NCBI GenBank assembly: GCA_021816625.1
Contig: JAKAXM010000002.1
Span: forward strand, 1,270-65,269
Direction of reading: 5' to 3'
DNA length: 64,000 nucleotides
DNA from: Pseudomonadota bacterium
Lineage (GTDB): Bacteria > Pseudomonadota > Gammaproteobacteria > Acidiferrobacterales > Acidiferrobacteraceae
Shown: positions 1 through 64,000 of the stretch, in pieces
How the letters are laid out: each line of letters starts with the position of its first letter
Position numbering within the stretch: the stretch's first letter is position 1
Position numbers and translations under genes: made by a program
The notes under the pieces: model-generated
Seen by the model: only the letters and a program-made list of their open reading frames with translations
What the model was told of the DNA's origin: nothing
Database searches by the model: none

Positions 1-276
1 TCCCTTGGTATCTCGCGGTGGAAGGACATGAATCAAATCAACGGCTGTGGGGAGCGCGCCGCCCGACGCCATCCGGGTCTTAGTTACTGGACGTTCAACT
101 GGCGAAAGGGGGGCGGCAGTCAGCGGATGATCGAGATCGCCAAGGCGCGCCACTTCTATCAGCAGGAGTACTGCGGCTGTGCCTACTCCCTAAGGGATAC
201 CAATCGGGCGCGGCAGGCCCGAGGCTACCCCAAGATCCGCCTCGGCGAGCGATTTTACGGCGACGACTCCACTTGA
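1..276 (+). CDS. queH: Epoxyqueuosine reductase QueH, C-terminal part
   Basis: This is the 3' end of a gene that begins before the window; the frame is open from base 1. QueH reduces epoxyqueuosine to queuosine in tRNA, the last step of Q-base synthesis, and is the cofactor-independent alternative to QueG. The visible 91 residues carry the family's conserved end: a GGGSQRM segment followed by QQEYCGC-YS, whose cysteines belong to the set that holds the iron-sulfur cluster and metal site. The N-terminal cysteines cannot be checked. The gene converges on rsmA and the two ends overlap by about 22 bases. Family assignment rests on recognised motifs, not on a search. Confidence 0.82.
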
Positions 277-1043
277 CCGTGGGCATAGCGGGCAAGCGCT
301 GCGAACTCATCGACGGTTAGCGTCTCGGGGCGCCGCGTGGCGTCAAGCCCCAGCCGTTCCCAGTCCTGCGGCCCGAAATGACCGCGCAAGCTATGGCGCA
401 ACATCTTGCGGCGGTGCGAGAAGGCCTCAGCGACAAGGGTCGAGAACGTCGGCTGAACCGCAAGCGGAACGCGCGGTGCGACGGGCCGCAAGGCCACTAA
501 CCGTGACTCCACCGCCGGCGGGGGCTGGAAGGCCTGGGCGGGGACGGTAAAGAGTGCCGTCACCTCGCAGCGTGCCTGTACCATGACCGATAAGCGACCA
601 TAGTCACCACTACCAGGAGGGGAGGCCAGGCGGTCCACGACCTCCTTCTGGAGCAAAAAAACCATCCCTGCGACACAATCCTGTGCGAGCAGATGAAAGA
701 TGAGCGGGCTCGAAATATTGTAGGGCAGGTTGCCGACGACCCGTAAACGTCCGGGCAGGGCGCGGCAAAAAGGCAGGCGCAAGGCATCGGCCTCGTGGAC
801 AGTCACAGGGTCTGCCTGGAACCGGTCCTGAAGGCCGGCAATGAGATCGCGATCGATCTCCACGAGATCGAGGTGCGGGAAACGAGTGAGGAGGTGGCAT
901 GTGAGAGCGCCGGCGCCCGGTCCGATCTCCACGGTTCTATCGCCATCCACCAGGGCACAGGCATCCGCGATGCGTGCCGCCACCCCCGGATCCCGGAGGA
1001 AGTGCTGACCAAAGCGTTTCTTAAGAGCGCCCACGCGCTTCAC
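255..1043 (-). CDS. rsmA: 16S rRNA dimethyladenosine transferase RsmA/KsgA
   Basis: RsmA dimethylates two adjacent adenines in the 3' terminal helix of 16S rRNA (A1518/A1519 in E. coli) using S-adenosylmethionine, late in 30S assembly. The N-terminus has the typical KKRFGQHFL, followed by the SAM-binding [11 protein letters not shown], the catalytic NLPYN and the C-terminal [15 protein letters not shown] start at 1043 gives a protein of normal length. An in-frame TTG at 1076 with a weak GGA upstream is the alternative and would enlarge the overlap with pdxA. The start lies inside the 3' end of pdxA, so the two are probably translationally coupled. The order surA-pdxA-rsmA is the classic proteobacterial arrangement. 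Confidence 0.95.
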
Positions 1044-2013
1044 ACAGGGTGCGGGCGAGCGTAAGCGCCGAAGCAAAGCTTCCGACGTCCACAGGGCCCG
1101 TGCCGGCCCGGTCGAGGGCCGTCCCGTGATCGACTGAGGTGCGCAGAAAGGGCAGGCCCAGGGTCACGTTCACGGCCTCACCAAAACCCTGGGCCTTCAA
1201 GACCGGCAATCCCTGGTCGTGATACATGGCGAGCACCGCATCCACGTCGGCCACATGCGACGCGACGAAGGCGGTGTCCGCCGGGAGCGGCCCCACGATA
1301 AAGAGCCCCCGCGCGCGGGCGCGCGCAATGGCCGGGGCGATGATATCGATCTCCTCGTGCCCTAGGTGCCCGCCTTCACCGGCATGGGGATTAAGACCGA
1401 GCACGGCGATACGGGGGGCGCACACATCAAAGTCGCGCCGCAAGGCCTCGCCCAGTATGGCGAGGGCCGCATCGAGGCGCTGGGCTGTGATGGCGGCAGG
1501 CACCGCCGCCAGAGGTAGATGCGTCGTCACAAGGGCCACCCGCAGGGACCCCGCAACGAGCATCATGACGACCTCGCCCACACCGGCTTCAGCCGCCAGA
1601 AACTCGGTGTGACCGGTAAAGGCGACACCCGCGTCATTGATGACGGCCTTGTGTACTGGCCCCGTGACGAGCGCCGCGAACTCGCCGGCGAGACAACCCT
1701 GCGCGGCCCGGCGCAGGCACTCGAGGACATAGGCGGCATTGGTGGGGTCTGGAACGCCGGGCGTGACCGGGCGGGCCAGGGGGACTGCCAGGACCGACGG
1801 ACCGCGGACGCCCGGCGCATAAGAGGGCCACTTCCTCATCCGGCCACGCAAGCGCGCCCGTTGCTCTAGCAGCGCCGGATCGGCGATGAAGACCCAGTCT
1901 GCGGCGTCGTCGTAATCACCCAAGGCCACGAGATCGGGACCGATGCCGGCGGGCTCGCCCGGGGTGACCGCGATGACCGGCCGCTTAGCTACTGCGGCCA
2001 GGGTAGCGCACAT
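1021..2013 (-). CDS. pdxA: 4-hydroxythreonine-4-phosphate dehydrogenase PdxA
   Basis: PdxA oxidises 4-phosphohydroxy-L-threonine in the DXP-dependent pathway to pyridoxal phosphate. The N-terminal TPGEPAGIGPD, the metal-binding GHTEFLA, and the C-terminal YHDQGLPVLKAQGF and SVDHGTALD segments are all present, so the metal-binding histidines look intact. The ATG at 2013 is chosen because it puts the conserved RPVIAVTPGEPAG about ten residues from the start. ATG 2019 and a start at 2049 are in frame too. The start overlaps the end of surA and the end overlaps rsmA, consistent with one transcript lptD-surA-pdxA-rsmA. Confidence 0.95.
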   Translation of the reverse strand: MCATLAAVAKRPVIAVTPGEPAGIGPDLVALGDYDDAADWVFIADPALLEQRARLRGRMRKWPSYAPGVRGPSVLAVPLARPVTPGVPDPTNAAYVLECLRRAAQGCLAGEFAALVTGPVHKAVINDAGVAFTGHTEFLAAEAGVGEVVMMLVAGSLRVALVTTHLPLAAVPAAITAQRLDAALAILGEALRRDFDVCAPRIAVLGLNPHAGEGGHLGHEEIDIIAPAIARARARGLFIVGPLPADTAFVASHVADVDAVLAMYHDQGLPVLKAQGFGEAVNVTLGLPFLRTSVDHGTALDRAGTGPVDVGSFASALTLARTLCEARGRS

Positions 2014-3229
2014 AGGCATCGTCGCGCAGGGTCTGCAGCCAACGGACATAGAGCGTGTTGCCTTTACGCATCTGCAAGAGCCGGCGCGCCTCGGCGCGCG
2101 TCATGCCAGACTGCACGCGACGCCCCACAACCTCCACCAAGGCCTCGCCCTGGGCGGTCGAATAAGGACCGCCCACCGTGCGCAAAGGCAAATGCCGGGC
2201 CGCCGCGGCAAGCCCCGGGGGCAGGGCGGCGACGTTGACCCAGCCCACGAGGCCGCCGTGCTTGGCGGCTCGGCCCTCGGAATACGCCCGCGCCAGGGTG
2301 GCGAAATCGGCCCCCTTGAGCAGACGCGCCTTGAGGGCCTTGAGCTTCTCGCGGGCCGTCAGGGCTGTCAGCTGTTTTGAGGGACGCAGAACGATCTCGC
2401 GGAGACGGACCTGCACTTGTGCGGGCCCCTTGAGTCCGGGGCGTTTGCCCTGAAGCTTGATCAGATAGTAAGCCCCTCCGCCCGAAACGACCTGCACCTG
2501 GCCTACCTTCATGCGCCGCAGGGCGTGCACGAAGCGGGGCCGCAGCCGCGCGGCCGTTCGCCACCCGAGGCTGCCGCCCTGCAGGGCCCGCGAGTCCTCC
2601 GAGTAGGCGATAGCGGCCTGGCTAAACGGCTCGCCCGCCTTGATCTTGGCAAACACGTGTTGAGCGCGGGACGCGACCAGTTGCCGCTCATGCGCGTCGG
2701 CACCCACGGGAACCTGCAGGGTGATCTCGGCCACTCGGTAACGCGTGCCGTCGGCCGCACGGGCCTCGGCCAAGAATCGGCTGACCGCGCGATGGGAAAT
2801 GACCACCCCGCGGCTGATGCGCCGCATAACGAGTTCCCGGATCGTAAGCTCGACACGCAAACGCTTCTCAAAGGCGCGCTTCGTAAAGCCCTCGCTGGCC
2901 ACGGCCTGCTCGAACTGGGGGACGGTCATATGGTTACGGGCGGCAAGCGACTCCTCGGCCTGCTTCAATTGCGCCTTACCCACGTGTATGCCGATATTAT
3001 GCGCATATTGGAGCTCCAATCGCTGGAGCACCATTTGACTCAATACCTTGCGTTTGAGGAGGTGCCGGGGCGGGAGGGTCACGCCATGCGCCTCGAGACG
3101 GCTGCGGAGTATTGCGACCCTCTTGTCGAGCTCGTTTTCCGTTATGACCTCGTTATTGACGATGGCAACGATCTTGTCGATGGTAACGGCATGCGGCGCC
3201 ATAGGGGCCACGGGAAGGACAACGGACAT
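1985..3229 (-). CDS. surA: Periplasmic chaperone / peptidyl-prolyl isomerase SurA
   Basis: SurA escorts unfolded outer membrane proteins, including LptD, across the periplasm. The 414-residue protein has the SurA N-terminal helical domain (beginning VTIDKIVAIVNNEVIT), then two parvulin-like domains (about residues 165-265 and 280-380) and a short C-terminal helix. The ATG at 3229 has a good Shine-Dalgarno (CAGGAG, 5-base spacing) and no upstream start is in frame. This leaves only about 15 residues before the mature domain, with no basic n-region, so the signal peptide is unusually poor. lptD lies just upstream with a 14-base gap, the usual surA partner. Confidence 0.93.
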   Translation of the reverse strand: MSVVLPVAPMAPHAVTIDKIVAIVNNEVITENELDKRVAILRSRLEAHGVTLPPRHLLKRKVLSQMVLQRLELQYAHNIGIHVGKAQLKQAEESLAARNHMTVPQFEQAVASEGFTKRAFEKRLRVELTIRELVMRRISRGVVISHRAVSRFLAEARAADGTRYRVAEITLQVPVGADAHERQLVASRAQHVFAKIKAGEPFSQAAIAYSEDSRALQGGSLGWRTAARLRPRFVHALRRMKVGQVQVVSGGGAYYLIKLQGKRPGLKGPAQVQVRLREIVLRPSKQLTALTAREKLKALKARLLKGADFATLARAYSEGRAAKHGGLVGWVNVAALPPGLAAAARHLPLRTVGGPYSTAQGEALVEVVGRRVQSGMTRAEARRLLQMRKGNTLYVRWLQTLRDDAYVRYPGRSS

Positions 3230-3243
3230 AACGTCTCCTGACT

Positions 3244-5403
3244 CTAAGGGCCAAGCATGAACCCATGTTGACTGAGCGGTACGATGGGCGCCGAGCCAAG
3301 CGCACCCAGGCCGTTCAATGTGAACTCGAGCATGGCGGTCGTAAACTGGGTATCGTTAAGGCCCAGGGTCTTACCCACATAGAAACCAAGACCCCAGCAG
3401 CAGCTATTGTATTGGATACCGAGATAGGACTCCAAGCTCGCGGACTGCATAAGGGAATAACTGGTCTCGGCAAAGCTCGTCCAGCGCGTCTCGATCGGCC
3501 ATTGCACGGACAAGTCGACCTGTTCCTGCACGCCGCGTATGTAACGGTGCCCCACGGCCACAATGGCGTTGGGCTTGGGCCTATACTCGACAAAGGCATC
3601 GCCTTCATCGGTTTGGTCGTTCGCCGGGTTCCAGGCGAGCGAACCGCGCACATACCATAGGCGCGTAAGCCGCGCATAGGCCTCGGCGGCCAGGTCCGAG
3701 TACCGGTTGAGCACCCGGGTGGCGGGTGCTACATACACTGCTGGGCGATGGAAATAGTAGATCTCCCCGACGCTCGCCCGCAGGCGTTCGCGCCCCGTCT
3801 GTGAATAGAGGCGTGTCGTGAGGCCCGCCGTGAGCTGGTTTGCGTCCACCTGCCGATCGGGCCCGAAAAAGCTGTTGGTCCGAAATAGATCGGTGTAGGT
3901 AAATGGGGCCGGCGCCGTATCGAACAGCGGGATGTTCTGCTGGTTGCGGTAGGGAACATAGAGGTAGGAAACCTCGGGTTCTAGGGTCTGATGACCGCCC
4001 GCTGCAACGTGGCGATCAAAGACTATGCCTTCGCGCACATTGGTGATGGGGGTCGTGCGATATATCGTCGGCTGCCCCACCATCCAGTAATCGGTTTCCT
4101 TCAGCGCAAAACTCGGATCGACGAAGCCCGCGGGCCACCGCCAGGGATAGCTTAGGCGTGGCGTCAGGTCCACCCGATTGGCCGACCCCGCGCTGCCACC
4201 GAGGAATCGCACGGCGCTCGCGGTAAGCCCGTAATGGAGGGTGTCGGGCTTGGCGCTATTGCGAGCCGCAAGAAAGAGGCCCGGCAACTCTTCGTAAGGG
4301 CGATAGGCGGCACCCACGGCCGTATCGAGCAATTGATAAGAGGAACTGGTGATTTCGAGGCGCAAGCGGCGGCCGGAATAATGGGCCTGCGCAAGCTGCG
4401 GGACATCGACCTCGCTTGCCAGAGCGAAATTGGTACTGAAGTCCGTATAAAAGGCCGGGTCCGATACTCGATTATAATTGACCGTGGCCCACCAGTACGG
4501 ATTGAATATCTCGTTATGCAGAAACTGGAGGGCAAAGCGCGGCCCTCCATAAACGCGATCGGCGGGAATATAATCGATGCGGTCGGAGCCGCTGAAACTG
4601 GGCCCTAGATAGCGAAAGCGGTTGCGTAACAGCAGCCCGCGGCGCGACAGGATTTCAGGTGTCGTAGTCAGATCATAATTGGGCGCGAGATTCCAGTAAT
4701 AGGGCACCGACAGCATGATCCCCGAATTACTGGCCGTCCCGTAGCGCGGCGGCAGAAAGCCCGATTTGCGCTTCGCCGATATGGGAAAACTAAGATAGGG
4801 CCAGTAAAAAATCGGGACCCCCTTGAAGTACACACGCGCATTGGTGGCAACGCCCACATCCTGCTTGTAATTGAGGTGCAGGCGGTCGGCATCGATATAC
4901 CAGACCTTGGTGCCTTCCGGGCACATGGTATAGCGCGTGTTCTTGATATCGGACTTGTGGCGGTTACGCAGTATCACCATGACCGCGCGGCCCCGGGCAT
5001 TGCTTTTGGGCAGGGTAAAATGGACCGACCGCGCAAAGCCCCGCCCCGTAACCCGGTTTAGGTGCAGGTAGTGGGCGCGCAACTCACCGCCCTTGGCGTT
5101 GCTTACCCGCACATGACCTACCGCCGTGAAGGCGTTGGTGCGCCGGTTGAAACGTACGATATGGGCGCGCACCGTTTCCGAGCCATAGGTAAGGATGACC
5201 TTGCCAGTGAAAACGGTCACGCCATCGGCGTAGGCGCGGGCGGTATCAGCCACCACATGCGCAGTCTTGGCCCCCCGGCCGCTCCCCACGAAAGGGGTGG
5301 GCTTGGGGGTTGGCGGGGAACACAAAGCGGCGCTCGCGCTGCCAATACAGAGAAACAACAGCAGGAGCCCCACCGAAGAGCGCGCGGCAACGGTCCGGGG
5401 CAT
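3244..5403 (-). CDS. lptD: LPS-assembly outer membrane protein LptD
   Basis: LptD is the outer membrane barrel that inserts lipopolysaccharide into the outer leaflet with LptE. ATG 5403 is chosen because it starts with a good signal peptide (MPRTVAARSS then a hydrophobic stretch ending GSASA). An in-frame start at 5502 would add 33 residues with no signal character. After cleavage there is an OstA/LptA-like jellyroll, then a long beta-barrel domain. Four cysteines fit the known disulfide pattern: one near residue 28, one in a YTMCPEG segment, and an adjacent pair in NSCCWG. Length (719 aa) is normal. It heads the lptD-surA-pdxA-rsmA operon and is divergent from amgK. Confidence 0.95.
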   Translation of the reverse strand: MPRTVAARSSVGLLLLFLCIGSASAALCSPPTPKPTPFVGSGRGAKTAHVVADTARAYADGVTVFTGKVILTYGSETVRAHIVRFNRRTNAFTAVGHVRVSNAKGGELRAHYLHLNRVTGRGFARSVHFTLPKSNARGRAVMVILRNRHKSDIKNTRYTMCPEGTKVWYIDADRLHLNYKQDVGVATNARVYFKGVPIFYWPYLSFPISAKRKSGFLPPRYGTASNSGIMLSVPYYWNLAPNYDLTTTPEILSRRGLLLRNRFRYLGPSFSGSDRIDYIPADRVYGGPRFALQFLHNEIFNPYWWATVNYNRVSDPAFYTDFSTNFALASEVDVPQLAQAHYSGRRLRLEITSSSYQLLDTAVGAAYRPYEELPGLFLAARNSAKPDTLHYGLTASAVRFLGGSAGSANRVDLTPRLSYPWRWPAGFVDPSFALKETDYWMVGQPTIYRTTPITNVREGIVFDRHVAAGGHQTLEPEVSYLYVPYRNQQNIPLFDTAPAPFTYTDLFRTNSFFGPDRQVDANQLTAGLTTRLYSQTGRERLRASVGEIYYFHRPAVYVAPATRVLNRYSDLAAEAYARLTRLWYVRGSLAWNPANDQTDEGDAFVEYRPKPNAIVAVGHRYIRGVQEQVDLSVQWPIETRWTSFAETSYSLMQSASLESYLGIQYNSCCWGLGFYVGKTLGLNDTQFTTAMLEFTLNGLGALGSAPIVPLSQHGFMLGP

Positions 5404-5493
5404 CAGGGAATCGGCGGAATGTCTATGGCGGGTAAAATCGCATAGAATCGACCGCTTAAGCAAGGGCTTGCTAGCCTGCAAGGAGAAAATAGC
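5404..5493. promoter_or_regulatory. Divergent lptD / amgK intergenic region
   Basis: Ninety bases separate the divergent starts of lptD and amgK, so both promoters should lie here or just inside the coding ends. A Shine-Dalgarno AAGGAG sits 8 bases before the GTG of amgK. A short inverted repeat, AGCAAG-GG-CTTGCT, lies at about 5459-5472. No convincing -35/-10 pair was identified. Confidence 0.4.
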
Positions 5494-6483
5494 GTGGTTC
5501 ATGACGACCGCCTTACTGCGCTCACGCGCTTTGCCGAAACCGCGCTCGGGACGCGCGCGCTTGCGATTACGCCCGCCTCGTCCGACGCGAGTTTCCGGCG
5601 GTACTTTCGGATCCGGGCGGGGGACGCCTCCTGGATTGGTATGGACGCCCCACCCGGGCGGGAAGATCTAGGGCCTTTCATCAGGATCGCGCGACGCTTC
5701 GGGGCCCTCGGACTGCACGTACCGGACGTGCTGACAGCCGACACGGAGGCGGGGTTCGCGCTCCTCACAGACCTTGGTGATCGACCCTATCTTGGGGAGT
5801 TGAACGAGCGTACGGCCGACCGGCTTTATGGCGACGCCCTCGGCGCGCTTATCGTTTTGCAAGGCGGCGCGTTCGCCGAACCCGATTTTTTACCCCCGTA
5901 TGACGCGGCACGATTGCGGCAGGAGATGGAGCTTTTTCCGGAGTGGTACCTGGAGCGCTACCTGGGATACCGGATGACGGCCGACGACCGGGGCCTGCTC
6001 GAGACTTGCTTTGCAAGTTTGGTGGCGGCCGCGCAGGCGCAGCCACAGCTGTGGGTCCACCGCGACTATCACTCGCGCAACCTGCTTGTGAGCGAACGCC
6101 ACAACCCGGGCATTCTGGATTTTCAGGATGCCGTGCTTGGCCCCATTACCTACGATCTCGTCTCGCTGCTCAAGGACTGCTACATCGCCTGGCCCCGCGC
6201 CCGCGTCGTCGATTGGGTGCGGGGCTATGCCGAGCTGTCGCGCGAATCCGGACTGCATCGCTGCGAGGATGATGCCCTCTTCGTTGAGTGGTTCGACCGC
6301 ATGGGGATCCAGCGCCATATCAAGGTCGCCGGCATCTTCGCCCGGCTGCACCTACGTGATGGGAAGCCCGGCTACCTGCGCGACATCCCGCTCACGATGC
6401 GCTACCTACAAGACACCACGGCTCTCTACCCAGACCTCGAGGGCCTGAATCGCTTCCTGACCGCGTTGCCATCGGCGCCATGA
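5494..6483 (+). CDS. amgK: Anomeric MurNAc/GlcNAc kinase AmgK
   Basis: AmgK phosphorylates N-acetylmuramic acid at its anomeric position. With MurU it forms the recycling bypass that returns MurNAc to UDP-MurNAc and is linked to intrinsic fosfomycin tolerance in pseudomonads. The protein has the aminoglycoside-phosphotransferase fold: an N-terminal SSDASFRRYFRI nucleotide-binding strand region, the Brenner motif HRDYHSRNLL (catalytic Asp, metal Asn), and the metal-binding ILDFQDAVLGP. GTG 5494 is supported by an AAGGAG 8 bases upstream. It overlaps murU by 4 bases, which supports AmgK over a generic aminoglycoside kinase. Confidence 0.9.
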   Translation: MVHDDRLTALTRFAETALGTRALAITPASSDASFRRYFRIRAGDASWIGMDAPPGREDLGPFIRIARRFGALGLHVPDVLTADTEAGFALLTDLGDRPYLGELNERTADRLYGDALGALIVLQGGAFAEPDFLPPYDAARLRQEMELFPEWYLERYLGYRMTADDRGLLETCFASLVAAAQAQPQLWVHRDYHSRNLLVSERHNPGILDFQDAVLGPITYDLVSLLKDCYIAWPRARVVDWVRGYAELSRESGLHRCEDDALFVEWFDRMGIQRHIKVAGIFARLHLRDGKPGYLRDIPLTMRYLQDTTALYPDLEGLNRFLTALPSAP

Positions 6484-7136
6484 TCGCCATGATACTTGCC
6501 GCCGGCCGCGGCGAGCGCATGCGGCCGCTGACGGACACGACGCCTAAACCGCTGCTGACTGTGCGAGGCGCGCCGCTTTTGGATCACCTTATCCGCCAGT
6601 TGTCGGACGCGGGCTTTCGCGACATCGTCATCAATATCGCGCACCTAGGTGCACAAATACGGGCGCATCTCGGACAGGGGGAGCGCTACGGGGTGCGTAT
6701 TCGCTACTCGGATGAGGGGGCGAGCGGGCTTGAAACCGGCGGCGGCATCCGGCGCGCCTTGCCGTTGCTGACGAGCGACCCCTTTATCGTGGTCAATGGC
6801 GATATCTACACCGACTACGCCTTTGCACAATTGCCGCTCACCTTTCCGGGACGCGCCCATCTCGTGCTCGTGGACAACCCGCCCCATAACCGCGCGGGCG
6901 ACTTTGGCTTGCGTAACGGACGGGTAACGGAGACGCCTCCGCGCCTGACCTTTGCGGGCATCGGAGTCTACAAAGCCAGCCTTTTTAGTGGACACCATGA
7001 AGAGCGCTTCCCCTTGGCACCGATACTGCGTGCGGCGATCGCCGAAGGGGCGGTATCCGGCGAACACTACACGGGCTTCTGGACCGACGTGGGAACCCCA
7101 GAACGGCTGGCCGAGCTCAATGCGGGGACCGGGTAA
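6480..7136 (+). CDS. murU: MurNAc-1-phosphate uridylyltransferase MurU
   Basis: MurU transfers UMP to N-acetylmuramate alpha-1-phosphate, giving UDP-MurNAc for peptidoglycan synthesis. The N-terminal MILAAGRGERMRPLT followed by PKPLL is the sugar-nucleotidyltransferase signature (nucleotide loop and Lys), and a VVNGDIYTDY segment supplies the metal-binding aspartate. At 218 residues it is the short form typical of MurU, without the C-terminal left-handed helix of GlmU or RmlA. The 4-base overlap with amgK and 1-base overlap with the next gene indicate a transcription unit. Confidence 0.9.
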   Translation: MIAMILAAGRGERMRPLTDTTPKPLLTVRGAPLLDHLIRQLSDAGFRDIVINIAHLGAQIRAHLGQGERYGVRIRYSDEGASGLETGGGIRRALPLLTSDPFIVVNGDIYTDYAFAQLPLTFPGRAHLVLVDNPPHNRAGDFGLRNGRVTETPPRLTFAGIGVYKASLFSGHHEERFPLAPILRAAIAEGAVSGEHYTGFWTDVGTPERLAELNAGTG

Positions 7137-7573
7137 TGGATGAGACCGAGGCCGTCGCGCTGGACCGGGAGCTGGCCCAGGACCTGCACCGGGTCTGGCT
7201 TACCCTCATCGATACAGCGGTATGGGGGGACTTGAAATCGGAACAGATCGGGGCGCTTGGCAAGTTACGCAAGCGGATCCTCGAGCTCGGTGAGCGCTTG
7301 AAGTCCCTCGACGCCGATCGCACCTGGATACCGCAGAGACGCGAGCGTATCAAAAACTTTCTCGGCTCCTGTCTGAATATGCGCGAGACGCTGCTGCTCG
7401 TGGAGCGCGCTGCCCAGGGCCTAACAGGGGGCACGGACGCTGCCGCCTTCGTCGCGGCCCTCGATGAACTGCGCGCGACGGCGGCATCCCGCCTGCAAGA
7501 ACAGGAAAATGCCTGGGCCAACGCCCTGCAAACCCTAAACCGGGATGCCCTCGCCGATGAGGACGAGACGTAA
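7136..7573 (+). CDS. Conserved hypothetical, helical, third gene of the amgK-murU unit
   Basis: The family is not recognised. The 145-residue product is acidic and predicted mostly helical, with many Glu/Arg/Leu, no signal peptide and no membrane segment. It begins at an ATG that overlaps the TAA of murU, so it is almost surely co-translated with murU. There are no obvious catalytic motifs. A role next to MurNAc recycling is inference from position only. Confidence 0.7.
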   Translation: MDETEAVALDRELAQDLHRVWLTLIDTAVWGDLKSEQIGALGKLRKRILELGERLKSLDADRTWIPQRRERIKNFLGSCLNMRETLLLVERAAQGLTGGTDAAAFVAALDELRATAASRLQEQENAWANALQTLNRDALADEDET

Positions 7574-7600
7574 AAAAGGCCGCGTCCTAAAGACACGGCC
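7572..7600 (-). terminator. Rho-independent terminator of the H1-like gene
   Basis: Read on the minus strand, a nine-pair stem (GGCCGTGTC with its near-complement, one mismatch) and a short loop are followed by TTTTTT. It sits 19 bases past the stop of the H1-like gene and overlaps the stop of the convergent upstream gene. Confidence 0.8.
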
Positions 7601-7619
7601 CATTCATTGCGCCTTAAGC

Positions 7620-7874
7620 CTACTTTTTGGCGCGAGCCTTCTTTTTTGCCGTCGCCCGGGGCGCTGCCTTTTTCGCCGCGGTCTTGGCGCGCGACTTGGT
7701 GGCCGTCTTCTTGGTGGCCGTCTTCTTGGCGGGCGCCTTCTTGACTACCCCCTTGCTGGCTATCGCCTTCTTCGTCACTGATTTCTTGGAGGCGACCTTT
7801 TTCACCACCGCCTTGGTCGGCGCACCTTTTCGTGCCGCCTTCTTAGGCGCCGCCGCCTTCTTCTTTATTGCCAT
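7620..7874 (-). CDS. Small histone H1-like Lys/Ala-rich protein
   Basis: The 84 residues are almost entirely Lys, Ala, Thr and Val in repeats of the KKA / KKTATKK type, like the C-terminal domain of eukaryotic H1, AlgP of Pseudomonas and HctB-type bacterial proteins. Such polypeptides bind DNA through charge and are thought to help compact the nucleoid or modulate transcription. A good Shine-Dalgarno (AAGGAG, 7 bases) precedes the ATG and a strong terminator follows, so this is a discrete gene. A very similar composition recurs as a tail on adenylate kinase at 27.3-27.7 kb. Its exact function is unknown. Confidence 0.85.
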   Translation of the reverse strand: MAIKKKAAAPKKAARKGAPTKAVVKKVASKKSVTKKAIASKGVVKKAPAKKTATKKTATKSRAKTAAKKAAPRATAKKKARAKK

Positions 7875-8336
7875 ACGCTCACTCCTTCGTTCATGTTAAG
7901 AGCTGCGCCCCGCCAACTCTCCGCCTCCCTGAGTTCGGGCGTAGAGGCAAGGAGCCACTACCGGCCATTTCACGATCGAGGCAGAACCTCGGTGCGTACT
8001 TGCGAGCGCGGATCATCCCCAAATACGCGCCCCCCCGGTCACGACGAGCGATGCGTTTTGGCACATCACGAGATCGCGCCGCCGTCAAGGCTAACTGTAA
8101 CAGCGATATCGACATTTGCAAACAATTTGGCCGACTTCCGGATAAAAAATTGGCGTTGGTGCGGATTTCGGGAGGCGCAAACCGCGATCGCGTGCCGCGC
8201 GGCCATCCTGTACCGCCAGAAGCGAGGCAGTGACCGTATAAAATGTAGCGACATCGACGCGCTGGCAAATACGCCCGACACCGATCATAGTCGCCAGATG
8301 CCAAGCGCAGAATGCCGGCAAGTCAGGCAGAGATAA
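7875..8336. other. Long intergenic region, no gene seen
   Basis: Roughly 460 bases between the H1-like gene and the structured leader of the DksA-like gene. Open frames on both strands here have unnatural composition and no family resemblance, so none is called. A TATAAA at about 8237-8242 could be a -10 element for rightward transcription, without a clear -35. AT-rich patches occur around 8110-8160. Confidence 0.4.
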
Positions 8337-8425
8337 GTCCGGTAAGGCGTCGGACGAGAGTCCGGCGCACAAGGATCAAAGCCTTGGCATGATAAGGGTG
8401 TTTGCGGGTTCGGCCCGCCACGGGC
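8337..8425 (+). ncRNA. Hairpin-rich leader upstream of the DksA-like gene (candidate)
   Basis: Several stems can form and some exclude each other. GTCCG at 8337-8341 can pair with CGGAC at 8351-8355. The same CGGAC can instead close a nine-pair stem 8347-8368 with a GAGA tetraloop and one G.U pair. CAAGG 8370-8374 pairs with CCTTG 8382-8386. GCGGG 8404-8408 pairs with CCCGC 8414-8418, or GCCCG 8413-8417 pairs with CGGGC 8421-8425. Switching between pairs resembles a regulatory leader. No run of T follows, so it is not an ordinary terminator. In GC-rich DNA some of this may be chance. Confidence 0.35.
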
Positions 8426-8484
8426 CCGGTCCATCGCAAAGGGGACGTGCCCTGCTAACGATCCCGAGAGGATAGGAGACTTAA

Positions 8485-8880
8485 ATGAGCGCTCTGACGC
8501 CATCCGAAATCGAGATCCTTGCCGTTAAATTGAGTAAGCGCCGCGAACAACTATCGGCCATGATCCGCGCCGGCACCGCGGACGCGGCACACGACAGCGA
8601 ACGACTGGGGCCTCAGGTTGGCGACCCAGGCGACGAATCGGCCGCTCTGCAACAGACGGACCTCAACCTAACCGAGGTCGAGACTGAGTTACGCGAACTC
8701 AAGGCCATAGATCGCGCCTTCGAACGCATCAAGGAAGGGGCCTACGGCTACTGCATCGACTGCGATTGCGCCATCCCGTATGCACGGCTCGATGCCTATC
8801 CAACCGCGGAACGCTGCACGGAGTGCCAAACGCGCCATGAACGAATGTACGGGGGCCGTGACACAACGCCCTCGCTCTGA
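8485..8880 (+). CDS. DksA/TraR-family zinc-finger transcription factor
   Basis: DksA-like proteins reach into the RNA polymerase secondary channel and, with ppGpp, tune promoter output. The 131-residue product has an N-terminal coiled coil whose tip carries D47 and D50 in DPGDES (DxxDxS, where canonical DksA has DxxDxA). A C-terminal zinc finger follows (C90-x2-C93, C111-x2-C114). It is shorter than E. coli DksA (151 aa). The start has an AGGAG 6 bases upstream. Whether this is the housekeeping DksA or a paralog cannot be decided from the window. It stands alone behind a long hairpin-rich leader. Confidence 0.88.
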   Translation: MSALTPSEIEILAVKLSKRREQLSAMIRAGTADAAHDSERLGPQVGDPGDESAALQQTDLNLTEVETELRELKAIDRAFERIKEGAYGYCIDCDCAIPYARLDAYPTAERCTECQTRHERMYGGRDTTPSL

Positions 8881-9196
8881 CAGCATGCGATCGACTCGAG
8901 CACAGGGGCGCGCCCGCACTTAGATGGGCCACCCCGGTGCGGTGGGGGTCGGGGTCCATGCGGACCGTTTCGGCTTTTGGATCCCCCACTGACGAGCCAT
9001 ACCCTCCCAGCCTAGTCCCGGATGGGCACATGTCCCTCCCGCGCAGGGGGCGGCCATCATAGTCCTTGCCAACAGGCCGCAAGACGCCACTCGCGAGGCG
9101 GGATCTGCCTCTGCGCGCAAACGGCCGTAAGGATGCGCCGTGATCTGATAAAATCGGGTCGCGGCAGGCGTTGCCGTTGGCGCGGTGGACATGACG
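8881..9196. promoter_or_regulatory. Intergenic region before ugd with possible extended -10
   Basis: About 315 bases without a supportable gene. Near its right end the sequence TGATAAAAT (about 9145-9153) fits an extended -10 and would start transcription some 40 bases before ugd. No clear -35 was seen. A GGTGGA at 9184-9189 is the probable Shine-Dalgarno for ATG 9197. Confidence 0.35.
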
Positions 9197-10585
9197 ATGC
9201 AATTGACGGTTATCGGAACGGGTTACGTAGGCCTTGTGACGGGGGCGTGCTTTGCGGAGATGGGCAATGACGTAACCTGCGTGGATATTGACGCTGGGAA
9301 GATCGAGGGGCTCAAGCAGGGCGTGTTACCCATATACGAGCCCGGCCTCGACGCCATAGTAACTAGCAATGTGACCGGCGGACGCCTCCATTTTACGACC
9401 TCCCTCGAAGAGGCCATTGCGCGCAGCGATGTTTATTTCATTGCAGTGGGTACCCCTCCAAACGAAGACGGGTCGGCGGACCTGCGCCACGTCCTTGGCG
9501 TCGCCCAAGAGATCGGGCGGCACCTAAACCATTACGCCGTCATTATCGATAAATCTACCGTGCCGGTCGGAACTGCTGAGCGCGTGCGCGATACCATTGC
9601 AGCGGAGCTTGCCAAACGCGGGCAGGACATCCCCTTCGACGTGGTAAGCAATCCTGAGTTTCTGAAGGAAGGGGACGCCGTCGCAGACTTCATGAGACCC
9701 GACCGCGTCGTGGTCGGATGCGAGTCGGACCGGGCCCGCGACCGGCTGCGGGACTTGTACGCGACCTTCATGCGCAACCACGACCGCCTGATCTTCATGA
9801 GCGTGCGCGCTGCCGAAATGACGAAATACGCGGCCAACGCCATGCTCGCGACAAAGATCTCCTTTATCAACGAGATCGCCAACCTGTGCGAGCGTCTGGA
9901 CGTAGATGTCGAGAGCGTCCGCAAGGGCATAGGGTCCGACAGCCGCATCGGTTACTCCTTTATTTATCCGGGTTGCGGTTACGGCGGATCCTGCTTTCCC
10001 AAGGACGTAAAGGCGATCATTCGGATGGCCGACGAGTGCGGTTTTGAGCCCACCGTGTTAAAGGCGGTCGAACGGCGCAACGAGGAACAAAAACACGTCC
10101 TCTTTAAGCAGATTAGCAACGAATATGGAACAGACCTGCGCGGACGACGCTTCGCCGTATGGGGTCTATCGTTCAAACCAGGCACAGACGACATGCGCGA
10201 GGCCTCTTCCGTGGTGTTGCTCAAGGCCTTGATAGCAAATGGCGCGAGTGTCGTGGCCTACGACCCCGTAGCCGCAACCGCCGCCCGCCAGGAACTGCCT
10301 TCCGAGTGGTTCCGGGACGGACATCTGCAGATCGCGACGGATCAGTATCGGGCGCTGGAGGACGCCGACGCCCTGGTCCTGGTAACGGAGTGGAAGCCCT
10401 TCCGAGATCCGGATTTCGCGCGCATGCGGGGCCTTCTCAAAACCCCGCGAATTTTCGACGGACGCAATCAGTACGATCCGGCGCGCCTGGCAGACCTCGG
10501 CTTTCGGTACACGGGGGTTGGTCGTTCCAATCTGGGGCCGGCGAACGGATCTACAAAAGTTGACAGAGGCCGACGCTCATCGTAG
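9197..10585 (+). CDS. ugd: UDP-glucose 6-dehydrogenase
   Basis: This enzyme oxidises UDP-glucose to UDP-glucuronate with two NAD+, the committed supply of substrate for the Ara4N pathway encoded from 14 to 21 kb and for acidic exopolysaccharide. The Rossmann motif [10 protein letters not shown] is at the N-terminus, the catalytic cysteine lies in [10 protein letters not shown], and the central [16 protein letters not shown] helix is typical. ATG 9197 (MQLTV) is chosen because a GGTGGA lies 7 bases upstream; GTG 9185 and ATG 9191 are alternatives. Length of about 462 aa is normal. It is transcribed towards, and away from, the arn operon on the other strand. Confidence 0.95.
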
Positions 10586-10605
10586 CGTGCCGCCCAGGAG
10601 GACTT

Positions 10606-11544
10606 ATGGCTTACACCAAAGACGCGGTAGAGAGGCTCTTTGCGCGTCCGTTTTTCGATCTTCTGTTCGAGGCCCACGCCACCCACAGGCAACACTTTGA
10701 TCCCAGCGACATACAGATCAGTACGTTGTTATCGATCAAGACCGGTGGGTGTCCAGAAGACTGCGGTTATTGTCCCCAGTCGCGGCGCCACCATACGACC
10801 GTTGCCGATGAAGCATTGCTGAGCGTAGAAGAGGTCGTGGCGGCGGCACGCCGGGCCAAGGCCAATGGCGCCGGCCGGTTTTGTATGGGCGCGGCCTGGC
10901 GCGGACCCAAAGAACGGGACCTGGCGCGCGTCACGGAGATGATCGCCGCCATCCGCGGGCTAGGGCTCGAGACCTGCGCGACACTCGGCCTTTTGCGTGA
11001 AGGCCAAGCCGAGCAGCTTGCCGAGGCGGGCCTTGATTATTACAACCACAACCTAGATACGAGCCGCGAGTTCTACGGCGAGGTCATTCAGACTCGGACC
11101 TACGATGATCGGATCGAGACACTGGAACGGGTACGCAAGGCGGGCCTTAAGGTCTGCTGCGGCGGCATTGTGGGCATGGGTGAAACGCGATCCGACCGGG
11201 CGGCCTTGATCGCGCAATTGGCCTCTCTTGATCCGCCCCCCGAGAGCGTGCCCATTAATCTGCTCGTGCGCGTCCCAGGGACGCCCCTAGGCGACGCGCC
11301 GAGCCTTGAGCCCCTGGAGTTCGTCCGCACCATCGCAGTCGCCCGGCTATGCTTGCCGACGAGCCGGGTGCGGATGGCGGCTGGGCGTGAGGGCATGAGT
11401 GAGGAGCTACAGGCGCTTTGTTACTTTGCGGGCGCCAACTCGGTTTTTGCCGGAGATGTGTTGCTGACCACGCCGAACCCGGCAGTAGCGGCCGACCGCG
11501 CCTTATTTGCGAAGCTCGGGCTCAACGCCGCTTGCGCGGACTAA
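10606..11544 (+). CDS. bioB: Biotin synthase
   Basis: BioB inserts sulfur into dethiobiotin by radical SAM chemistry. The cluster-binding CxxxCxxC is seen as [13 protein letters not shown] near residue 50. The YYNHNLDTS motif and the conserved C-terminal GANSVFAGD segment are also intact. A strong Shine-Dalgarno (AGGAGG) precedes the ATG. It is isolated from other bio genes. Its 3' end overlaps the convergent hrpB by 23 bases. Confidence 0.96.
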
Positions 11545-13999
11545 GAGGCATAGGCTGGGCGGTCCGGGGATCCAGCGGCCAGTGGTGGCGCCGGTAGCGG
11601 GCCGCGAGCGCAGGCCTAAGCGCCGGATACACGGTGCGCCAAAACCCTTCGAGGTCAGCGGTCGTCTGCAGGGGCCGGCGCGCGGGGGAGAGCAGTTCGG
11701 CCACGAGCGGGGCGCGGCCGCCGGCCAAGACCGGTAGCGTGGTCGTGCCAAAAAACTCCTGAAGGAGCGCTGCCACGACGGCCGGACCGGACTCCGGGTA
11801 GCGCAGCGGATGCGCCCGCCCCGAGCGCAAGGTCACAGCGGATGGGGCATAACTCTCTAAGAGTTGTTGCTGATCGGGCGCCAACAAGACGCGCAACGCG
11901 AGGGCCATGTCGGGCCCATCGTTAGGGTTTTGGCGCCGCGGGCTCGCGAGCGCGGCCTCTAGCCAACGATCCAGGGAGGCGAGCAACCCCTGATCGCTGG
12001 TGTCGGGCCAGTCCTCTTCGGGGCGCCAGTAGCGAAGCCAGCGGATCCGCGCCCGCAGCTCGCGGGCGGCATCGCTCCAAGGCAGGATAGCCACACCGGT
12101 GCGACTGAGCGTTGCACGCAACGGTACGCAAAGATCCGCATCCGCGGGGAGAGGGATGGGGAGCCGCGACACGAGGATGTCGCCCAAACGCCGCTCCTTG
12201 GCCGCGCTAAAGACCAGCGCGCTCTCGTCCCACTTCACGACCACTTGGATGCGGCCCTGCGTCTCCACCCAATCATCCCAGAGGCCATCAGGGATGGGCG
12301 TCGCCAGACGGATCTCGGTCCCGGCCTGGGTCTCCTCGACCGCTAGGGCAATGAGCGCCTGGACCTGGCTCAAGGGGTCGAGGGGGCTTAGCTGGGCCCG
12401 AGGGCCACAGGCAAGCTTGAACGTGGGCTGCGGACCTGGCATGCGCAGACCGATACGGTCCCCGTACGCGGGCGCGAGTAAGGCCGCGAGCCGCTCCGGG
12501 GTTGCCTCCGGGGCACCTTCCCAAGGCGCTACACCGATACGCCGCGCCAGCCGGCGCATACGCTGGGCGGGCGCCTGCTGCGGATGGGCGCATAGCGTGG
12601 CTAGCCGCGCGGCGAGCGAGGCGTCGCTACGCGTGCGTCCGCCATCGCCTTCCTCGATGAGGGCGGCGAGCGCGACCGCCAGGGCCCGGGCGGAGGAGGG
12701 GGCGGCTGCCACAACCGCCGCGGCACGCGGTGTAAGCCCCCAAGCGACCCCCTCACGGCCGTGCGGACTAAGGGTCCCGTCGGGCGCGGTCAGTCCGAGC
12801 TTGCGAAGAAGCCGCTGACCGGCCGCCAGGGCCTCGCGTGGTGGCGGGCTAAGCCAGTCGAGGGCAGATCCATCGGGCGTGCCCCAGGCCGAGAGATCTA
12901 GGGCCAATCCGGCCAAATCCGTATGCTCGATCTCGGGGGCGAGGAAGCGGGGGCGCCCCCGGTGCTCGGCGGCCGTCCAGAGACGCAGGCAAAAGCCGGG
13001 GCGCAGGCGCCCGGCACGGCCGGCGCGCTGGTCCGCCACATCCTGAGTAGCGATCATGGTGACAAGCCGCGTAAAGCCGGAGGCATGATCGAAACGCGCC
13101 ATGCGCATGAGGCCACTATCGACGACGCCGTCGACCCGTCCTAGGGTAATGCTGCTCTGGGCGACCGCGGTCGCCAGGATCACCCGGCGCGCGGCGATCT
13201 CGCTACGCACCGCGTCTTGCTCCGCCGAGCTCATAGATCCGTGCAGGCGACACACTTGATAGGCAGGAGGACGAAGTTGAGCGCCCAAGGACTGTTCGCA
13301 CGCAATGATCTCGCGCATACCCGGCAAGAACACGAGGACATCCCCCTCGGTCGCGGCCAAAACCGTGGTGACCCCGTCACGCACCGCGATATCGAGGCGC
13401 GTGGCGGGGGGACCCGAAAGATAGGTGATGTCTACCGGAAATTGGCGACCGCGAGACTCGATGAGCGGCGCGCCCGGGAAATGCCGCAAGAAGGTATCCT
13501 GGGCCAACGTCGCGGACATAAGCAGGATCCGTAGATCGGGACGCACACTCCCCTGAACATCCCGCACCAACGCGAGGCCGAGATCCGTCGCCAGATGTCG
13601 TTCGTGCACCTCATCGAAGATAACAAGGGCGGTATCGGCAAGCTCAGGATCGTTTTGGAGCCGGCGGGTCAAAATCCCCTCGGTCATGACCTCGATCCGG
13701 GTTGCGGAGGACACGCGGGCCTCGAGCCCGGTGCGATAACCTATCGTGCCACCAGGCTGCTCGCCGAGGGCTTCGGCCATCCATTGGCACGCGAGACGGG
13801 CGGCGATGCGCCGGGGCTCGAGCATCAGGATCTTGCGGGTACCGAGCCATGCTGCCCCGCTGAGAATGGCCTTGGGCACGACCGTCGTCTTGCCGCTACC
13901 GGTAGGCGCCGTCAACAGGACGGTCTGGTGGCCTAAGAGGGCGTCCTGCAGGCGATCCAAGCACTCCGAGACCGGCAGGACCGTCTCACGGCTATACAT
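11522..13999 (-). CDS. hrpB: DEAH-box ATP-dependent helicase HrpB
   Basis: HrpB is a DExH RNA helicase of uncertain cellular role. Visible motifs are Walker A (APTGSGKTT, near residue 32), motif [10 protein letters not shown], motif III MSAT, the QRAGRAGR of the helicase C domain, and a large HrpB-specific C-terminal region, about 825 residues in all. ATG 13999 is used because it overlaps the stop of arnD by 8 bases and places Walker A at the usual distance. An in-frame start at 14206 would lie deep inside arnD. Its place as last gene of the arn operon appears to be positional, not functional. Confidence 0.93.
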
Positions 14000-14912
14000 C
14001 ACGCAAGACGTTGCCCTGCACCGCGAGCGTGCCCGAGCGGCCGTCCACCTCTCCCAGCAGAAGTTCGCTTGCGACCGCCCGTCCGGGCGTGGCGAGGACA
14101 TCTTGCGCGATATCCATGAGGGTAACGAACTCCAGGCGCATGGAAACCGCCCGCGTGAGGAACTCCCGAAACCAGCCGTACTTGGCCATGCCCTCGATCT
14201 CGGCATGCACGGTCAGTACGTTGACCGTCGTGCGTTGGAGCAAGGAAAAGTAATGGGTGGCCAACTGTTCATCGGGAAAATCGGGGCGCCCCAAAAGCTC
14301 ATCGAGGGTCGGAAGGGTGGTCGGGATCTGCAAGGTACGAAAGCGCTCGCCTTCCATCACCGGGAAAAAAGGCGAAGTGCCGCGCGCGTCGCTCGCGTAG
14401 ACGAGCTCGGCCTCGTCATAGGCTGTGAGACTGTTCACGCTCGCCTGCCAGCCGGCCGCAGCCGCCGCCTTGGCCTGGCTGCCAAAGACCTGCGCGAATT
14501 CCGCGCGCGCCCGGCCGAACTCCCGGCGCACCTCACCGATACGCATGCCGTGCAGGCCGTCCTGCCAGCGAATATGGTCGTAACAGTGGATACCGACCTC
14601 GTGGCCGGCGTCCCGGATGGCGCGCATGATGGGCCCATGACGGCGCCCGATGTGCGGCCCGGGCCACAAGACGCCATTGAGGAGGGTCCGCAGGCCATAG
14701 GTGCTGACTACACTCGTGCGCCGGACCTTCTGCAGAAAACCGGGACGAAACACGCGGCGCAGCGCGCGCCCCGTGTTATCGGGACCTAGGGAGAAAAAAA
14801 ACGTGGCACGGATCCCGATCTCATCAAAGAGCCGCGCAAGAGCCGGGACACCGATGCGGGTTCCGCGCTCGGTGTCCACGTCAACCTTTATGGCAAGAAC
14901 GATATCGGGCAT
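13992..14912 (-). CDS. arnD: 4-deoxy-4-formamido-L-arabinose-phosphoundecaprenol deformylase ArnD
   Basis: ArnD removes the formyl group from undecaprenyl-phosphate-Ara4FN in the inner membrane, making the reaction irreversible before ArnT transfers the sugar to lipid A. The 306-residue protein has the polysaccharide-deacetylase (NodB) fold: KVDVDTERGTRIG at the N-terminus, the HEVGIHCYDH zinc-binding motif near residue 110, and a C-terminal TVHAEIEG histidine. It sits between the ArnA decarboxylase-type gene and hrpB in a tight operon, which identifies it as ArnD and not a chitin deacetylase. Confidence 0.93.
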   Translation of the reverse strand: MPDIVLAIKVDVDTERGTRIGVPALARLFDEIGIRATFFFSLGPDNTGRALRRVFRPGFLQKVRRTSVVSTYGLRTLLNGVLWPGPHIGRRHGPIMRAIRDAGHEVGIHCYDHIRWQDGLHGMRIGEVRREFGRARAEFAQVFGSQAKAAAAAGWQASVNSLTAYDEAELVYASDARGTSPFFPVMEGERFRTLQIPTTLPTLDELLGRPDFPDEQLATHYFSLLQRTTVNVLTVHAEIEGMAKYGWFREFLTRAVSMRLEFVTLMDIAQDVLATPGRAVASELLLGEVDGRSGTLAVQGNVLRDV

Positions 14913-14916
14913 CCGT

Positions 14917-15951
14917 TTATTGGAGCTCCTCGGAAGGCCTCCCCAGATGATAATCCAAGGTCTTGCGTAAGGCCGTGGTCAAATCGGTCCGGGGCGTCCA
15001 GCCGAGATAGGTACGCGCGTTTTCTATGGAAGGAACTCGGGTCAAGATGTCTTGGTAGCCTTCGCCATAATATTCCTTCGAGTTGACCGCGATGATCTTC
15101 ACCTTGTTGGCAAGCGCTGCGTAGCGAGGATAGGAACGCACAAGCGCAACCAGGGCATCGGCCAGATCCTTGATTGAGCAGTCGTTTTCAGGATTACCGA
15201 TGTTGAAAATTCGGCCGTCAGCGCAGCCATCGCGGTTTTCGATGATCCGGAGCAGGGCATCTACGCCATCGTCGATGTAGGTAAAGCTGCGTCTCTGATT
15301 TCCGCCATCGACGAGTTGGATGTCGGTGCCCCGCAGGATATTGCCAAGGAACTGGGTCAGAACGCGCGAACTGCCTTCCTTGGGTTCGAGAATGTTGTCG
15401 AGCTTGGGGCCGATCCAATTGAACGGTCGAAACAAGGTAAAGCGCAAACCCTCCATGCCGTAGGCATAAATGACCCTGTCCATTAGCTGTTTCGAGCAGG
15501 AATAGATCCAGCGCTGCTTGTGGATTGGACCAAGAACGAAATTGCTCGTCTCCTCATTGAAGGGTGTATCGGCACTCATCCCGTATACCTCGGACGTCGA
15601 AGGAAACAGGACGCGGCGCTTGTAGCGGACGCACTTTCGTACGATATCGAGATTGGCCTCGAAATCCAGCTCGAAAACCCGCAACGGTGCGGTAACGTAG
15701 GTAGCGGGGGTGGCAATGGCAACGAGCGGCAGGACCACGTCGCATTTCTTGATGTGGTACTCGATCCACTCACGGTTTACGGTGATGTCGCCTTCCACAA
15801 AATGGAAACGCGGATTCCCGAGGCACGCATCCAGCTTGTCCTTGTTCATGTCCATTCCGTAGACTTCCCAGTCCTTCTGTTCGAGTATCGCCTGGGTAAG
15901 GCTATTACCGATGAAGCCGTTAACCCCTAGGATCAGAACTTTCAAAGCCAT
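14917..15951 (-). CDS. arnA: UDP-glucuronate oxidative decarboxylase (ArnA C-terminal domain as separate protein)
   Basis: This converts UDP-GlcA to UDP-4-keto-pentose with NAD+. It matches the C-terminal half of E. coli ArnA: an NAD-binding GVNGFIGN at residue 8, the catalytic YSCSKQ (Tyr-x3-Lys), and FRPFNWIGPKLDN. ATG 15951 (MALKVL) is preceded by GGAGA; an in-frame start at 16083 is not supported. In enterobacteria this domain is fused to the formyltransferase; here the formyltransferase is the gene immediately upstream with a 40-base gap. At about 344 aa it is a complete stand-alone enzyme. Confidence 0.93.
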   Translation of the reverse strand: MALKVLILGVNGFIGNSLTQAILEQKDWEVYGMDMNKDKLDACLGNPRFHFVEGDITVNREWIEYHIKKCDVVLPLVAIATPATYVTAPLRVFELDFEANLDIVRKCVRYKRRVLFPSTSEVYGMSADTPFNEETSNFVLGPIHKQRWIYSCSKQLMDRVIYAYGMEGLRFTLFRPFNWIGPKLDNILEPKEGSSRVLTQFLGNILRGTDIQLVDGGNQRRSFTYIDDGVDALLRIIENRDGCADGRIFNIGNPENDCSIKDLADALVALVRSYPRYAALANKVKIIAVNSKEYYGEGYQDILTRVPSIENARTYLGWTPRTDLTTALRKTLDYHLGRPSEELQ

Positions 15952-15991
15952 TTCGCGTCTCCAAAGTTGAAATCGCGGGCGCCAGTTATTA

Positions 15992-16909
15992 TCAGCTGAC
16001 GAATTCCCCTGGTAAAAATCTGTCGTGAGCGACCCGATCTCCGGCAATCCACGTGAGCCGGTCGACACGAAATCCGCCATCACGCGTCCCTATGACGAGC
16101 GGGTCTACAGATAATACCTGTCCCGGCCGTGATGGCGCTCCGGGCGCCAAGCTCACGGGACGCCCCCACCAGATCACAAAACGCTCGCCGCGCAGCTCGC
16201 TGAAGGCCCCCGGGTAGGGGTCGGTGAGGGCGCGCACAAAGTTGAAGATCGCCGTCCCATCCTGATCCCATGCGATGCGGCCGTCTTCCGGGCGGCGGGC
16301 CCCGAAAGTCGTGGCGAGGCGCTCATCTTGCGGCGTGCGGCCAGCGCACCCCGCGATAATGGCATCGTGGCTGCGCGCAAGCACCCGAACCGCGGCATCG
16401 GTGACCTTCAGAAAGACATCCCGAGCCGTGTCCTCGGGTCCGATCGGGCAGCGCTCCTGATCGACAATGTCGCCCGCATCCGCGCGCGCTACCATATGGT
16501 GAAGCGTAGCCCCGGTCTCGCGCTCGCCATTAATGATCGCCCAATTGATCGGCACACGCCCCCGGTAACGCGGGAGCAGGGAGCCATGCATGTTATAGGC
16601 GCCGCGGGCCGGAATGGCGAGAATCGGGGCCGGTAGCATGTGGCGATAGTAAAACGAGTAGATCACGTCCGGGCGTGCGGCGCGGATCGCCTCTAGAATC
16701 GCCCCCTCCCTGACAGACGACGGTGTATAGACGGGAATGCCGCGCCGAACCGCGAGATCCTTTATGGAGCGAAACCATAGGTGCTCGTGCGGATCGTCCT
16801 CGTGGGTGTAGAGTGCCGCCACGTCTGTGCCCTGGTCATGGAGCCACTCAAGGCATCGGTAGCCCACTTCGTGGTACCCAAAGACGACCACTCGGGGCTT
16901 AGTCGTCAT
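15992..16909 (-). CDS. UDP-Ara4N formyltransferase (ArnA N-terminal domain as separate protein)
   Basis: This enzyme N-formylates UDP-4-amino-4-deoxy-L-arabinose using 10-formyl-tetrahydrofolate. It matches the N-terminal half of ArnA. The formyltransferase core has NMHGSLLPRYRGRVPINW (Asn and His catalytic residues) and a DAGDIVDQ aspartate, followed by a Fmt-like C-terminal domain. It overlaps arnC by 11 bases upstream and lies 40 bases before the decarboxylase gene. Being separate from the decarboxylase, it cannot form the double-ring hexamer described for fused ArnA through a covalent linker. Confidence 0.92.
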   Translation of the reverse strand: MTTKPRVVVFGYHEVGYRCLEWLHDQGTDVAALYTHEDDPHEHLWFRSIKDLAVRRGIPVYTPSSVREGAILEAIRAARPDVIYSFYYRHMLPAPILAIPARGAYNMHGSLLPRYRGRVPINWAIINGERETGATLHHMVARADAGDIVDQERCPIGPEDTARDVFLKVTDAAVRVLARSHDAIIAGCAGRTPQDERLATTFGARRPEDGRIAWDQDGTAIFNFVRALTDPYPGAFSELRGERFVIWWGRPVSLAPGAPSRPGQVLSVDPLVIGTRDGGFRVDRLTWIAGDRVAHDRFLPGEFVS

Positions 16910-17840
16910 CGCGCGCCTGTACCACTTCCCGGATGACGAAACGAGGACGCTTGCGTACCTCGAGGTAGATACGGCCTATGTATTCGCCGATGATCCCAAG
17001 CCCGAAGATTCCGAGGCCAACCAGGAAATACATGATGCCAAAGAGCGTGAAGACGCCCTGGACCTCAGGCCCCACGAAGATGCGCTGCAAAAGCAGATAG
17101 ACCACGAGCAGTGCGCTCAGCAGCGAGACCGCGAACCCCAGCATAGTGAAGACCTGTAAAGGGACGAGCGAGAAGCCGGTCATGAGGTCGAAATTGAGGC
17201 GCAAGAGATTATAGAGGTGGTACTTGGAGTGCCCCGCGGCGCGTGGCGCGTGCGACACCTCGACCTCGGTCGGGTTAGCGGCAAAACTGTAGGCGAGCGC
17301 CGGTATGAAGGTAGACACCTCGCCGCTCGTGGCGATGTTGTCTACGATATGACGGCGGTACGCGCGGAGCATGCAGCCCTGGTCGCGCATCTCTATGCGC
17401 GTTATGCGGGCCCGTATCATATTGATGAAGCGCGAGGCGTTACGCCGAAACCACGTGTCCTGCCGGTCACGGCGGTAGCCGCCCACGACGTCAAAACCCT
17501 CCTCGATCTTCGCAACGAGCAGCGGTATGTCTTCGGGAAGATTCTGGAGGTCCGCATCGAGCGTTACCACGATATCGCCGCGGACATACTCGAAGGCGGC
17601 CATGATGGCCATATGCTGGCCAAAATTCCCATTAAAATCGATGACCCTTACATTCTCCGGCCGCTGCGCGTAGAGCTCCCGGAGCACGTGGCCCGACCGG
17701 TCTCGGCTGCCATCGTTCGTGAATACGATTTCGTAAGGCTTGCCGATCTCGTCTAAAACCTTGGTGAGTCTCGCGAAGAGCGGCTTTAGATTGTCCTCTT
17801 CGTTGTAGACCGGAACGACTGCGCTCAGATAGGGACGCAT
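16899..17840 (-). CDS. arnC: Undecaprenyl-phosphate Ara4FN transferase ArnC
   Basis: ArnC moves Ara4-formyl-N from UDP to undecaprenyl phosphate at the inner membrane. It has a family 2 glycosyltransferase domain (AVVPVYNEEDN at the N-terminus, then TLDADLQNLPED) and two hydrophobic C-terminal segments (about residues 230-300) that anchor it, as in E. coli ArnC. It starts 3 bases after arnB and overlaps the formyltransferase gene. Confidence 0.94.
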   Translation of the reverse strand: MRPYLSAVVPVYNEEDNLKPLFARLTKVLDEIGKPYEIVFTNDGSRDRSGHVLRELYAQRPENVRVIDFNGNFGQHMAIMAAFEYVRGDIVVTLDADLQNLPEDIPLLVAKIEEGFDVVGGYRRDRQDTWFRRNASRFINMIRARITRIEMRDQGCMLRAYRRHIVDNIATSGEVSTFIPALAYSFAANPTEVEVSHAPRAAGHSKYHLYNLLRLNFDLMTGFSLVPLQVFTMLGFAVSLLSALLVVYLLLQRIFVGPEVQGVFTLFGIMYFLVGLGIFGLGIIGEYIGRIYLEVRKRPRFVIREVVQARDDD

Positions 17841-17843
17841 CCG

Positions 17844-19010
17844 TCAGGCCTTTGCGAAGACGTCCGCCATGGCGGCGATCACGCGATCTTGATCGGCATC
17901 TGTCATGGCAGGAAACAGCGGGAGACTTACGATACGCTCTGAAATACGTTCGGCGCGCGGGAAATCGCCGGCGCGATAGCCGTAGCGGTCTTGATAATAG
18001 GGGTAGAGATGCGCGGCACGATAGTGGATAGCGGTACCGATATTGCGAGCCTTCATTTCGGCCATGAACCGGTCACGGTCCATTCCGGCGGCCTCGGGAT
18101 CGATGAGGGGCGCAAACAAGTGCCATGCCGGCCGGTGATCGTAGCGCGGGGCAGCGGGGAGTTGCCATTGCGGCCAGTCGGCGAGCCGCTCCTTGTAGCG
18201 CTCGGCGAGCATGGTGCGGCGGGCGATAAAATCCTCGAGGGCCGGCAACTGGTGAAGGCCAAGCGCGGCCTGCATGTCCATCATGTTGTATTTGAAACCG
18301 GGCGCCACGATCTCGTAGTGCGCAGACCCTTGCTTACCAAAGCGATTCCAGGCCTCGCGGTCCATCCCATGAAAGCGGGTCAGGGCGATATCCGCGGCCA
18401 ATCGTTCATCGGTCGTTATGACTGCGCCACCCTCGCCCGTCGTGATGTTCTTGTTAGGGTGGAAACTGAATACCTGGGTATCCCCGAAGGAACCGATGCG
18501 ACGGCCCTTGTAGACCGCACCGATGGCGTGGGCTGCGTCCTCGATGACGCGCAGATTACGTTCGCGGGTGAGCTTGTACAGGGGATCCAAGTCGACCGGA
18601 ACGCCGGCAAAATGCACAGGAACGATGGCGCGGGTCCGAGGCGTGATCGCGGCCTCGACCTGCGCTACGTCGATGTTGTAGCCATCCGCCTCGACGTCGA
18701 CGAGTACCGGACGCCCACCGGCTATCACAATGGTGTTGAGGGTTGCCGCAAAGGTCATAGGCGAGGTAATAACCTCGTCACCAGGCATGAGTCCCAGGGC
18801 GGCGAGCGCCAGATGTAGGCCGGCGGTGGCCGACGACAGGGCAAGGGCATAGGGCGCGCCTACATAGGATCGTAGCGCCTCCTCGAACTGCTTGACCCGC
18901 GGTCCCGTCGTAATCCACCCGGAGCGCAGACAGGCCACAACCTCGGCGATAGCCTCCTCGCTCAAGGTGGGACGCGAAAACGGCAGGAACGCCTCTTCGG
19001 AATCGGCCAT
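17844..19010 (-). CDS. arnB: UDP-Ara4O aminotransferase ArnB
   Basis: ArnB is a PLP enzyme that transaminates UDP-4-keto-pentose to UDP-Ara4N with glutamate. The DegT/DnrJ/EryC1 family features are present: GDEVITSPMTFAAT, the EDAAHAIGA aspartate segment, and the PLP-binding lysine in SFHPNKNITTGEGG. Length of 388 aa is normal. Position directly before arnC supports ArnB over other sugar aminotransferases. Confidence 0.94.
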   Translation of the reverse strand: MADSEEAFLPFSRPTLSEEAIAEVVACLRSGWITTGPRVKQFEEALRSYVGAPYALALSSATAGLHLALAALGLMPGDEVITSPMTFAATLNTIVIAGGRPVLVDVEADGYNIDVAQVEAAITPRTRAIVPVHFAGVPVDLDPLYKLTRERNLRVIEDAAHAIGAVYKGRRIGSFGDTQVFSFHPNKNITTGEGGAVITTDERLAADIALTRFHGMDREAWNRFGKQGSAHYEIVAPGFKYNMMDMQAALGLHQLPALEDFIARRTMLAERYKERLADWPQWQLPAAPRYDHRPAWHLFAPLIDPEAAGMDRDRFMAEMKARNIGTAIHYRAAHLYPYYQDRYGYRAGDFPRAERISERIVSLPLFPAMTDADQDRVIAAMADVFAKA

Positions 19011-19011
19011 A

Positions 19012-19377
19012 TCAGCTCCTTGTAATCAGGTAGGTGCCGAGGATGATGACAAAGATCCCGGCGACCCGTGTGGGCGTCAGGGCCTCATGGAACAGGTAGT
19101 AGCCGGCGAGCGCGTTCATAATGTACCCGAGACTCAGCATGGGGTACGCAAAACTCACCTGGACGCGTGAGAGCACAAGCAGCCAGATCACGAAGCTTAT
19201 AACATAAATGACAAGCCCCCCGAAAACGAAGGGGTTCGATAGGATACGCAGGCCCACCGGCCCGACGTTACCCCAGTCAAACGCGAAGTAGCCGATGCGT
19301 CTCATCCCCTCTTTTAAAACCAGCTGGGCGCAGGCGTTAAGGACAACACCGAGCAAAATGATCGGCAAATACCGCAT
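19012..19377 (-). CDS. ArnE/ArnF-like small membrane flippase subunit
   Basis: The 121-residue protein has four hydrophobic helices and resembles the small EmrE/EamA-type subunits ArnE and ArnF, which are thought to flip undecaprenyl-phosphate-Ara4N to the periplasmic face. ATG 19377 starts immediately after the arnT stop (1-base gap). Only one such subunit is encoded here, where E. coli has two, so it may act as a homo-oligomer or have a partner elsewhere. ArnE versus ArnF cannot be distinguished by eye. Confidence 0.82.
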   Translation of the reverse strand: MRYLPIILLGVVLNACAQLVLKEGMRRIGYFAFDWGNVGPVGLRILSNPFVFGGLVIYVISFVIWLLVLSRVQVSFAYPMLSLGYIMNALAGYYLFHEALTPTRVAGIFVIILGTYLITRS

Positions 19378-19378
19378 C

Positions 19379-21067
19379 TCAGGGGGCCCTGTTGGCGACG
19401 ATAACGTTATAGGGGTTTTGGGCGACCATAAACATACGGATGCCCCGCTTGGCGAGGCGCTGGTAGCTCGACACACTCGTCACCATATAAACGGGGCGCT
19501 TGGACTGCCATTGCTGCCAAAACGTAGGGCCCTTCATGATCCACGGCGTAGGCTCGAGCGTCGTCCCGTAACCGAGCTCGCCCTTGAAATTGACGACCTC
19601 GACCAAACGGCGCAGATAGAAGGGCAGATCCTGATTGTAGCCTCCGTAACAGGCGACTACCGCATTCGGCGTGAGGAGGGGTCGCAGTTTCGTGACGAGC
19701 GGCTTGATCGTACGCGTATCGAGATAGGGCGCCGAGGCATTGACGCCCAGCAGGAATACCGCGAAACCCAAAGACAGGGCCGTGACGCCGGGCACGAAGC
19801 CGCGCTTTAGCCCCAGAAAGGAGGCTGCGAGCGCAGTCAGGACGAGGGCCGCCCCGAGCAAGGCCATGGCGACGCCAAGGGCGTGCGGATCGAGACTGGG
19901 GCGGGTCGCCGGCACGACCAGGGCGGCGGCCAGGCCCATTGCGACCCCCACGGGGCCAATGGCTATAAAGGCCCGCCGGTCACCCGCCGCCAGAGGCTTA
20001 TCCCACCGGGTATCGAGGTAGCGGCCGATCAGAATGGCAAGGGGGGGGAACACCGGGAGGATGTAAGGCACGAGCTTTGAGTCAGATGCCGAGAAGAATA
20101 CGAAGATCGAGGCGACCCAGATGAAGAGCAACAGGGTATCGCTGTGCTGAGCACGGTTGCGCCAGGCGAAACCAAGGTTATAGCGCAAGGCCTGCACAAG
20201 AAAGGCGCTCCACGGCAGGACCCCGAGCAGCAGGACGGGCAGAAAATACCAGAACGGCTGATAGCGGTGGGCGACATCGGTAAGGTAGCGCTCGAAGTGC
20301 TGGCGGATGAAGTAGTAATGGAGAAAGGTCGGGTGCTTCAATTGCAGAAGGATGTGCCAAGGCGCTGCCACCGCGAAATACACGGCGAAGCTGGTCGGCA
20401 GGTACATCCGTTTCAGGATGGACCAGTCCCACAGGACCATGATCCAAAGACCGACCGCCATCATCGGGAAGACAATGCCGATGAGGCCTTTGGTGAGAGT
20501 TGCAAGGGCCGCGAATAGAAAAGCGGCCCACATCCCGAACCGGCGCGCCGGCCCCAAGGGCCTGCGATTGGCCAGCATGAAGGCAAAGAGGCTAAGTGAG
20601 GCGAGAACCGAGACCGCCATGTCTAGGGTAATGACATGCCCCATCCCGAAATAGAGCAGGGATGTGCCCAATACGAGGGCGGAGAGCAGGCCGGTGCGGC
20701 GCCCGTACAGGGAGGCGGCGGTAAGATAGACGGCGGTACAGCCAAGGACTGCGAAGAATGCCGTCCAGAACCGCATGGACCAGTCATTGAGGCCCCATAA
20801 GCGGATAGAGAGGGTCTGAAGCCAGTAGAAGAGGGGCGGCTTTTCGAAATACAAGACGCCATCGAGCCGCGGGGTAATGTAATGGCCGGTCGCGACCATC
20901 TCGCGCGGGATCTCGGAATAGCGGGCCTCATCGGGCACTCCGAGTTCGCGCGTACCGAGCATGATGCTATAGAAAGCGGCCGTTACAAAGGCCACGAGAA
21001 GGGTGTCACGCAGCCAGGGGCGGCGATCAGGCTCAACGGAAGATAATGGGGGCATGGGAGACGGCAT
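19379..21067 (-). CDS. arnT: Lipid A Ara4N transferase ArnT (PMT/GT83 family)
   Basis: ArnT transfers L-Ara4N from undecaprenyl phosphate to lipid A phosphates at the periplasmic face, lowering negative surface charge. The 562-residue protein has about a dozen hydrophobic helices. The first periplasmic loop carries the GT-C signature (RELGVPDEARYSEIPREM, acidic catalytic residues) and a FEKPPLFYW segment typical of the PMT/ArnT group. A soluble periplasmic domain is at the C-terminus. ATG 21067 or 21055 are both possible; no clear ribosome site. It is the first gene of the arn operon. Confidence 0.9.
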   Translation of the reverse strand: MPSPMPPLSSVEPDRRPWLRDTLLVAFVTAAFYSIMLGTRELGVPDEARYSEIPREMVATGHYITPRLDGVLYFEKPPLFYWLQTLSIRLWGLNDWSMRFWTAFFAVLGCTAVYLTAASLYGRRTGLLSALVLGTSLLYFGMGHVITLDMAVSVLASLSLFAFMLANRRPLGPARRFGMWAAFLFAALATLTKGLIGIVFPMMAVGLWIMVLWDWSILKRMYLPTSFAVYFAVAAPWHILLQLKHPTFLHYYFIRQHFERYLTDVAHRYQPFWYFLPVLLLGVLPWSAFLVQALRYNLGFAWRNRAQHSDTLLLFIWVASIFVFFSASDSKLVPYILPVFPPLAILIGRYLDTRWDKPLAAGDRRAFIAIGPVGVAMGLAAALVVPATRPSLDPHALGVAMALLGAALVLTALAASFLGLKRGFVPGVTALSLGFAVFLLGVNASAPYLDTRTIKPLVTKLRPLLTPNAVVACYGGYNQDLPFYLRRLVEVVNFKGELGYGTTLEPTPWIMKGPTFWQQWQSKRPVYMVTSVSSYQRLAKRGIRMFMVAQNPYNVIVANRAP

Positions 21068-21356
21068 CGTCAATGTGTCGGGCAGGGTAGCATATCCACG
21101 GCCATTTCGCAGGCGTGTCGGCACAGTCTGGGCGACGCGGGGCGATGGAAAGACGCTGGGACCCGATAGAAAACCGTCGGGCGACCTTGCCGGGAGGGCC
21201 GGCAGACGCTGGACACCTTACGGGTGCAGACCGGAAACGGGCGTCCGGGGGACGCGCACGACGGCACCCCGGCCCGAGGACGGGGCTCGGCGGTTGCGCC
21301 CCTCCCGGGGGTCCGTTACGCTAGGCACTCTTAAATCGATAGAGGGAGTCTTGCCA
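21068..21356. other. Divergent intergenic region arnT / cytochrome
   Basis: About 290 GC-rich bases without a supportable gene. It must contain the promoter of the long arn operon and that of the cytochrome gene, but no clear -10/-35 pairs were recognised. GGGAG at about 21344-21348 is the ribosome site for the cytochrome. Confidence 0.35.
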
Positions 21357-21809
21357 ATGAAAAAATCGGGAGTTCAGGCTTTAGTGGCCGCGGCCGCCCT
21401 GGCCACGACGACAGCCGCGTTCGCGTCGCCCGCGTCAGTGGCGCTCGCGCACGCCGTGCAGGAGGGTGCCCACATCTTCAACACCGATTCCTTCGGGGGT
21501 CACGAGCGTAACTTTCATGGGCAGCACACGACCTGCTCCACCTGCCACATAGACGGCGGCCGAGTCATGGGCCGGCTCCCCAACGGCAAGCGCATCCCGA
21601 GCCTGATCAATGCCGCAGCGATCTTCCCGCGCTACAACCCCAAGATGCACAAGGTCATTACGCTCGAAACCCAGATCCGGGCCTGCGTGCATAACGGTCT
21701 TTTGGGGCACCCGCCGGCCTACGGCAGCCAAACGATGGCGGATCTCGTGAGCTACTTGGGCTCGCTCGCCCACGGTCAGCGCATCATGATCGGCGGCCAA
21801 CCGCGCTGA
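21357..21809 (+). CDS. Periplasmic monohaem cytochrome c, TsdA/SoxA-like
   Basis: A signal peptide (MKKSG, hydrophobic core, AFA-S) precedes a 127-residue mature domain. The haem site is C60-STC-H64. Around it the layout follows the N-terminal domain of thiosulfate dehydrogenase TsdA and SoxA: a GxxIFNTD start, CSTCHIDGG, an NAAAIFPRYNP stretch, then TLETQIRAC with C110, the position where TsdA/SoxA supply a cysteine haem ligand, and an MADLVSYL helix. It lacks a second haem domain. This points to sulfur-compound redox chemistry but the substrate is unknown. The stop is part of a palindrome shared with the convergent gene. Confidence 0.82.
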   Translation: MKKSGVQALVAAAALATTTAAFASPASVALAHAVQEGAHIFNTDSFGGHERNFHGQHTTCSTCHIDGGRVMGRLPNGKRIPSLINAAAIFPRYNPKMHKVITLETQIRACVHNGLLGHPPAYGSQTMADLVSYLGSLAHGQRIMIGGQPR

Positions 21810-22334
21810 TCAGCGCATAGTGGGCGCCGGCACCTCGCGCACGGTAAACGACATCTGCTCGAGGTCGGCAAGCACATAAGTGGCGGCGGCGCCCACACCC
21901 CCCACCGTCCCGGGATTGACCATCGCGGTCTTGCCGCCCTTTAGATTCGTAACGGCCTTGACCTCGGCCACATGGTCGTGGCCGCAGCAGACGACATCCC
22001 AGTCGCCGGTGCAGGCGAGCGCGTAGGCGTAGTGGGGATAGTGCACGAGAAAGAAGCGCCGCCCACCAAGCTCGATATCGGCATCCTGCCCGTAATAGCG
22101 AACGAAGGTATCGGGTTCGTGGCCAAGACGCGATAAATGGTAGGTGTCTCCCGTATTGTTGCCATGAATGGCATGCACGGGGAGACCGTGACGGCGCAGG
22201 GTGCGCAGGGTACTAGGCGCGACGATGTCCCCGCAATGAACGACTGCCACGGCGCCGAGCGTCTTGGCTTCGGCAACGGCCGCGTTAAGCAATTCGCGGT
22301 TGTCATGACTATCCGACACGATGCAAATCTTCAT
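21810..22334 (-). CDS. YfcE/MJ0936-type metallophosphoesterase
   Basis: A small calcineurin-fold phosphodiesterase of 174 residues. The metal ligands are seen in order: SDSHDN (residues 7-12), HCGDI (34-38), GNNT (59-62, where GNCD is usual), HYPH and GHDH. Relatives hydrolyse model phosphodiesters and their natural substrates are mostly unknown. It lies downstream of hppA on the same strand but 111 bases away with a hairpin between, so co-transcription is uncertain. Confidence 0.88.
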   Translation of the reverse strand: MKICIVSDSHDNRELLNAAVAEAKTLGAVAVVHCGDIVAPSTLRTLRRHGLPVHAIHGNNTGDTYHLSRLGHEPDTFVRYYGQDADIELGGRRFFLVHYPHYAYALACTGDWDVVCCGHDHVAEVKAVTNLKGGKTAMVNPGTVGGVGAAATYVLADLEQMSFTVREVPAPTMR

Positions 22335-22392
22335 GCCGACAGTCTAGCAAGTCGCGCGCGCCCGGGCACGCACCGCCTGACGAGATCGCGCC

Positions 22393-22414
22393 CGGCCAGG
22401 ACCCAACCTGGCCG
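22393..22414 (-). terminator. Perfect 8-bp hairpin between hppA and the phosphoesterase
   Basis: CGGCCAGG and CCTGGCCG pair perfectly around a 6-base loop. It lies 32 bases beyond the hppA stop in the direction of transcription. There is no T-run, so it may be a weak terminator, a processing stop or an attenuator. Confidence 0.35.
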
Positions 22415-22445
22415 CAAAGACCGCGGCTAGGTCGGGCCTTGGCTC

Positions 22446-24473
<2,028 letters not shown>

Positions 24474-24539
24474 GCTGTGGCTCCCTAGGATAACAACCGT
24501 GAGTGCTGCGCTATCTCGGGGCCTGGCGCCCTTATGTGA

Positions 24540-24755
24540 TTATTGCTTTCCCAGCGCCAATCCCCCCTCGAACCGGGTCCCCGGCTCGAATCCAAAAACA
24601 CGGTCCAATCCGACCTCGCGGATCAGGCCGTCCACTGCGGCCTGCCCATGCTCCCGATAGACCTCCGAGAGGATGAGCTTGGCCGCATTGCCGTTGTAGA
24701 ACCCGGCGAAACCAGCTTGCACCTGCAAGAGCTCGCGGGCCTTGTCAATTGTCAT
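24540..24755 (-). CDS. Small conserved-looking hypothetical between pfp and hppA
   Basis: A 71-residue protein with no recognised domain. It starts 2 bases after the pfp stop and ends 66 bases before hppA, so it is probably co-transcribed with both. The sequence is a soluble helical fold with a conserved-looking AGFAGFYNGNAAKLIL segment. Codon use and tight spacing argue that it is real. A link to pyrophosphate metabolism is only positional. Confidence 0.6.
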   Translation of the reverse strand: MTIDKARELLQVQAGFAGFYNGNAAKLILSEVYREHGQAAVDGLIREVGLDRVFGFEPGTRFEGGLALGKQ

Positions 24756-24757
24756 GC

Positions 24758-26023
24758 CTAGACCTTGAATTCATTGCCAAGCTTCTTTTTTACGGCGGCG
24801 TTCTTCAGGCGCACGTACTGCGGCAGCCCGTTCTTATACGGCGGATAGTCCTCTCCCTGGATAAGCGGTTCCAGATAGGTCCGGCATTTCCGCGTAATTC
24901 CGAAGCCATCTTCACTAATGTAGTCTTCCGGCATCTTCTTCTCGACATTCGCGACATCGGCGAGATTGGCGACCCCGAGCTCCCACTTGTACGGGCGGTT
25001 GGCCTTGCGGACGATGATGGGCATGACCGCATTATGGCCCTTGAGGGCCAGTTCGACCGCCCTTTTCCCAAGGGCATAGGCCTGCTCGACATCGGTCTTG
25101 GATGCGATATGGCGCGCGGCGCGCTGCAGATAATCGGCGACCGCCCAATGGTATTTATAGCCCAGCTTGTTTTTGATGAGCTGGGCTATAACGGGTGCGA
25201 CGCCGCCCAGTTGCGCGTGACCAAATGCGTCCTTTAGCCCGCTTTCGGCCAAAAACTTCCCGTCTTTGCCCTTGACGCCCTCGGAAACCACGATCGCGCA
25301 ATAACCATAGGTCTTCACCGACTCGTCGACGCGCGCGAGGAAAGCGGCCTCGTCAAAGACCCGCTCCGGAAACAGGATGATGTGCGGGGCATCTCCGGCC
25401 TTCTCGGCCGCCAGGCCACCGGCCGCGGCAATCCAGCCGGCATGGCGCCCCATGACCTCCATAACGAAGATCTTGGTCGAGGTCTTGGCCATGCTCGCCA
25501 CATCAAAGGCGGCCTCGCGAATCGCGACGGCCACGTATTTCGCAACCGATCCGAAACCGGGGGAACAGTCCGTGAAGGGGAGATCATTGTCGACGGTCTT
25601 GGGGATGCCGACGCACACGATGGGATAGCCCAGCCGCTCGCCGATCTGCGAGACCTTGTGGGCCGTGTCCTGCGAGTCCCCTCCGCCGTTATAGAAGAAA
25701 TACCCTATATCATGGGCCCGGAAGACCTCTATAAGCCGCTCGTATTGGGCCTTGTTCTCCTCAAGCCCCTTTAGCTTGTAGCGGCACGATCCAAACGCGC
25801 CCGCGGGCGTATGCCGCAGGGCCCGGATCGCCTCCACCGACTCTTTGCTCGTGTCGATCAAGTCCTCCGTCAGGGCTCCGATAATGCCGTTACGGCCCGC
25901 GTAAACCTTTCCGATCTTCGTTTTATAACGTCGCGCCGCCTCAATGACACCGCACGCGGAGGCATTGATAACGGCGGTCACGCCGCCGGATTGAGCATAG
26001 AACGCGTTCTTGGGTTTGGCCAT
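24758..26023 (-). CDS. pfp: Pyrophosphate-dependent 6-phosphofructokinase
   Basis: This enzyme phosphorylates fructose-6-phosphate reversibly with PPi in place of ATP. In related autotrophs and methanotrophs such enzymes also act on sedoheptulose and ribulose phosphates, saving ATP in the Calvin cycle. PFK motifs are clear: GGGDSQDTA, then GIPKTVDNDL and MGRHAGWIA. The lysine in PKTVDND, where ATP-PFK has PGT, is characteristic of PPi-type enzymes. ATG 26023 (MAKPKNAFYAQSGG) is chosen with AGGAG about 11 bases upstream; an in-frame start at 26146 would invade the upstream gene. Length of 421 aa fits the family. Confidence 0.93.
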   Translation of the reverse strand: MAKPKNAFYAQSGGVTAVINASACGVIEAARRYKTKIGKVYAGRNGIIGALTEDLIDTSKESVEAIRALRHTPAGAFGSCRYKLKGLEENKAQYERLIEVFRAHDIGYFFYNGGGDSQDTAHKVSQIGERLGYPIVCVGIPKTVDNDLPFTDCSPGFGSVAKYVAVAIREAAFDVASMAKTSTKIFVMEVMGRHAGWIAAAGGLAAEKAGDAPHIILFPERVFDEAAFLARVDESVKTYGYCAIVVSEGVKGKDGKFLAESGLKDAFGHAQLGGVAPVIAQLIKNKLGYKYHWAVADYLQRAARHIASKTDVEQAYALGKRAVELALKGHNAVMPIIVRKANRPYKWELGVANLADVANVEKKMPEDYISEDGFGITRKCRTYLEPLIQGEDYPPYKNGLPQYVRLKNAAVKKKLGNEFKV

Positions 26024-26073
26024 ATCTCTACTCTGCTCCTGAAAATCACATGGGAAGGTGGGTAATCGATAAA

Positions 26074-26427
26074 TCAGGTATCCGGGGAGGGGGGGGTACG
26101 GCGGCTTTCGTGGTCGGCTTGCAGCTGCAAAACATGGGTTACGCACTCGCCAATGTCGTCGTAACCCTCTCGGCCGGTACCATATTGCTCATTGGCCCCG
26201 TAAAAGAATTGGCATCGGTAGCGGCTTTCCCCTACCTTGAAAACAACGAAGTTCGCGCCGCGTTCCGTCCAAAATAGGGTAGGGCAGGTCGTAAGGACGG
26301 TGGATTCGGGATCGAGGCGGAGCTCGCTATCGGCCAGCTCTATTGCCACCGCCTTACCATAGCGCTCGCTGATGGCTGAGCGCGCGACCCATAGCTCCGT
26401 GTCGCTAAAATCGGGTATTCCTGTCAT
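26074..26427 (-). CDS. Conserved hypothetical upstream of pfp
   Basis: A 117-residue soluble protein with no family recognised. Features include an FWTERGANFVVFKVGE strand pair and a mixed alpha/beta composition. ATG 26427 is chosen because GGAGGGG lies 9 bases upstream; longer in-frame starts lack this. It is 50 bases upstream of pfp on the same strand and probably opens the pfp-small ORF-hppA unit. Confidence 0.65.
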   Translation of the reverse strand: MTGIPDFSDTELWVARSAISERYGKAVAIELADSELRLDPESTVLTTCPTLFWTERGANFVVFKVGESRYRCQFFYGANEQYGTGREGYDDIGECVTHVLQLQADHESRRTPPSPDT

Positions 26428-26659
26428 ACCAAACATCCCCTCCATTGGGGAGGCTCGACAGCTTCCTCGCAAAGTGGCGCTAGGGTAGCGCAAAAACGTC
26501 CGTAATACAGGATGTGTCGCACACTTTTTTTGAGCGGACGGCTATCCGGAAATCATTGACGACACGGTGGACAGAAGGTAGCTTACCGTACGGGACACCC
26601 CGCTCAGGGAAAATAAAACGCCTCTACTAGGTCAATCTAAAACTAAAGCGAGAAAAACC
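26428..26659. promoter_or_regulatory. Divergent intergenic region pfp unit / adk
   Basis: About 230 bases between divergent genes, more AT-rich towards adk. A run of seven T at about 26524-26530 follows a weak 4-bp hairpin. No promoter pair stands out. No gene is seen. Confidence 0.3.
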
Positions 26660-27718
26660 ATGCGAATCGTGCTATTGGGAGCGCCGGGCTCCGGGAAAGG
26701 GACGCAGTCGAAACTGCTGGTCGAGAAATACAAGATTCCCCAAATCTCCACGGGCGACCTCCTGCGAGCGGCGGTCGCTGCGGGAACAGAGTTAGGTAGA
26801 CGCGCCAAGGCCGCTATGGACGCAGGCCAACTGGTAACGGATGATATCGTACTCGGCATGATCCAGGACCGATTGAGTCGTCCGGACGCCAAAAACGGCT
26901 TCATATTGGACGGCTTCCCCCGCAATAACCCCCAAGCACAAGCCCTGGACTCACTTCTGGCCCGGATCGGCCAACCCCTCCAACTGGCTTTGCTCGTCGA
27001 TGTGAACACGGAGATCCTGATCAAACGCCTTACCGGACGCCGAACCTGCGTACAGTGCGGCCAAATGTACAACGTGTATTTTCAGGCATCGCGGGTAGCA
27101 GGCCGCTGTGACAAGTGCGGCGGAGAGCTCCAACAACGGTCGGACGACAACGAACAGACCATACGCAAGCGTCTCGACGTCTATGAACACCAAACCGCGC
27201 CATTGATCACCTACTATCGGAGCCAGAACAAGCTGCGTACGGTCCCCGGCGAGGGCGACGTGGAAGAGATCTTCAAAAAAGTGGTGGGAATCATCGAAGA
27301 CCACATCCACCCGCTCTCCTCCCTGCGTCCGGCACTGGCCCCGACGGCGCCCGCGAAACCCAAGATCCCCGCCAAACCCCCGATGCCGGCAGGCGCAGGT
27401 GCGGATAGACTGAGCCCAAAGAGCGCCGTGGTTCAAAAACCGGCGGGAGAGCGTGAAGCAGCGGTTGCGGCCAGCGTCAAGGTCGCCCCGCAGAAGACTG
27501 CGGCCAAGAAGAAGGCCGCCCCGAAGAAGGGGGCCGTGAAGAAAGCCGTAAATAAGAAGGCCGCCCCGAAGAAGGGAGCAAGTCCCAAGGCCAGCGCGAA
27601 GAAGGCCACGGCCAAAAAGGCCGTCAGCAAGAAGGCCGCCCCGAAGAAGGGGGCCGTGAAGAAAGCCGTAAATAAGAAGGCCGCCCCGAAGAAAAAAGGG
27701 GGGGCGGGGCTCCGTTAA
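26660..27718 (+). CDS. adk: Adenylate kinase with a histone H1-like C-terminal tail
   Basis: The first ~218 residues are a complete long-form adenylate kinase (ATP + AMP = 2 ADP). The P-loop is GAPGSGKGTQ, the AMP site contains STGDLLR, FILDGFPRN is present, and the LID holds a zinc site C130-x2-C133 and C150-x2-C153. After residue 222 comes a Pro/Ala linker, and from about 276 a 75-residue Lys/Ala tail (KKAAPKKGAVKKAVNKK repeats) like histone H1 C-termini. There is no stop between the parts. The tail is not part of known Adk folds. It may bind nucleic acid or other polyanions; that is inference. A terminator follows. Confidence 0.95.
   Translation: MRIVLLGAPGSGKGTQSKLLVEKYKIPQISTGDLLRAAVAAGTELGRRAKAAMDAGQLVTDDIVLGMIQDRLSRPDAKNGFILDGFPRNNPQAQALDSLLARIGQPLQLALLVDVNTEILIKRLTGRRTCVQCGQMYNVYFQASRVAGRCDKCGGELQQRSDDNEQTIRKRLDVYEHQTAPLITYYRSQNKLRTVPGEGDVEEIFKKVVGIIEDHIHPLSSLRPALAPTAPAKPKIPAKPPMPAGAGADRLSPKSAVVQKPAGEREAAVAASVKVAPQKTAAKKKAAPKKGAVKKAVNKKAAPKKGASPKASAKKATAKKAVSKKAAPKKGAVKKAVNKKAAPKKKGGAGLR
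27509..27573 (+). repeat. Direct repeat copy 1 in the adk tail
   Basis: Sixty-five bases encoding KKAAPKKGAVKKAVNKKAA and following residues are repeated exactly 120 bases downstream at 27629-27693, with no silent differences. Exact identity at DNA level suggests recent duplication or ongoing expansion and contraction of the Lys/Ala tail. Confidence 0.9.
27629..27693 (+). repeat. Direct repeat copy 2 in the adk tail
   Basis: Exact second copy of the 65-base segment at 27509-27573. The divergence begins at its last codon, where the downstream copy runs into an A-rich and G-rich stretch (homopolymers of A and G) that could slip during replication. Confidence 0.9.
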
Positions 27719-27731
27719 GATCTAGGCACGG

Positions 27732-27760
27732 CCGGCGGCCTGCGGGCCGCCGGACTTTTA
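27732..27760 (+). terminator. Terminator after adk
   Basis: A nine-pair perfect stem (CCGGCGGCC / GGCCGCCGG) with a 4-base loop is followed by ACTTTTA, 14 bases past the adk stop. It fits a Rho-independent terminator with a short T-run. Confidence 0.65.
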
Positions 27761-27789
27761 CAAGCGGCCCGATGCCGCAAGCCCGATAG

Positions 27790-29591
<1,802 letters not shown>

Positions 29592-29609
29592 AAATCACTC
29601 CTCGCTTGC

Positions 29610-30380
29610 TTAGCCGTAACGGCCTGTAATGTAGTCTTCCGTCTGTTTCGACGCCGGGTTCGTAAAAATAGCGTTCGTGTTATCGAACTCTACGATACGA
29701 CCCAGGTACATAAAGGCAGTATAGTCAGAAACTCGAGCCGCTTGCTGCATATTATGGGTGACGATGACGATCGTATAATTTTGTTTCAACTCATAGATGA
29801 GCTCCTCGATCTTCAAAGTCGAGATCGGGTCCAGCGCTGACGCCGGCTCATCGAGAAGCAGAACCTCAGGCTTTAGGGCTACCGCGCGCGCCATGCACAG
29901 ACGTTGCTGCTGGCCACCCGATAGACTCATGCCGCTCTGTCCGAGTTTGGCGCTGACCTCGTCCCAAAGAGCCACTTGACGCAAAGCCTCTTCGACACGG
30001 TCATCGAGCTCGGCCTTTGGCACGCGTTCGTAAAGCCGTATCCCGAAGGCTACGTTCTCATAGATAGACATGGGGAATGGCGTAGGCTTTTGGAACACCA
30101 TGCCGATGCGCGAGCGTAGCCGGTAAAGATCCTCGCCGGGCAATAAGACGTTGCGGTCATCCAGCCATATCTCCCCCGTCGCCCGCTGGTCGGGGTAAAG
30201 CTCGTACATGCGGTTGAAGGTGCGCAACAACGTCGACTTCCCGCATCCCGAAGGCCCAATGAAGGCGGTGACCATGTTGGTGGCAATAGCAAGATTGATG
30301 TCGTGAAGGGCGGCTTCCTTCCCGTAATAGAAGTGCAGGTTGCGAACCGTGATCTTTATGCTGTTCTGCGCGGATTCCAT
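29610..30380 (-). CDS. pstB: Phosphate ABC transporter ATP-binding protein PstB
   Basis: PstB powers high-affinity phosphate uptake. Walker A is GPSGCGKST, the signature is [14 protein letters not shown], Walker B is [12 protein letters not shown], and the switch histidine lies in [13 protein letters not shown]. At 256 aa it is full length. The membrane partners PstC/PstA and the binding protein PstS are not adjacent; the gene upstream is a porin. Interaction with a Pst permease encoded elsewhere is inferred. Confidence 0.94.
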
Positions 30381-30563
30381 TATCAGAGACCTTGCCTACT
30401 CCTCGAGGACGGGGCGAACTCCGATAAGCGGAGGGCCGGGCGGCATTATGCCACAGCTGCCCGCTAGAAGAGATTCGGGCGGTCCCGGCGACCAGGATGG
30501 TTAGGCGCCAGACACCGCCCTAAAGGCCGAGGCCACAAGGCCCCGACCGCGGACCCTCCCTCC
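30381..30563. other. Intergenic segment porin-pstB
   Basis: About 180 bases between the porin stop and pstB on the same strand. It holds only imperfect hairpins (for example GGCC-ACAA-GGCC near 30530) and no Pho-box-like TGTCA repeats. pstB may rely on read-through from the porin promoter or on an unrecognised promoter here. Confidence 0.3.
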
Positions 30564-31820
30564 CTAAAAATCGTACTCGAGCATGAGCCGGTTATAGACG
30601 AACCGGTGCAGAACCGGCAGATTGTGAGCCACGCCCACGCGATCGCGGATGGACAAACCCTTGGCCGCACCGCCCAGGAAGTAGGTCAGATCCAGATCGG
30701 TCTCGTTCGTACGCGCTGACCCGTATGTGCCGGTCAAGGTATTGAAGTAATCGGCATAGCTTGCGATAAAGCGCAGCTTATGACTCAGGAAAAAGGCGGT
30801 TGCCGACACCTTGAAAGCATGCCCAGTCGTCTTGCGGTCGATCATCCCTTGGATCATAGACGTCGTATATAACGGATCTGTGGCATAGCCGGTCGTATAG
30901 GGAGACACGACATCGCCGTTACCGAAGGCCCCGGGATGAGCCGGAAGGTCGTTGTAGCCTATGGTCAGACGGTCATTGGCGTGCTTTACGCCGACCATGG
31001 CCCCATAGACGGTCGAATCCACCGTGCCCAGGTATTGGGCCCCGGACCCCGTCTCGCGCATGAACTGCGCGCCCACGAAGGGCTTGAAGCCGGAGCCCCC
31101 GGGCAGCGTATAGGACGCCTGCCCATAGCCCATTTTGGCCAGATCGTAAAACTCATAACCCCAGGCCGCGGCCTTGAGGCCTGCGCCCTTGTAATCGGCG
31201 CCCAGTGCGCCCGCGCCTGGCTCGGTCCGGTTTGGAAGACCGCCTGTGCCGCCGATATTGCGCGGATTATAGAGATCGCTTTGCGAAAACTCGTCGGCGG
31301 TCCGGCCCTTGAACGCTGTAATGCGCAGGGCGGAGATCGTAAGGCCCTTGATTGGTTTGACCGCGGCCAGCACGCCCTGATAGGTCGCCGGAATCAGACG
31401 CGAATCCGAGGGATTGATCCAGGGTGTTGACACCAGCTGGTCGCCGGCCCGCACCAGGACATGCCGGTTGTGATACTGGACGAACGCCTGGCCTAGGGTG
31501 TTTATGCCCTCGAAACCAGCCAAGGTGCCATCGACAAGCGCCGGATTCGAGTTATTCAGGCCGAGCGAGTGGGCCGTATAGAAACTGAGGCCGACGGAGA
31601 AACCGTAGAACGAACCCGTCAAGACATTGAGGGCGCCTCCGAGCGCGAAGGCCTGCTGGCCGGCCACGGGGCCGCTATAGTGCCGCGTAAAATCATACGC
31701 GCGCACATCGCCATTGACCGTCGTTCCTGCCCAAAAGCCCTGGCCCGCCACGGCCTGGCCGATACCCCCACAAACCACTACAAGGCCGCTCAGCACCGCG
31801 GCGCGACACGTTCTCTTCAT
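30564..31820 (-). CDS. Outer membrane porin, likely phosphate-starvation inducible
   Basis: A 418-residue protein with a signal peptide (MKRTCRAAVLSG, hydrophobic core, QAVA) and a pattern of alternating beta strands ending in an aromatic residue (LMLEYDF), as expected for an outer membrane barrel. It resembles OprD-like porins of acidophiles; substrate residues were not recognised. ATG 31820 has a GGGGGGA Shine-Dalgarno. A strong Pho box lies about 100 bases upstream and pstB-phoU lie downstream, so a role in uptake of phosphate or phosphorus compounds under starvation is likely, in the manner of OprP/OprO or PhoE but not shown to be homologous. Confidence 0.8.
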   Translation of the reverse strand: MKRTCRAAVLSGLVVVCGGIGQAVAGQGFWAGTTVNGDVRAYDFTRHYSGPVAGQQAFALGGALNVLTGSFYGFSVGLSFYTAHSLGLNNSNPALVDGTLAGFEGINTLGQAFVQYHNRHVLVRAGDQLVSTPWINPSDSRLIPATYQGVLAAVKPIKGLTISALRITAFKGRTADEFSQSDLYNPRNIGGTGGLPNRTEPGAGALGADYKGAGLKAAAWGYEFYDLAKMGYGQASYTLPGGSGFKPFVGAQFMRETGSGAQYLGTVDSTVYGAMVGVKHANDRLTIGYNDLPAHPGAFGNGDVVSPYTTGYATDPLYTTSMIQGMIDRKTTGHAFKVSATAFFLSHKLRFIASYADYFNTLTGTYGSARTNETDLDLTYFLGGAAKGLSIRDRVGVAHNLPVLHRFVYNRLMLEYDF

Positions 31821-31916
31821 GACCATCCCCCCTTTGTGTATCAAAACCATGGCGGGGGCCCAGGCCGAATCGGACACGGGGAGGCCCCACCGTTGCTTGC
31901 ATGCTAGGGTCCATAT

Positions 31917-31934
31917 GTGACATTTACATGACAT
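31917..31934 (-). promoter_or_regulatory. Pho box upstream of the porin
   Basis: On the minus strand the sequence ATGTCATGTAAATGTCAC has two 7-base half-sites (ATGTCAT and ATGTCAC) separated by 4 bases, close to the PhoB consensus CTGTCAT-N4-CTGTCAT. Ten bases further, TAGCAT fits a -10 element, which is the usual geometry of PhoB-activated promoters lacking a -35. phoB and phoR are in the same window. Confidence 0.78.
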
Positions 31935-32337
31935 TCGTAGTTCTTTTGTCACAATGCGCCGACCCCCAGACTTAAAGCAAGGCCCCGCGCCGGGGCCGCT
32001 GTGCTGGCCAAGGTTCCGTGGGAACCCCGGCATTCTTAAGTCTCGCTCGGGATCTGCGCGGGACACGAGAACTTATAGTGGATAGGCGCCCAACACTCAA
32101 AGCATGGGCGAAAATAAAGGCCCATGGTCACCCTATTCGGAACGCGTGGACGGCCCACACGACTGGGCACGAGCACCGCGCAGGGGGCGGAAAGTATCGG
32201 GAGATTGGTAAGCCCTGGGGCAATCGGCGGGCCGATAGGAAGCGGAGCGACTCCGGGGCGACTCGATGCCGCTCGAGCGCCGCAGACATGCGGGGCCTTC
32301 AAGGAGGGTAGGGTGTCAACACGGACTCAACGGGCCT
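31935..32337. other. Intergenic region with two hairpins
   Basis: About 400 bases with no supportable gene. GGCCCCG-CGC-CGGGGCC at 31981-31997 is a perfect stem. Read on the minus strand it is followed by TTGCTTT, so it could end leftward transcripts from the gene at 32.3-32.7 kb. GGTTCC/GGAACC at 32012-32026 is a second small stem. Confidence 0.4.
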
Positions 32338-32676
32338 TTAGGAACCCGCTGGGTCGGTCTCTCGGGGCGGCCCGCTATGATCGAGCTGTGCCAGCAGACG
32401 CATGCCTCCGAGCAGACCGCTTACGCGCGCCTCGATGTCGGCGTCCGACGCCTGCTCGGCAAGGGGCCAGTGGCTGTGCCGGCAACCAGGGGGGAGGGCC
32501 GTGGCGGGCGCCTGCGCCGAGCCGAGCGTGATGAGGAGATCGCACGCGCTCAGGTGATCGGCTTCGCAGCAGACCTCGACCCACGACGCGCCCAGCCGGC
32601 GCATGGCGGCGGCCGCCCGCGACTGCAGTGTAGGCGAAGGTGAGCGGAAGGCGATACGGGCACGTCTTTTATACAT
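32338..32676 (-). CDS. Low-molecular-weight phosphatase / ArsC-fold-like protein lacking the catalytic loop
   Basis: A 112-residue soluble protein. Its middle and end (a CDLLITLGSA strand, then CRHSHWPLAEQ and a helix with ARVSGLLGGM) follow the pattern of LMW phosphatase or arsenate reductase folds, where these parts read DLVITxxxxA and xxHWPxxDP. The N-terminal P-loop CxxxxxR is replaced by FRSPSPTLQSRAA, with no cysteine. If the resemblance is right it is catalytically dead or has another role; it could also be a decayed gene. ATG 32676 is preferred over TTG 32691. The assignment is tentative. Confidence 0.45.
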   Translation of the reverse strand: MYKRRARIAFRSPSPTLQSRAAAAMRRLGASWVEVCCEADHLSACDLLITLGSAQAPATALPPGCRHSHWPLAEQASDADIEARVSGLLGGMRLLAQLDHSGPPRETDPAGS

Positions 32677-32711
32677 AGGCGTTCGATACAAGGGTCTTAG
32701 ACATCATGTAT

Positions 32712-32799
32712 TGACCTGCCCGGCCTCAAACGACGTGGATTAAGCTTGAGGTCGGGAAAACCACCATCAACTCAGAGCCACAATTGAGGGGGCAGGTCA
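32712..32799 (+). repeat. Inverted repeat flanking the IS110 5' leader
   Basis: TGACCTGCCC at 32712-32721 and GGGCAGGTCA at 32790-32799 are perfect 10-base inverted repeats enclosing the segment just before the recombinase start codon. They may be part of the element's left end or form a leader hairpin that hides the start codon. Confidence 0.55.
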
Positions 32800-33905
32800 T
32801 GACGAAGTTTAGCAAGTACGTGGGGCTGGATACACATAAAGACACGATCACGGTGGCCGACGCCGGTCAGGGCAAGCCTCGCTATTAAGGGGAGATCGCC
32901 AATACCCCGGAGGCGGTGGCCAAGCTCGTGAAGAAGTTGAGCCCGGCAGGTGAAGTGCTGTCGTTCTGCTACGAGGCCGGTCCCTGCGGCTACGGCATCC
33001 ACCGGCAGTTGACCCATCTGGGTCACGACTGCGTGGTCGTCGCCCCCTCGCTCATCCCCGTAAAGCCCGGGGATCGAGTGAAGACCGATCGCCGGGATAG
33101 CGAATCGCTCGCTCGCTTGCATCGCGCCGGCGAGCTCACGGCGGTCTGGGTCCCAGGCCCCGAGCAAGAGGCGGTGCGCGACCTCACCCGCGCCCGGGAA
33201 GGCACCAAGGCCCTCGAGCGGCAGGCCAAGCAGCGCCTATCGGCCTGTCTCCTGCGTCATGGTCGCCTCTATACCGCGGGCAAGACGAAGTGGGCCAAGG
33301 CCCATGGTGAGTGGCTCATGACCCTCAAGTTCGAGGCCCCGGTCCAACAGAACGTCTTCCAGGAGTACGTCGATACCGTGGCCCATCTCACCGGCCGGGT
33401 GGCGGCCCTGGAGGAGGAGATGGTGCGCGTCCTCGATCATTTCTCGTTGGCTCCGGTGGTGCGCGCCTTGATGGCGCTGCGCGGCATACAGCTCGTGACG
33501 GCCCTCACCGTGGTCGCCGAGATCGGGGATCTCACGCGCTTTGATTCCCCTCGGCAGCTTATGAGCTATCTGGGGCTCGTGCCCTCCGAATCCTCCAGTG
33601 GCGCCACCACCCGCCGCGGCGGCATCACCAAGACCGGCAATGGGCACGTCCGGCGGGTGCTCACCGAGGCCGCCTGGTACTACCGCTTCCCGGCCCGCAA
33701 AACCGCCCACTTACAGCGAAGGGCCGAGAACACCAGCGATCCCGTGCAGACGATCGCCTGGAAGGCCCAGAAGCGGCTCTGCGGCCGCTACCAGCACCTG
33801 CTGCGGGCCGGCAAGATCAAGGTGCAGGTGTGCACGGCCATCGCCCGTGAGCTCACGGGCTTCCTGTGGGCCGTGGCCTGCGCGGTCCAGACGGAGGTTC
33901 AGTAA
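32799..33905 (+). pseudogene. IS110-family transposase (DEDD recombinase), broken by an in-frame stop
   Basis: The reading frame starts MTKFSKYVGLDTHKDT, the RuvC-like N-terminus of IS110 recombinases, and ends in a clear Transposase_20 domain (ALRGIQLVTALTVVAEIG, then LMSYLGLVPSE and GHVRRVLTEAAW). At 32886-32888 the frame has TAA where relatives usually have a second tyrosine codon (RYYGEI-type), consistent with a single-base change. Downstream the frame is intact to 33905. A shortened product from GTG 32916 would lack the first catalytic aspartate, so the copy is probably inactive unless helped in trans. About 369 codons in total. Confidence 0.85.
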
Positions 33906-34017
33906 CCCACTTATGACATAAGAGTTCGAGTATACTATACATGTCATTTCAATTGGCAAACAATTAACCGTTGACCATGAGACGTGAGTCTTTATATCAA
34001 GGCAGGAGTGGCCCGGT

Positions 34018-34123
34018 GGGAGAATCCTCGATTCCCCTATGAGGCGCCGATTCAACCCGGTGACCCTCGATTTTAGAGCGAGGCAGCTCCACGACGAAGC
34101 GAAGTCGGGCGGTATCCAACCCG
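34018..34123 (+). ncRNA. Hairpin-rich segment 3' of the IS110 recombinase (candidate bridge RNA)
   Basis: Several small stems follow each other. GGG(A)GAATC/GATTCCC with loop CTC spans 34018-34037. CCTCG/CGAGG with a 9-base loop spans 34065-34083. CGAC/GTCG with an 8-base loop spans 34092-34107. A further GGG-GG/CC-CCC stem spans about 34107-34122. IS110-family elements carry a structured guide (bridge) RNA in a non-coding end, placed 3' of the recombinase in the IS1111 group. The position and loops fit that idea, but no loop-to-target match was tested. Confidence 0.3.
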
Positions 34124-34245
34124 CGTATATCAGAGTGATCGACCGTCGTTAACAGCCGCTCGTGCCTTGACTTAAAGGCTTACGAATCAAAGGAGAACAA
34201 AAGACGCAAGAAAAACCACATTGCTAGTTGACAGGTCAAAACATA

Positions 34246-35001
34246 TCAGGGGAAAGTGTAGATGACGTTCAAGGTCGTAAAAGTCGATGTAGGCTTGAAT
34301 CCGATGGGCGCGCTCGTGTAATGATCGACGACCTCCGAAACCTTGAGCGCGAGCTTTCCCGTTATGGGTGTCGTGAGGTCTGTGCTAGACGAGATCAGCG
34401 TTCCCGTACGTGCGCCGAGCACAGCGACGCGCTGACCGAGGATCGTTTTGGCGCTTAGGCGATAGCGGTAATCCCCACCAAGACGCAGGACCGGAACATC
34501 ATCATGCCCGCCGGTCCGGAAATAATTCTGACGGAAGCCTAGGCCGGCGTCGACCTTGAGACGCATGTCGCCATGGCGCAGAAAACGATGACCAATCCCC
34601 ACGGATTCCACTTGATAATGGCGGTAGCCATCGAAAGGATTGCGATCGTAGCGCACGGTCCCGAGTAGAAAGTTCTCTTTTTCGCCACTGAAATAATGCT
34701 CCGCATCCACGTTGATATCTAAGCGGTTTGCGCTCACGAGGCCGCTGCTCGCGGTATAGTCGTAACTGAGTCGCCCGGCATAACGCCATAGACCCGCGCC
34801 GTAGCGGACACGATCATGGGTATCGAGGGTACGGGTGCTACTGGTGCCGGTGGTGGCTTCATAACCAAGGCCCGTCTGGGCACTAAAGCTGTGGCGTGGA
34901 GCAGCCAAGCCCTTGGCTGCCTGCACGGCAACCGGCATCAAAAGGGCGCATGCAAGGCCCGTACGGAAAGCGGTGAACCCGGGTCGGCGGGGCCCTAGCA
35001 T
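34246..35001 (-). CDS. DUF481-type outer membrane beta-barrel protein
   Basis: A 251-residue protein with a signal peptide (basic MLGPRRPGF.., hydrophobic core, VQAA) and the alternating strand pattern of the DUF481/YdiY salt-induced outer membrane family: SAQTGLGYEATTGTSSTR, RLDINVDAEHYFSGEKEN, then a C-terminal YTFP. Function is unknown. ATG 35001 is chosen; a GTG at 35013 is in frame with no better ribosome site. It stands alone between the IS110 element and the MscS-like gene. Confidence 0.78.
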   Translation of the reverse strand: MLGPRRPGFTAFRTGLACALLMPVAVQAAKGLAAPRHSFSAQTGLGYEATTGTSSTRTLDTHDRVRYGAGLWRYAGRLSYDYTASSGLVSANRLDINVDAEHYFSGEKENFLLGTVRYDRNPFDGYRHYQVESVGIGHRFLRHGDMRLKVDAGLGFRQNYFRTGGHDDVPVLRLGGDYRYRLSAKTILGQRVAVLGARTGTLISSSTDLTTPITGKLALKVSEVVDHYTSAPIGFKPTSTFTTLNVIYTFP

Positions 35002-35065
35002 ACGCAATTGCACAACCCCGCTGACATGAGGGCTGGGGCGGAAGAACAGGGGGGCGGCAGCAGCG

Positions 35066-35689
35066 TCATTCCTGGCGCTCCGAACGGCCGGTCAGCGGGC
35101 CGTCTTCCTCTTCGCTGGCCACGAGCGCCGCGCGCAGTTGCGCAGACAGCAGGACAGTCGACTTAACGGGCAAGGGGATGCGGCGTACGTACTTCTGAAA
35201 AAATAGGTTGTTGGGAATGAGGACGGTCGTACCCTGCGACTCCTCGACCTCGGTATACATAAGGTTGCTATCGAGCACCTTGCCCTTGACGCCATCCGGG
35301 AGGATCTCGATGTGCTGGCCGAGCTGATAGGGGCGCCATATGACCATGAAGAGGGTCGCTGTGATATTGCTCAATATGGTCCACACCGCCACCATTCCGA
35401 CCCCGAGGACGGCCAGAAAACCCGCAAAGGTATCGAGTACACCGGTAACCTCGAAGCCGGCCATGCGCAGTGTGACCAGCACAAGCAGGATGTAGAGGAG
35501 TACCGTCGCAAAGCGGCCCACCGCATGGAGAGCGCCGGCAGAGAAGGCGCGATTGCGTTGGAGAAGAACGAGTCCGCGATACAACCCCCGCTTCAGGTAG
35601 TGCAGGACAAAGAGTCCGCCCGCAAAGACCAGAACCGGTTTCCAGAGATTGACGAGGACCGCGTGGTACGACACCGAACCATCAAACAT
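35066..35689 (-). CDS. MscS-family small mechanosensitive channel
   Basis: A 207-residue protein with three hydrophobic helices in the first ~110 residues, the last being a Gly/Ala-rich pore-like helix (AGFLAVLGVGMVAVWTILSN). A beta domain follows (RPYQLGQHIEI, then GKVLDSNLMYTEV and VLIPNNLFF) typical of the MscS middle domain. The C-terminal domain is short. It begins 7 bases after the phoR stop and is probably co-transcribed with phoBR. It likely relieves osmotic pressure; a regulatory link to phosphate is not shown. Confidence 0.85.
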   Translation of the reverse strand: MFDGSVSYHAVLVNLWKPVLVFAGGLFVLHYLKRGLYRGLVLLQRNRAFSAGALHAVGRFATVLLYILLVLVTLRMAGFEVTGVLDTFAGFLAVLGVGMVAVWTILSNITATLFMVIWRPYQLGQHIEILPDGVKGKVLDSNLMYTEVEESQGTTVLIPNNLFFQKYVRRIPLPVKSTVLLSAQLRAALVASEEEDGPLTGRSERQE

Positions 35690-35696
35690 GGGCCCA

Positions 35697-37019
35697 TTAT
35701 ACAGGCGGAGGCGGAGGCAGCGAGCCGGGGGCGCCCGGCGTAAGTCGGCTTGACGGAAAGATACAGGTAAAGGTACTGCCCTTGCCGACCACGCTTTCGA
35801 TGGCAAGGCGCGCATCATGGCGCAGCAAGACCTGGCTTACGATGGAAAGACCGAGGCCGGTCCCCCCGGAGGCCCGCGAACGGGCTCCGTCGACACGGTA
35901 AAAGCGCTCCGTAAGAAACGGGATGTGGCGCTCGGGAATACCTTCACCGGTATCGGCGACCGCAAAGCGGCCACCCGCACTATCGGTGGTCCACGAGATG
36001 CGAATACGCCCTCCGGGGGGCGTATGACGTACGGCGTTCTGCACGAGATTCGTAAAGGCGCCGCGCAGCTCCTCAGTATTGCCGATCAAGGCGACATCGC
36101 CCACCTCGACCTCGATGTGATGGCCCCCGTCCGGACCGAGGGCCTTCGCGATATTGCAGAGCCCCGCCACCATGGTTTGCATCACCACGATCTCGTCCCG
36201 GGTGCGGGCCGGGGTCGTTTCCAACCGAGACAGGGCCAACAGGTCTTCGACGAGGCGACGCATGCGGTCGACTTGCTCACGCATAAGGACGAGACTTGCG
36301 CGCAGATCTGGATCGCCGTCGGCAAATACGTCCTGAAAGCTTTCGAGGAAACCGTGCAGCACGGTGAGCGGGGTGCGCAACTCGTGGGATACATCGGCAA
36401 CGAAGTGGCGGCGCATGTCTTCGAGCTTTTTCACATGCGATATGTCGCGGGCAATGACGAGCTTCTCGCTCGCACCAAACGGGATGATCTGAACGGCGAC
36501 CGTCAAGGGCTCGACCGATGGCCTAAAGATCAGCGGGTCCCGGTAGTCCCCCCCCTCCAGGTAGGTGGCAAATGTGGGGTCTCGCACCAGATGGACCAGC
36601 CGTGTCCCGACGTCACGGGCGGCGTGCAGGCCGAGCATGCGCTCGGCGGGCGGGTTGGCCCAATCGATCACATCGCCCTGCGACAACACGACCATAGCGT
36701 CAGGCATGGCACTGGCCGCAGCCTGCAAGCGATCGAACTGGCCGCTTAGATGCTTCTCGTGGCGATCGCTGTCGCGATCGCGCCTATGCACCTCGCGCAC
36801 GACCTCATCCCAGAGGCCGCCGAGCTCCGGAAATGGCCCCGTGCGGCCGCGGCGCAGCCAGCGATAGAGCTGATTGAGCTTGTGGAACTGGAAAAAGAGC
36901 GCGGAAACGACGCCCACGGCCATACCGGCCCACGGAAAACCGAAGGCCGCGCCCAACACTGCCCCCAGGAGCATGAGCCACAAGGCGCCCCACAACTCGC
37001 GGCGCAACTCTGGATGCAA
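35697..37019 (-). CDS. phoR: Phosphate sensor histidine kinase PhoR
   Basis: PhoR phosphorylates PhoB when phosphate is low and dephosphorylates it when PstB/PhoU signal plenty. It has two N-terminal membrane helices (residues 9-45), a PAS domain (around 105-200), a HisKA box with FVADVSHELRTPLT (phospho-histidine), and an ATPase domain with NLVQNAVRHTPPGG, DTGEGIPERHI and GGTGLGLSIV. A Pro-rich end is unusual. The start appears to be TTG 37019, 2 bases after phoB, suggesting translational coupling. Length of 440 aa is normal. Confidence 0.95.
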   Translation of the reverse strand: MHPELRRELWGALWLMLLGAVLGAAFGFPWAGMAVGVVSALFFQFHKLNQLYRWLRRGRTGPFPELGGLWDEVVREVHRRDRDSDRHEKHLSGQFDRLQAAASAMPDAMVVLSQGDVIDWANPPAERMLGLHAARDVGTRLVHLVRDPTFATYLEGGDYRDPLIFRPSVEPLTVAVQIIPFGASEKLVIARDISHVKKLEDMRRHFVADVSHELRTPLTVLHGFLESFQDVFADGDPDLRASLVLMREQVDRMRRLVEDLLALSRLETTPARTRDEIVVMQTMVAGLCNIAKALGPDGGHHIEVEVGDVALIGNTEELRGAFTNLVQNAVRHTPPGGRIRISWTTDSAGGRFAVADTGEGIPERHIPFLTERFYRVDGARSRASGGTGLGLSIVSQVLLRHDARLAIESVVGKGSTFTCIFPSSRLTPGAPGSLPPPPPV

Positions 37020-37021
37020 GT

Positions 37022-37711
37022 CTAGCTGTCCCCCGAAAAGCGGTAGCCCACGCCCCTGACAGTCTGAACATAGCGATCATAACCGCTGGGGGCCAAGGCC
37101 TTACGCAAACGACGAATATGCACGTCGACGGTGCGCTCGTCTATATAGGTGTTGCTCCCCCAGACGGCATCGAGAACCCGGGCGCGGCTGTGGACGCGCT
37201 CGGGATGGGTCATAAAAAAATGCAGCAAACGAAACTCGGTCGGCCCCAAGATCAGACGCTCGTCATCGGCGAGGACCTTATGGGTCCCTGGATCCAGCAG
37301 CAGACCGCCTACGGCGGCGATATCATCGGAGGCCATGGGCGCCACACGCCGCAGCACCGCCCGGACGCGGGCTATGAGCTCGCGGGGCGAAAACGGCTTG
37401 GTCATGAAGTCGTCGGCCCCCGTATTGAGGCCCCGGACCTTGTCTTCCTCGTCCACCCGCGCGGTCAACATGATAATGGGGATATTCTGGGTCAGCCGCT
37501 CACGCCGCAGCCGGCGGGCATAATCGACACCATCCATACCCGGAAGCATCCAGTCGAGCAGTATGAGATCGGGCAGATCGGCCAGCACCAGGGCGTGCGC
37601 CTCCCGCGTATCCTGGGCCTCAAGGCAGCTGAAATCCGCCTGCTTTAAGGCGAACCGGACCATGGCGCGGATCGCCGGCTCATCGTCGACAACAAGGATC
37701 TTTCCAGGCAT
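37022..37711 (-). CDS. phoB: Phosphate regulon response regulator PhoB
   Basis: PhoB activates genes with Pho boxes in low phosphate. The receiver domain has the DDE acid pocket at its start and phospho-acceptor D53 in LLDWMLPG. The C-terminal winged helix ends in [13 protein letters not shown] and [12 protein letters not shown], typical of the OmpR/PhoB class. ATG 37711 has an AGGGGGA Shine-Dalgarno; an upstream in-frame start at 37732 is less likely. A probable Pho box lies 36 bases upstream, implying autoregulation. Confidence 0.95.
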
Positions 37712-37746
37712 GATGTTCCCCCTGCCGCCCATTCAACACAAACAGT

Positions 37747-37764
37747 ATGACGCTTTTGTGTCAG
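37747..37764 (-). promoter_or_regulatory. Probable Pho box upstream of phoBR
   Basis: On the minus strand CTGACACAAAAGCGTCAT has two half-sites matching the Pho consensus at 5 of 7 positions each, separated by AAAA. Ten bases on, TTGAAT could be the -10. It is weaker than the porin site but placed correctly for PhoB autoregulation. Confidence 0.5.
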
Positions 37765-37796
37765 GCGCAACGGCGGCACGAGAGGATCTGTTACGC

Positions 37797-38159
37797 ATGC
37801 GCAAAAACACGGTACGACCGACCGATATCAAGCTGCATCAGAAATCCCGCATCCTGGAGGTAACCTTCGGCGAAGGGAGCCGGTTTGAGTTTCCCGCCGA
37901 ATATCTTCGCGTATACTCCCCTTCGGCCGAGGTACGGGGGCACGGCCCGGGCCAAGAGGTGCTGCAGGTCAATAAAGAGTCCGTGAATATCGTGGGCATA
38001 GAGCCGGTCGGGTCCTATGCCGTTTTGTTGCGCTTCGATGATGGGCACGACACGGGGATCTACTCGTGGGACCTGCTCTATAACCTCGGCGTGAACCAGG
38101 ACCGGCTTTGGAAAGAGTACATAAGCCGCCTGGAGCAGGCCGGTTACAAACGGAATTGA
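37797..38159 (+). CDS. DUF971 (gamma-butyrobetaine hydroxylase-like N-terminal) protein
   Basis: A 120-residue single-domain protein. The sequence RPTDIKLHQKSRILEVTF followed by FEFPAEYLRVYSPSAEV and a C-terminal DDGHDTGIYSWDLL is the DUF971 pattern, found alone in many proteobacteria near ubiE and linked to iron-sulfur protein assembly in some. ATG 37797 fits the domain start; longer in-frame extensions run through phoB on the other strand. It starts the ubiE operon, 4 bases upstream of ubiE, divergent from phoB. Confidence 0.88.
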   Translation: MRKNTVRPTDIKLHQKSRILEVTFGEGSRFEFPAEYLRVYSPSAEVRGHGPGQEVLQVNKESVNIVGIEPVGSYAVLLRFDDGHDTGIYSWDLLYNLGVNQDRLWKEYISRLEQAGYKRN

Positions 38160-38163
38160 TGCC

Positions 38164-38922
38164 ATGAACGAGGGTCAGGCCGGGACTACGACCGATTTTG
38201 GTTACCGGGAAGTGGCGGAGGACGAGAAGGCGCGCCTCGTGGGCTCGGTCTTCAGCTCCGTCGCCACACGCTACGATCTCATGAACGACCTGATGTCAGG
38301 CGGCCTGCATCGCGCTTGGAAGGCGTTTGCCGTGGGTCTGGCGGCGGCCAAAACCGGTGAACGGGTCCTGGACCTGGCTGGCGGGACCGGCGATCTCACG
38401 GCGGCCCTCGCGCCGCGCCTGGGGCCGAGCGGACTGCTGGTGTTGAGCGATATCAATGGGGCCATGCTCGGGGTGGGTCGCAACCGGCTCATAGACCGAG
38501 GGCTGACCGACCCTATATACCCGGTACAGGCCGACGCCGAGCGCCTGCCGTTTCCCGACAACAGCTTCGATCTCATTATCATAGGGTTTGGCTTGCGCAA
38601 CGTAACCCATAAGGATCGGGCGCTGAAGGCCATGCATCAGGCCCTAAAACCCGGGGGACGCGGGATCATCCTCGAGTTTTCAAAACCGCGATCTGCGGTC
38701 TTTAACCGCATCTACGACGCCTACTCCTTCGCGGTGGTCCCCAAAATCGGCCGGTTCGTGGCCCGCGACGAGGGGAGCTATCAGTACCTCGTGGAATCGA
38801 TCCGCAAGCACCCGGACCAAGAGACCCTGAAAACGCTCATGGAGTCGGCGGGTTTTGAGCGCGTGCAGTACTGGAATCTGACCGGGGGCATCGTCGCCGT
38901 CCACCGGGGTTACAAGCTCTAA
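38164..38922 (+). CDS. ubiE: Ubiquinone/menaquinone C-methyltransferase UbiE
   Basis: UbiE methylates the benzoquinol (or demethylmenaquinol) ring using SAM. Motifs include the VFSSVATRYDLMNDLMSGG entry, SAM motif LDLAGGTGDLT, and FGLRNVTHKDRAL. Length of 252 aa is normal. Followed by RDD, ubiJ and ubiB with overlapping or near-contiguous ends, a conserved ubiquinone locus. Confidence 0.96.
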   Translation: MNEGQAGTTTDFGYREVAEDEKARLVGSVFSSVATRYDLMNDLMSGGLHRAWKAFAVGLAAAKTGERVLDLAGGTGDLTAALAPRLGPSGLLVLSDINGAMLGVGRNRLIDRGLTDPIYPVQADAERLPFPDNSFDLIIIGFGLRNVTHKDRALKAMHQALKPGGRGIILEFSKPRSAVFNRIYDAYSFAVVPKIGRFVARDEGSYQYLVESIRKHPDQETLKTLMESAGFERVQYWNLTGGIVAVHRGYKL

Positions 38923-39416
38923 TGGAGACCATTGCGCCCTCGGCGGGGGGGCCTGGGACCTACGGAGGCCAGGTCCTGCGGTACGCGGGGTTCTGGAGGA
39001 GGCTTGCTGCCGACCTCATAGACAACCTCGTACTGTTGCCGGTGATGTCCTTCCTGGCGCCGACCGAGTGGCCGGCGCGGCCCAGCCTGGGGACACTCAC
39101 GCGGGCCCTGGGGGCCCACCCCGTCCATCAGCTGTTGGGTTTGCTGGCCGGTCTCGCATACAGCATATTCTTTTGGATAAAATTTTTGGGGACACCGGGG
39201 AAGCTGCTGATGGGCTGCCGCTTGGTCGACGCAAGCACCCTCGGTCCCCTGAGCGTGCGCCAGAGCCTTGTACGCAACCTCGGCTATCTGGTTTCGTATG
39301 CGACACTGGGTCTTGGTTTCCTGTGGATCGCGTGGGACAAAAGAAAGCAGGGCCTTCCTGACAAAATGGCCGGATCCCTCGTGCTTTACGTGGGTCCCGG
39401 GACAAGGCCTGGGTAA
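38922..39416 (+). CDS. RDD-family membrane protein
   Basis: A 164-residue integral membrane protein with about three hydrophobic segments. The RDD signature is present as FWRRLAADLIDNLVLLP near the N-terminus, followed by GTPGKLLMGCRLVDA. The ATG overlaps the ubiE stop by one base. Function of the family is unclear; some are Na+/H+ antiporters. Lying between ubiE and ubiJ may be incidental. Confidence 0.85.
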   Translation: METIAPSAGGPGTYGGQVLRYAGFWRRLAADLIDNLVLLPVMSFLAPTEWPARPSLGTLTRALGAHPVHQLLGLLAGLAYSIFFWIKFLGTPGKLLMGCRLVDASTLGPLSVRQSLVRNLGYLVSYATLGLGFLWIAWDKRKQGLPDKMAGSLVLYVGPGTRPG

Positions 39417-39418
39417 CC

Positions 39419-40021
39419 ATGGATGTCTTGCTGCGGGCAATAGAGCACACCCTGAATCTGCCGCTGCGCCTCGACCCCGCCGCCCGCGCGGGGCTTGAGC
39501 CCTTGCGCGGGCGCGTCGTGCGCATCGCGCTGACAGCGCCCGTTATAGCCTTCGATCTCGTATTTGGGCCGGACCGCGTCCAGGTCCGTCCCCCGGAGGG
39601 ATCCTACAGTATCGCCATTCGGGGATCTTTGAGCCAACTCGCCGCACTCGCGCGCGCCCGCCCGGAGGACACCCAAAAGGTGGCGGCCTCGGGACTCAAG
39701 ATGGAAGGAGAGATCGATGTGGCGCTGGCGGTCAAACGGTTTTTCGAGGCCGCCCGGCCCGACTGGGAGGAAATGCTGGCGCGGGCCTTTGGCGACATAG
39801 CGGGCCATCAGCTGGCGCGCAGCGTCAAGGGCCTAGGCCGTTTCCTGACTTACGCCACAAACCAGATCGCCGGCAATGCCGTGACTTTCCTGCAAGACGA
39901 AACCCATAGCCTTCCGCGGCCTTGGGAAGTCGATCAATTTCTGAGCGCTGTCGATACCCTCCGGGACGACGCAGGACGGCTCGAGGATAGACTCCGGCGC
40001 CTGAAGGCCCGCGGATGCTGA
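39419..40021 (+). CDS. ubiJ: Ubiquinone synthesis accessory protein UbiJ (SCP2 domain)
   Basis: UbiJ has an SCP2 lipid-binding domain and organises the soluble Ubi metabolon, holding hydrophobic intermediates. The N-terminal half (residues 5-115) fits SCP2, and the C-terminal half has a helical tail with LARSVKGLGRFLTYA and a coiled-coil end LRDDAGRLEDRLRRL. It lies between ubiE and ubiB as in E. coli and overlaps ubiB by 7 bases. Confidence 0.9.
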   Translation: MDVLLRAIEHTLNLPLRLDPAARAGLEPLRGRVVRIALTAPVIAFDLVFGPDRVQVRPPEGSYSIAIRGSLSQLAALARARPEDTQKVAASGLKMEGEIDVALAVKRFFEAARPDWEEMLARAFGDIAGHQLARSVKGLGRFLTYATNQIAGNAVTFLQDETHSLPRPWEVDQFLSAVDTLRDDAGRLEDRLRRLKARGC

Positions 40022-41679
40022 CCTTTGGCCGGACGCGGCGTTTGCTCCGGATCACGTCCGTCTTCATCGCCCACGGCTTGGACGAGTTCGTGGCCAATCT
40101 GCACCTTTTCAGGCTCTACGCCTACGCCCTGCGACTGGCACCGTGGCGCTTCGGCAAACGGGCCCAGGCCCCGCGTGGCGAGCGACTGCGGCTTGCCCTC
40201 GAGGAACTGGGGCCCATATTCATAAAATTCGGGCAGATGCTGTCGACGCGGCCCGACCTGATCCCCGACGATATCGTCGTCGAATTGAGCCGCCTACAGG
40301 ACCGAGTGCCACCGTTTCCCAGTGCGCAGGCGGTAGCGCTTATCGAGGCCGCGTACGGGACCTCGATCAACGAGGCCTTTCTGACGTTCGATGCCACGCC
40401 GGTCGCGTCGGCGTCGGTGGCGCAGGTCCACTTTGCGACCCTCCATGACGGCACGGAGGTGGCGGTCAAGGTGCTGCGCCCGGGGATAGAGGTCATCCTG
40501 CGCCGCGACCTGGCGCTTCTGCAGACACTCGCCCACCTGGCCGTACGCTATTGGCCGGATGCCCGCCGACTGCGCCCATTAGAAGTGGTACGCGAGTACG
40601 AGAAGATCGTCTACGACGAGATGGACCTAGCCCACGAGGCGGCGAACGCAAGCCAGCTGCGCACGAACTTCAAAGACTCGTCGCTACTCTATGTGCCCAA
40701 GGTCTTCTGGGATTACACCCGGCGTACGGTCATGGTGATGGAACGGATATCGGGGGTGCCGATATCAAACCGTGAGGCCCTGCTGGCCAACGGTGTCGAC
40801 CTGCGCAAACTGGCCCACAACGGCGTGGAGATATTTTTTACGCAGGCCTTCCGCGACGGGTTCTTTCATGCCGACATGCACCCGGGGAATATCTTCGTTT
40901 CCTTCTCCGGCCAGTACCGGGCGGTCGATTTCGGCATCATGGGAACCTTGAGCGCCGAGGATAAATACTATCTTGCGGAAAACATCCTGGGCTTCCTAAA
41001 CCGCGATTACCGGAGCATTGCCGAGGCCCATGTGCGTGCCGGCTGGGTTCCAAAGGAGACACGGGTCGACGAGCTCGAAGGCGCCATCCGCACGGTCTGC
41101 GAACCGATCTTTGCAAAACCTATCAAGGATATCTCCTTTGGACGGTTGCTTTTGAACCTCTTCCAGACCGCGCGCCGCTTCAACATGGAGGTGCAGCCTC
41201 AGTTGGTGCTCCTCCAGAAAACCTTGTTCAACATCGAGGGGCTGGGGCGGCGGCTCTACCCGGATCTTGATCTTTGGATCACGGCCAAGCCGTTTCTCGA
41301 ACGCTGGATGCGCGAGCAACTCGGGCCGAAGGCGATCTGGAGCGCGGTCAAGAAGGAATACCCGAACTGGATTCACGTGCTCCCGGAGATACCCCGCTAT
41401 CTGGGGGCCACCTTGAAACAGGCCAAAGATGGGGAACTCACGGTGCGGGGTCGGTCAGGAGAGATCGAGCGGCTGGCGCAAGACATGCGCGTCCGGCACC
41501 GGCGCATCATGATCGGTCTGTTCGGGGCCATGCTCGCAGCGACCGGGGCGGGGATCTTTGGTGTGACGCACGAGGCTTTTGTGGCCCGTTATCTTGACCT
41601 GATCGAGATCGTGGTCGCAGTCCCCGGCGTGGCGCTGCTCACGTGGTCGTTGTTCGATCTGGGTCGCAGACCGGAGTAG
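40015..41679 (+). CDS. ubiB: Ubiquinone synthesis ATPase UbiB
   Basis: UbiB belongs to the atypical kinase family (COQ8/ADCK) and uses ATP to support extraction of ubiquinone precursors from the membrane. The KxGQ motif is present as IFIKFGQMLSTRPDLIP. The Ala-rich loop is ATPVASASVAQVH, and the catalytic region is HADMHPGNIFV followed by VDFGIMG. Two hydrophobic helices at the C-terminus (about 498-545) anchor it. At 554 aa it is full length. Confidence 0.96.
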   Translation: MLTFGRTRRLLRITSVFIAHGLDEFVANLHLFRLYAYALRLAPWRFGKRAQAPRGERLRLALEELGPIFIKFGQMLSTRPDLIPDDIVVELSRLQDRVPPFPSAQAVALIEAAYGTSINEAFLTFDATPVASASVAQVHFATLHDGTEVAVKVLRPGIEVILRRDLALLQTLAHLAVRYWPDARRLRPLEVVREYEKIVYDEMDLAHEAANASQLRTNFKDSSLLYVPKVFWDYTRRTVMVMERISGVPISNREALLANGVDLRKLAHNGVEIFFTQAFRDGFFHADMHPGNIFVSFSGQYRAVDFGIMGTLSAEDKYYLAENILGFLNRDYRSIAEAHVRAGWVPKETRVDELEGAIRTVCEPIFAKPIKDISFGRLLLNLFQTARRFNMEVQPQLVLLQKTLFNIEGLGRRLYPDLDLWITAKPFLERWMREQLGPKAIWSAVKKEYPNWIHVLPEIPRYLGATLKQAKDGELTVRGRSGEIERLAQDMRVRHRRIMIGLFGAMLAATGAGIFGVTHEAFVARYLDLIEIVVAVPGVALLTWSLFDLGRRPE

Positions 41680-41756
41680 GGCGGCCCCCAGCCAGCCACC
41701 GGGGCCTTGAGTACCGACGGGACGGCAGTGCCTGCGGCAAAGCCAAGCCTGCGCCC

Positions 41757-42233
41757 CTAACCCCAATCCAGCCGTTTGGTGAAGTTCGCGACACTCGGAC
41801 GCTCCTCATAGCCCAGCGATGGATAGAAACCGCGGCGATAGGAGTCACGTTCGCGACTGTTTAAGACGCTGATACGGAAACACTTGCGCGCGACGGCCTC
41901 CGTTTCGATGGCCGCCATGAGGCGCTTGCCTACGCCCCGATTGCGGGCCTCGGCGATCACGAATAGCTCGGTGACATACAGTTCGCGACCCGCAAACAAC
42001 AAGTGCGTCACAATCTCCCCGTGCACATAGCCGACGACCGTCCGGTCATGGTCGGCGACCAGCAAAAGCGCGTTGTCTTCGACGATGAGGGCCGCTAGGC
42101 GCTGACCGAGCGTGCTGCCGTCCGCCTTGAAGGCCGGGTTCCAGCCTAATTCCCGGTGCAAGTGCATGACACCGGGGAGATCGGATCGTTGCAGGGGTCG
42201 AATCTGTACCGACAAGGCGTCCTGCGCGGTCAT
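41757..42233 (-). CDS. GNAT-family N-acetyltransferase
   Basis: A 158-residue acetyltransferase-like protein with the acetyl-CoA motif (VTELFVIAEARNRGVGKRLM; Q/RxxGxG/A as RNRGVG) in its middle. Substrate is unknown. It is 4 bases after the ctpA stop and on the same strand, so it may be read with ctpA. Its end lies about 77 bases from the convergent ubiB. Confidence 0.88.
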   Translation of the reverse strand: MTAQDALSVQIRPLQRSDLPGVMHLHRELGWNPAFKADGSTLGQRLAALIVEDNALLLVADHDRTVVGYVHGEIVTHLLFAGRELYVTELFVIAEARNRGVGKRLMAAIETEAVARKCFRISVLNSRERDSYRRGFYPSLGYEERPSVANFTKRLDWG

Positions 42234-42237
42234 ATCA

Positions 42238-43563
42238 TCATCCTCTGATTTGACGGAATACGGTTATCCCTTTCAAAAGGTCGAAGGCCTGGCGCAACTG
42301 ATAATCTTCGTCCAGGAGCTTACGGGTCGTCGGCGCGAGCGTGGCGCGCTTGGGTGCAGCCGGGCCCGGGTTAGGGTTGGAGAGATGCCCGGGTAGGCTG
42401 GTCTCGCGCAGGAAGGGGGTTGCATGCCGGGCAACGAGCTTGGCCTCGTGGACGACAATATTAGGTATTATGCCAAGATTCTGGATGGAGCGGCCATTGG
42501 GGGTGAAGTACCGGGCGGTGGTGAGCCGTAGCGCGCCGCCGTTACCCATGGGCATGATGGTCTGCACGCTACCCTTACCGAACGTGCGCGTACCCATGAC
42601 GATCGCCCGGCGATCGTCCTGCAAGGCCCCCGCGACGATCTCCGCTGCCGATGCCGAACCGCCGTTGACGAGGACCACCATCGGGGCGCCGCGTAAAAGA
42701 TCGGGCCCATGGGCACGAAAGACCACGTCGGAGCTGGGGATGCGGCCGCGGGTGCTTACGATGACGCCACTGTTCAAAAAGTCGTCACAGACCGCAACGG
42801 CTGCGTTCAATACCCCGCCCGGATTGTCGCGCAGGTCCAGCACGAGCCCCTTGAGCTTACCGCCATTTTGGGCGCTGAGGTGCACGAGCCCCCGCGTAAC
42901 CGCCTTGCCGGTGTCCCCTTGAAACTCGGAGATGCGCAGATAACCGTAACCGGGCGCAAGCAGCTGGGTGGTGACACTATGGATCTTGATGATCTGGCGG
43001 TCGAGGTGGAAGGTCAGCGGATGGGCGTTGCCCTTCCGAAGGACGGTGAGGGTAACACGGGAGCCGGGCCGGCCGCGTAGCAGATGCACCGCCTTACGCA
43101 AGGACAAGCCCTGGATGAAGGTGCCGTTGATTCGCACGATGAGGTCGCCGGGGCGGATGCCCGCGCGCGCCCCCGGCGTACCGTGGATCGGAGTGACAAC
43201 CTTCAGGAAGCCCTTGTATTCGGTGACCTCGAGCCCGACACCCCCAAAGCGGCCCGTGGTGTCCACCTGGAGATGGCGGTACTGCCGGGGATCTAGGTAC
43301 TGGGAGTGCGGATCGAGGTTGTCGACCATACCCCGCAGCGCATTATCGATCAGTGTGCGGCTGCTAACGGGGACGACATATTCGGCCTTGACGATATTGA
43401 AAACCTCGGCGAAGGTACGCAGTTCCTTCAGGGGGAGATGGGCGAGCGCGGCCTTTTGGTGGGCAGCGCGATCGGCCTGCACGGCGCGTTCGACCGTGAG
43501 ACCGGCACCCAGGAACACCCCCGTCAACAGGATGAGTGCGTAGCGCGTGAGGCTTTTCTTCAT
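42238..43563 (-). CDS. ctpA: Carboxy-terminal processing protease CtpA (S41 family)
   Basis: A periplasmic serine protease that trims exported proteins and, in several bacteria, peptidoglycan hydrolases. It has an N-terminal signal/anchor (MKKSLTRYALILL..), a PDZ domain (about residues 90-175, beginning GRFGGVGLEV), and the S41 core with catalytic serine in NGGSASAAEIVAGAL and lysine in RTFGKGSVQT. ATG 43563 has a GGGAGACGG upstream; a longer in-frame extension to 43977 overlaps the EnvC-like gene and is rejected. It follows the EnvC-like gene, a pairing common in proteobacteria. Confidence 0.94.
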   Translation of the reverse strand: MKKSLTRYALILLTGVFLGAGLTVERAVQADRAAHQKAALAHLPLKELRTFAEVFNIVKAEYVVPVSSRTLIDNALRGMVDNLDPHSQYLDPRQYRHLQVDTTGRFGGVGLEVTEYKGFLKVVTPIHGTPGARAGIRPGDLIVRINGTFIQGLSLRKAVHLLRGRPGSRVTLTVLRKGNAHPLTFHLDRQIIKIHSVTTQLLAPGYGYLRISEFQGDTGKAVTRGLVHLSAQNGGKLKGLVLDLRDNPGGVLNAAVAVCDDFLNSGVIVSTRGRIPSSDVVFRAHGPDLLRGAPMVVLVNGGSASAAEIVAGALQDDRRAIVMGTRTFGKGSVQTIMPMGNGGALRLTTARYFTPNGRSIQNLGIIPNIVVHEAKLVARHATPFLRETSLPGHLSNPNPGPAAPKRATLAPTTRKLLDEDYQLRQAFDLLKGITVFRQIRG

Positions 43564-43586
43564 AAGTACCGTCTCCCAAAACCCGC

Positions 43587-44738
43587 TTAATGTGCGAGCC
43601 AAATCAGAGGATTCAAAGGCTGGCCGTCGTGACTGATGTCGAAATAGAGTCCGGGCCGGGAAAAACCGCCGCTGTCGCCGACCGTGGCGATGGCCTCGCC
43701 GCCGCGGACCGTCTCGCCGACGCGCACGAGCAAGGCCTGATTGTGGCCATAGAGAGTCATATACCCATCGCCGTTCTGAAGTATTACCAACAAACCATAA
43801 CCACGCAACCAATTTGCGTAAACCACGCGACCGGAAAAGACCGCACGCACCGTCTCGCCTACGGGGCCGGGAATCACCACACCGCCCCAGCGCCCCAAGC
43901 CACCGGGCCCAAAGCCGCGCCGGATCGCCGCGTAGCGTGCCGGGATGGGCAAAGGAAGGCGGCCCCGGAAGCGCCAAAACGGTCCCTTGAGATCAGGGAT
44001 GCGGGCCGTGATCTTCGGCAGACGGCGCAGGCCGCGCAATAAGGCCTGCAGGCGGCGGGCACGGCGCTGCAGCGCTATGAGGTCTTGGCGCCCGTGATGG
44101 GCCTCTCCTGTAAGCCGACGCACGATGCGGGCTCGGCGCGAAAGCGCGGCATCGAGCTTGGCCTCTTGCGCCGCCTCGGTCGCCACGAGGATCTTGAGCC
44201 TGTGTCTCTTAAGAGACAGGGCGGCGGCGACCTTGGCGAGATCCGAGGCCGTCTTATGGACGGCGCGCAACCGGTGGACGCGAGCGCGGAGGACGTAGCC
44301 GTAATAGGTCATCATGCGCGCTACGAACTGCGGGCTCTGGCCGGCAAAAAAGAGCCGAACGGGGCCGCCCTGGCTGCTCTCATAGGCGGCCACCGCCTGA
44401 CGCGCCAGCATGCGGCGCTCCTTCCGTTCGCGGACCTGCAAGGCGGCCTGTCGCGCCTGCAACGCGTTGGCGGCCGCCTGCACGCGGCGCTCGCGGGCCT
44501 TGAGGCGGACTACCGCACGGCCGGCACGGGCCACGCGATCCTCGGCTAGCCGCAAGGCGTTTTCGGCCTGGCTGCGGTCACGCAGGGTGCGGTCGAGACC
44601 CCGCTGCAGGGCAGCTTCCTGGGCCCGTAGGGCCTGTAACTCGCTCTGCGCGTCGGCATGAGCCGGGCCTCCCCACAGGCCGCCCAGCAGGATCGCTGCG
44701 AGCCATGTTCCGGTAAACCGCTTGCGGGGCTTGGTCAC
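43587..44738 (-). CDS. EnvC-like murein hydrolase activator with degenerate LytM domain
   Basis: After a signal peptide (MTKPRKRFTG.. to AHA) comes a long coiled coil (about residues 30-240) and a C-terminal M23/LytM domain (about 270-383). EnvC activates the amidases AmiA/AmiB at the septum. In the LytM domain the first zinc ligands (HxxxD) are replaced by a GRWGGVVI segment, while YGHN retains one histidine, so it is probably not an active endopeptidase but an activator as in E. coli. It lies between gpmI and ctpA, as is common. Symbol withheld because identity rests on domain layout. Confidence 0.88.
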   Translation of the reverse strand: MTKPRKRFTGTWLAAILLGGLWGGPAHADAQSELQALRAQEAALQRGLDRTLRDRSQAENALRLAEDRVARAGRAVVRLKARERRVQAAANALQARQAALQVRERKERRMLARQAVAAYESSQGGPVRLFFAGQSPQFVARMMTYYGYVLRARVHRLRAVHKTASDLAKVAAALSLKRHRLKILVATEAAQEAKLDAALSRRARIVRRLTGEAHHGRQDLIALQRRARRLQALLRGLRRLPKITARIPDLKGPFWRFRGRLPLPIPARYAAIRRGFGPGGLGRWGGVVIPGPVGETVRAVFSGRVVYANWLRGYGLLVILQNGDGYMTLYGHNQALLVRVGETVRGGEAIATVGDSGGFSRPGLYFDISHDGQPLNPLIWLAH

Positions 44739-44752
44739 GACCCATGGGCCCG

Positions 44753-46300
44753 TCAGACGATCTCGATCAGGGGCTGTCCGGTCATCTCCGATGGCACGCC
44801 GATGTTCAGGAGGCGCAGCATGGTCGGCGCGACATCCTCGAGCGAGCCCTGGGGACTCATGCGGGCCTCGCGCCCGATGTAGAGCAACGGGACCGGGTTG
44901 GTCGTGTGGGCCGTGTGAGCCTGGCCGCTATCTGCATCCCGCATCTGTTCGGCATTGCCATGATCGGCCGTGATGAGCATCTCGCCGCCCCGCGCCTGAA
45001 CCGCCGCGGCAATACGGGCGAGGCAGTCGTCGAGTGTCTCTATGGCGCGTACCGTCGCCGCAAAATCGCCCGTATGCCCCACCATGTCGGGGTTTGCGAA
45101 ATTACAAATGATCACGTCGTGCCGGCCGGCCGCGACCGCCCGGAGGATCTCCGCGGTGACCCCAGCCGCATTCATCTCGGGCTTGCAGTTGTAAGTGGGC
45201 ACGTCGGTTGGCGAGGGCACGAGCACTCGCTCCTCGCCCTCGAACGGGGTCTCTTCGCCGCCGTTGAAGAAGAAGGTCACATGGGCGTACTTCTCGGTTT
45301 CGGCAATACGCAATTGGCGCTTTCCTTGGTCGGCCAAATAGGAACCCAGGACATTGACGAGACGCGTCGCCGGAAAGGCCACCGGCACATTGAAGTCCGC
45401 CTGATATTCCGTGAGGCTCACAAACCGTGCGAGTGCGGGCCGCGCATCGCGCACAAAACCGTCGAACGTGGGGTCAACGAAAGGGCGACTGATTTGGCGT
45501 GCCCGGTCGGAGCGGAAATTCATGAAGACGACGACATCGCCGTCGTCGATCGCGCGCGGGGCCTCCCCCAGGGGGACGATAGCGGTCGCCTTGACGAACT
45601 CATCGCTCTCACCGCGCGCATAGGCCTGCGTTAAGGCCTCCATGGCGCTGGTCGAGCGGTACTCCGCGCGGCCTGTCGTGACGAGGTCGTAGGCGGCCTT
45701 GATGCGGGGCCAGCGATGATCACGATCCATGGCATAGTAACGGCCGATCACCGAGGCGATGCGCCCGCGGCCCAGGGTCGCGAACTTGGCCTCCATGGCA
45801 GCAAGCGACGCCCCCGCGCTTTGCGGCAGCGTATCCCGTCCATCCAGGAAGGCGTGCAGGAATACCTGACTCAAGCCGCGCGTTACGGCGAGCTCGACCA
45901 TGGCATGGATGTGGTCTTCGTGGCTGTGCACGCCCCCAGGGGACAAAAGGCCCAGGATGTGGAGGCTCTTGTGGCTGTCGCGCGCCAGATCCACAGCGTC
46001 GGTCAGGGTCTTGTTGGTGAAAAACATCCCCGAGGCAATCGCCCGATTGATGCGCGTATATTCCTGATAAACGACACGGCCCGCGCCCAGATTCAAGTGG
46101 CCCACCTCGGAGTTACCCATCTGCTTGGAGGGTAAGCCCACGGCGGCCTCCGAGGCCTGGATCAGGCCGTGGCGACCGGCGCTCCAGGCCCGATCCCACC
46201 AGGGCTTGCGCGCCGCGGCGATGGCGTTGTTTTCGGTCTGCTCACTATATCCCCAGCCGTCGAGGATAACGAGCACAAGAGGCTTCGGTGTAAAAGGCAT
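44753..46300 (-). CDS. gpmI: 2,3-bisphosphoglycerate-independent phosphoglycerate mutase
   Basis: Interconverts 3- and 2-phosphoglycerate using two Mn2+ and a phosphoserine intermediate. LVILDGWGYSE carries the first metal aspartate and GNSEVGHLNLGAGR the catalytic serine. C-terminal metal motifs include NFANPDMVGHTG and ADHGNAEQM. ATG 46300 (MPFTPKPL) is selected over an upstream in-frame start at 46348. The 515-residue length is normal. Divergent from the arsR-rhodanese operon. Confidence 0.96.
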   Translation of the reverse strand: MPFTPKPLVLVILDGWGYSEQTENNAIAAARKPWWDRAWSAGRHGLIQASEAAVGLPSKQMGNSEVGHLNLGAGRVVYQEYTRINRAIASGMFFTNKTLTDAVDLARDSHKSLHILGLLSPGGVHSHEDHIHAMVELAVTRGLSQVFLHAFLDGRDTLPQSAGASLAAMEAKFATLGRGRIASVIGRYYAMDRDHRWPRIKAAYDLVTTGRAEYRSTSAMEALTQAYARGESDEFVKATAIVPLGEAPRAIDDGDVVVFMNFRSDRARQISRPFVDPTFDGFVRDARPALARFVSLTEYQADFNVPVAFPATRLVNVLGSYLADQGKRQLRIAETEKYAHVTFFFNGGEETPFEGEERVLVPSPTDVPTYNCKPEMNAAGVTAEILRAVAAGRHDVIICNFANPDMVGHTGDFAATVRAIETLDDCLARIAAAVQARGGEMLITADHGNAEQMRDADSGQAHTAHTTNPVPLLYIGREARMSPQGSLEDVAPTMLRLLNIGVPSEMTGQPLIEIV

Positions 46301-46334
46301 GAAACGCGCTCCGGGCGGGACCCCGTTGTCCGGT

Positions 46335-46369
46335 CTTTCAAATCCCACTTATATTGTATAATGTTTCGC
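46335..46369 (+). promoter_or_regulatory. Promoter of the arsR-rhodanese operon
   Basis: TATAAT at 46357-46362 is a perfect -10. TTTCAA at about 46336-46341 is a possible -35 with slightly short spacing. Transcription would start near 46369. On the opposite strand the same AT-rich patch may also serve gpmI. Confidence 0.55.
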
Positions 46370-46382
46370 TTCGGGTGACAGC

Positions 46383-46408
46383 CGGCTGGCAAGGAGACTT
46401 GCCGGCCG
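46383..46408. promoter_or_regulatory. Eleven-bp inverted repeat with GAGA loop in the arsR leader
   Basis: CCGGCTGGCAAG and CTTGCCGGCCG form an eleven-pair stem (one G.U if RNA) closed by GAGA, a GNRA tetraloop. It lies about 15 bases after the predicted start of transcription and about 30 bases before arsR. It may be the ArsR operator as DNA or a stabilising 5' hairpin as RNA; the sequence cannot tell which. Confidence 0.55.
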
Positions 46409-46439
46409 CAACTCGTCCTTATGATTTAAGGGAGTCGAT

Positions 46440-46784
46440 ATGGTACCTTCTGAGATGATCCATCCTCTGGACGATATCCTCATCACGAACGAGGATGATA
46501 TTCAGATCGCGTCGCGAGCCCTGAAGGCCATCGCCCATCCGCTGCGCCTCAAGATCCTCTGCATACTAGGCGCCGCTACCGAGGTGAGTGTACAAGATAT
46601 CGTGGTCCAGGTGGGGACTTCGCAGAGTAATATCTCGCAACACCTATCCATTTTGCGGGACAAAGGCATACTGGCGCCACGCAAACACGCGAATAAGGTC
46701 TTCTACCGCATCGCGGATCCCCGCATTTTACAGTTGATCGGTGCCATGCGCATGGCATTTTGCACATTGCCCGACTCACGCTAA
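46440..46784 (+). CDS. ArsR-family repressor with two cysteines like SqrR/BigR persulfide sensors
   Basis: A 114-residue winged-helix regulator: HPLRLKILC, a helix-turn-helix TSQSNISQHLSILRDKG, and a wing NKVFYRI. It has exactly two cysteines, C41 at the end of alpha-2 (LKILC) and C108 near the C-terminus (AFCTL). These match the positions of the dithiol pair that forms persulfide or tetrasulfide bridges in SqrR and BigR. No arsenite or zinc-site motif (ELCVCDL) is seen. Next to it is a rhodanese, which supports sulfane sulfur sensing. The function is inferred. Confidence 0.85.
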   Translation: MVPSEMIHPLDDILITNEDDIQIASRALKAIAHPLRLKILCILGAATEVSVQDIVVQVGTSQSNISQHLSILRDKGILAPRKHANKVFYRIADPRILQLIGAMRMAFCTLPDSR

Positions 46785-46794
46785 GGGATAAGAC

Positions 46795-47208
46795 GTGGCC
46801 GCATTCGTTATCGCCCACTGGTACCTCTTTGTCGCTCTTATGATAGTAGGCGGCCTGCTCGTCGCCGGCCCGGCGATCGAGGCGAACTCCGGCGTGGGCC
46901 GGGTGACGAGCCAGGAGGCCGTGCAGATCATAAACCGCCAGACGGCCCTCGTGCTGGACGTTCGCGAACCTCAGGAATTCCAGACGGGGCACATTGCGCG
47001 GGCGGTCAATATCCCGCTCGGACAGGTCGCCGCGCGCGCCCAGGAGCTCAAGAAATACAAAGATAAGCCGGTAATCGTGGTCTGCGCGAGCGGGGCGCGT
47101 TCGGCCCGCGCCGCAAGCCTGCTGCACAAAGAGGGATTCACAGACGTCCGCAACCTGGCCGGCGGCATCAAGGCCTGGCGCGACCTAAACCTTCCCACCG
47201 TATCGTAG
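46795..47208 (+). CDS. Membrane-anchored rhodanese-domain sulfurtransferase
   Basis: A 137-residue protein with one N-terminal hydrophobic segment (residues 4-27), then a rhodanese domain with VLDVREPQEFQTGHI and the active-site loop VVCASGARSARAA, C97 being the persulfide-carrying cysteine. It moves sulfane sulfur between thiols; acceptors are unknown. It is 10 bases after arsR and 6 bases before grxC, in an operon seen in many gammaproteobacteria as rhodanese-grxC-secB-gpsA. Confidence 0.92.
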   Translation: MAAFVIAHWYLFVALMIVGGLLVAGPAIEANSGVGRVTSQEAVQIINRQTALVLDVREPQEFQTGHIARAVNIPLGQVAARAQELKKYKDKPVIVVCASGARSARAASLLHKEGFTDVRNLAGGIKAWRDLNLPTVS

Positions 47209-47214
47209 GTCCTT

Positions 47215-47472
47215 ATGGCATCCGTCTTGATGTACACTACGCAGGCTTGCCCCTATTGTCAGATGGCGACGCGCCTGCTCGAACAAAAGGGCGTCGCCGT
47301 TGAAAAGGTCCGCGTGGACACGGAACCCGCGCGGCGTCAGGAAATGATCCAGCGGGCGCACGGGGCCAAGACCGTGCCCCAAATCTTCATAGGCGACCGT
47401 CACGTGGGCGGCTACCGCGAACTGGCGCAACTTGAGGCCAGGGGCGAATTGAACCGCTTACTCGGCTTATAG
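47215..47472 (+). CDS. grxC: Glutaredoxin 3
   Basis: An 85-residue thioredoxin-fold protein with the dithiol C12-PY-C15 and cis-proline motif KTVPQIFIGDRHVGGYREL. It reduces disulfides and glutathione mixed disulfides using glutathione. Full length for the class. Confidence 0.95.
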   Translation: MASVLMYTTQACPYCQMATRLLEQKGVAVEKVRVDTEPARRQEMIQRAHGAKTVPQIFIGDRHVGGYRELAQLEARGELNRLLGL

Positions 47473-47517
47473 CAAGTCGTCCGGTTTATCAGAAACTTCA
47501 GAAAGGGAGAGGCCTTC

Positions 47518-47985
47518 GTGGCGGAACAAAACGCAGATCCAGAGATCGTTTTTAGCCTAGAAAAGATCTACGTGAAGGACATCTCCTACGAGGCCCCGCA
47601 TGTGCCGGCCATGTTTTTGGAGAAAGCGGCCATGGAGGTCGACATGCAGCTTGGCATAGAGCATGCGCCGATGAATCCCGCCGAAGGCCTCTACGAGGTG
47701 ATCTTGGGGGTTACGGTCACGGCCCGCATGGAGAAGCGCACCACCTTCTTGACCGAGGTCAAGCAGGCAGGCGTATTTCGCATAACGGGCGTTCCAGACG
47801 GGGAACTCATCAAGGTCCTAGAAATCGCCTGCCCCAATATCCTGCTGCCGTTTGCCCGGGAGGTCGTAAACGATCTCGTCTCCAAGGGCGGCTTCCCGCA
47901 ACTGCTGATAAACCCCGTCAACTTCGAGATGCTCTATCAACAAAAGCAGGACGGGGATGCACAAAATGGGTCGAACGCCCACTGA
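47518..47985 (+). CDS. secB: Protein-export chaperone SecB
   Basis: SecB is a tetrameric cytoplasmic chaperone that keeps preproteins unfolded and delivers them to SecA. The pattern FSLEKIYVKDISYEAP at the start and the C-terminal FPQLLINPVNFEMLYQQ are family hallmarks. 155 aa. A GGGAGAGG lies just before the GTG start at 47518. It overlaps gpsA by 29 bases. Confidence 0.96.
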   Translation: MAEQNADPEIVFSLEKIYVKDISYEAPHVPAMFLEKAAMEVDMQLGIEHAPMNPAEGLYEVILGVTVTARMEKRTTFLTEVKQAGVFRITGVPDGELIKVLEIACPNILLPFAREVVNDLVSKGGFPQLLINPVNFEMLYQQKQDGDAQNGSNAH

Positions 47986-49003
47986 GGGGCTGACGTCCGA
48001 AACTATCGCGGTCCTCGGGGCCGGGGTCTGGGGGACGGCTCTTGCCGTCATCTTGGCCCGCCAGGGCCACAATATATCGTTGTGGGGGTCTGACGAGGCA
48101 CGGATGGCCCGTATCGCGCACGAGCGCTGCCATGCGGTGGCTTTGCCCGGCGTCGACTTCCCGCCCCTGCTTACCGTGGAGAGCGACCTAAAGCAGGCCT
48201 GCACCGCGGCCAGCGGTATCCTGCTGGCCGTATCGAGCGGGGGCTTTCGGACGGTGACCCGCGCCCTGGCAAGCTTTTGTGATGACCGCCAGGTCGTTGT
48301 CTGGGCTACCAAGGGCCTCGAATCCGGTTCCCATAAAAGGCTGTCTGAGATCTATGCCGAGATCCGCCCGGGGCGGCCGGCCACAGTGATTACCGGCCCC
48401 ACGTTTGCGAAGGAGGTGGCGGCCGGCTTGCCGACGGCGCTTACCGTCGCATCGGACGACATCGCGGTGGCCGAGACGGTCGCGTCGTGGCTGCGCAATG
48501 AACGCCTGCGCGTCTACACGAGCGATGACGTGGTGGGCGCAGAGATCGGTGGGGCTGTGAAAAACGTATTGGCCATCGCCGCTGGGATCAGTGACGGGCT
48601 GGGCTTTGGGGCCAACGCACGGGCGGCCTTGGTCACGCGGGGGCTTGCGGAATTGCTGCGCCTCGGCGTGGCACTGGGGGCGCGCACCGAGACCCTCATG
48701 GGGCTCTCGGGGGTGGGCGACCTCGTTCTGACCTGCACAGACGACTTGTCGCGTAACCGCCGCCTGGGACTTGCTCTCGCGCGCGGGCGCTCCTTGGGGG
48801 CCATCGTAGGCGAACTGGGGCAGGCGGTCGAGGGCGTTGCGAGCGCGCGCGAGGTCTACGCGCTGGCGCGCGAACATGGCATCGACATGCCGATTACCGA
48901 ACAGGTCTATGAAGTCCTCTTCGGGGGCCGTGCCCCGCAGGCCGCGGTGACAGCGCTGTTGGGCCGGGACCCCAAAAGCGAGTGCGCCGGGATCACTCCT
49001 TGA
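47957..49003 (+). CDS. gpsA: Glycerol-3-phosphate dehydrogenase [NAD(P)+]
   Basis: Makes sn-glycerol-3-phosphate from dihydroxyacetone phosphate for phospholipid synthesis. The dinucleotide motif VLGAGVWGTALA, a TGPTFAKEVAAG segment with the catalytic lysine region, and NVLAIAAGISDG are present. ATG 47957 has AGGA upstream with short spacing; ATG 47966 is the alternative. The start lies inside secB, a usual coupling. The 3' end overlaps the convergent dsbG-like gene by 11 bases. Confidence 0.95.
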   Translation: MHKMGRTPTEGLTSETIAVLGAGVWGTALAVILARQGHNISLWGSDEARMARIAHERCHAVALPGVDFPPLLTVESDLKQACTAASGILLAVSSGGFRTVTRALASFCDDRQVVVWATKGLESGSHKRLSEIYAEIRPGRPATVITGPTFAKEVAAGLPTALTVASDDIAVAETVASWLRNERLRVYTSDDVVGAEIGGAVKNVLAIAAGISDGLGFGANARAALVTRGLAELLRLGVALGARTETLMGLSGVGDLVLTCTDDLSRNRRLGLALARGRSLGAIVGELGQAVEGVASAREVYALAREHGIDMPITEQVYEVLFGGRAPQAAVTALLGRDPKSECAGITP

Positions 49004-49574
49004 TCCCGGCCAGTATCTCCTTCAAGGCCCACACCGGCGGGGCCCCCGAGTTCATGATACGGATAGTGCCGTCCGTCTTCTCGTAGACAAGAATAGGTAC
49101 GAGCGGAAACCCAGCCGCCTCGGTGTCGAGCTTGAGATTCAAGGCCAATTCCTTTTGCACCAGCGGCGTCACGGGCCGCACCGGGATCGAGCTGCCGGTT
49201 TTCCAGGAATAATGGGCCTCGGACCTACGCAGCGCGGCGAGGCGGTTGGGCGCCTCGAGGATGGCCGCCGCCTTGCCGAGGCTTGAGCGTTTGAGGTAAG
49301 CGACCGGGATCTCCCGCAGCGTCAGGTGGTAGGGGCCAATGAGGCCCTGTAGGCGCTCGTAGAGGATATGGCAATAGGGGCAATTGGGGTCGAAAAAGTC
49401 GTAAACGAGGCGGCGGCCGTGCCCTTCGCTCACGGCGGTGGCCTGGGGCAAGGCCCGATAGAGGGCAAGACGGCGGGCTTGCCGTGCGGCTTGGCTTGGG
49501 GTCTGGGCCCAGGCCGGGGCGCTGAGGGCCACAGCCGCCACCCCGAGGAGTGCCCACGGTCGCAACGTTGTCAT
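48993..49574 (-). CDS. DsbC/DsbG-like periplasmic thiol-disulfide protein without dimerisation domain
   Basis: A signal peptide (MTTLRPWALLG.. ending AWA) is followed by only about 35 residues before a thioredoxin-fold domain with C65-PY-C68 (FFDPNCPYCHILYE). DsbC and DsbG have an additional N-terminal cystatin-like dimerisation domain of about 60 residues, missing here, so it is predicted monomeric. It lies 64 bases downstream of dsbD, which would supply electrons to keep its cysteines reduced. ATG 49574 is chosen for the signal peptide. Confidence 0.85.
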   Translation of the reverse strand: MTTLRPWALLGVAAVALSAPAWAQTPSQAARQARRLALYRALPQATAVSEGHGRRLVYDFFDPNCPYCHILYERLQGLIGPYHLTLREIPVAYLKRSSLGKAAAILEAPNRLAALRRSEAHYSWKTGSSIPVRPVTPLVQKELALNLKLDTEAAGFPLVPILVYEKTDGTIRIMNSGAPPVWALKEILAGIKE

Positions 49575-49638
49575 AGCATGGCTCCGTTTGTTGCCAAAAG
49601 GGCGGGCCTCCCGGCCGGGCAAGGGACGGGCAAGGCCA

Positions 49639-51372
49639 TCACGGGGCGCTCGCCCGGGGGGCGGCCAGGGCATCGAGATGGGCTAGTAAGGCCCGGGGAC
49701 CGGAATAACCGGGCCAGTCCTTGACGCGGCGCCCGCGCGCATTGAAAAAAACTAACGTAGGCGGGCCAAAAGCACCGAGTTTGTGCAGCAAACGCCGGCT
49801 ACGCCGGTCGTTCGGGGTCACGTCAGCGCGTACGAGAACGAAGCGCTTGAGCGCCGCTACGACGCGGGGATCGCGAAAGGTTGTGGCTTGCATGCGCTGG
49901 CACTGCACGCACCAGGACGCCCAGAAATCGACCAGCACGGGCCGGCCCCGAGCGTCGCCCAGCACCGTCTTTAGGCCGGCGGGGCCCGTTATGCGCCGGA
50001 ACGCGAGACGTGCCACCGGCCGGACCCCGGACGCGGAGGCGGTGAAACGGGCGAACGGCGCGAGGGGATTGGTAGCCCCGGAGAGGGCGCCGATACCGAG
50101 GGCCAAACCATAGGCCAGCAGGCCTACGGCGATGCCCTTGAAGACCCCGGCGGCCCCTCGTCCGGTGGCTGGCAAGGGTTCGAGGGCCCCGAGCGCGACG
50201 CTCGCCGTAATGGCAAGCAGCGCCGCCAAGGCGAGCGTCAACGCCGGCGGAAGGACGCGACTCTCGAGCCATAGGGCGACGGCGAGCATCAAAACCCCGA
50301 AAACGGCCCGGATCTTGTTCAACCACGGGCCCGCCTTAGGCAAGAGGTGCCCGGCGGAGGTGCCGATGATGAGAAGGGGGAGACCCATACCGATACTCAA
50401 GGCGAACAAGGCAAGCCCCCCGAATACCACGTCCCCCGTGCGGGAAATGAGCAGCAGGGCGCCCGCCAACGGGGCGGCGACGCAGGGCCCGACTATGAGG
50501 GCCGAGAAGCCCCCCAGGACAAAGGTCCCCAGGCATTGGCCGCCCTGCCCAAACCGGCCCAACCGCTCCTGGAGGGCCGGAGGCATCTGCAAGTCATAGA
50601 GGCCGAACATGCACAGGGCGAGAACCACGAATAGGGCGCTAAAAGCAGACAATATCCAGGGGTTCTGGAACGCGGCCTGGACGTAGTGGCCGGTGAGGGC
50701 CGCCACCACGCCGGCGACGGTGTAAGTGAGCGCCATCCCTCCGACATAAGCGCAAGACAGGGTCAGCGGGCGGGCGCGGCCCCGGCACTGGCCCACGATC
50801 GTGGCGGAAAGGATGGGGATCATCGGAAATACGCAGGGCGTAAACGCGAGGCCGAGCCCGGCCACCAGAAACAAGGCCAGCGTGCCCCACGGGGGTGCCG
50901 CCCGGCTTGGCAGCGGCCCCGCCAGGCGCAACGCCGCCGGGCGGGCGTGGGGCGGGGCCACGGCCGGGGCCTTCAGCACCACGGTTTTGCTAAGCGGGGG
51001 GTAACAGATGCCGGCATTGGCACACCCTTGGTAGCGCGCCACCACCCGCACGAGCTGCCCGGCGGCTAGCTGCGCAAACGGGACCGTAAGGGTCGTACGT
51101 CCTTCGTAGATCTGCTGGTGTCCAAAGGCCGGGTCGTTGACCCAGCGGCCGGGCGGCAGGTGGTAGGGGGCGAGCCGCACGGACTGTGGCCCCACGGCCA
51201 AATGCACGCGGCTGCGGTAGAGATGGTAACCCGGGGCGGCGGTCCACCGGACCTGCAGTTTCCCCTGGACTATGGCGGCATGAAAACGAAAGGCCCGATT
51301 GGGGGGCAGCGGCCGCGCTACGGCGACCCCGGCCAGGCATAGCATGACGACAAACACGACAACGCGCTTCAC
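49639..51372 (-). CDS. dsbD: Thiol:disulfide interchange protein DsbD
   Basis: DsbD passes electrons from cytoplasmic thioredoxin to periplasmic partners. All three redox pairs are visible: the alpha domain CANAGICYPP, the membrane-domain pair in FTPCVFPM and VGPCVAAPL within eight hydrophobic helices, and the gamma domain WASWCVQC. The signal peptide starts at GTG 51372 (VKRVVVFVVMLCLAG) with a GGGGG upstream. An in-frame start at 51420 would add residues before the signal and is rejected. About 577 aa, normal. Confidence 0.95.
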   Translation of the reverse strand: MKRVVVFVVMLCLAGVAVARPLPPNRAFRFHAAIVQGKLQVRWTAAPGYHLYRSRVHLAVGPQSVRLAPYHLPPGRWVNDPAFGHQQIYEGRTTLTVPFAQLAAGQLVRVVARYQGCANAGICYPPLSKTVVLKAPAVAPPHARPAALRLAGPLPSRAAPPWGTLALFLVAGLGLAFTPCVFPMIPILSATIVGQCRGRARPLTLSCAYVGGMALTYTVAGVVAALTGHYVQAAFQNPWILSAFSALFVVLALCMFGLYDLQMPPALQERLGRFGQGGQCLGTFVLGGFSALIVGPCVAAPLAGALLLISRTGDVVFGGLALFALSIGMGLPLLIIGTSAGHLLPKAGPWLNKIRAVFGVLMLAVALWLESRVLPPALTLALAALLAITASVALGALEPLPATGRGAAGVFKGIAVGLLAYGLALGIGALSGATNPLAPFARFTASASGVRPVARLAFRRITGPAGLKTVLGDARGRPVLVDFWASWCVQCQRMQATTFRDPRVVAALKRFVLVRADVTPNDRRSRRLLHKLGAFGPPTLVFFNARGRRVKDWPGYSGPRALLAHLDALAAPRASAP

Positions 51373-51464
51373 ATGGGCCCCCGTCCTGCTCGCCAGACTC
51401 TCGGTGTTAAAGACGCACAAGCACGGTCCTTATTCCGCGGCTGGCACAAAGCCCCGATGGAAGG

Positions 51465-53759
51465 TCAACCGCCGCCCTCGGCGCACTCGGGGCAGGGGAT
51501 GGAATAACCACACTCCTTTTGTGGACATACCTTTTCGGTACCGCGGCGTTTGGTGGTCTTGATCGTCAGGATCGGGTGACCGCACTGCGGGCAGGGCTCG
51601 GCGACCGGCGGGTTCCAGACGGCATACTTGCAGTCTGGATAACGCGAACAAGAGTAAAACAGCTTGCCGTACCGGGATTTGCGTTTAAAGAGCGTCCCCG
51701 CCTTGCATTCCGGACAGATCACCCCGGTATCGGTGGGTTTATCCAGAGGCTCCATGTGGCGACAGGCCGGGTAATTGCTGCAGCCAATGAAGCGTCCGTA
51801 GCGTCCCCGCTTGATGACCAGTGGGTGCGCGCAGAGCGGGCATTGGCGGTCCGGAATGACCTCGGCGGCCGGGGCCTCGGCGTCTTCGCCCAGATTCCGC
51901 GTATAGTCGCATTCGGGGTAGCCTGTGCAGCCGATGAAATAACCGTTACGGCCGAGACGCTTGGAGAGCGGCTTTTGACATTGCGGGCAGGTCTCCGCCA
52001 GGACCTCGACCCCTGGGCGTTCGGCATCCTCTTTGTCGTTCACCTGGCGGTGAAATTCCGCCCAGAAGTCTCGCAAGAGCGGGATCCACTCCTTCTCACC
52101 CCGCGAGACGGCATCCAGATCGTCCTCGAGGCGCGCCGTAAACTCATAGTCGACGTAGCGCTCGAAGTGCTGGGCCAGGAACTTGTTCACCACCCGCCCG
52201 ACGTCCGTGGGCTTGAAGCGCCGCTTGTCCAGCACCACATATTCGCGTTGCTGCAGGGTCTGGATGATAGCGGCATAGGTCGAGGGACGGCCGATCCCGA
52301 AGGCCTCCAGGGCCTTGACGAGACTGGCCTCCGAATAGCGGGGCGGGGGCTCGGTGAAATGCTGGCTCTGGTGAATCTCCCGCAGACGCACTCGATCGTT
52401 CTCGCGCATATCGGGAAGCAGCCGGTCCGCGTCCTCGTCCTCGCCCTTTTTGTCGTCCGCGCCCTCCTGGTAAACCGCCATGAAGCCGGGGACAAGGACC
52501 ACCGAACCCGTGGCGCGCGACAGATCACCCGGGCCGGCCTCGAGATCCACGGCCATGGTATCGAGGGTCGCGGGGATCATCTGGCAGGCCATGGTCCGTC
52601 GCCATATGAGGTCATAGAGCTTCAATTGGTCGGCGCTCAGGAAGGCCCGGAGATCATCCGGGGCCCGGGCCGCCGATGTCGGCCGGATCGCCTCGTGGGC
52701 CTCCTGGGCGTTTTTCGAGCGCGTCTTGTAGAGATGTGCGGAGGGCGGGACGTTCTCGGCCCCGAACCGGTCCTTGATCACGGCGCGGATCTCGGCCAAG
52801 GCGTCCTGCGCGAGCGTCACCGAGTCCGTACGCATATAGCTAATGAGGCCCACGGTCTCCCCATCGATAGCCACGCCCTCATACAGTTGCTGGGCCGTGC
52901 GCATGGTCCGTTGGGCCGTAAAATGCAGCTTGCGCGCGGCCTCCTGCTGCAGGGTCGAGGTCGTAAAGGGCGGCGCCGGGTGGCGCTTACGCTGCTTGCG
53001 CTCCACCGCCACGACCCGGTAGGAGCCGTCGGTAGCCCCGTGCCGCAGCCGCCCTGCGATCGTGGCCGCCTGGGCGCTGTCGGCAATGGCGAACTGGTCT
53101 AAGCGCTCGCCCCCGAGGGTCGTCAACTTGGCCCGGAACCCCTGCCCGTCCGCCTCCATATCCGACTCTATCGTCCAATACTCGCGTTCGACGAAGCGCT
53201 CTATCTCCTCTTCACGCTCGACTATGAGGCGCAGCGCCGGACTCTGTACCCGCCCCGCGGACAACCCGCGGCGCACCTTCTTCCAGAGGAGCGGCGACAG
53301 ATTGAAACCGACCAGATAATCGAGGGCGCGGCGCGCCTGCTGGGCGTTGACGAGATTGGCCGACAGTTCGCGCGGCTCGGCAACCGCCTTCTGGATCGCG
53401 CGCTTCGTGATCTCGTGGAAGACCACACGATGCACGGGCTTGTCTGCGAGCAGGCCTTCCTCTTTTAGGATCTCGTAGAGATGCCAGGAAATGGCCTCGC
53501 CTTCGCGATCCGGATCGGTCGCCAGATACAGGACGTCGGCCTTCTTCATGGCCTTGACGATCAGATCGACATGCTTGCGATTTTTCTCGATGAGTTCGTA
53601 CTTCATCCCGAAGTCGTGCTCGGTATCGACCGCGCCTTTCTTCGGCACGAGATCACGCACGTGCCCGTACGAGGCGAGCGCGGTAAAGTCCTTCCCGAGA
53701 TATTTACCCATCGTCTTGGCCTTGGCGGGCGACTCGACGATGATGAGGTTCTTAGCCAT
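51465..53759 (-). CDS. topA: DNA topoisomerase I
   Basis: TopA relaxes negative supercoils. The toprim domain begins NLIIVESPAKAKT and has DPDREGEAI. The active tyrosine is in ISYMRTDSV. The C-terminus has four zinc-ribbon modules with Cys pairs (CPQC, CPLC, CPEC, CPQC and partners, from residue 590 on). 764 aa, typically sized for a gammaproteobacterium. Followed by dsbD 92 bases on. Upstream is smg. Confidence 0.97.
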   Translation of the reverse strand: MAKNLIIVESPAKAKTMGKYLGKDFTALASYGHVRDLVPKKGAVDTEHDFGMKYELIEKNRKHVDLIVKAMKKADVLYLATDPDREGEAISWHLYEILKEEGLLADKPVHRVVFHEITKRAIQKAVAEPRELSANLVNAQQARRALDYLVGFNLSPLLWKKVRRGLSAGRVQSPALRLIVEREEEIERFVEREYWTIESDMEADGQGFRAKLTTLGGERLDQFAIADSAQAATIAGRLRHGATDGSYRVVAVERKQRKRHPAPPFTTSTLQQEAARKLHFTAQRTMRTAQQLYEGVAIDGETVGLISYMRTDSVTLAQDALAEIRAVIKDRFGAENVPPSAHLYKTRSKNAQEAHEAIRPTSAARAPDDLRAFLSADQLKLYDLIWRRTMACQMIPATLDTMAVDLEAGPGDLSRATGSVVLVPGFMAVYQEGADDKKGEDEDADRLLPDMRENDRVRLREIHQSQHFTEPPPRYSEASLVKALEAFGIGRPSTYAAIIQTLQQREYVVLDKRRFKPTDVGRVVNKFLAQHFERYVDYEFTARLEDDLDAVSRGEKEWIPLLRDFWAEFHRQVNDKEDAERPGVEVLAETCPQCQKPLSKRLGRNGYFIGCTGYPECDYTRNLGEDAEAPAAEVIPDRQCPLCAHPLVIKRGRYGRFIGCSNYPACRHMEPLDKPTDTGVICPECKAGTLFKRKSRYGKLFYSCSRYPDCKYAVWNPPVAEPCPQCGHPILTIKTTKRRGTEKVCPQKECGYSIPCPECAEGGG

Positions 53760-53847
53760 GGGTCGAATTACGCGAAAGATGAGTGGAAAACACTATGGGC
53801 CTTGGCGAAACGGAGCGCCATGGGGGATTTCCTGGGGAAGGAGATCC

Positions 53848-54330
53848 TTAGTTGAGCGTGCCTTGGATTTCGTTAAACACAAGGTCCTCCATCCAGGCAT
53901 AGGCCTGCTCCTGACCGGGCTGGTTGAACAACACCATGAGAATGATCCATTTCAACTGCTCGAGATCCATCTCGTCGGTCTCGAGGGCCATCACACGGTC
54001 TATGACGAGCTCGCGAGCCGCCGGATCGAGCACGCCCCCCTGTTCGAGAAACAACAGGAAGCCGCGCGACGCGGTATCCATTTTCTGGCTCTCGTCGTCC
54101 GAATAGACACGCAGGGACTTGAGCGAGGCGTCCGTCGGCGATGCCACCTCGTTACTGCGCAGCGCCGCCAAACCCTCGAGCCACGCAAATGCCTTGACGA
54201 TCTCGCCTTTAGGGAAGCCCGCTTGGGCCAGCTCATCGACCAAGGCGTCCTGGTCGGGCTGAAAATCGGGGCCTTCGTCCATGTAGTTCTCAAACAAATA
54301 CATCAGGACGTCGAGGACGTTCTCTTTCAT
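53848..54330 (-). CDS. smg: Smg family (DUF494) protein
   Basis: Smg is a conserved proteobacterial protein of unknown function. The 160-residue form begins KENVLDVLMYLFENY and ends LKWIILMVLFNQPGQEQAYAWMEDLVF, matching the family ends. ATG 54330 is chosen for the conserved start. It usually follows dprA and precedes topA. Here topA follows but dprA is absent and the LysM gene lies directly upstream (92-base gap). Confidence 0.93.
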   Translation of the reverse strand: MKENVLDVLMYLFENYMDEGPDFQPDQDALVDELAQAGFPKGEIVKAFAWLEGLAALRSNEVASPTDASLKSLRVYSDDESQKMDTASRGFLLFLEQGGVLDPAARELVIDRVMALETDEMDLEQLKWIILMVLFNQPGQEQAYAWMEDLVFNEIQGTLN

Positions 54331-54422
54331 TTCAGGATCTTGCACGCTTCGGTCCGCTCCTGAGGCATGGCGCACGGCGCCTTTGGCTTAGAGCATGGAG
54401 CAAAGCGCCCCGCAGGTCAATC

Positions 54423-55487
54423 TTAGGGGGTGCCGACCGTATCGCCGACATGGATCTCGCGGCGTGCCTGCATGATCACCCCGTAGCTGACTCGGGGGAA
54501 GGTCCGGAAAATCATGAGCAAGCCGATGCGCTCGCGCCGACCCCGCTCCGTTCTATCGGCGACGGGGTTATAAAAGCGGCGCGGCCTACTATAGAGGCGC
54601 AGCACATAGCCGCGCCGCATGCCGGCGTTCTTGCCGATATTGATCGCGACCGCAGCATAGGTCCCGAGGTTTAGATTGTTGTGGGTCGCGGCAACGACCT
54701 CACCGCTAACCTGCCGGTGCGGGGCCCGGGGATAGAAATAGGGGATCGGCGGTTCGGGATGCCAGGGCACCAAGCGGTCCCCGGCCTCGACCTCGCGTAT
54801 GGACGACACTACCTGGAACTCCGGGAGCCGGCGTCCGCCGCGGACCAGCCGGGCTTCACCCACATACTTCGTTTCGTAGGCGAGGAAATCCCCGTCGCTC
54901 GCACGCAGGGTGGGGCCGCGCCTATAGATCTCATAGACCTTGTCGGGATGCGCCCCTAGGTGACGGGCGTAAAATCGGCTCGCAGGTCCCAGATAGGTGT
55001 GCCGGTGCACGGCGGCCGCGACATAACCCAAGCGATGGAATTGGCGGCGTGAGAGGGCCAACGGGCGCTGCAGGAAAGGGCCGATGGCGTTCGGGCTCAG
55101 GGTCGGGATGGCCATGGCCAGCGCATGGGACCTGACCCTCGGTGTCAGCACGACCGTGGTGCCGGACGACGAAAGGCCCGAATGGCCGGCGGACCGGGTC
55201 TGTGAGGCGGCCGGCCCCATGTCGACGAGATAGGGTTTACCGTGAGCGTAGCGCAAAGCGATCAGATCGCCCGGGTAGATAAGATTGGGGTCGCGGATCT
55301 GGCGGTTGCGATTCCAGATCCCTGGCCAACGCCATGGATCCCGGAAGAAGTGGGTGGCGATACCCCACAGTGTGTCGCCTTTGCGCACGATGTAGTGGCG
55401 CGGGACGTGCGGAACAACCAGACGGTCCGCCAAGGCACTGGGGGACAGGCTCGCTAGGAGCAAGAGTGAGAGGCGGACTCGACGCAT
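54423..55487 (-). CDS. LysM-domain periplasmic protein
   Basis: A signal peptide ([20 protein letters not shown]) precedes a LysM module ([18 protein letters not shown].. NLIYPGD; about residues 30-80) that binds peptidoglycan, and a longer C-terminal region with several predicted beta strands. 354 aa. Proteins of this type sit upstream of dprA-smg-topA in many gammaproteobacteria. Function is unknown. Divergent from def. Confidence 0.88.
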
Positions 55488-55557
55488 GCAAGGGAGTGTA
55501 GTGCGTGATTTTGCCGTCGTCCACCTGCCGGTGGCGGCATGGGCCGTCGCATTGGGG

Positions 55558-55563
55558 TATAAT
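55558..55563 (+). promoter_or_regulatory. Perfect -10 TATAAT six bases before def
   Basis: TATAAT ends six bases before the ATG of def, so transcription from it would begin at or next to the A of the start codon, giving a leaderless mRNA. No good -35 lies at the right distance and there is no Shine-Dalgarno before def. Confidence 0.5.
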
Positions 55564-55569
55564 ACGCGC

Positions 55570-56073
55570 ATGGCTTTACGCGAGATACTTCGTTACCCCG
55601 ACCCCCGGCTGCGGAAGAAGGCCCTACCGGTCGAGCGCGTGGATGACGCGATACGCACCCTCGTCCGGGACATGGCGGAGACCATGTACAAGGCCCCAGG
55701 GATCGGGCTCGCCGCGACCCAAATCGATGTCGGAAAGCGGGTCGTAGTCATCGACATAAGCGCCGATCACAAGGATCTGCGGGTCTTCATAAACCCGGTC
55801 ATTACCGCGCGGGCCGGGGTCTTTGGCGTCGAGGAAGGCTGCCTGTCGGTGCCCGGGGTCTTTGAAGAGGTGGAGCGCGCCCAGCAGGTGACCGTAACGG
55901 CCCTGGATACGAACGGCTCGCCGTTTGAGTTGGTGGCCGAAGACCTTCTGGCCGTCTGCATCCAGCACGAGATCGACCATCTCGATGGCAAGGTCTTCGT
56001 GGACTACCTGTCCCGCCTGAAACAGCAGCGCATTCGCAAGAAGCTCGAGAAACAACAGCGTCTGGCGATGTGA
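55570..56073 (+). CDS. def: Peptide deformylase
   Basis: Removes the N-formyl group from nascent proteins. The three motifs [17 protein letters not shown] (metal Cys) and QHEIDHLDG (metal His pair and catalytic Glu) are intact. 167 aa. ATG 55570 places [14 protein letters not shown] at the start. Followed 7 bases later by fmt, as in E. coli. Confidence 0.96.
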
Positions 56074-56080
56074 GCTACCG

Positions 56081-57001
56081 GTGAACATCCTTTTCGCGGG
56101 CACCCCGCAGTTTGCCTGCCCCACGCTGGAAGCGCTGATGGCGGCGCGCTACACCATTGCCGGGGTGTTGACGCAACCCGACCGCCCGGTGGGCCGGGGA
56201 CGCAAGCTCACGGCAAGCCCCGTAAAGGCCCTCGCCTTGCGGCAAGGCCTGCCGGTTTATACCCCCACGACAGGCGCAGAGGCGTTGACCATGGTGCACG
56301 GGCTTAGGCCCGATGTCATCGTGGTCGTGGCCTACGGTCTCATCCTGCCTCCGGCCCTGCTGGCGCTGCCGCGCCACGGCTGCCTCAACATCCACGCCTC
56401 GCTGCTGCCCCGTTGGCGAGGAGCGGCCCCCATCGCCCGGGCGATCGAGGCCGGCGATACCGAGACCGGCGTGACCATCATGCGGCTAGACGAGGGTCTA
56501 GACACAGGTCCGATGCTGGCGCGTGCCACGGTGCCGATCGGTCCCGACGACACAAGCGAACGATTGACGGAACGGCTGGCCACGCTCGGGCCGCCGGTAT
56601 TGCTATCGGTGCTCGACGCCTTGCGGCAAGGAAGACCCGTCACCGCCGTGGCGCAAGGCACGGAGGGCGTAAGCTACGCGCGCAAGCTCCGCAAGGAGGA
56701 AGGGTGGCTGGACTGGAACCGGGCGGCCGCCGTGTTGGCGCGGCAGATCCGGGCGTTCACGCCGTGGCCTGGGAGCCGCACCGTGATGGGCGGGGAGGTC
56801 GTAAAGGTCTGCGCGGCCCGGGAGCGTCCGGGCCGCGGGGCGTGCGCGGGCGAGGTGGTGGCGATCGATGACGAGATCGTCGTCGCAACCGGGGAAGGTC
56901 TGCTGGCCTTAAGCGTCCTCCAACCCGCCAATGGCCGCCCGCAAGCGGCGGCGGCCTTCCGGCAAGGTCACCGGATCGAGGTCGGGGACCGGCTTGGCTA
57001 A
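56081..57001 (+). CDS. fmt: Methionyl-tRNA formyltransferase
   Basis: Formylates Met-tRNAi with 10-formyl-tetrahydrofolate. N-terminal ILFAGTPQFACP, the catalytic NIHASLLPRWRGAAPI and MRLDEGLDTGPML, and a C-terminal tRNA-binding domain are present. GTG start at 56081. 306 aa, normal. Overlaps rsmB. Confidence 0.96.
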   Translation: MNILFAGTPQFACPTLEALMAARYTIAGVLTQPDRPVGRGRKLTASPVKALALRQGLPVYTPTTGAEALTMVHGLRPDVIVVVAYGLILPPALLALPRHGCLNIHASLLPRWRGAAPIARAIEAGDTETGVTIMRLDEGLDTGPMLARATVPIGPDDTSERLTERLATLGPPVLLSVLDALRQGRPVTAVAQGTEGVSYARKLRKEEGWLDWNRAAAVLARQIRAFTPWPGSRTVMGGEVVKVCAARERPGRGACAGEVVAIDDEIVVATGEGLLALSVLQPANGRPQAAAAFRQGHRIEVGDRLG

Positions 57002-58274
57002 GCTACGCCACGCGCTCACGTTGCGGGCACGGGCGGCGCGGATCGTGGCGGGGGTCCTTGCCGATGGACGCGCCCTGGATGAGGCCGTCGATCACGACCG
57101 CGCAGGACTCGGGCGCCACGGCCTCGTGGAAGAACTCTCCATCGGCACGATCCGGCATGCCTATACCCTGCAGGCGCTAGCCGCCCCCTTTCTGCGCCGG
57201 CCCCTGAAGAAGGCAGACCAGGACATCTACGCCCTGATCCTCATTGGCCTCTACCAGGCCCGGCTCATGGGGGGGCCTGCGCCGGTTGCGGTATCGGAGG
57301 CGGTCGCGACCGTAGAAGCCCTGGGCAAGCCCTGGGCACGCGGTCTCGTCAATGCCGTGCTGCGGGCGGCCCTCGACAGCCCGCCTGCCGAAGATCCGAC
57401 GCAAAACCACCCGGCGTGGTTGGTGAGCCGCTTACAGGCCGCCTGGCCCGAGGATTGGCAGGCCATCCTGCGCGCGAACGACGGGCGCGCCCCGCTCACG
57501 CTGCGCGTCGATACCAGCCGGCTTGACCGTGACACCTACCAGAGAGAACTGGCACAAGCCGGGATCGTCGCGCGGCCCCACGCCCTGGCGCCGGGGGCCT
57601 TGATACTGGCAAGCGGCGTACCCGTCACCACCCTCCCCGGGTTTTCTGAAGGGCTGGTCTCCGTGCAGGACGCCGCCGCCCAGCTCGCAGCACCGCTCTT
57701 GGAGGCCGGACCGGGCCAGCGGGTACTCGATGCGTGCGCGGCCCCCGGCGGCAAGACCGGCCATATCGCCCAAAGCGCCCCGGGGGCGCATATTACCGCC
57801 ACCGACCGCGACCCGCTACGCGTGATACGCCTGCAGGAGACCCTAGCGCGCCTTAAGTGCCGGCAGGTGCGCGTGGAGACGCGCGATCTGGCGTGCGAGT
57901 CCATCGACGAACCCTTCGACAGGATACTGCTCGACGCGCCGTGTTCGGCGACCGGCATCATACGGCGACATCCCGACATCAAGTTGCGGCGGCGCCCCGC
58001 GGACATCGAGGAGTTAAGGACCACGCAACGGCGTTTACTGGACGCCTTATGGAAGAACCTGGTACCGGGGGGCTGGCTGCTGTACGTGACATGCTCGGTG
58101 CTTCCGGAGGAAAATGAGGAACAAGTCGCAGGCCTCCTCAACCGGGCCCGGGATGCCCGCGAGTCCCCCTTGTCGTTCCCGGTAGGGCACCGCCGGATGG
58201 TCGGCTGGCAGTTCCTGCCAGGAGAAGAAGAGATGGACGGGTTTTACTACGCCCGCCTCGAGAAGCGGGCCTAG
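56931..58274 (+). CDS. rsmB: 16S rRNA m5C967 methyltransferase RsmB
   Basis: Methylates C967 of 16S rRNA. An N-terminal NusB-like domain (about residues 25-150) is followed by a SAM-dependent domain with LDACAAPGGKTGHIAQ. Two cysteines of the RsmB/RsmF mechanism lie in DAPCSATGI and YVTCSVLPEENEEQV. ATG 56931 would overlap fmt by 71 bases; a TTG at 56994 with GGGG upstream is an equally possible start. The order def-fmt-rsmB is conserved. Confidence 0.95.
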   Translation: MAARKRRRPSGKVTGSRSGTGLAKLRHALTLRARAARIVAGVLADGRALDEAVDHDRAGLGRHGLVEELSIGTIRHAYTLQALAAPFLRRPLKKADQDIYALILIGLYQARLMGGPAPVAVSEAVATVEALGKPWARGLVNAVLRAALDSPPAEDPTQNHPAWLVSRLQAAWPEDWQAILRANDGRAPLTLRVDTSRLDRDTYQRELAQAGIVARPHALAPGALILASGVPVTTLPGFSEGLVSVQDAAAQLAAPLLEAGPGQRVLDACAAPGGKTGHIAQSAPGAHITATDRDPLRVIRLQETLARLKCRQVRVETRDLACESIDEPFDRILLDAPCSATGIIRRHPDIKLRRRPADIEELRTTQRRLLDALWKNLVPGGWLLYVTCSVLPEENEEQVAGLLNRARDARESPLSFPVGHRRMVGWQFLPGEEEMDGFYYARLEKRA

Positions 58275-58307
58275 GGGTCCGGCCCTAGGCCGGTGGAGGG
58301 CATTGCC

Positions 58308-58628
58308 ATGAATATCGAGGCCCTGGAAAAAAGACTGGCGGAAGGCCATGACGACCTCCTCCTGCGGCTGGGCTTGGGCGGCGAATACGTCCGGCGCAAG
58401 GATTACGAACAGGCCGTCCCTCACCTGGAGGCGGCCGTGCGCTGGGCGCCCGGGCATGCGGCGGCCTGGAAACTGCTCGGCAATGCCTGGACGGCCCTAG
58501 GTCAAACGGCGCGCGCCCGGGCAGCCTATGAACACGGTATAGAGGCGGCTGAGGCCTCCGGCCATATTCAGGCGGCGCGGGAAATGAAGGTGTTCCTCAA
58601 ACGGCTCGACGCCGGCCCGCGATCCTAG
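58308..58628 (+). CDS. Small tetratricopeptide-repeat protein
   Basis: A 106-residue soluble protein containing two TPR-like repeats (AVPHLEAAVRWAPGHAAAW then ARAAYEHGIEAAEASG). It starts at ATG 58308 after GGAGGG. It follows rsmB by 33 bases and probably shares its transcript. TPRs mediate protein contacts; partner unknown. The stop overlaps the convergent LpxL gene by 4 bases. Confidence 0.82.
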   Translation: MNIEALEKRLAEGHDDLLLRLGLGGEYVRRKDYEQAVPHLEAAVRWAPGHAAAWKLLGNAWTALGQTARARAAYEHGIEAAEASGHIQAAREMKVFLKRLDAGPRS

Positions 58629-59524
58629 GAATAAACGCTAGGATAACCCGGCGGGCGGGTCTTGAAGCGCTTGTGGACCCAGAAATACTGTTCCGGATGC
58701 ACCCGCACCCCCCTTTCGATGGCCTCGTTGGTGGCCGTGGCATCGCGCAAGGGGTCGCCGCTTGGGAAGTCCGCGAGCGCGGGCGCAAAGGCGATCTCGT
58801 AACCGGCCCCGCGCGGCCGCTGCCAGACGTAACAGGGAACGACCTGCGCCGAGGCCGCGCGCGCCAGCCGCCCTACGGCATGCAGGGTGCTGGTAGGTAC
58901 CCCGAAAAACGGGGCAAAGACGCTGCTGCGCTCGCCAAAATCCTGATCGGGTAGATAGTAGAGCACGCGTCCCTCGCGCAGGGCCTTCAGCACCGGTCGC
59001 ACGCCCTGCTCCTGAGTGATCATGGTAGCGCCGAAACGGCCGATGGCCTCCCGGAAGGCCCGCTCGAAGACAGGATTCGGTAGCCGTCGGTAGACGTTGG
59101 CCATGGGTCGTTCGGTCGATAGCAGGCAGCCGACCTCCATGGCCGTGAAGTGGGGGACCAGTAGGATGACATTGCCCTGCGCCAGGGCCCGGTCGTAGTG
59201 CTCGCGGCCCCGAAACCGCACGAGCCGTCTAAGGCGAGCAGGGCCGGCCCACCACGCCACCGTGAGATCGAAAATGCCCTGACCGAGGGACAGGAAGTGC
59301 GCGCGCGCCAGCCGCCGGCGGGCGGCGCGATCCTGGTCGGGAAAGCACAAGGCCAGATTGGCGAGCACGACGCGGCGGCGCGGGCCATAGAGATAGTAGG
59401 TGACCACCCCTAAGCCCTTGCCAAGGACCGCCAACAGCGGCAAGGGCAGGCGGCCGATCAGCCAGAGGAATGCCAGAACGGCATGCGCGAACGCCTGGCG
59501 GAGACTCCCGGTACGCTCACTCAT
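58625..59524 (-). CDS. LpxL/HtrB-type lipid A acyltransferase, copy 1
   Basis: A 299-residue inner membrane acyltransferase with an N-terminal membrane helix (residues 10-45). The HX4E active site is HFTAME, followed by NVYRRLPNP, LPDQDFGE and FFGVPTSTL, as in late lipid A acyltransferases that add secondary fatty acids using acyl-ACP. It is the last of three tandem paralogs that overlap each other by 8 bases. Exact acyl specificity (LpxL, LpxM or LpxP-like) cannot be told. Confidence 0.9.
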   Translation of the reverse strand: MSERTGSLRQAFAHAVLAFLWLIGRLPLPLLAVLGKGLGVVTYYLYGPRRRVVLANLALCFPDQDRAARRRLARAHFLSLGQGIFDLTVAWWAGPARLRRLVRFRGREHYDRALAQGNVILLVPHFTAMEVGCLLSTERPMANVYRRLPNPVFERAFREAIGRFGATMITQEQGVRPVLKALREGRVLYYLPDQDFGERSSVFAPFFGVPTSTLHAVGRLARAASAQVVPCYVWQRPRGAGYEIAFAPALADFPSGDPLRDATATNEAIERGVRVHPEQYFWVHKRFKTRPPGYPSVYS

Positions 59525-60407
59525 AAGGTGAACGCCCGTCGCGCCGGAGACGCTTGAAGCGCCGGTAGGTCCATAGGTACTGCTCCGGCATCATGCGGAT
59601 ACCTTGTTCAATGGCCGCATTCATGCGTGTCGCATCGGCCAAAGGGTCATCGGTCGGAAAGGGGGCAAGCGGCGGGCCGATGTGGACTTCGAAACCGCCC
59701 CGGCCCGGGAGCTTACGGGTAAAGCACGGCATGACCAGCGCATCTGTGAGGCGCGCAAGGCGCGCAAGGGCAGTCAGGGTCGGCGTCGGTATGCCGAAAA
59801 AAGGCGCCAGGACAGCGGCCCCATCCCCCGGGTCGAGGTCGGGCAGATAGTAAAACGGCGTACCCTTACGGACCGCCTGGACGAGCGAGCGCAGGGGGGC
59901 ATCGTGGCGCCAGAGGGGGGCGCCGAAGCGGCGGCGGCGCTCCACCAGGGCGGCCGCGATGGCGTTCTTGGGGGCACGGTACATACTAAGGCACGGGCCC
60001 TGGCGAGAGAGCTCGAGCCCACCCATCTCGAGCGCCAGAAAATGCGGCGCGAGCAGGATGATGTTGCGCCCGGCCGCCCGCGCCGCGTCGTAGGCACCCC
60101 GTTCGACGACATGCACCCGGCGCGCGAACTCCTCGGGCTTCGCCCACCAGAGTCTGGCGGTGGCCAAGGCGTTCTGGCCAATGGCGATGAAGTGACGCCG
60201 GACCAGCCGGCGGCGGGCGCGAGGGGCAAGCTCAGGGAAACACAGGCCCACGTTGATGAGTGCGATGCGCCGCGGCCGCACGGCCACGAGATAAGCGATA
60301 TACCCAAGACCGCCGCCGAGCGCCGTCGAGAGGGTCCACGGCAAGGCCGCCACGGCCCGCACCAGACCGATGACGAGGCGCGCCGCCGGCGATGGGGACT
60401 CAGTCAT
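59517..60407 (-). CDS. LpxL/HtrB-type lipid A acyltransferase, copy 2
   Basis: A 296-residue paralog. The active site HX4E is HFLALE, followed by SMYRAPKN, LPDLDPGDG and FFGIPTPTL. An N-terminal hydrophobic helix is present. It overlaps its neighbours by 8 bases on both sides, so all three are translated together. Confidence 0.9.
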   Translation of the reverse strand: MTESPSPAARLVIGLVRAVAALPWTLSTALGGGLGYIAYLVAVRPRRIALINVGLCFPELAPRARRRLVRRHFIAIGQNALATARLWWAKPEEFARRVHVVERGAYDAARAAGRNIILLAPHFLALEMGGLELSRQGPCLSMYRAPKNAIAAALVERRRRFGAPLWRHDAPLRSLVQAVRKGTPFYYLPDLDPGDGAAVLAPFFGIPTPTLTALARLARLTDALVMPCFTRKLPGRGGFEVHIGPPLAPFPTDDPLADATRMNAAIEQGIRMMPEQYLWTYRRFKRLRRDGRSPYE

Positions 60408-61338
60408 AGGGCGAGACCCCGTTCGGAGAGGTCTTGAAGCGCTTCATAGTCCAGAGATACTGCTCGGGCATCTGCAGCACCGCGCGCTCGATGACCGCAT
60501 TCATGGCCGTGGCGTCGCCGATCGCGCTACCGGTCGGAAAGGGCGCGAGCGGGGGCTCCAGCCAAAGCTCGCAGCCGCCGCGCGGCAACAGGCGGGTAAA
60601 GCAGGGGATCACGACGGCGTCGGTCAAGGCGGCCAGACGCCCCAGGGTCGGAAGGGTCGCGGCCGGTACCCCGAAAAACGGCGCGTACACGGACTCCTTG
60701 GCACCCAGATCCTCATCGGGGACGTAAGAGGCCCCCACGCCGGCGCGGACGGCACGCAGCAAGGGCCTAAGCCCCCCGGCACGCTCGAAAACGCGCCCCC
60801 CGAAACGTTCGCGGCCTCGCGTCATGACGAAATCGAGCACCGGGTTCTTGAGCGCCTTCATGAAGCCTACGTAAGGAAAGTACCGGGACAGCATAAGGCT
60901 CGCCTCGAGGCCCACGGCATGACAATGGAGCACGATCACGTTGTGGCCCGCCGCCCGTGCCTGCCGATAATGCTCGAGACCCAGTACCGAAAGACAGCGG
61001 TTAAGCGACCGCTCGTTTCCCCACCAAAGCACCGCCATATGGAAAAGCGCGAGCGCCGCCGCCCGAAAATGCGCGCGCACGAGCGCCGCCTGGCGCTCCG
61101 CGCTCCAGTCCGGGAAACAGAGCGCGACATTGACCGCGGCGATCCGCCGCCGTTTCTTGTTACCGTAATAATAAAGGCGGCCGAGCACGCCCCCGATCCC
61201 GGCCCGCACGCGCACCGGCAAAAAGAGGCTCGCCCGCAGAAAGCCTATCGCGGCCCAGCTCGGCCAGTAACGCGGCGTCAGAAAGCGCCACTGGAAGCGC
61301 ACCCGGTGGGCGCCTGGAAGTTCGAGGACAGCGGTCAT
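60400..61338 (-). CDS. LpxL/HtrB-type lipid A acyltransferase, copy 3
   Basis: A 312-residue paralog, first in the tandem set and starting in an ATGA overlap with the ttcA stop. The HX4E motif is offset (HCHAVGLE; the second His pairs with Glu five later). VPDEDLGAKE and FFGVPAATL are seen. It is more divergent than the other two (GFMKALKNPV in place of NVYRRLPNP), which may mean a different acyl donor or acceptor. Confidence 0.88.
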   Translation of the reverse strand: MTAVLELPGAHRVRFQWRFLTPRYWPSWAAIGFLRASLFLPVRVRAGIGGVLGRLYYYGNKKRRRIAAVNVALCFPDWSAERQAALVRAHFRAAALALFHMAVLWWGNERSLNRCLSVLGLEHYRQARAAGHNVIVLHCHAVGLEASLMLSRYFPYVGFMKALKNPVLDFVMTRGRERFGGRVFERAGGLRPLLRAVRAGVGASYVPDEDLGAKESVYAPFFGVPAATLPTLGRLAALTDAVVIPCFTRLLPRGGCELWLEPPLAPFPTGSAIGDATAMNAVIERAVLQMPEQYLWTMKRFKTSPNGVSPYD

Positions 61339-62120
61339 GGGTCGGCATTGTGCCAGAGCCCCGCGCCCGGGTCATCGCAACGCGCGGCTAGGGGGGTCTC
61401 GGCGGCGCCGAGCAGGGGACGCACGGCATGGAGTATGTTGCGAAACAGCCCCTTGTGGCGACGCTCCTCGCCGGCGAGCAAGGCCTTCATGGCGGCGCGC
61501 TCGGTAGGTTTCCTGAAACACGCGGGGCAGTTGTCGGCGATCACAGGTAAGGCGGCGGCCTGCGCAAAATCATGCAGCTGACGTTCGCGGACATAAATGA
61601 ACGGGCGGATGACGCGCAGGTCACCGGCGTCGATCCGGTAATGGGCGCGCATCGTATGGAGGGTGCCGGCGTGGAAGGCGCTCATGAGAAAGGATTCGGC
61701 AATGTCATCTAGGTGCTGGGCCAGCGCCAGGACGGTGTAGCCTTGTTCACGCGCGATCCGGTACAAGGTCCCCCGGCGCATGCGCGCGCAGAAACTGCAA
61801 AAGGAATCGTTGCCGAGCGCTGTCTCGGCGCGGGCGGCAATCTCCTGCCGCTCGTAAAAATACGGGACGCCGAGCGCCGCCATGTACGGGATGAGCGGGG
61901 ACGGATCGAAACCCTCTATGCCCGGGTCGACGGTGGCGACCCCGAGATCGAACGGCAGGGGCGCTTTTTTCTGTAAATGCCGCAAGACATGCAGGAGGCC
62001 GAGACTGTCCTTGCCCCCGGAGACGCCGAGCAGCACCCGGTCCCCTGCGACAATCATGCCGTAATCAGAAATTGCCTGACCTGTCAATCTCAACAATGGC
62101 CTTGGGGGTAAGGGGTTCAT
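61335..62120 (-). CDS. ttcA: tRNA 2-thiocytidine synthetase TtcA-type PP-loop ATPase
   Basis: TtcA thiolates C32 of tRNA, using ATP and a [4Fe-4S] cluster. The PP-loop is SGGKDSLG near residue 36. Cys pairs are in CSFCARMRRGTLY and CPACF, with a partner cluster motif as in TtcA. The AQHLDDIAES motif is also present. ATG 62120 is chosen (MNPLPP..); an in-frame start at 62165 is less likely. 261 aa, slightly shorter than E. coli TtcA. Confidence 0.88.
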   Translation of the reverse strand: MNPLPPRPLLRLTGQAISDYGMIVAGDRVLLGVSGGKDSLGLLHVLRHLQKKAPLPFDLGVATVDPGIEGFDPSPLIPYMAALGVPYFYERQEIAARAETALGNDSFCSFCARMRRGTLYRIAREQGYTVLALAQHLDDIAESFLMSAFHAGTLHTMRAHYRIDAGDLRVIRPFIYVRERQLHDFAQAAALPVIADNCPACFRKPTERAAMKALLAGEERRHKGLFRNILHAVRPLLGAAETPLAARCDDPGAGLWHNADP

Positions 62121-62148
62121 GGCGGTATGGTAGCGGCTTGCCGGCGGC

Positions 62149-62177
62149 TTGCCAAAACAAGGCACGGCTGCTGTTAT
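62149..62177 (+). promoter_or_regulatory. Possible promoter upstream of metK
   Basis: TTGCCA at 62149-62154 and TGTTAT at 62172-62177 are 17 bases apart, a plausible sigma-70 pair. The leader to metK would be about 90 bases. No SAM or SAH riboswitch consensus was recognised in it. Confidence 0.35.
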
Positions 62178-62277
62178 TTCCAGGGAGAGCTATGTTATGG
62201 TATCGGCGTCCTGCGGTGCAGCCCTCGCCTAATCTCTAGCTTACAGCACCTCACTTTTATAAATACCGGGAGTCATC

Positions 62278-63465
62278 ATGACGAAATCCTACCTCTTTAC
62301 GTCCGAATCCGTATCCGAAGGTCACCCCGATAAAATCGCGGATCAGATTTCGGACGGGGTCCTAGACGCCGTATTGGCGCAGGATGCGCGCGGCCGGGTG
62401 GCCTGCGAGACCCTGGTCAATACCGGACTCGTGGTGCTCTCGGGCGAGATCACAACGACGGCAGTCATCGATTTCACGGAGATCGCGCGGCGAACGGTAC
62501 GAAACATCGGTTATGACGCCAGCATGGGTTTCGACGGCGATGCCTGCGCCGTGATCATCGCCATGGACAAACAGTCGCCCGACATCGCGCAAGGTGTGAA
62601 TGAGGGCCAAGGGCTTGACCTCGAGCAGGGGGCCGGCGACCAGGGGTTGATGTTCGGCTATGCAACGAATGAAACCGAGACCCTCATGCCGATGCCGATC
62701 ACCTTCGCGCACACCCTTATGCAGCGACAGGCCGCCGTGCGCCGCTCGGGCCGGCTTCCGTGGCTACGCCCGGACGCCAAGAGCCAGGTGACCATACGCT
62801 ACGAAAACGACGTGCCGGCGGCGATCGACACGATCGTGGTTTCGACCCAGCACGCCCCGGACGTCCGTTATGAGGACCTGAAGGAGGCGGTCATGGAGGA
62901 GATCATCAAGCCCGCCCTGCCCGAGGGCTGGCTCAAAAAAGAGACGCGCTACTTCATCAACCCGACGGGACGCTTCGTAATCGGCGGCCCGGTGGGCGAC
63001 TGCGGGCTGACAGGACGCAAGATCATCGTCGACACCTACGGCGGCATGGCGCGTCACGGCGGCGGGGCGTTTTCCGGCAAGGACCCCTCCAAAGTCGATC
63101 GTTCCGCGGCCTATGCCGGGCGTTATGTCGCCAAAAACATCGTCGCGGCGGGACTCGCGGCGCGTTGTGAGATCCAGGTAGCCTATGCCATCGGCATCGC
63201 GCAACCGGTTTCCATCCGCGTCGAGACCTTCGGGACGGGGGTCGTGAGCGACAGCCGGATCGCCGAACTGGTGGCCGAACACTTCGACCTACGGCCGAAG
63301 GCCATCATCCAGACCCTGGATCTGCTGCGGCCCATCTACGCCAAGACCGCCGCCTACGGTCATTTCGGACGCACCGAGAGCGAGTTCCTCTGGGAGCGCA
63401 CGGACAAGGCCGAGGCGCTGCGGGCGGCCGTCGAAGGCAAGAAAGTCCAGTCCCTGTCGCGCTAG
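62278..63465 (+). CDS. metK: S-adenosylmethionine synthetase
   Basis: Makes SAM from methionine and [15 protein letters not shown] near residue 15, [12 protein letters not shown] near 120 and [16 protein letters not shown] near 260 are the classical signatures. 395 aa. A GGGAG lies 5 bases before the ATG. ahcY follows 8 bases later, so SAM synthesis and SAH removal are co-transcribed. Confidence 0.97.
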
Positions 63466-63473
63466 GAGGCATG

Positions 63474-64000
63474 ATGAAAACGGCAGTACAGGCACAACAA
63501 TCGGGCGACTATAAGGTCGCAGACATGGGACAGGCGGCCTTCGGTCGCGCGGAGATCGCGATTGCGGAGACCGAGATGCCAGGGCTCATGGCCCTGCGCG
63601 AGGAATACAAGGGACAAAAGCCGCTGAAGGGGGCACGCATCGCAGGCAGCCTCCATATGACAATCCAGACCGCCGTGCTCATGGAGACGCTGGTCGAACT
63701 CGGGGCCGAGTTGCGCTGGTCGTCATGCAATATCTTTTCGACCCAGGACCACGCCGCAGCGGCCATGGCGGCCGCCGGCATCCCGGTCTTTGCCTGGAAA
63801 GGCGAGAGCGAAGAGGAGTACTGGTGGTGCATCGAGCAAACCATCTCCGGGCCCAACGGCTGGCACCCTAACATGCTCCTGGATGATGGCGGGGATCTCA
63901 CGTCCGTCATGCACGACCGTTATCCGGCACTTATGAAAAATGTGCGCGGGCTGTCGGAAGAGACCACGACGGGCGTCCATCGGCTCTATGAGCTCGAGGC
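63474..64000 (+). CDS. ahcY: Adenosylhomocysteinase, N-terminal part
   Basis: AhcY hydrolyses S-adenosylhomocysteine to adenosine and homocysteine, relieving product inhibition of methyltransferases. The window ends inside the gene after about 175 codons. The visible part includes [41 protein letters not shown] and WWCIEQT, all typical. Two ATGs (63471 and 63474) follow AGGAGG; 63474 has the better spacing. Cut by the window end. Confidence 0.95.

Follow-up and report, generated by a model that had tools for sequence, protein, structure and literature searches.

A predicted PhoB-activated OprD/Occ-family porin next to pstB-phoU, a possible outer-membrane partner of the Pst transporter

Introduction

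Is the outer-membrane porin encoded beside pstB and phoU in this bacterium controlled by phosphate, and if so, what does it carry? An earlier note on this DNA had pointed to a Pho box upstream of an outer-membrane barrel gene and had predicted a phosphate-starvation porin. We followed this up across the window (the whole stretch of 64,000 nucleotides analyzed here), the rest of the genome, and related genomes. Our best explanation of the whole, to which we give a probability of roughly 0.78, is that PhoB activates the gene, that its product serves the Pst transporter as a partner in the outer membrane, and that the pstB-phoU pair behind it has its own promoter.

The Pho box and its neighborhood

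The box lies on the minus strand, from 31934 to 31917, and is followed after a 10-nt spacer (31916-31907) by TAGCAT at 31906-31901, so the earlier note was right about both the Pho box and a -10 element ten bases on. This layout, a 7-4-7 box and then a -10 some 10 nt later, is what would be expected of a PhoB-activated gene. The ATG of the porin gene, at 31820, is approximately 97 nt beyond the box. The gene context described in the note is also there, with an OprD barrel downstream of the box and then pstB and phoU on the same strand, while phoBR, placed about 4 kb away, is upstream, with the 3' end of phoR 3.8 kb from the box. The features of this part of the locus are as follows.

31917..31934, minus strand: Pho box (7-4-7), ATGTCAT-GTAA-ATGTCAC, at the aligned place in 12/12 orthologues with upstream DNA
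31901..31906, minus strand: -10 element TAGCAT, with TAnnAT at exactly the same spacing in 12/12 orthologues
30564..31820, minus strand: OprD/Occ-family porin, 418 amino acids with signal peptide, predicted 18-strand barrel (PF03573, 3.2e-20)
35697..37019, minus strand: phoR (TIGR02966, 379 bits, cut-off 334)
37022..37732, minus strand: phoB (TIGR02154, 340 bits, cut-off 296); the start is probably a later ATG near 37711

PstB, PhoU, PhoR, and PhoB all score above the curated equivalog cut-offs. Between phoR and the porin gene are a gene for a DUF481 outer-membrane protein (34246-35013) and an MscS-like gene (35066-35818) on the minus strand, and both are also found there in most relatives with long flanks. 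The stretch from the porin promoter to the DUF481 gene also contains a copy of an IS110-family transposase gene (32799-33905, plus strand), whose codon 30 is an in-frame TAA.

Conservation of the Pho box

Motif searches give a mixed answer. A consensus search allowing up to three mismatches finds 2 matches in the 64-kb window, against 2.46 expected. The search with a PhoB matrix that the earlier note had suggested, here built from 12 pstS boxes, ranks the porin site first in the window, but equal or better scores occur 28 times in 60 random windows. Because neither counts nor scores in 64 kb go beyond chance, the motif alone is weak evidence. Against this, the mismatch-free pattern TGTCATN5TGTCAY occurs twice in the 2.19-Mb genome, at the porin site and at one more, and when the 300 nt before the porin gene were shuffled 1,000 times, the score of the box was never reached.

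The porin was then used as query against 60 related genomes, 14 of which (own genome included) belong to the genus. A close orthologue is present in 13 of these 14, and the genome lacking one is 77% complete. Conservation was counted in the 12 of 13 orthologous loci that include upstream DNA. In all 12, the 7-4-7 box stands at the corresponding position and is separated from TAnnAT by 10 nt, and in 11 of them at least 10 of the 12 conserved box positions match at the canonical gap, while at eight other half-site gaps, used as a control, only 0 to 3 of the 12 orthologues reach this level. When the 300-nt region of each locus was shuffled, the observed score was reached in 0 to 11 of 1,000 shuffles for eleven loci; the box of the remaining orthologue (L035) scores only 9 of 12 and is matched by 52/1,000. 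In contrast, the box is absent from all six close paralogues (60 to 68% identical, one with two in-frame stops), whose best box scores are reached by 141 to 912 of 1,000 shuffles. The box is therefore conserved with the gene, as expected of a Pho regulon member (12/12 orthologues, 0/6 paralogues). The neighborhood is conserved as well: pstB and phoU follow the porin gene in 13/13 genus loci, and phoBR is upstream in all six loci long enough to show it.

It could still be argued that the porin Pho box is a chance match, given that the window does not have more copies of the motif than random sequence would. However, conservation speaks strongly against this, with a box in every one of the 12 orthologues, its fixed spacing, and the gap and paralogue controls, and we regard a chance match as very improbable. 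At the level of sequence, it is conservation and not the motif count that decides in favor of a real Pho box. The PhoB control of the porin proposed earlier thus gains comparative support from the conserved box, -10, and spacing, and we predict with high confidence that PhoB controls this gene.

Other Pho box candidates in the genome

37747..37764, minus strand: degenerate Pho box CTGACACAAAAGCGTCAT upstream of phoB, 10 nt before TTGAAT, a predicted autoregulation site

The box upstream of phoB matches at 9 of 12 positions and is identical in 7/7 sequences, though its flanks are conserved too; across these seven it stands 10 nt before TTGAAT or TTAAAT. The pstSCA genes are on another contig, behind a Pho box of their own with the same 10-nt spacing as at the porin, and PstS scores above the TIGR00975 cut-off. 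A Pho box precedes pstS in 13/14 genus loci, and at the fourteenth the DNA extends no more than about 350 nt ahead of pstC and so does not reach the pstS promoter.

Further sites were found elsewhere. The second mismatch-free core (L001 1501-1517, C4:64478 of the own genome) is about 74 nt before exbB-exbD, and phosphate control of this TonB energizing system is possible. Of two cores with one mismatch, the first (L010 1501-1517) is followed after about 108 nt by the gene for a TonB-dependent receptor and the second (L007 1501-1517) after 74 nt by one for an MFS (PF00083) transporter, which makes these two genes candidates for further regulon members. Because box-like sites precede all three, the regulon may be broad. 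Weak matches to PF07396, the OprP family, occur in 11/14 genus genomes, including two barrels at or just above the cut-off in the own genome, and no comparable Pho box is found directly upstream of these two.

Family and predicted structure of the porin

The porin matches PF03573 with 73 bits against a Pfam cut-off of 25, which places it in the OprD family. A Pfam search with E up to 0.1 returned OprD alone, with no PF07396 and no general-porin family, and the NCBIfam model for Opr family porins (NF033922) gave 23.8 bits, under its cut-off of 100. Among proteins with solved structures, those closest to it in sequence are Occ channels. An AlphaFold2 model built from 24 homologues has 18 strands, a mean pLDDT of 72.4, and a pTM of 0.74. 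The nearest structures to this model are also Occ channels, with Z of 28 to 33 (for 3jty, Z 33.2 over 360 residues, rmsd 2.8), so that the predicted fold is the 18-stranded Occ fold. The porin had been described as not obviously homologous to PhoE or OprP. It does belong to neither family, judging from the OprD-only Pfam result and the 18 strands, but it has known relatives in the OprD/Occ family.

In OccD1, Arg389, Arg391, and Arg410 belong to the central basic ladder of Occ channels, according to the available part of one study (PMC3260308). The porin has R392, R394, and R411, with about the spacing of the ladder as given there. Across 24 aligned homologues these are conserved in 23, 23, and 24 sequences, respectively, made up of 13/13 Pho-linked orthologues (class A rows), 5/5 paralogues (class B rows), and 5, 5, and 6 of the 6 remaining rows. 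They align with basic residues of some Occ chains, and their correspondence to the individual ladder arginines of OccD1 is tentative. The three arginines suggest an anion channel. However, they do not set phosphate apart, because the non-Pho paralogues have them equally. Net charge does not distinguish the two groups, with pI values of 7.3 to 9.5 in Pho-linked orthologues versus 7.4 to 9.7 in other paralogues, and it was dropped as an argument for phosphate.

A probable separate promoter for pstB-phoU

29610..30380, minus strand: pstB (TIGR00972, 385 bits, cut-off 343)
28860..29591, minus strand: phoU (TIGR02135, 241 bits, cut-off 130)
30445..30458, minus strand: AGCTGTGGCATAAT, predicted extended -10 promoter of pstB-phoU, invariant in 13/13 porin-pstB gaps

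The 14-bp element AGCTGTGGCATAAT is the single long invariant block in orthologous porin-pstB gaps that are otherwise divergent, and the genome has one exact copy. It reads as an extended -10, TGTGn-CATAAT, and there is no Pho box beside it in the gap. The pair probably has its own conserved promoter without a Pho box, and so pstB-phoU need not depend on the Pho box of the porin. We infer that AGCTGTGGCATAAT is the basal promoter of pstB-phoU. This makes physiological sense, since PhoU and PstB are required for keeping PhoR quiet in high phosphate.

Alternatively, porin, pstB, and phoU could form a single Pho-driven operon, in which case the 14-bp element is not a promoter. The genes share a strand across a gap of 183 nt, and no strong terminator separates them. 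GC-rich hairpins after the porin gene were considered as a terminator and rejected: over 13 loci their mean z is -0.74 versus shuffles, and a clear T-run is seen in only a few of the 13. With hairpins no more stable than shuffles and T-runs rare, we do not claim a terminator, and read-through from the porin gene into pstB-phoU is possible. However, a single operon leaves the invariance of AGCTGTGGCATAAT in 13/13 divergent gaps, and its fit to an extended -10, unaccounted for, and we consider it rather unlikely.

The wider family and its neighbors

Homologues are found at E 1e-20 in 16/369 genomes of an even class sample (two from the same genus) and at E 1e-40 in 4/397 genomes of a phylum sample, all from the same class. 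Among 27 homologue loci from outside the genus or distant from it in other ways, 8 have a Pho box with shuffle p of at most 0.0125, and 7 of these 8 have no pst gene in their flanks; because the search loci cover at most 1.5 kb of flank, partners farther away are missed. One of the eight, in a genome from another gammaproteobacterial family (G094), has the order Pho box, porin, pstS, pstC, pstA, with PstS, PstC, and PstA all above cut-offs.

Paralogues without a box have other neighbors. Seven (L044, L051, L052, L053, L055, L119, L123) adjoin ModE and/or a WtpA/ModA-like binding protein, and three (L049, L050, L056) adjoin a sulfonate/taurine/nitrate-type ABC system, although the WtpA-like, Ssu/Tau/Nrt-like, and ModE matches are all under NCBIfam cut-offs, the Mop domain excepted. 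At L069 (5025-8210), a paralogous porin gene is flanked on one side by the gene of a ModE-like regulator and on the other by that of a WtpA-like binding protein, making it a candidate tungstate/molybdate porin. One complete relative (L056) has a further paralogue copy that is interrupted by two in-frame TGA codons and seems to be a duplicate in decay.

Neighbor associations were counted over 39 porins, with L033, L056, L057, L116, L117, L120, and L122 left out. A Pst neighbor accompanies 13/20 porins with a box and 0/19 without, whereas another oxyanion-type ABC neighbor accompanies 0/20 with a box and 10/19 without (in one of these ten, L108, just an unspecific ABC ATPase). The tree has four independent changes of box state, and with so few switches significance is out of reach for a pair test (median p 0.5 and 1). 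The pattern suggests that this OprD subgroup pairs with oxyanion importers. It is tempting to go further and propose that the subgroup swaps its regulator with its cargo (a Pho box where the partner is Pst, ModE where it is a tungstate/molybdate-type binding protein, and no Pho box where it is a sulfonate/nitrate-type importer), so that Occ would include dedicated oxyanion pores. This is a tentative idea, which we hold at somewhat under even odds.

A proposed mechanism and the question of cargo

We propose the following mechanism. When phosphate is scarce, phosphorylated PhoB would bind the tandem repeat at 31917-31934, in place of a -35 element, and bring RNA polymerase to the -10 that follows ten bases later. 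With the OprD/Occ-type barrel then made, phosphate or small phosphate-bearing anions could cross the outer membrane to PstS, itself supplied from the distant pstSCA operon, which has a Pho box of its own. The pstB and phoU genes would be transcribed from their separate, probably constitutive, extended -10 promoter, so that the parts that restrain PhoR would be present when phosphate is plentiful. Under starvation, read-through from the porin gene may add further pstB-phoU transcript.

The cargo is where confidence drops. Nothing in the sequence proves phosphate selectivity, and known Occ channels carry carboxylates. PhoB could control a porin for organic phosphates, phosphonates, or carboxylates, as in Occ channels, which are described as preferring carboxylates in the available part of one study (PMC3260308); the box-like sites before exbB-exbD and the TonB-receptor and MFS genes point to a possibly broad regulon. 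However, the genetic partners are Pst genes in 13/13 genus loci and in G094, and no phosphatase or phosphonate gene was recognized beside the porin among the open reading frames read. Cargo other than phosphate is therefore unlikely in our view, and phosphate is the probable main cargo.

If phosphate is indeed the cargo, a porin for phosphate starvation has also arisen from the Occ family, alongside the PhoE and OprP types. The paralogues, with their phosphate, tungstate/molybdate, and sulfonate/nitrate partners, would then be a natural series for finding the lumen residues that set oxyanion selectivity. The pst system of the genus is split, with pstSCA apart from pstB-phoU and the porin beside pstB-phoU, whereas in G094 a porin from the same subgroup leads pstSCA.

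Comparison with known porins

The predicted role resembles that of OprP and OprO of Pseudomonas, PhoB-induced porins for phosphate entry across the outer membrane. However, these belong to PF07396, which the present porin does not match, and OprP is a 16-strand trimer, whereas the porin model has 18 strands. PhoE of enteric bacteria is under Pho-box control and has a role in starvation; the present porin is predicted to share both, but it differs in strand number and has no match to a general-porin Pfam family.

With the OprD/Occ porins of Pseudomonas and Acinetobacter (OpdK/OccK1, OpdG/OccK9, OpdC/OccD2, VanP/OccAB2, and the BenF-like porin), it has PF03573, the 18 strands of the model, and the predicted fold in common, at 14 to 22% identity in structural alignments. 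The known members are carboxylate channels, whereas the present porin is predicted to be under PhoB and is linked to pst genes. For the Occ porin gene opdH, a study of PhoB and TctD gives a TctD motif only, in the part available (PMC4513871). In Acidithiobacillus ferrooxidans, an OprD-like gene has as its neighbor the gene of a ModA-like binding protein, and the authors suggested molybdenum or iron efflux, according to the available part of that report (PMC2631029); this pairing of an OprD-type protein with an oxyanion binding protein is like the non-Pho paralogues here. Where the paper on the A. ferrooxidans genome deals with phosphate, it mentions no porin in the part available (PMC2621215), and among the titles and abstract openings returned by a literature search there was no description of a PhoB-controlled OprD-family porin. 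Our best reading is that the Pho regulon has here taken in an OprD/Occ porin, from a family different from that of the phosphate channels known so far.
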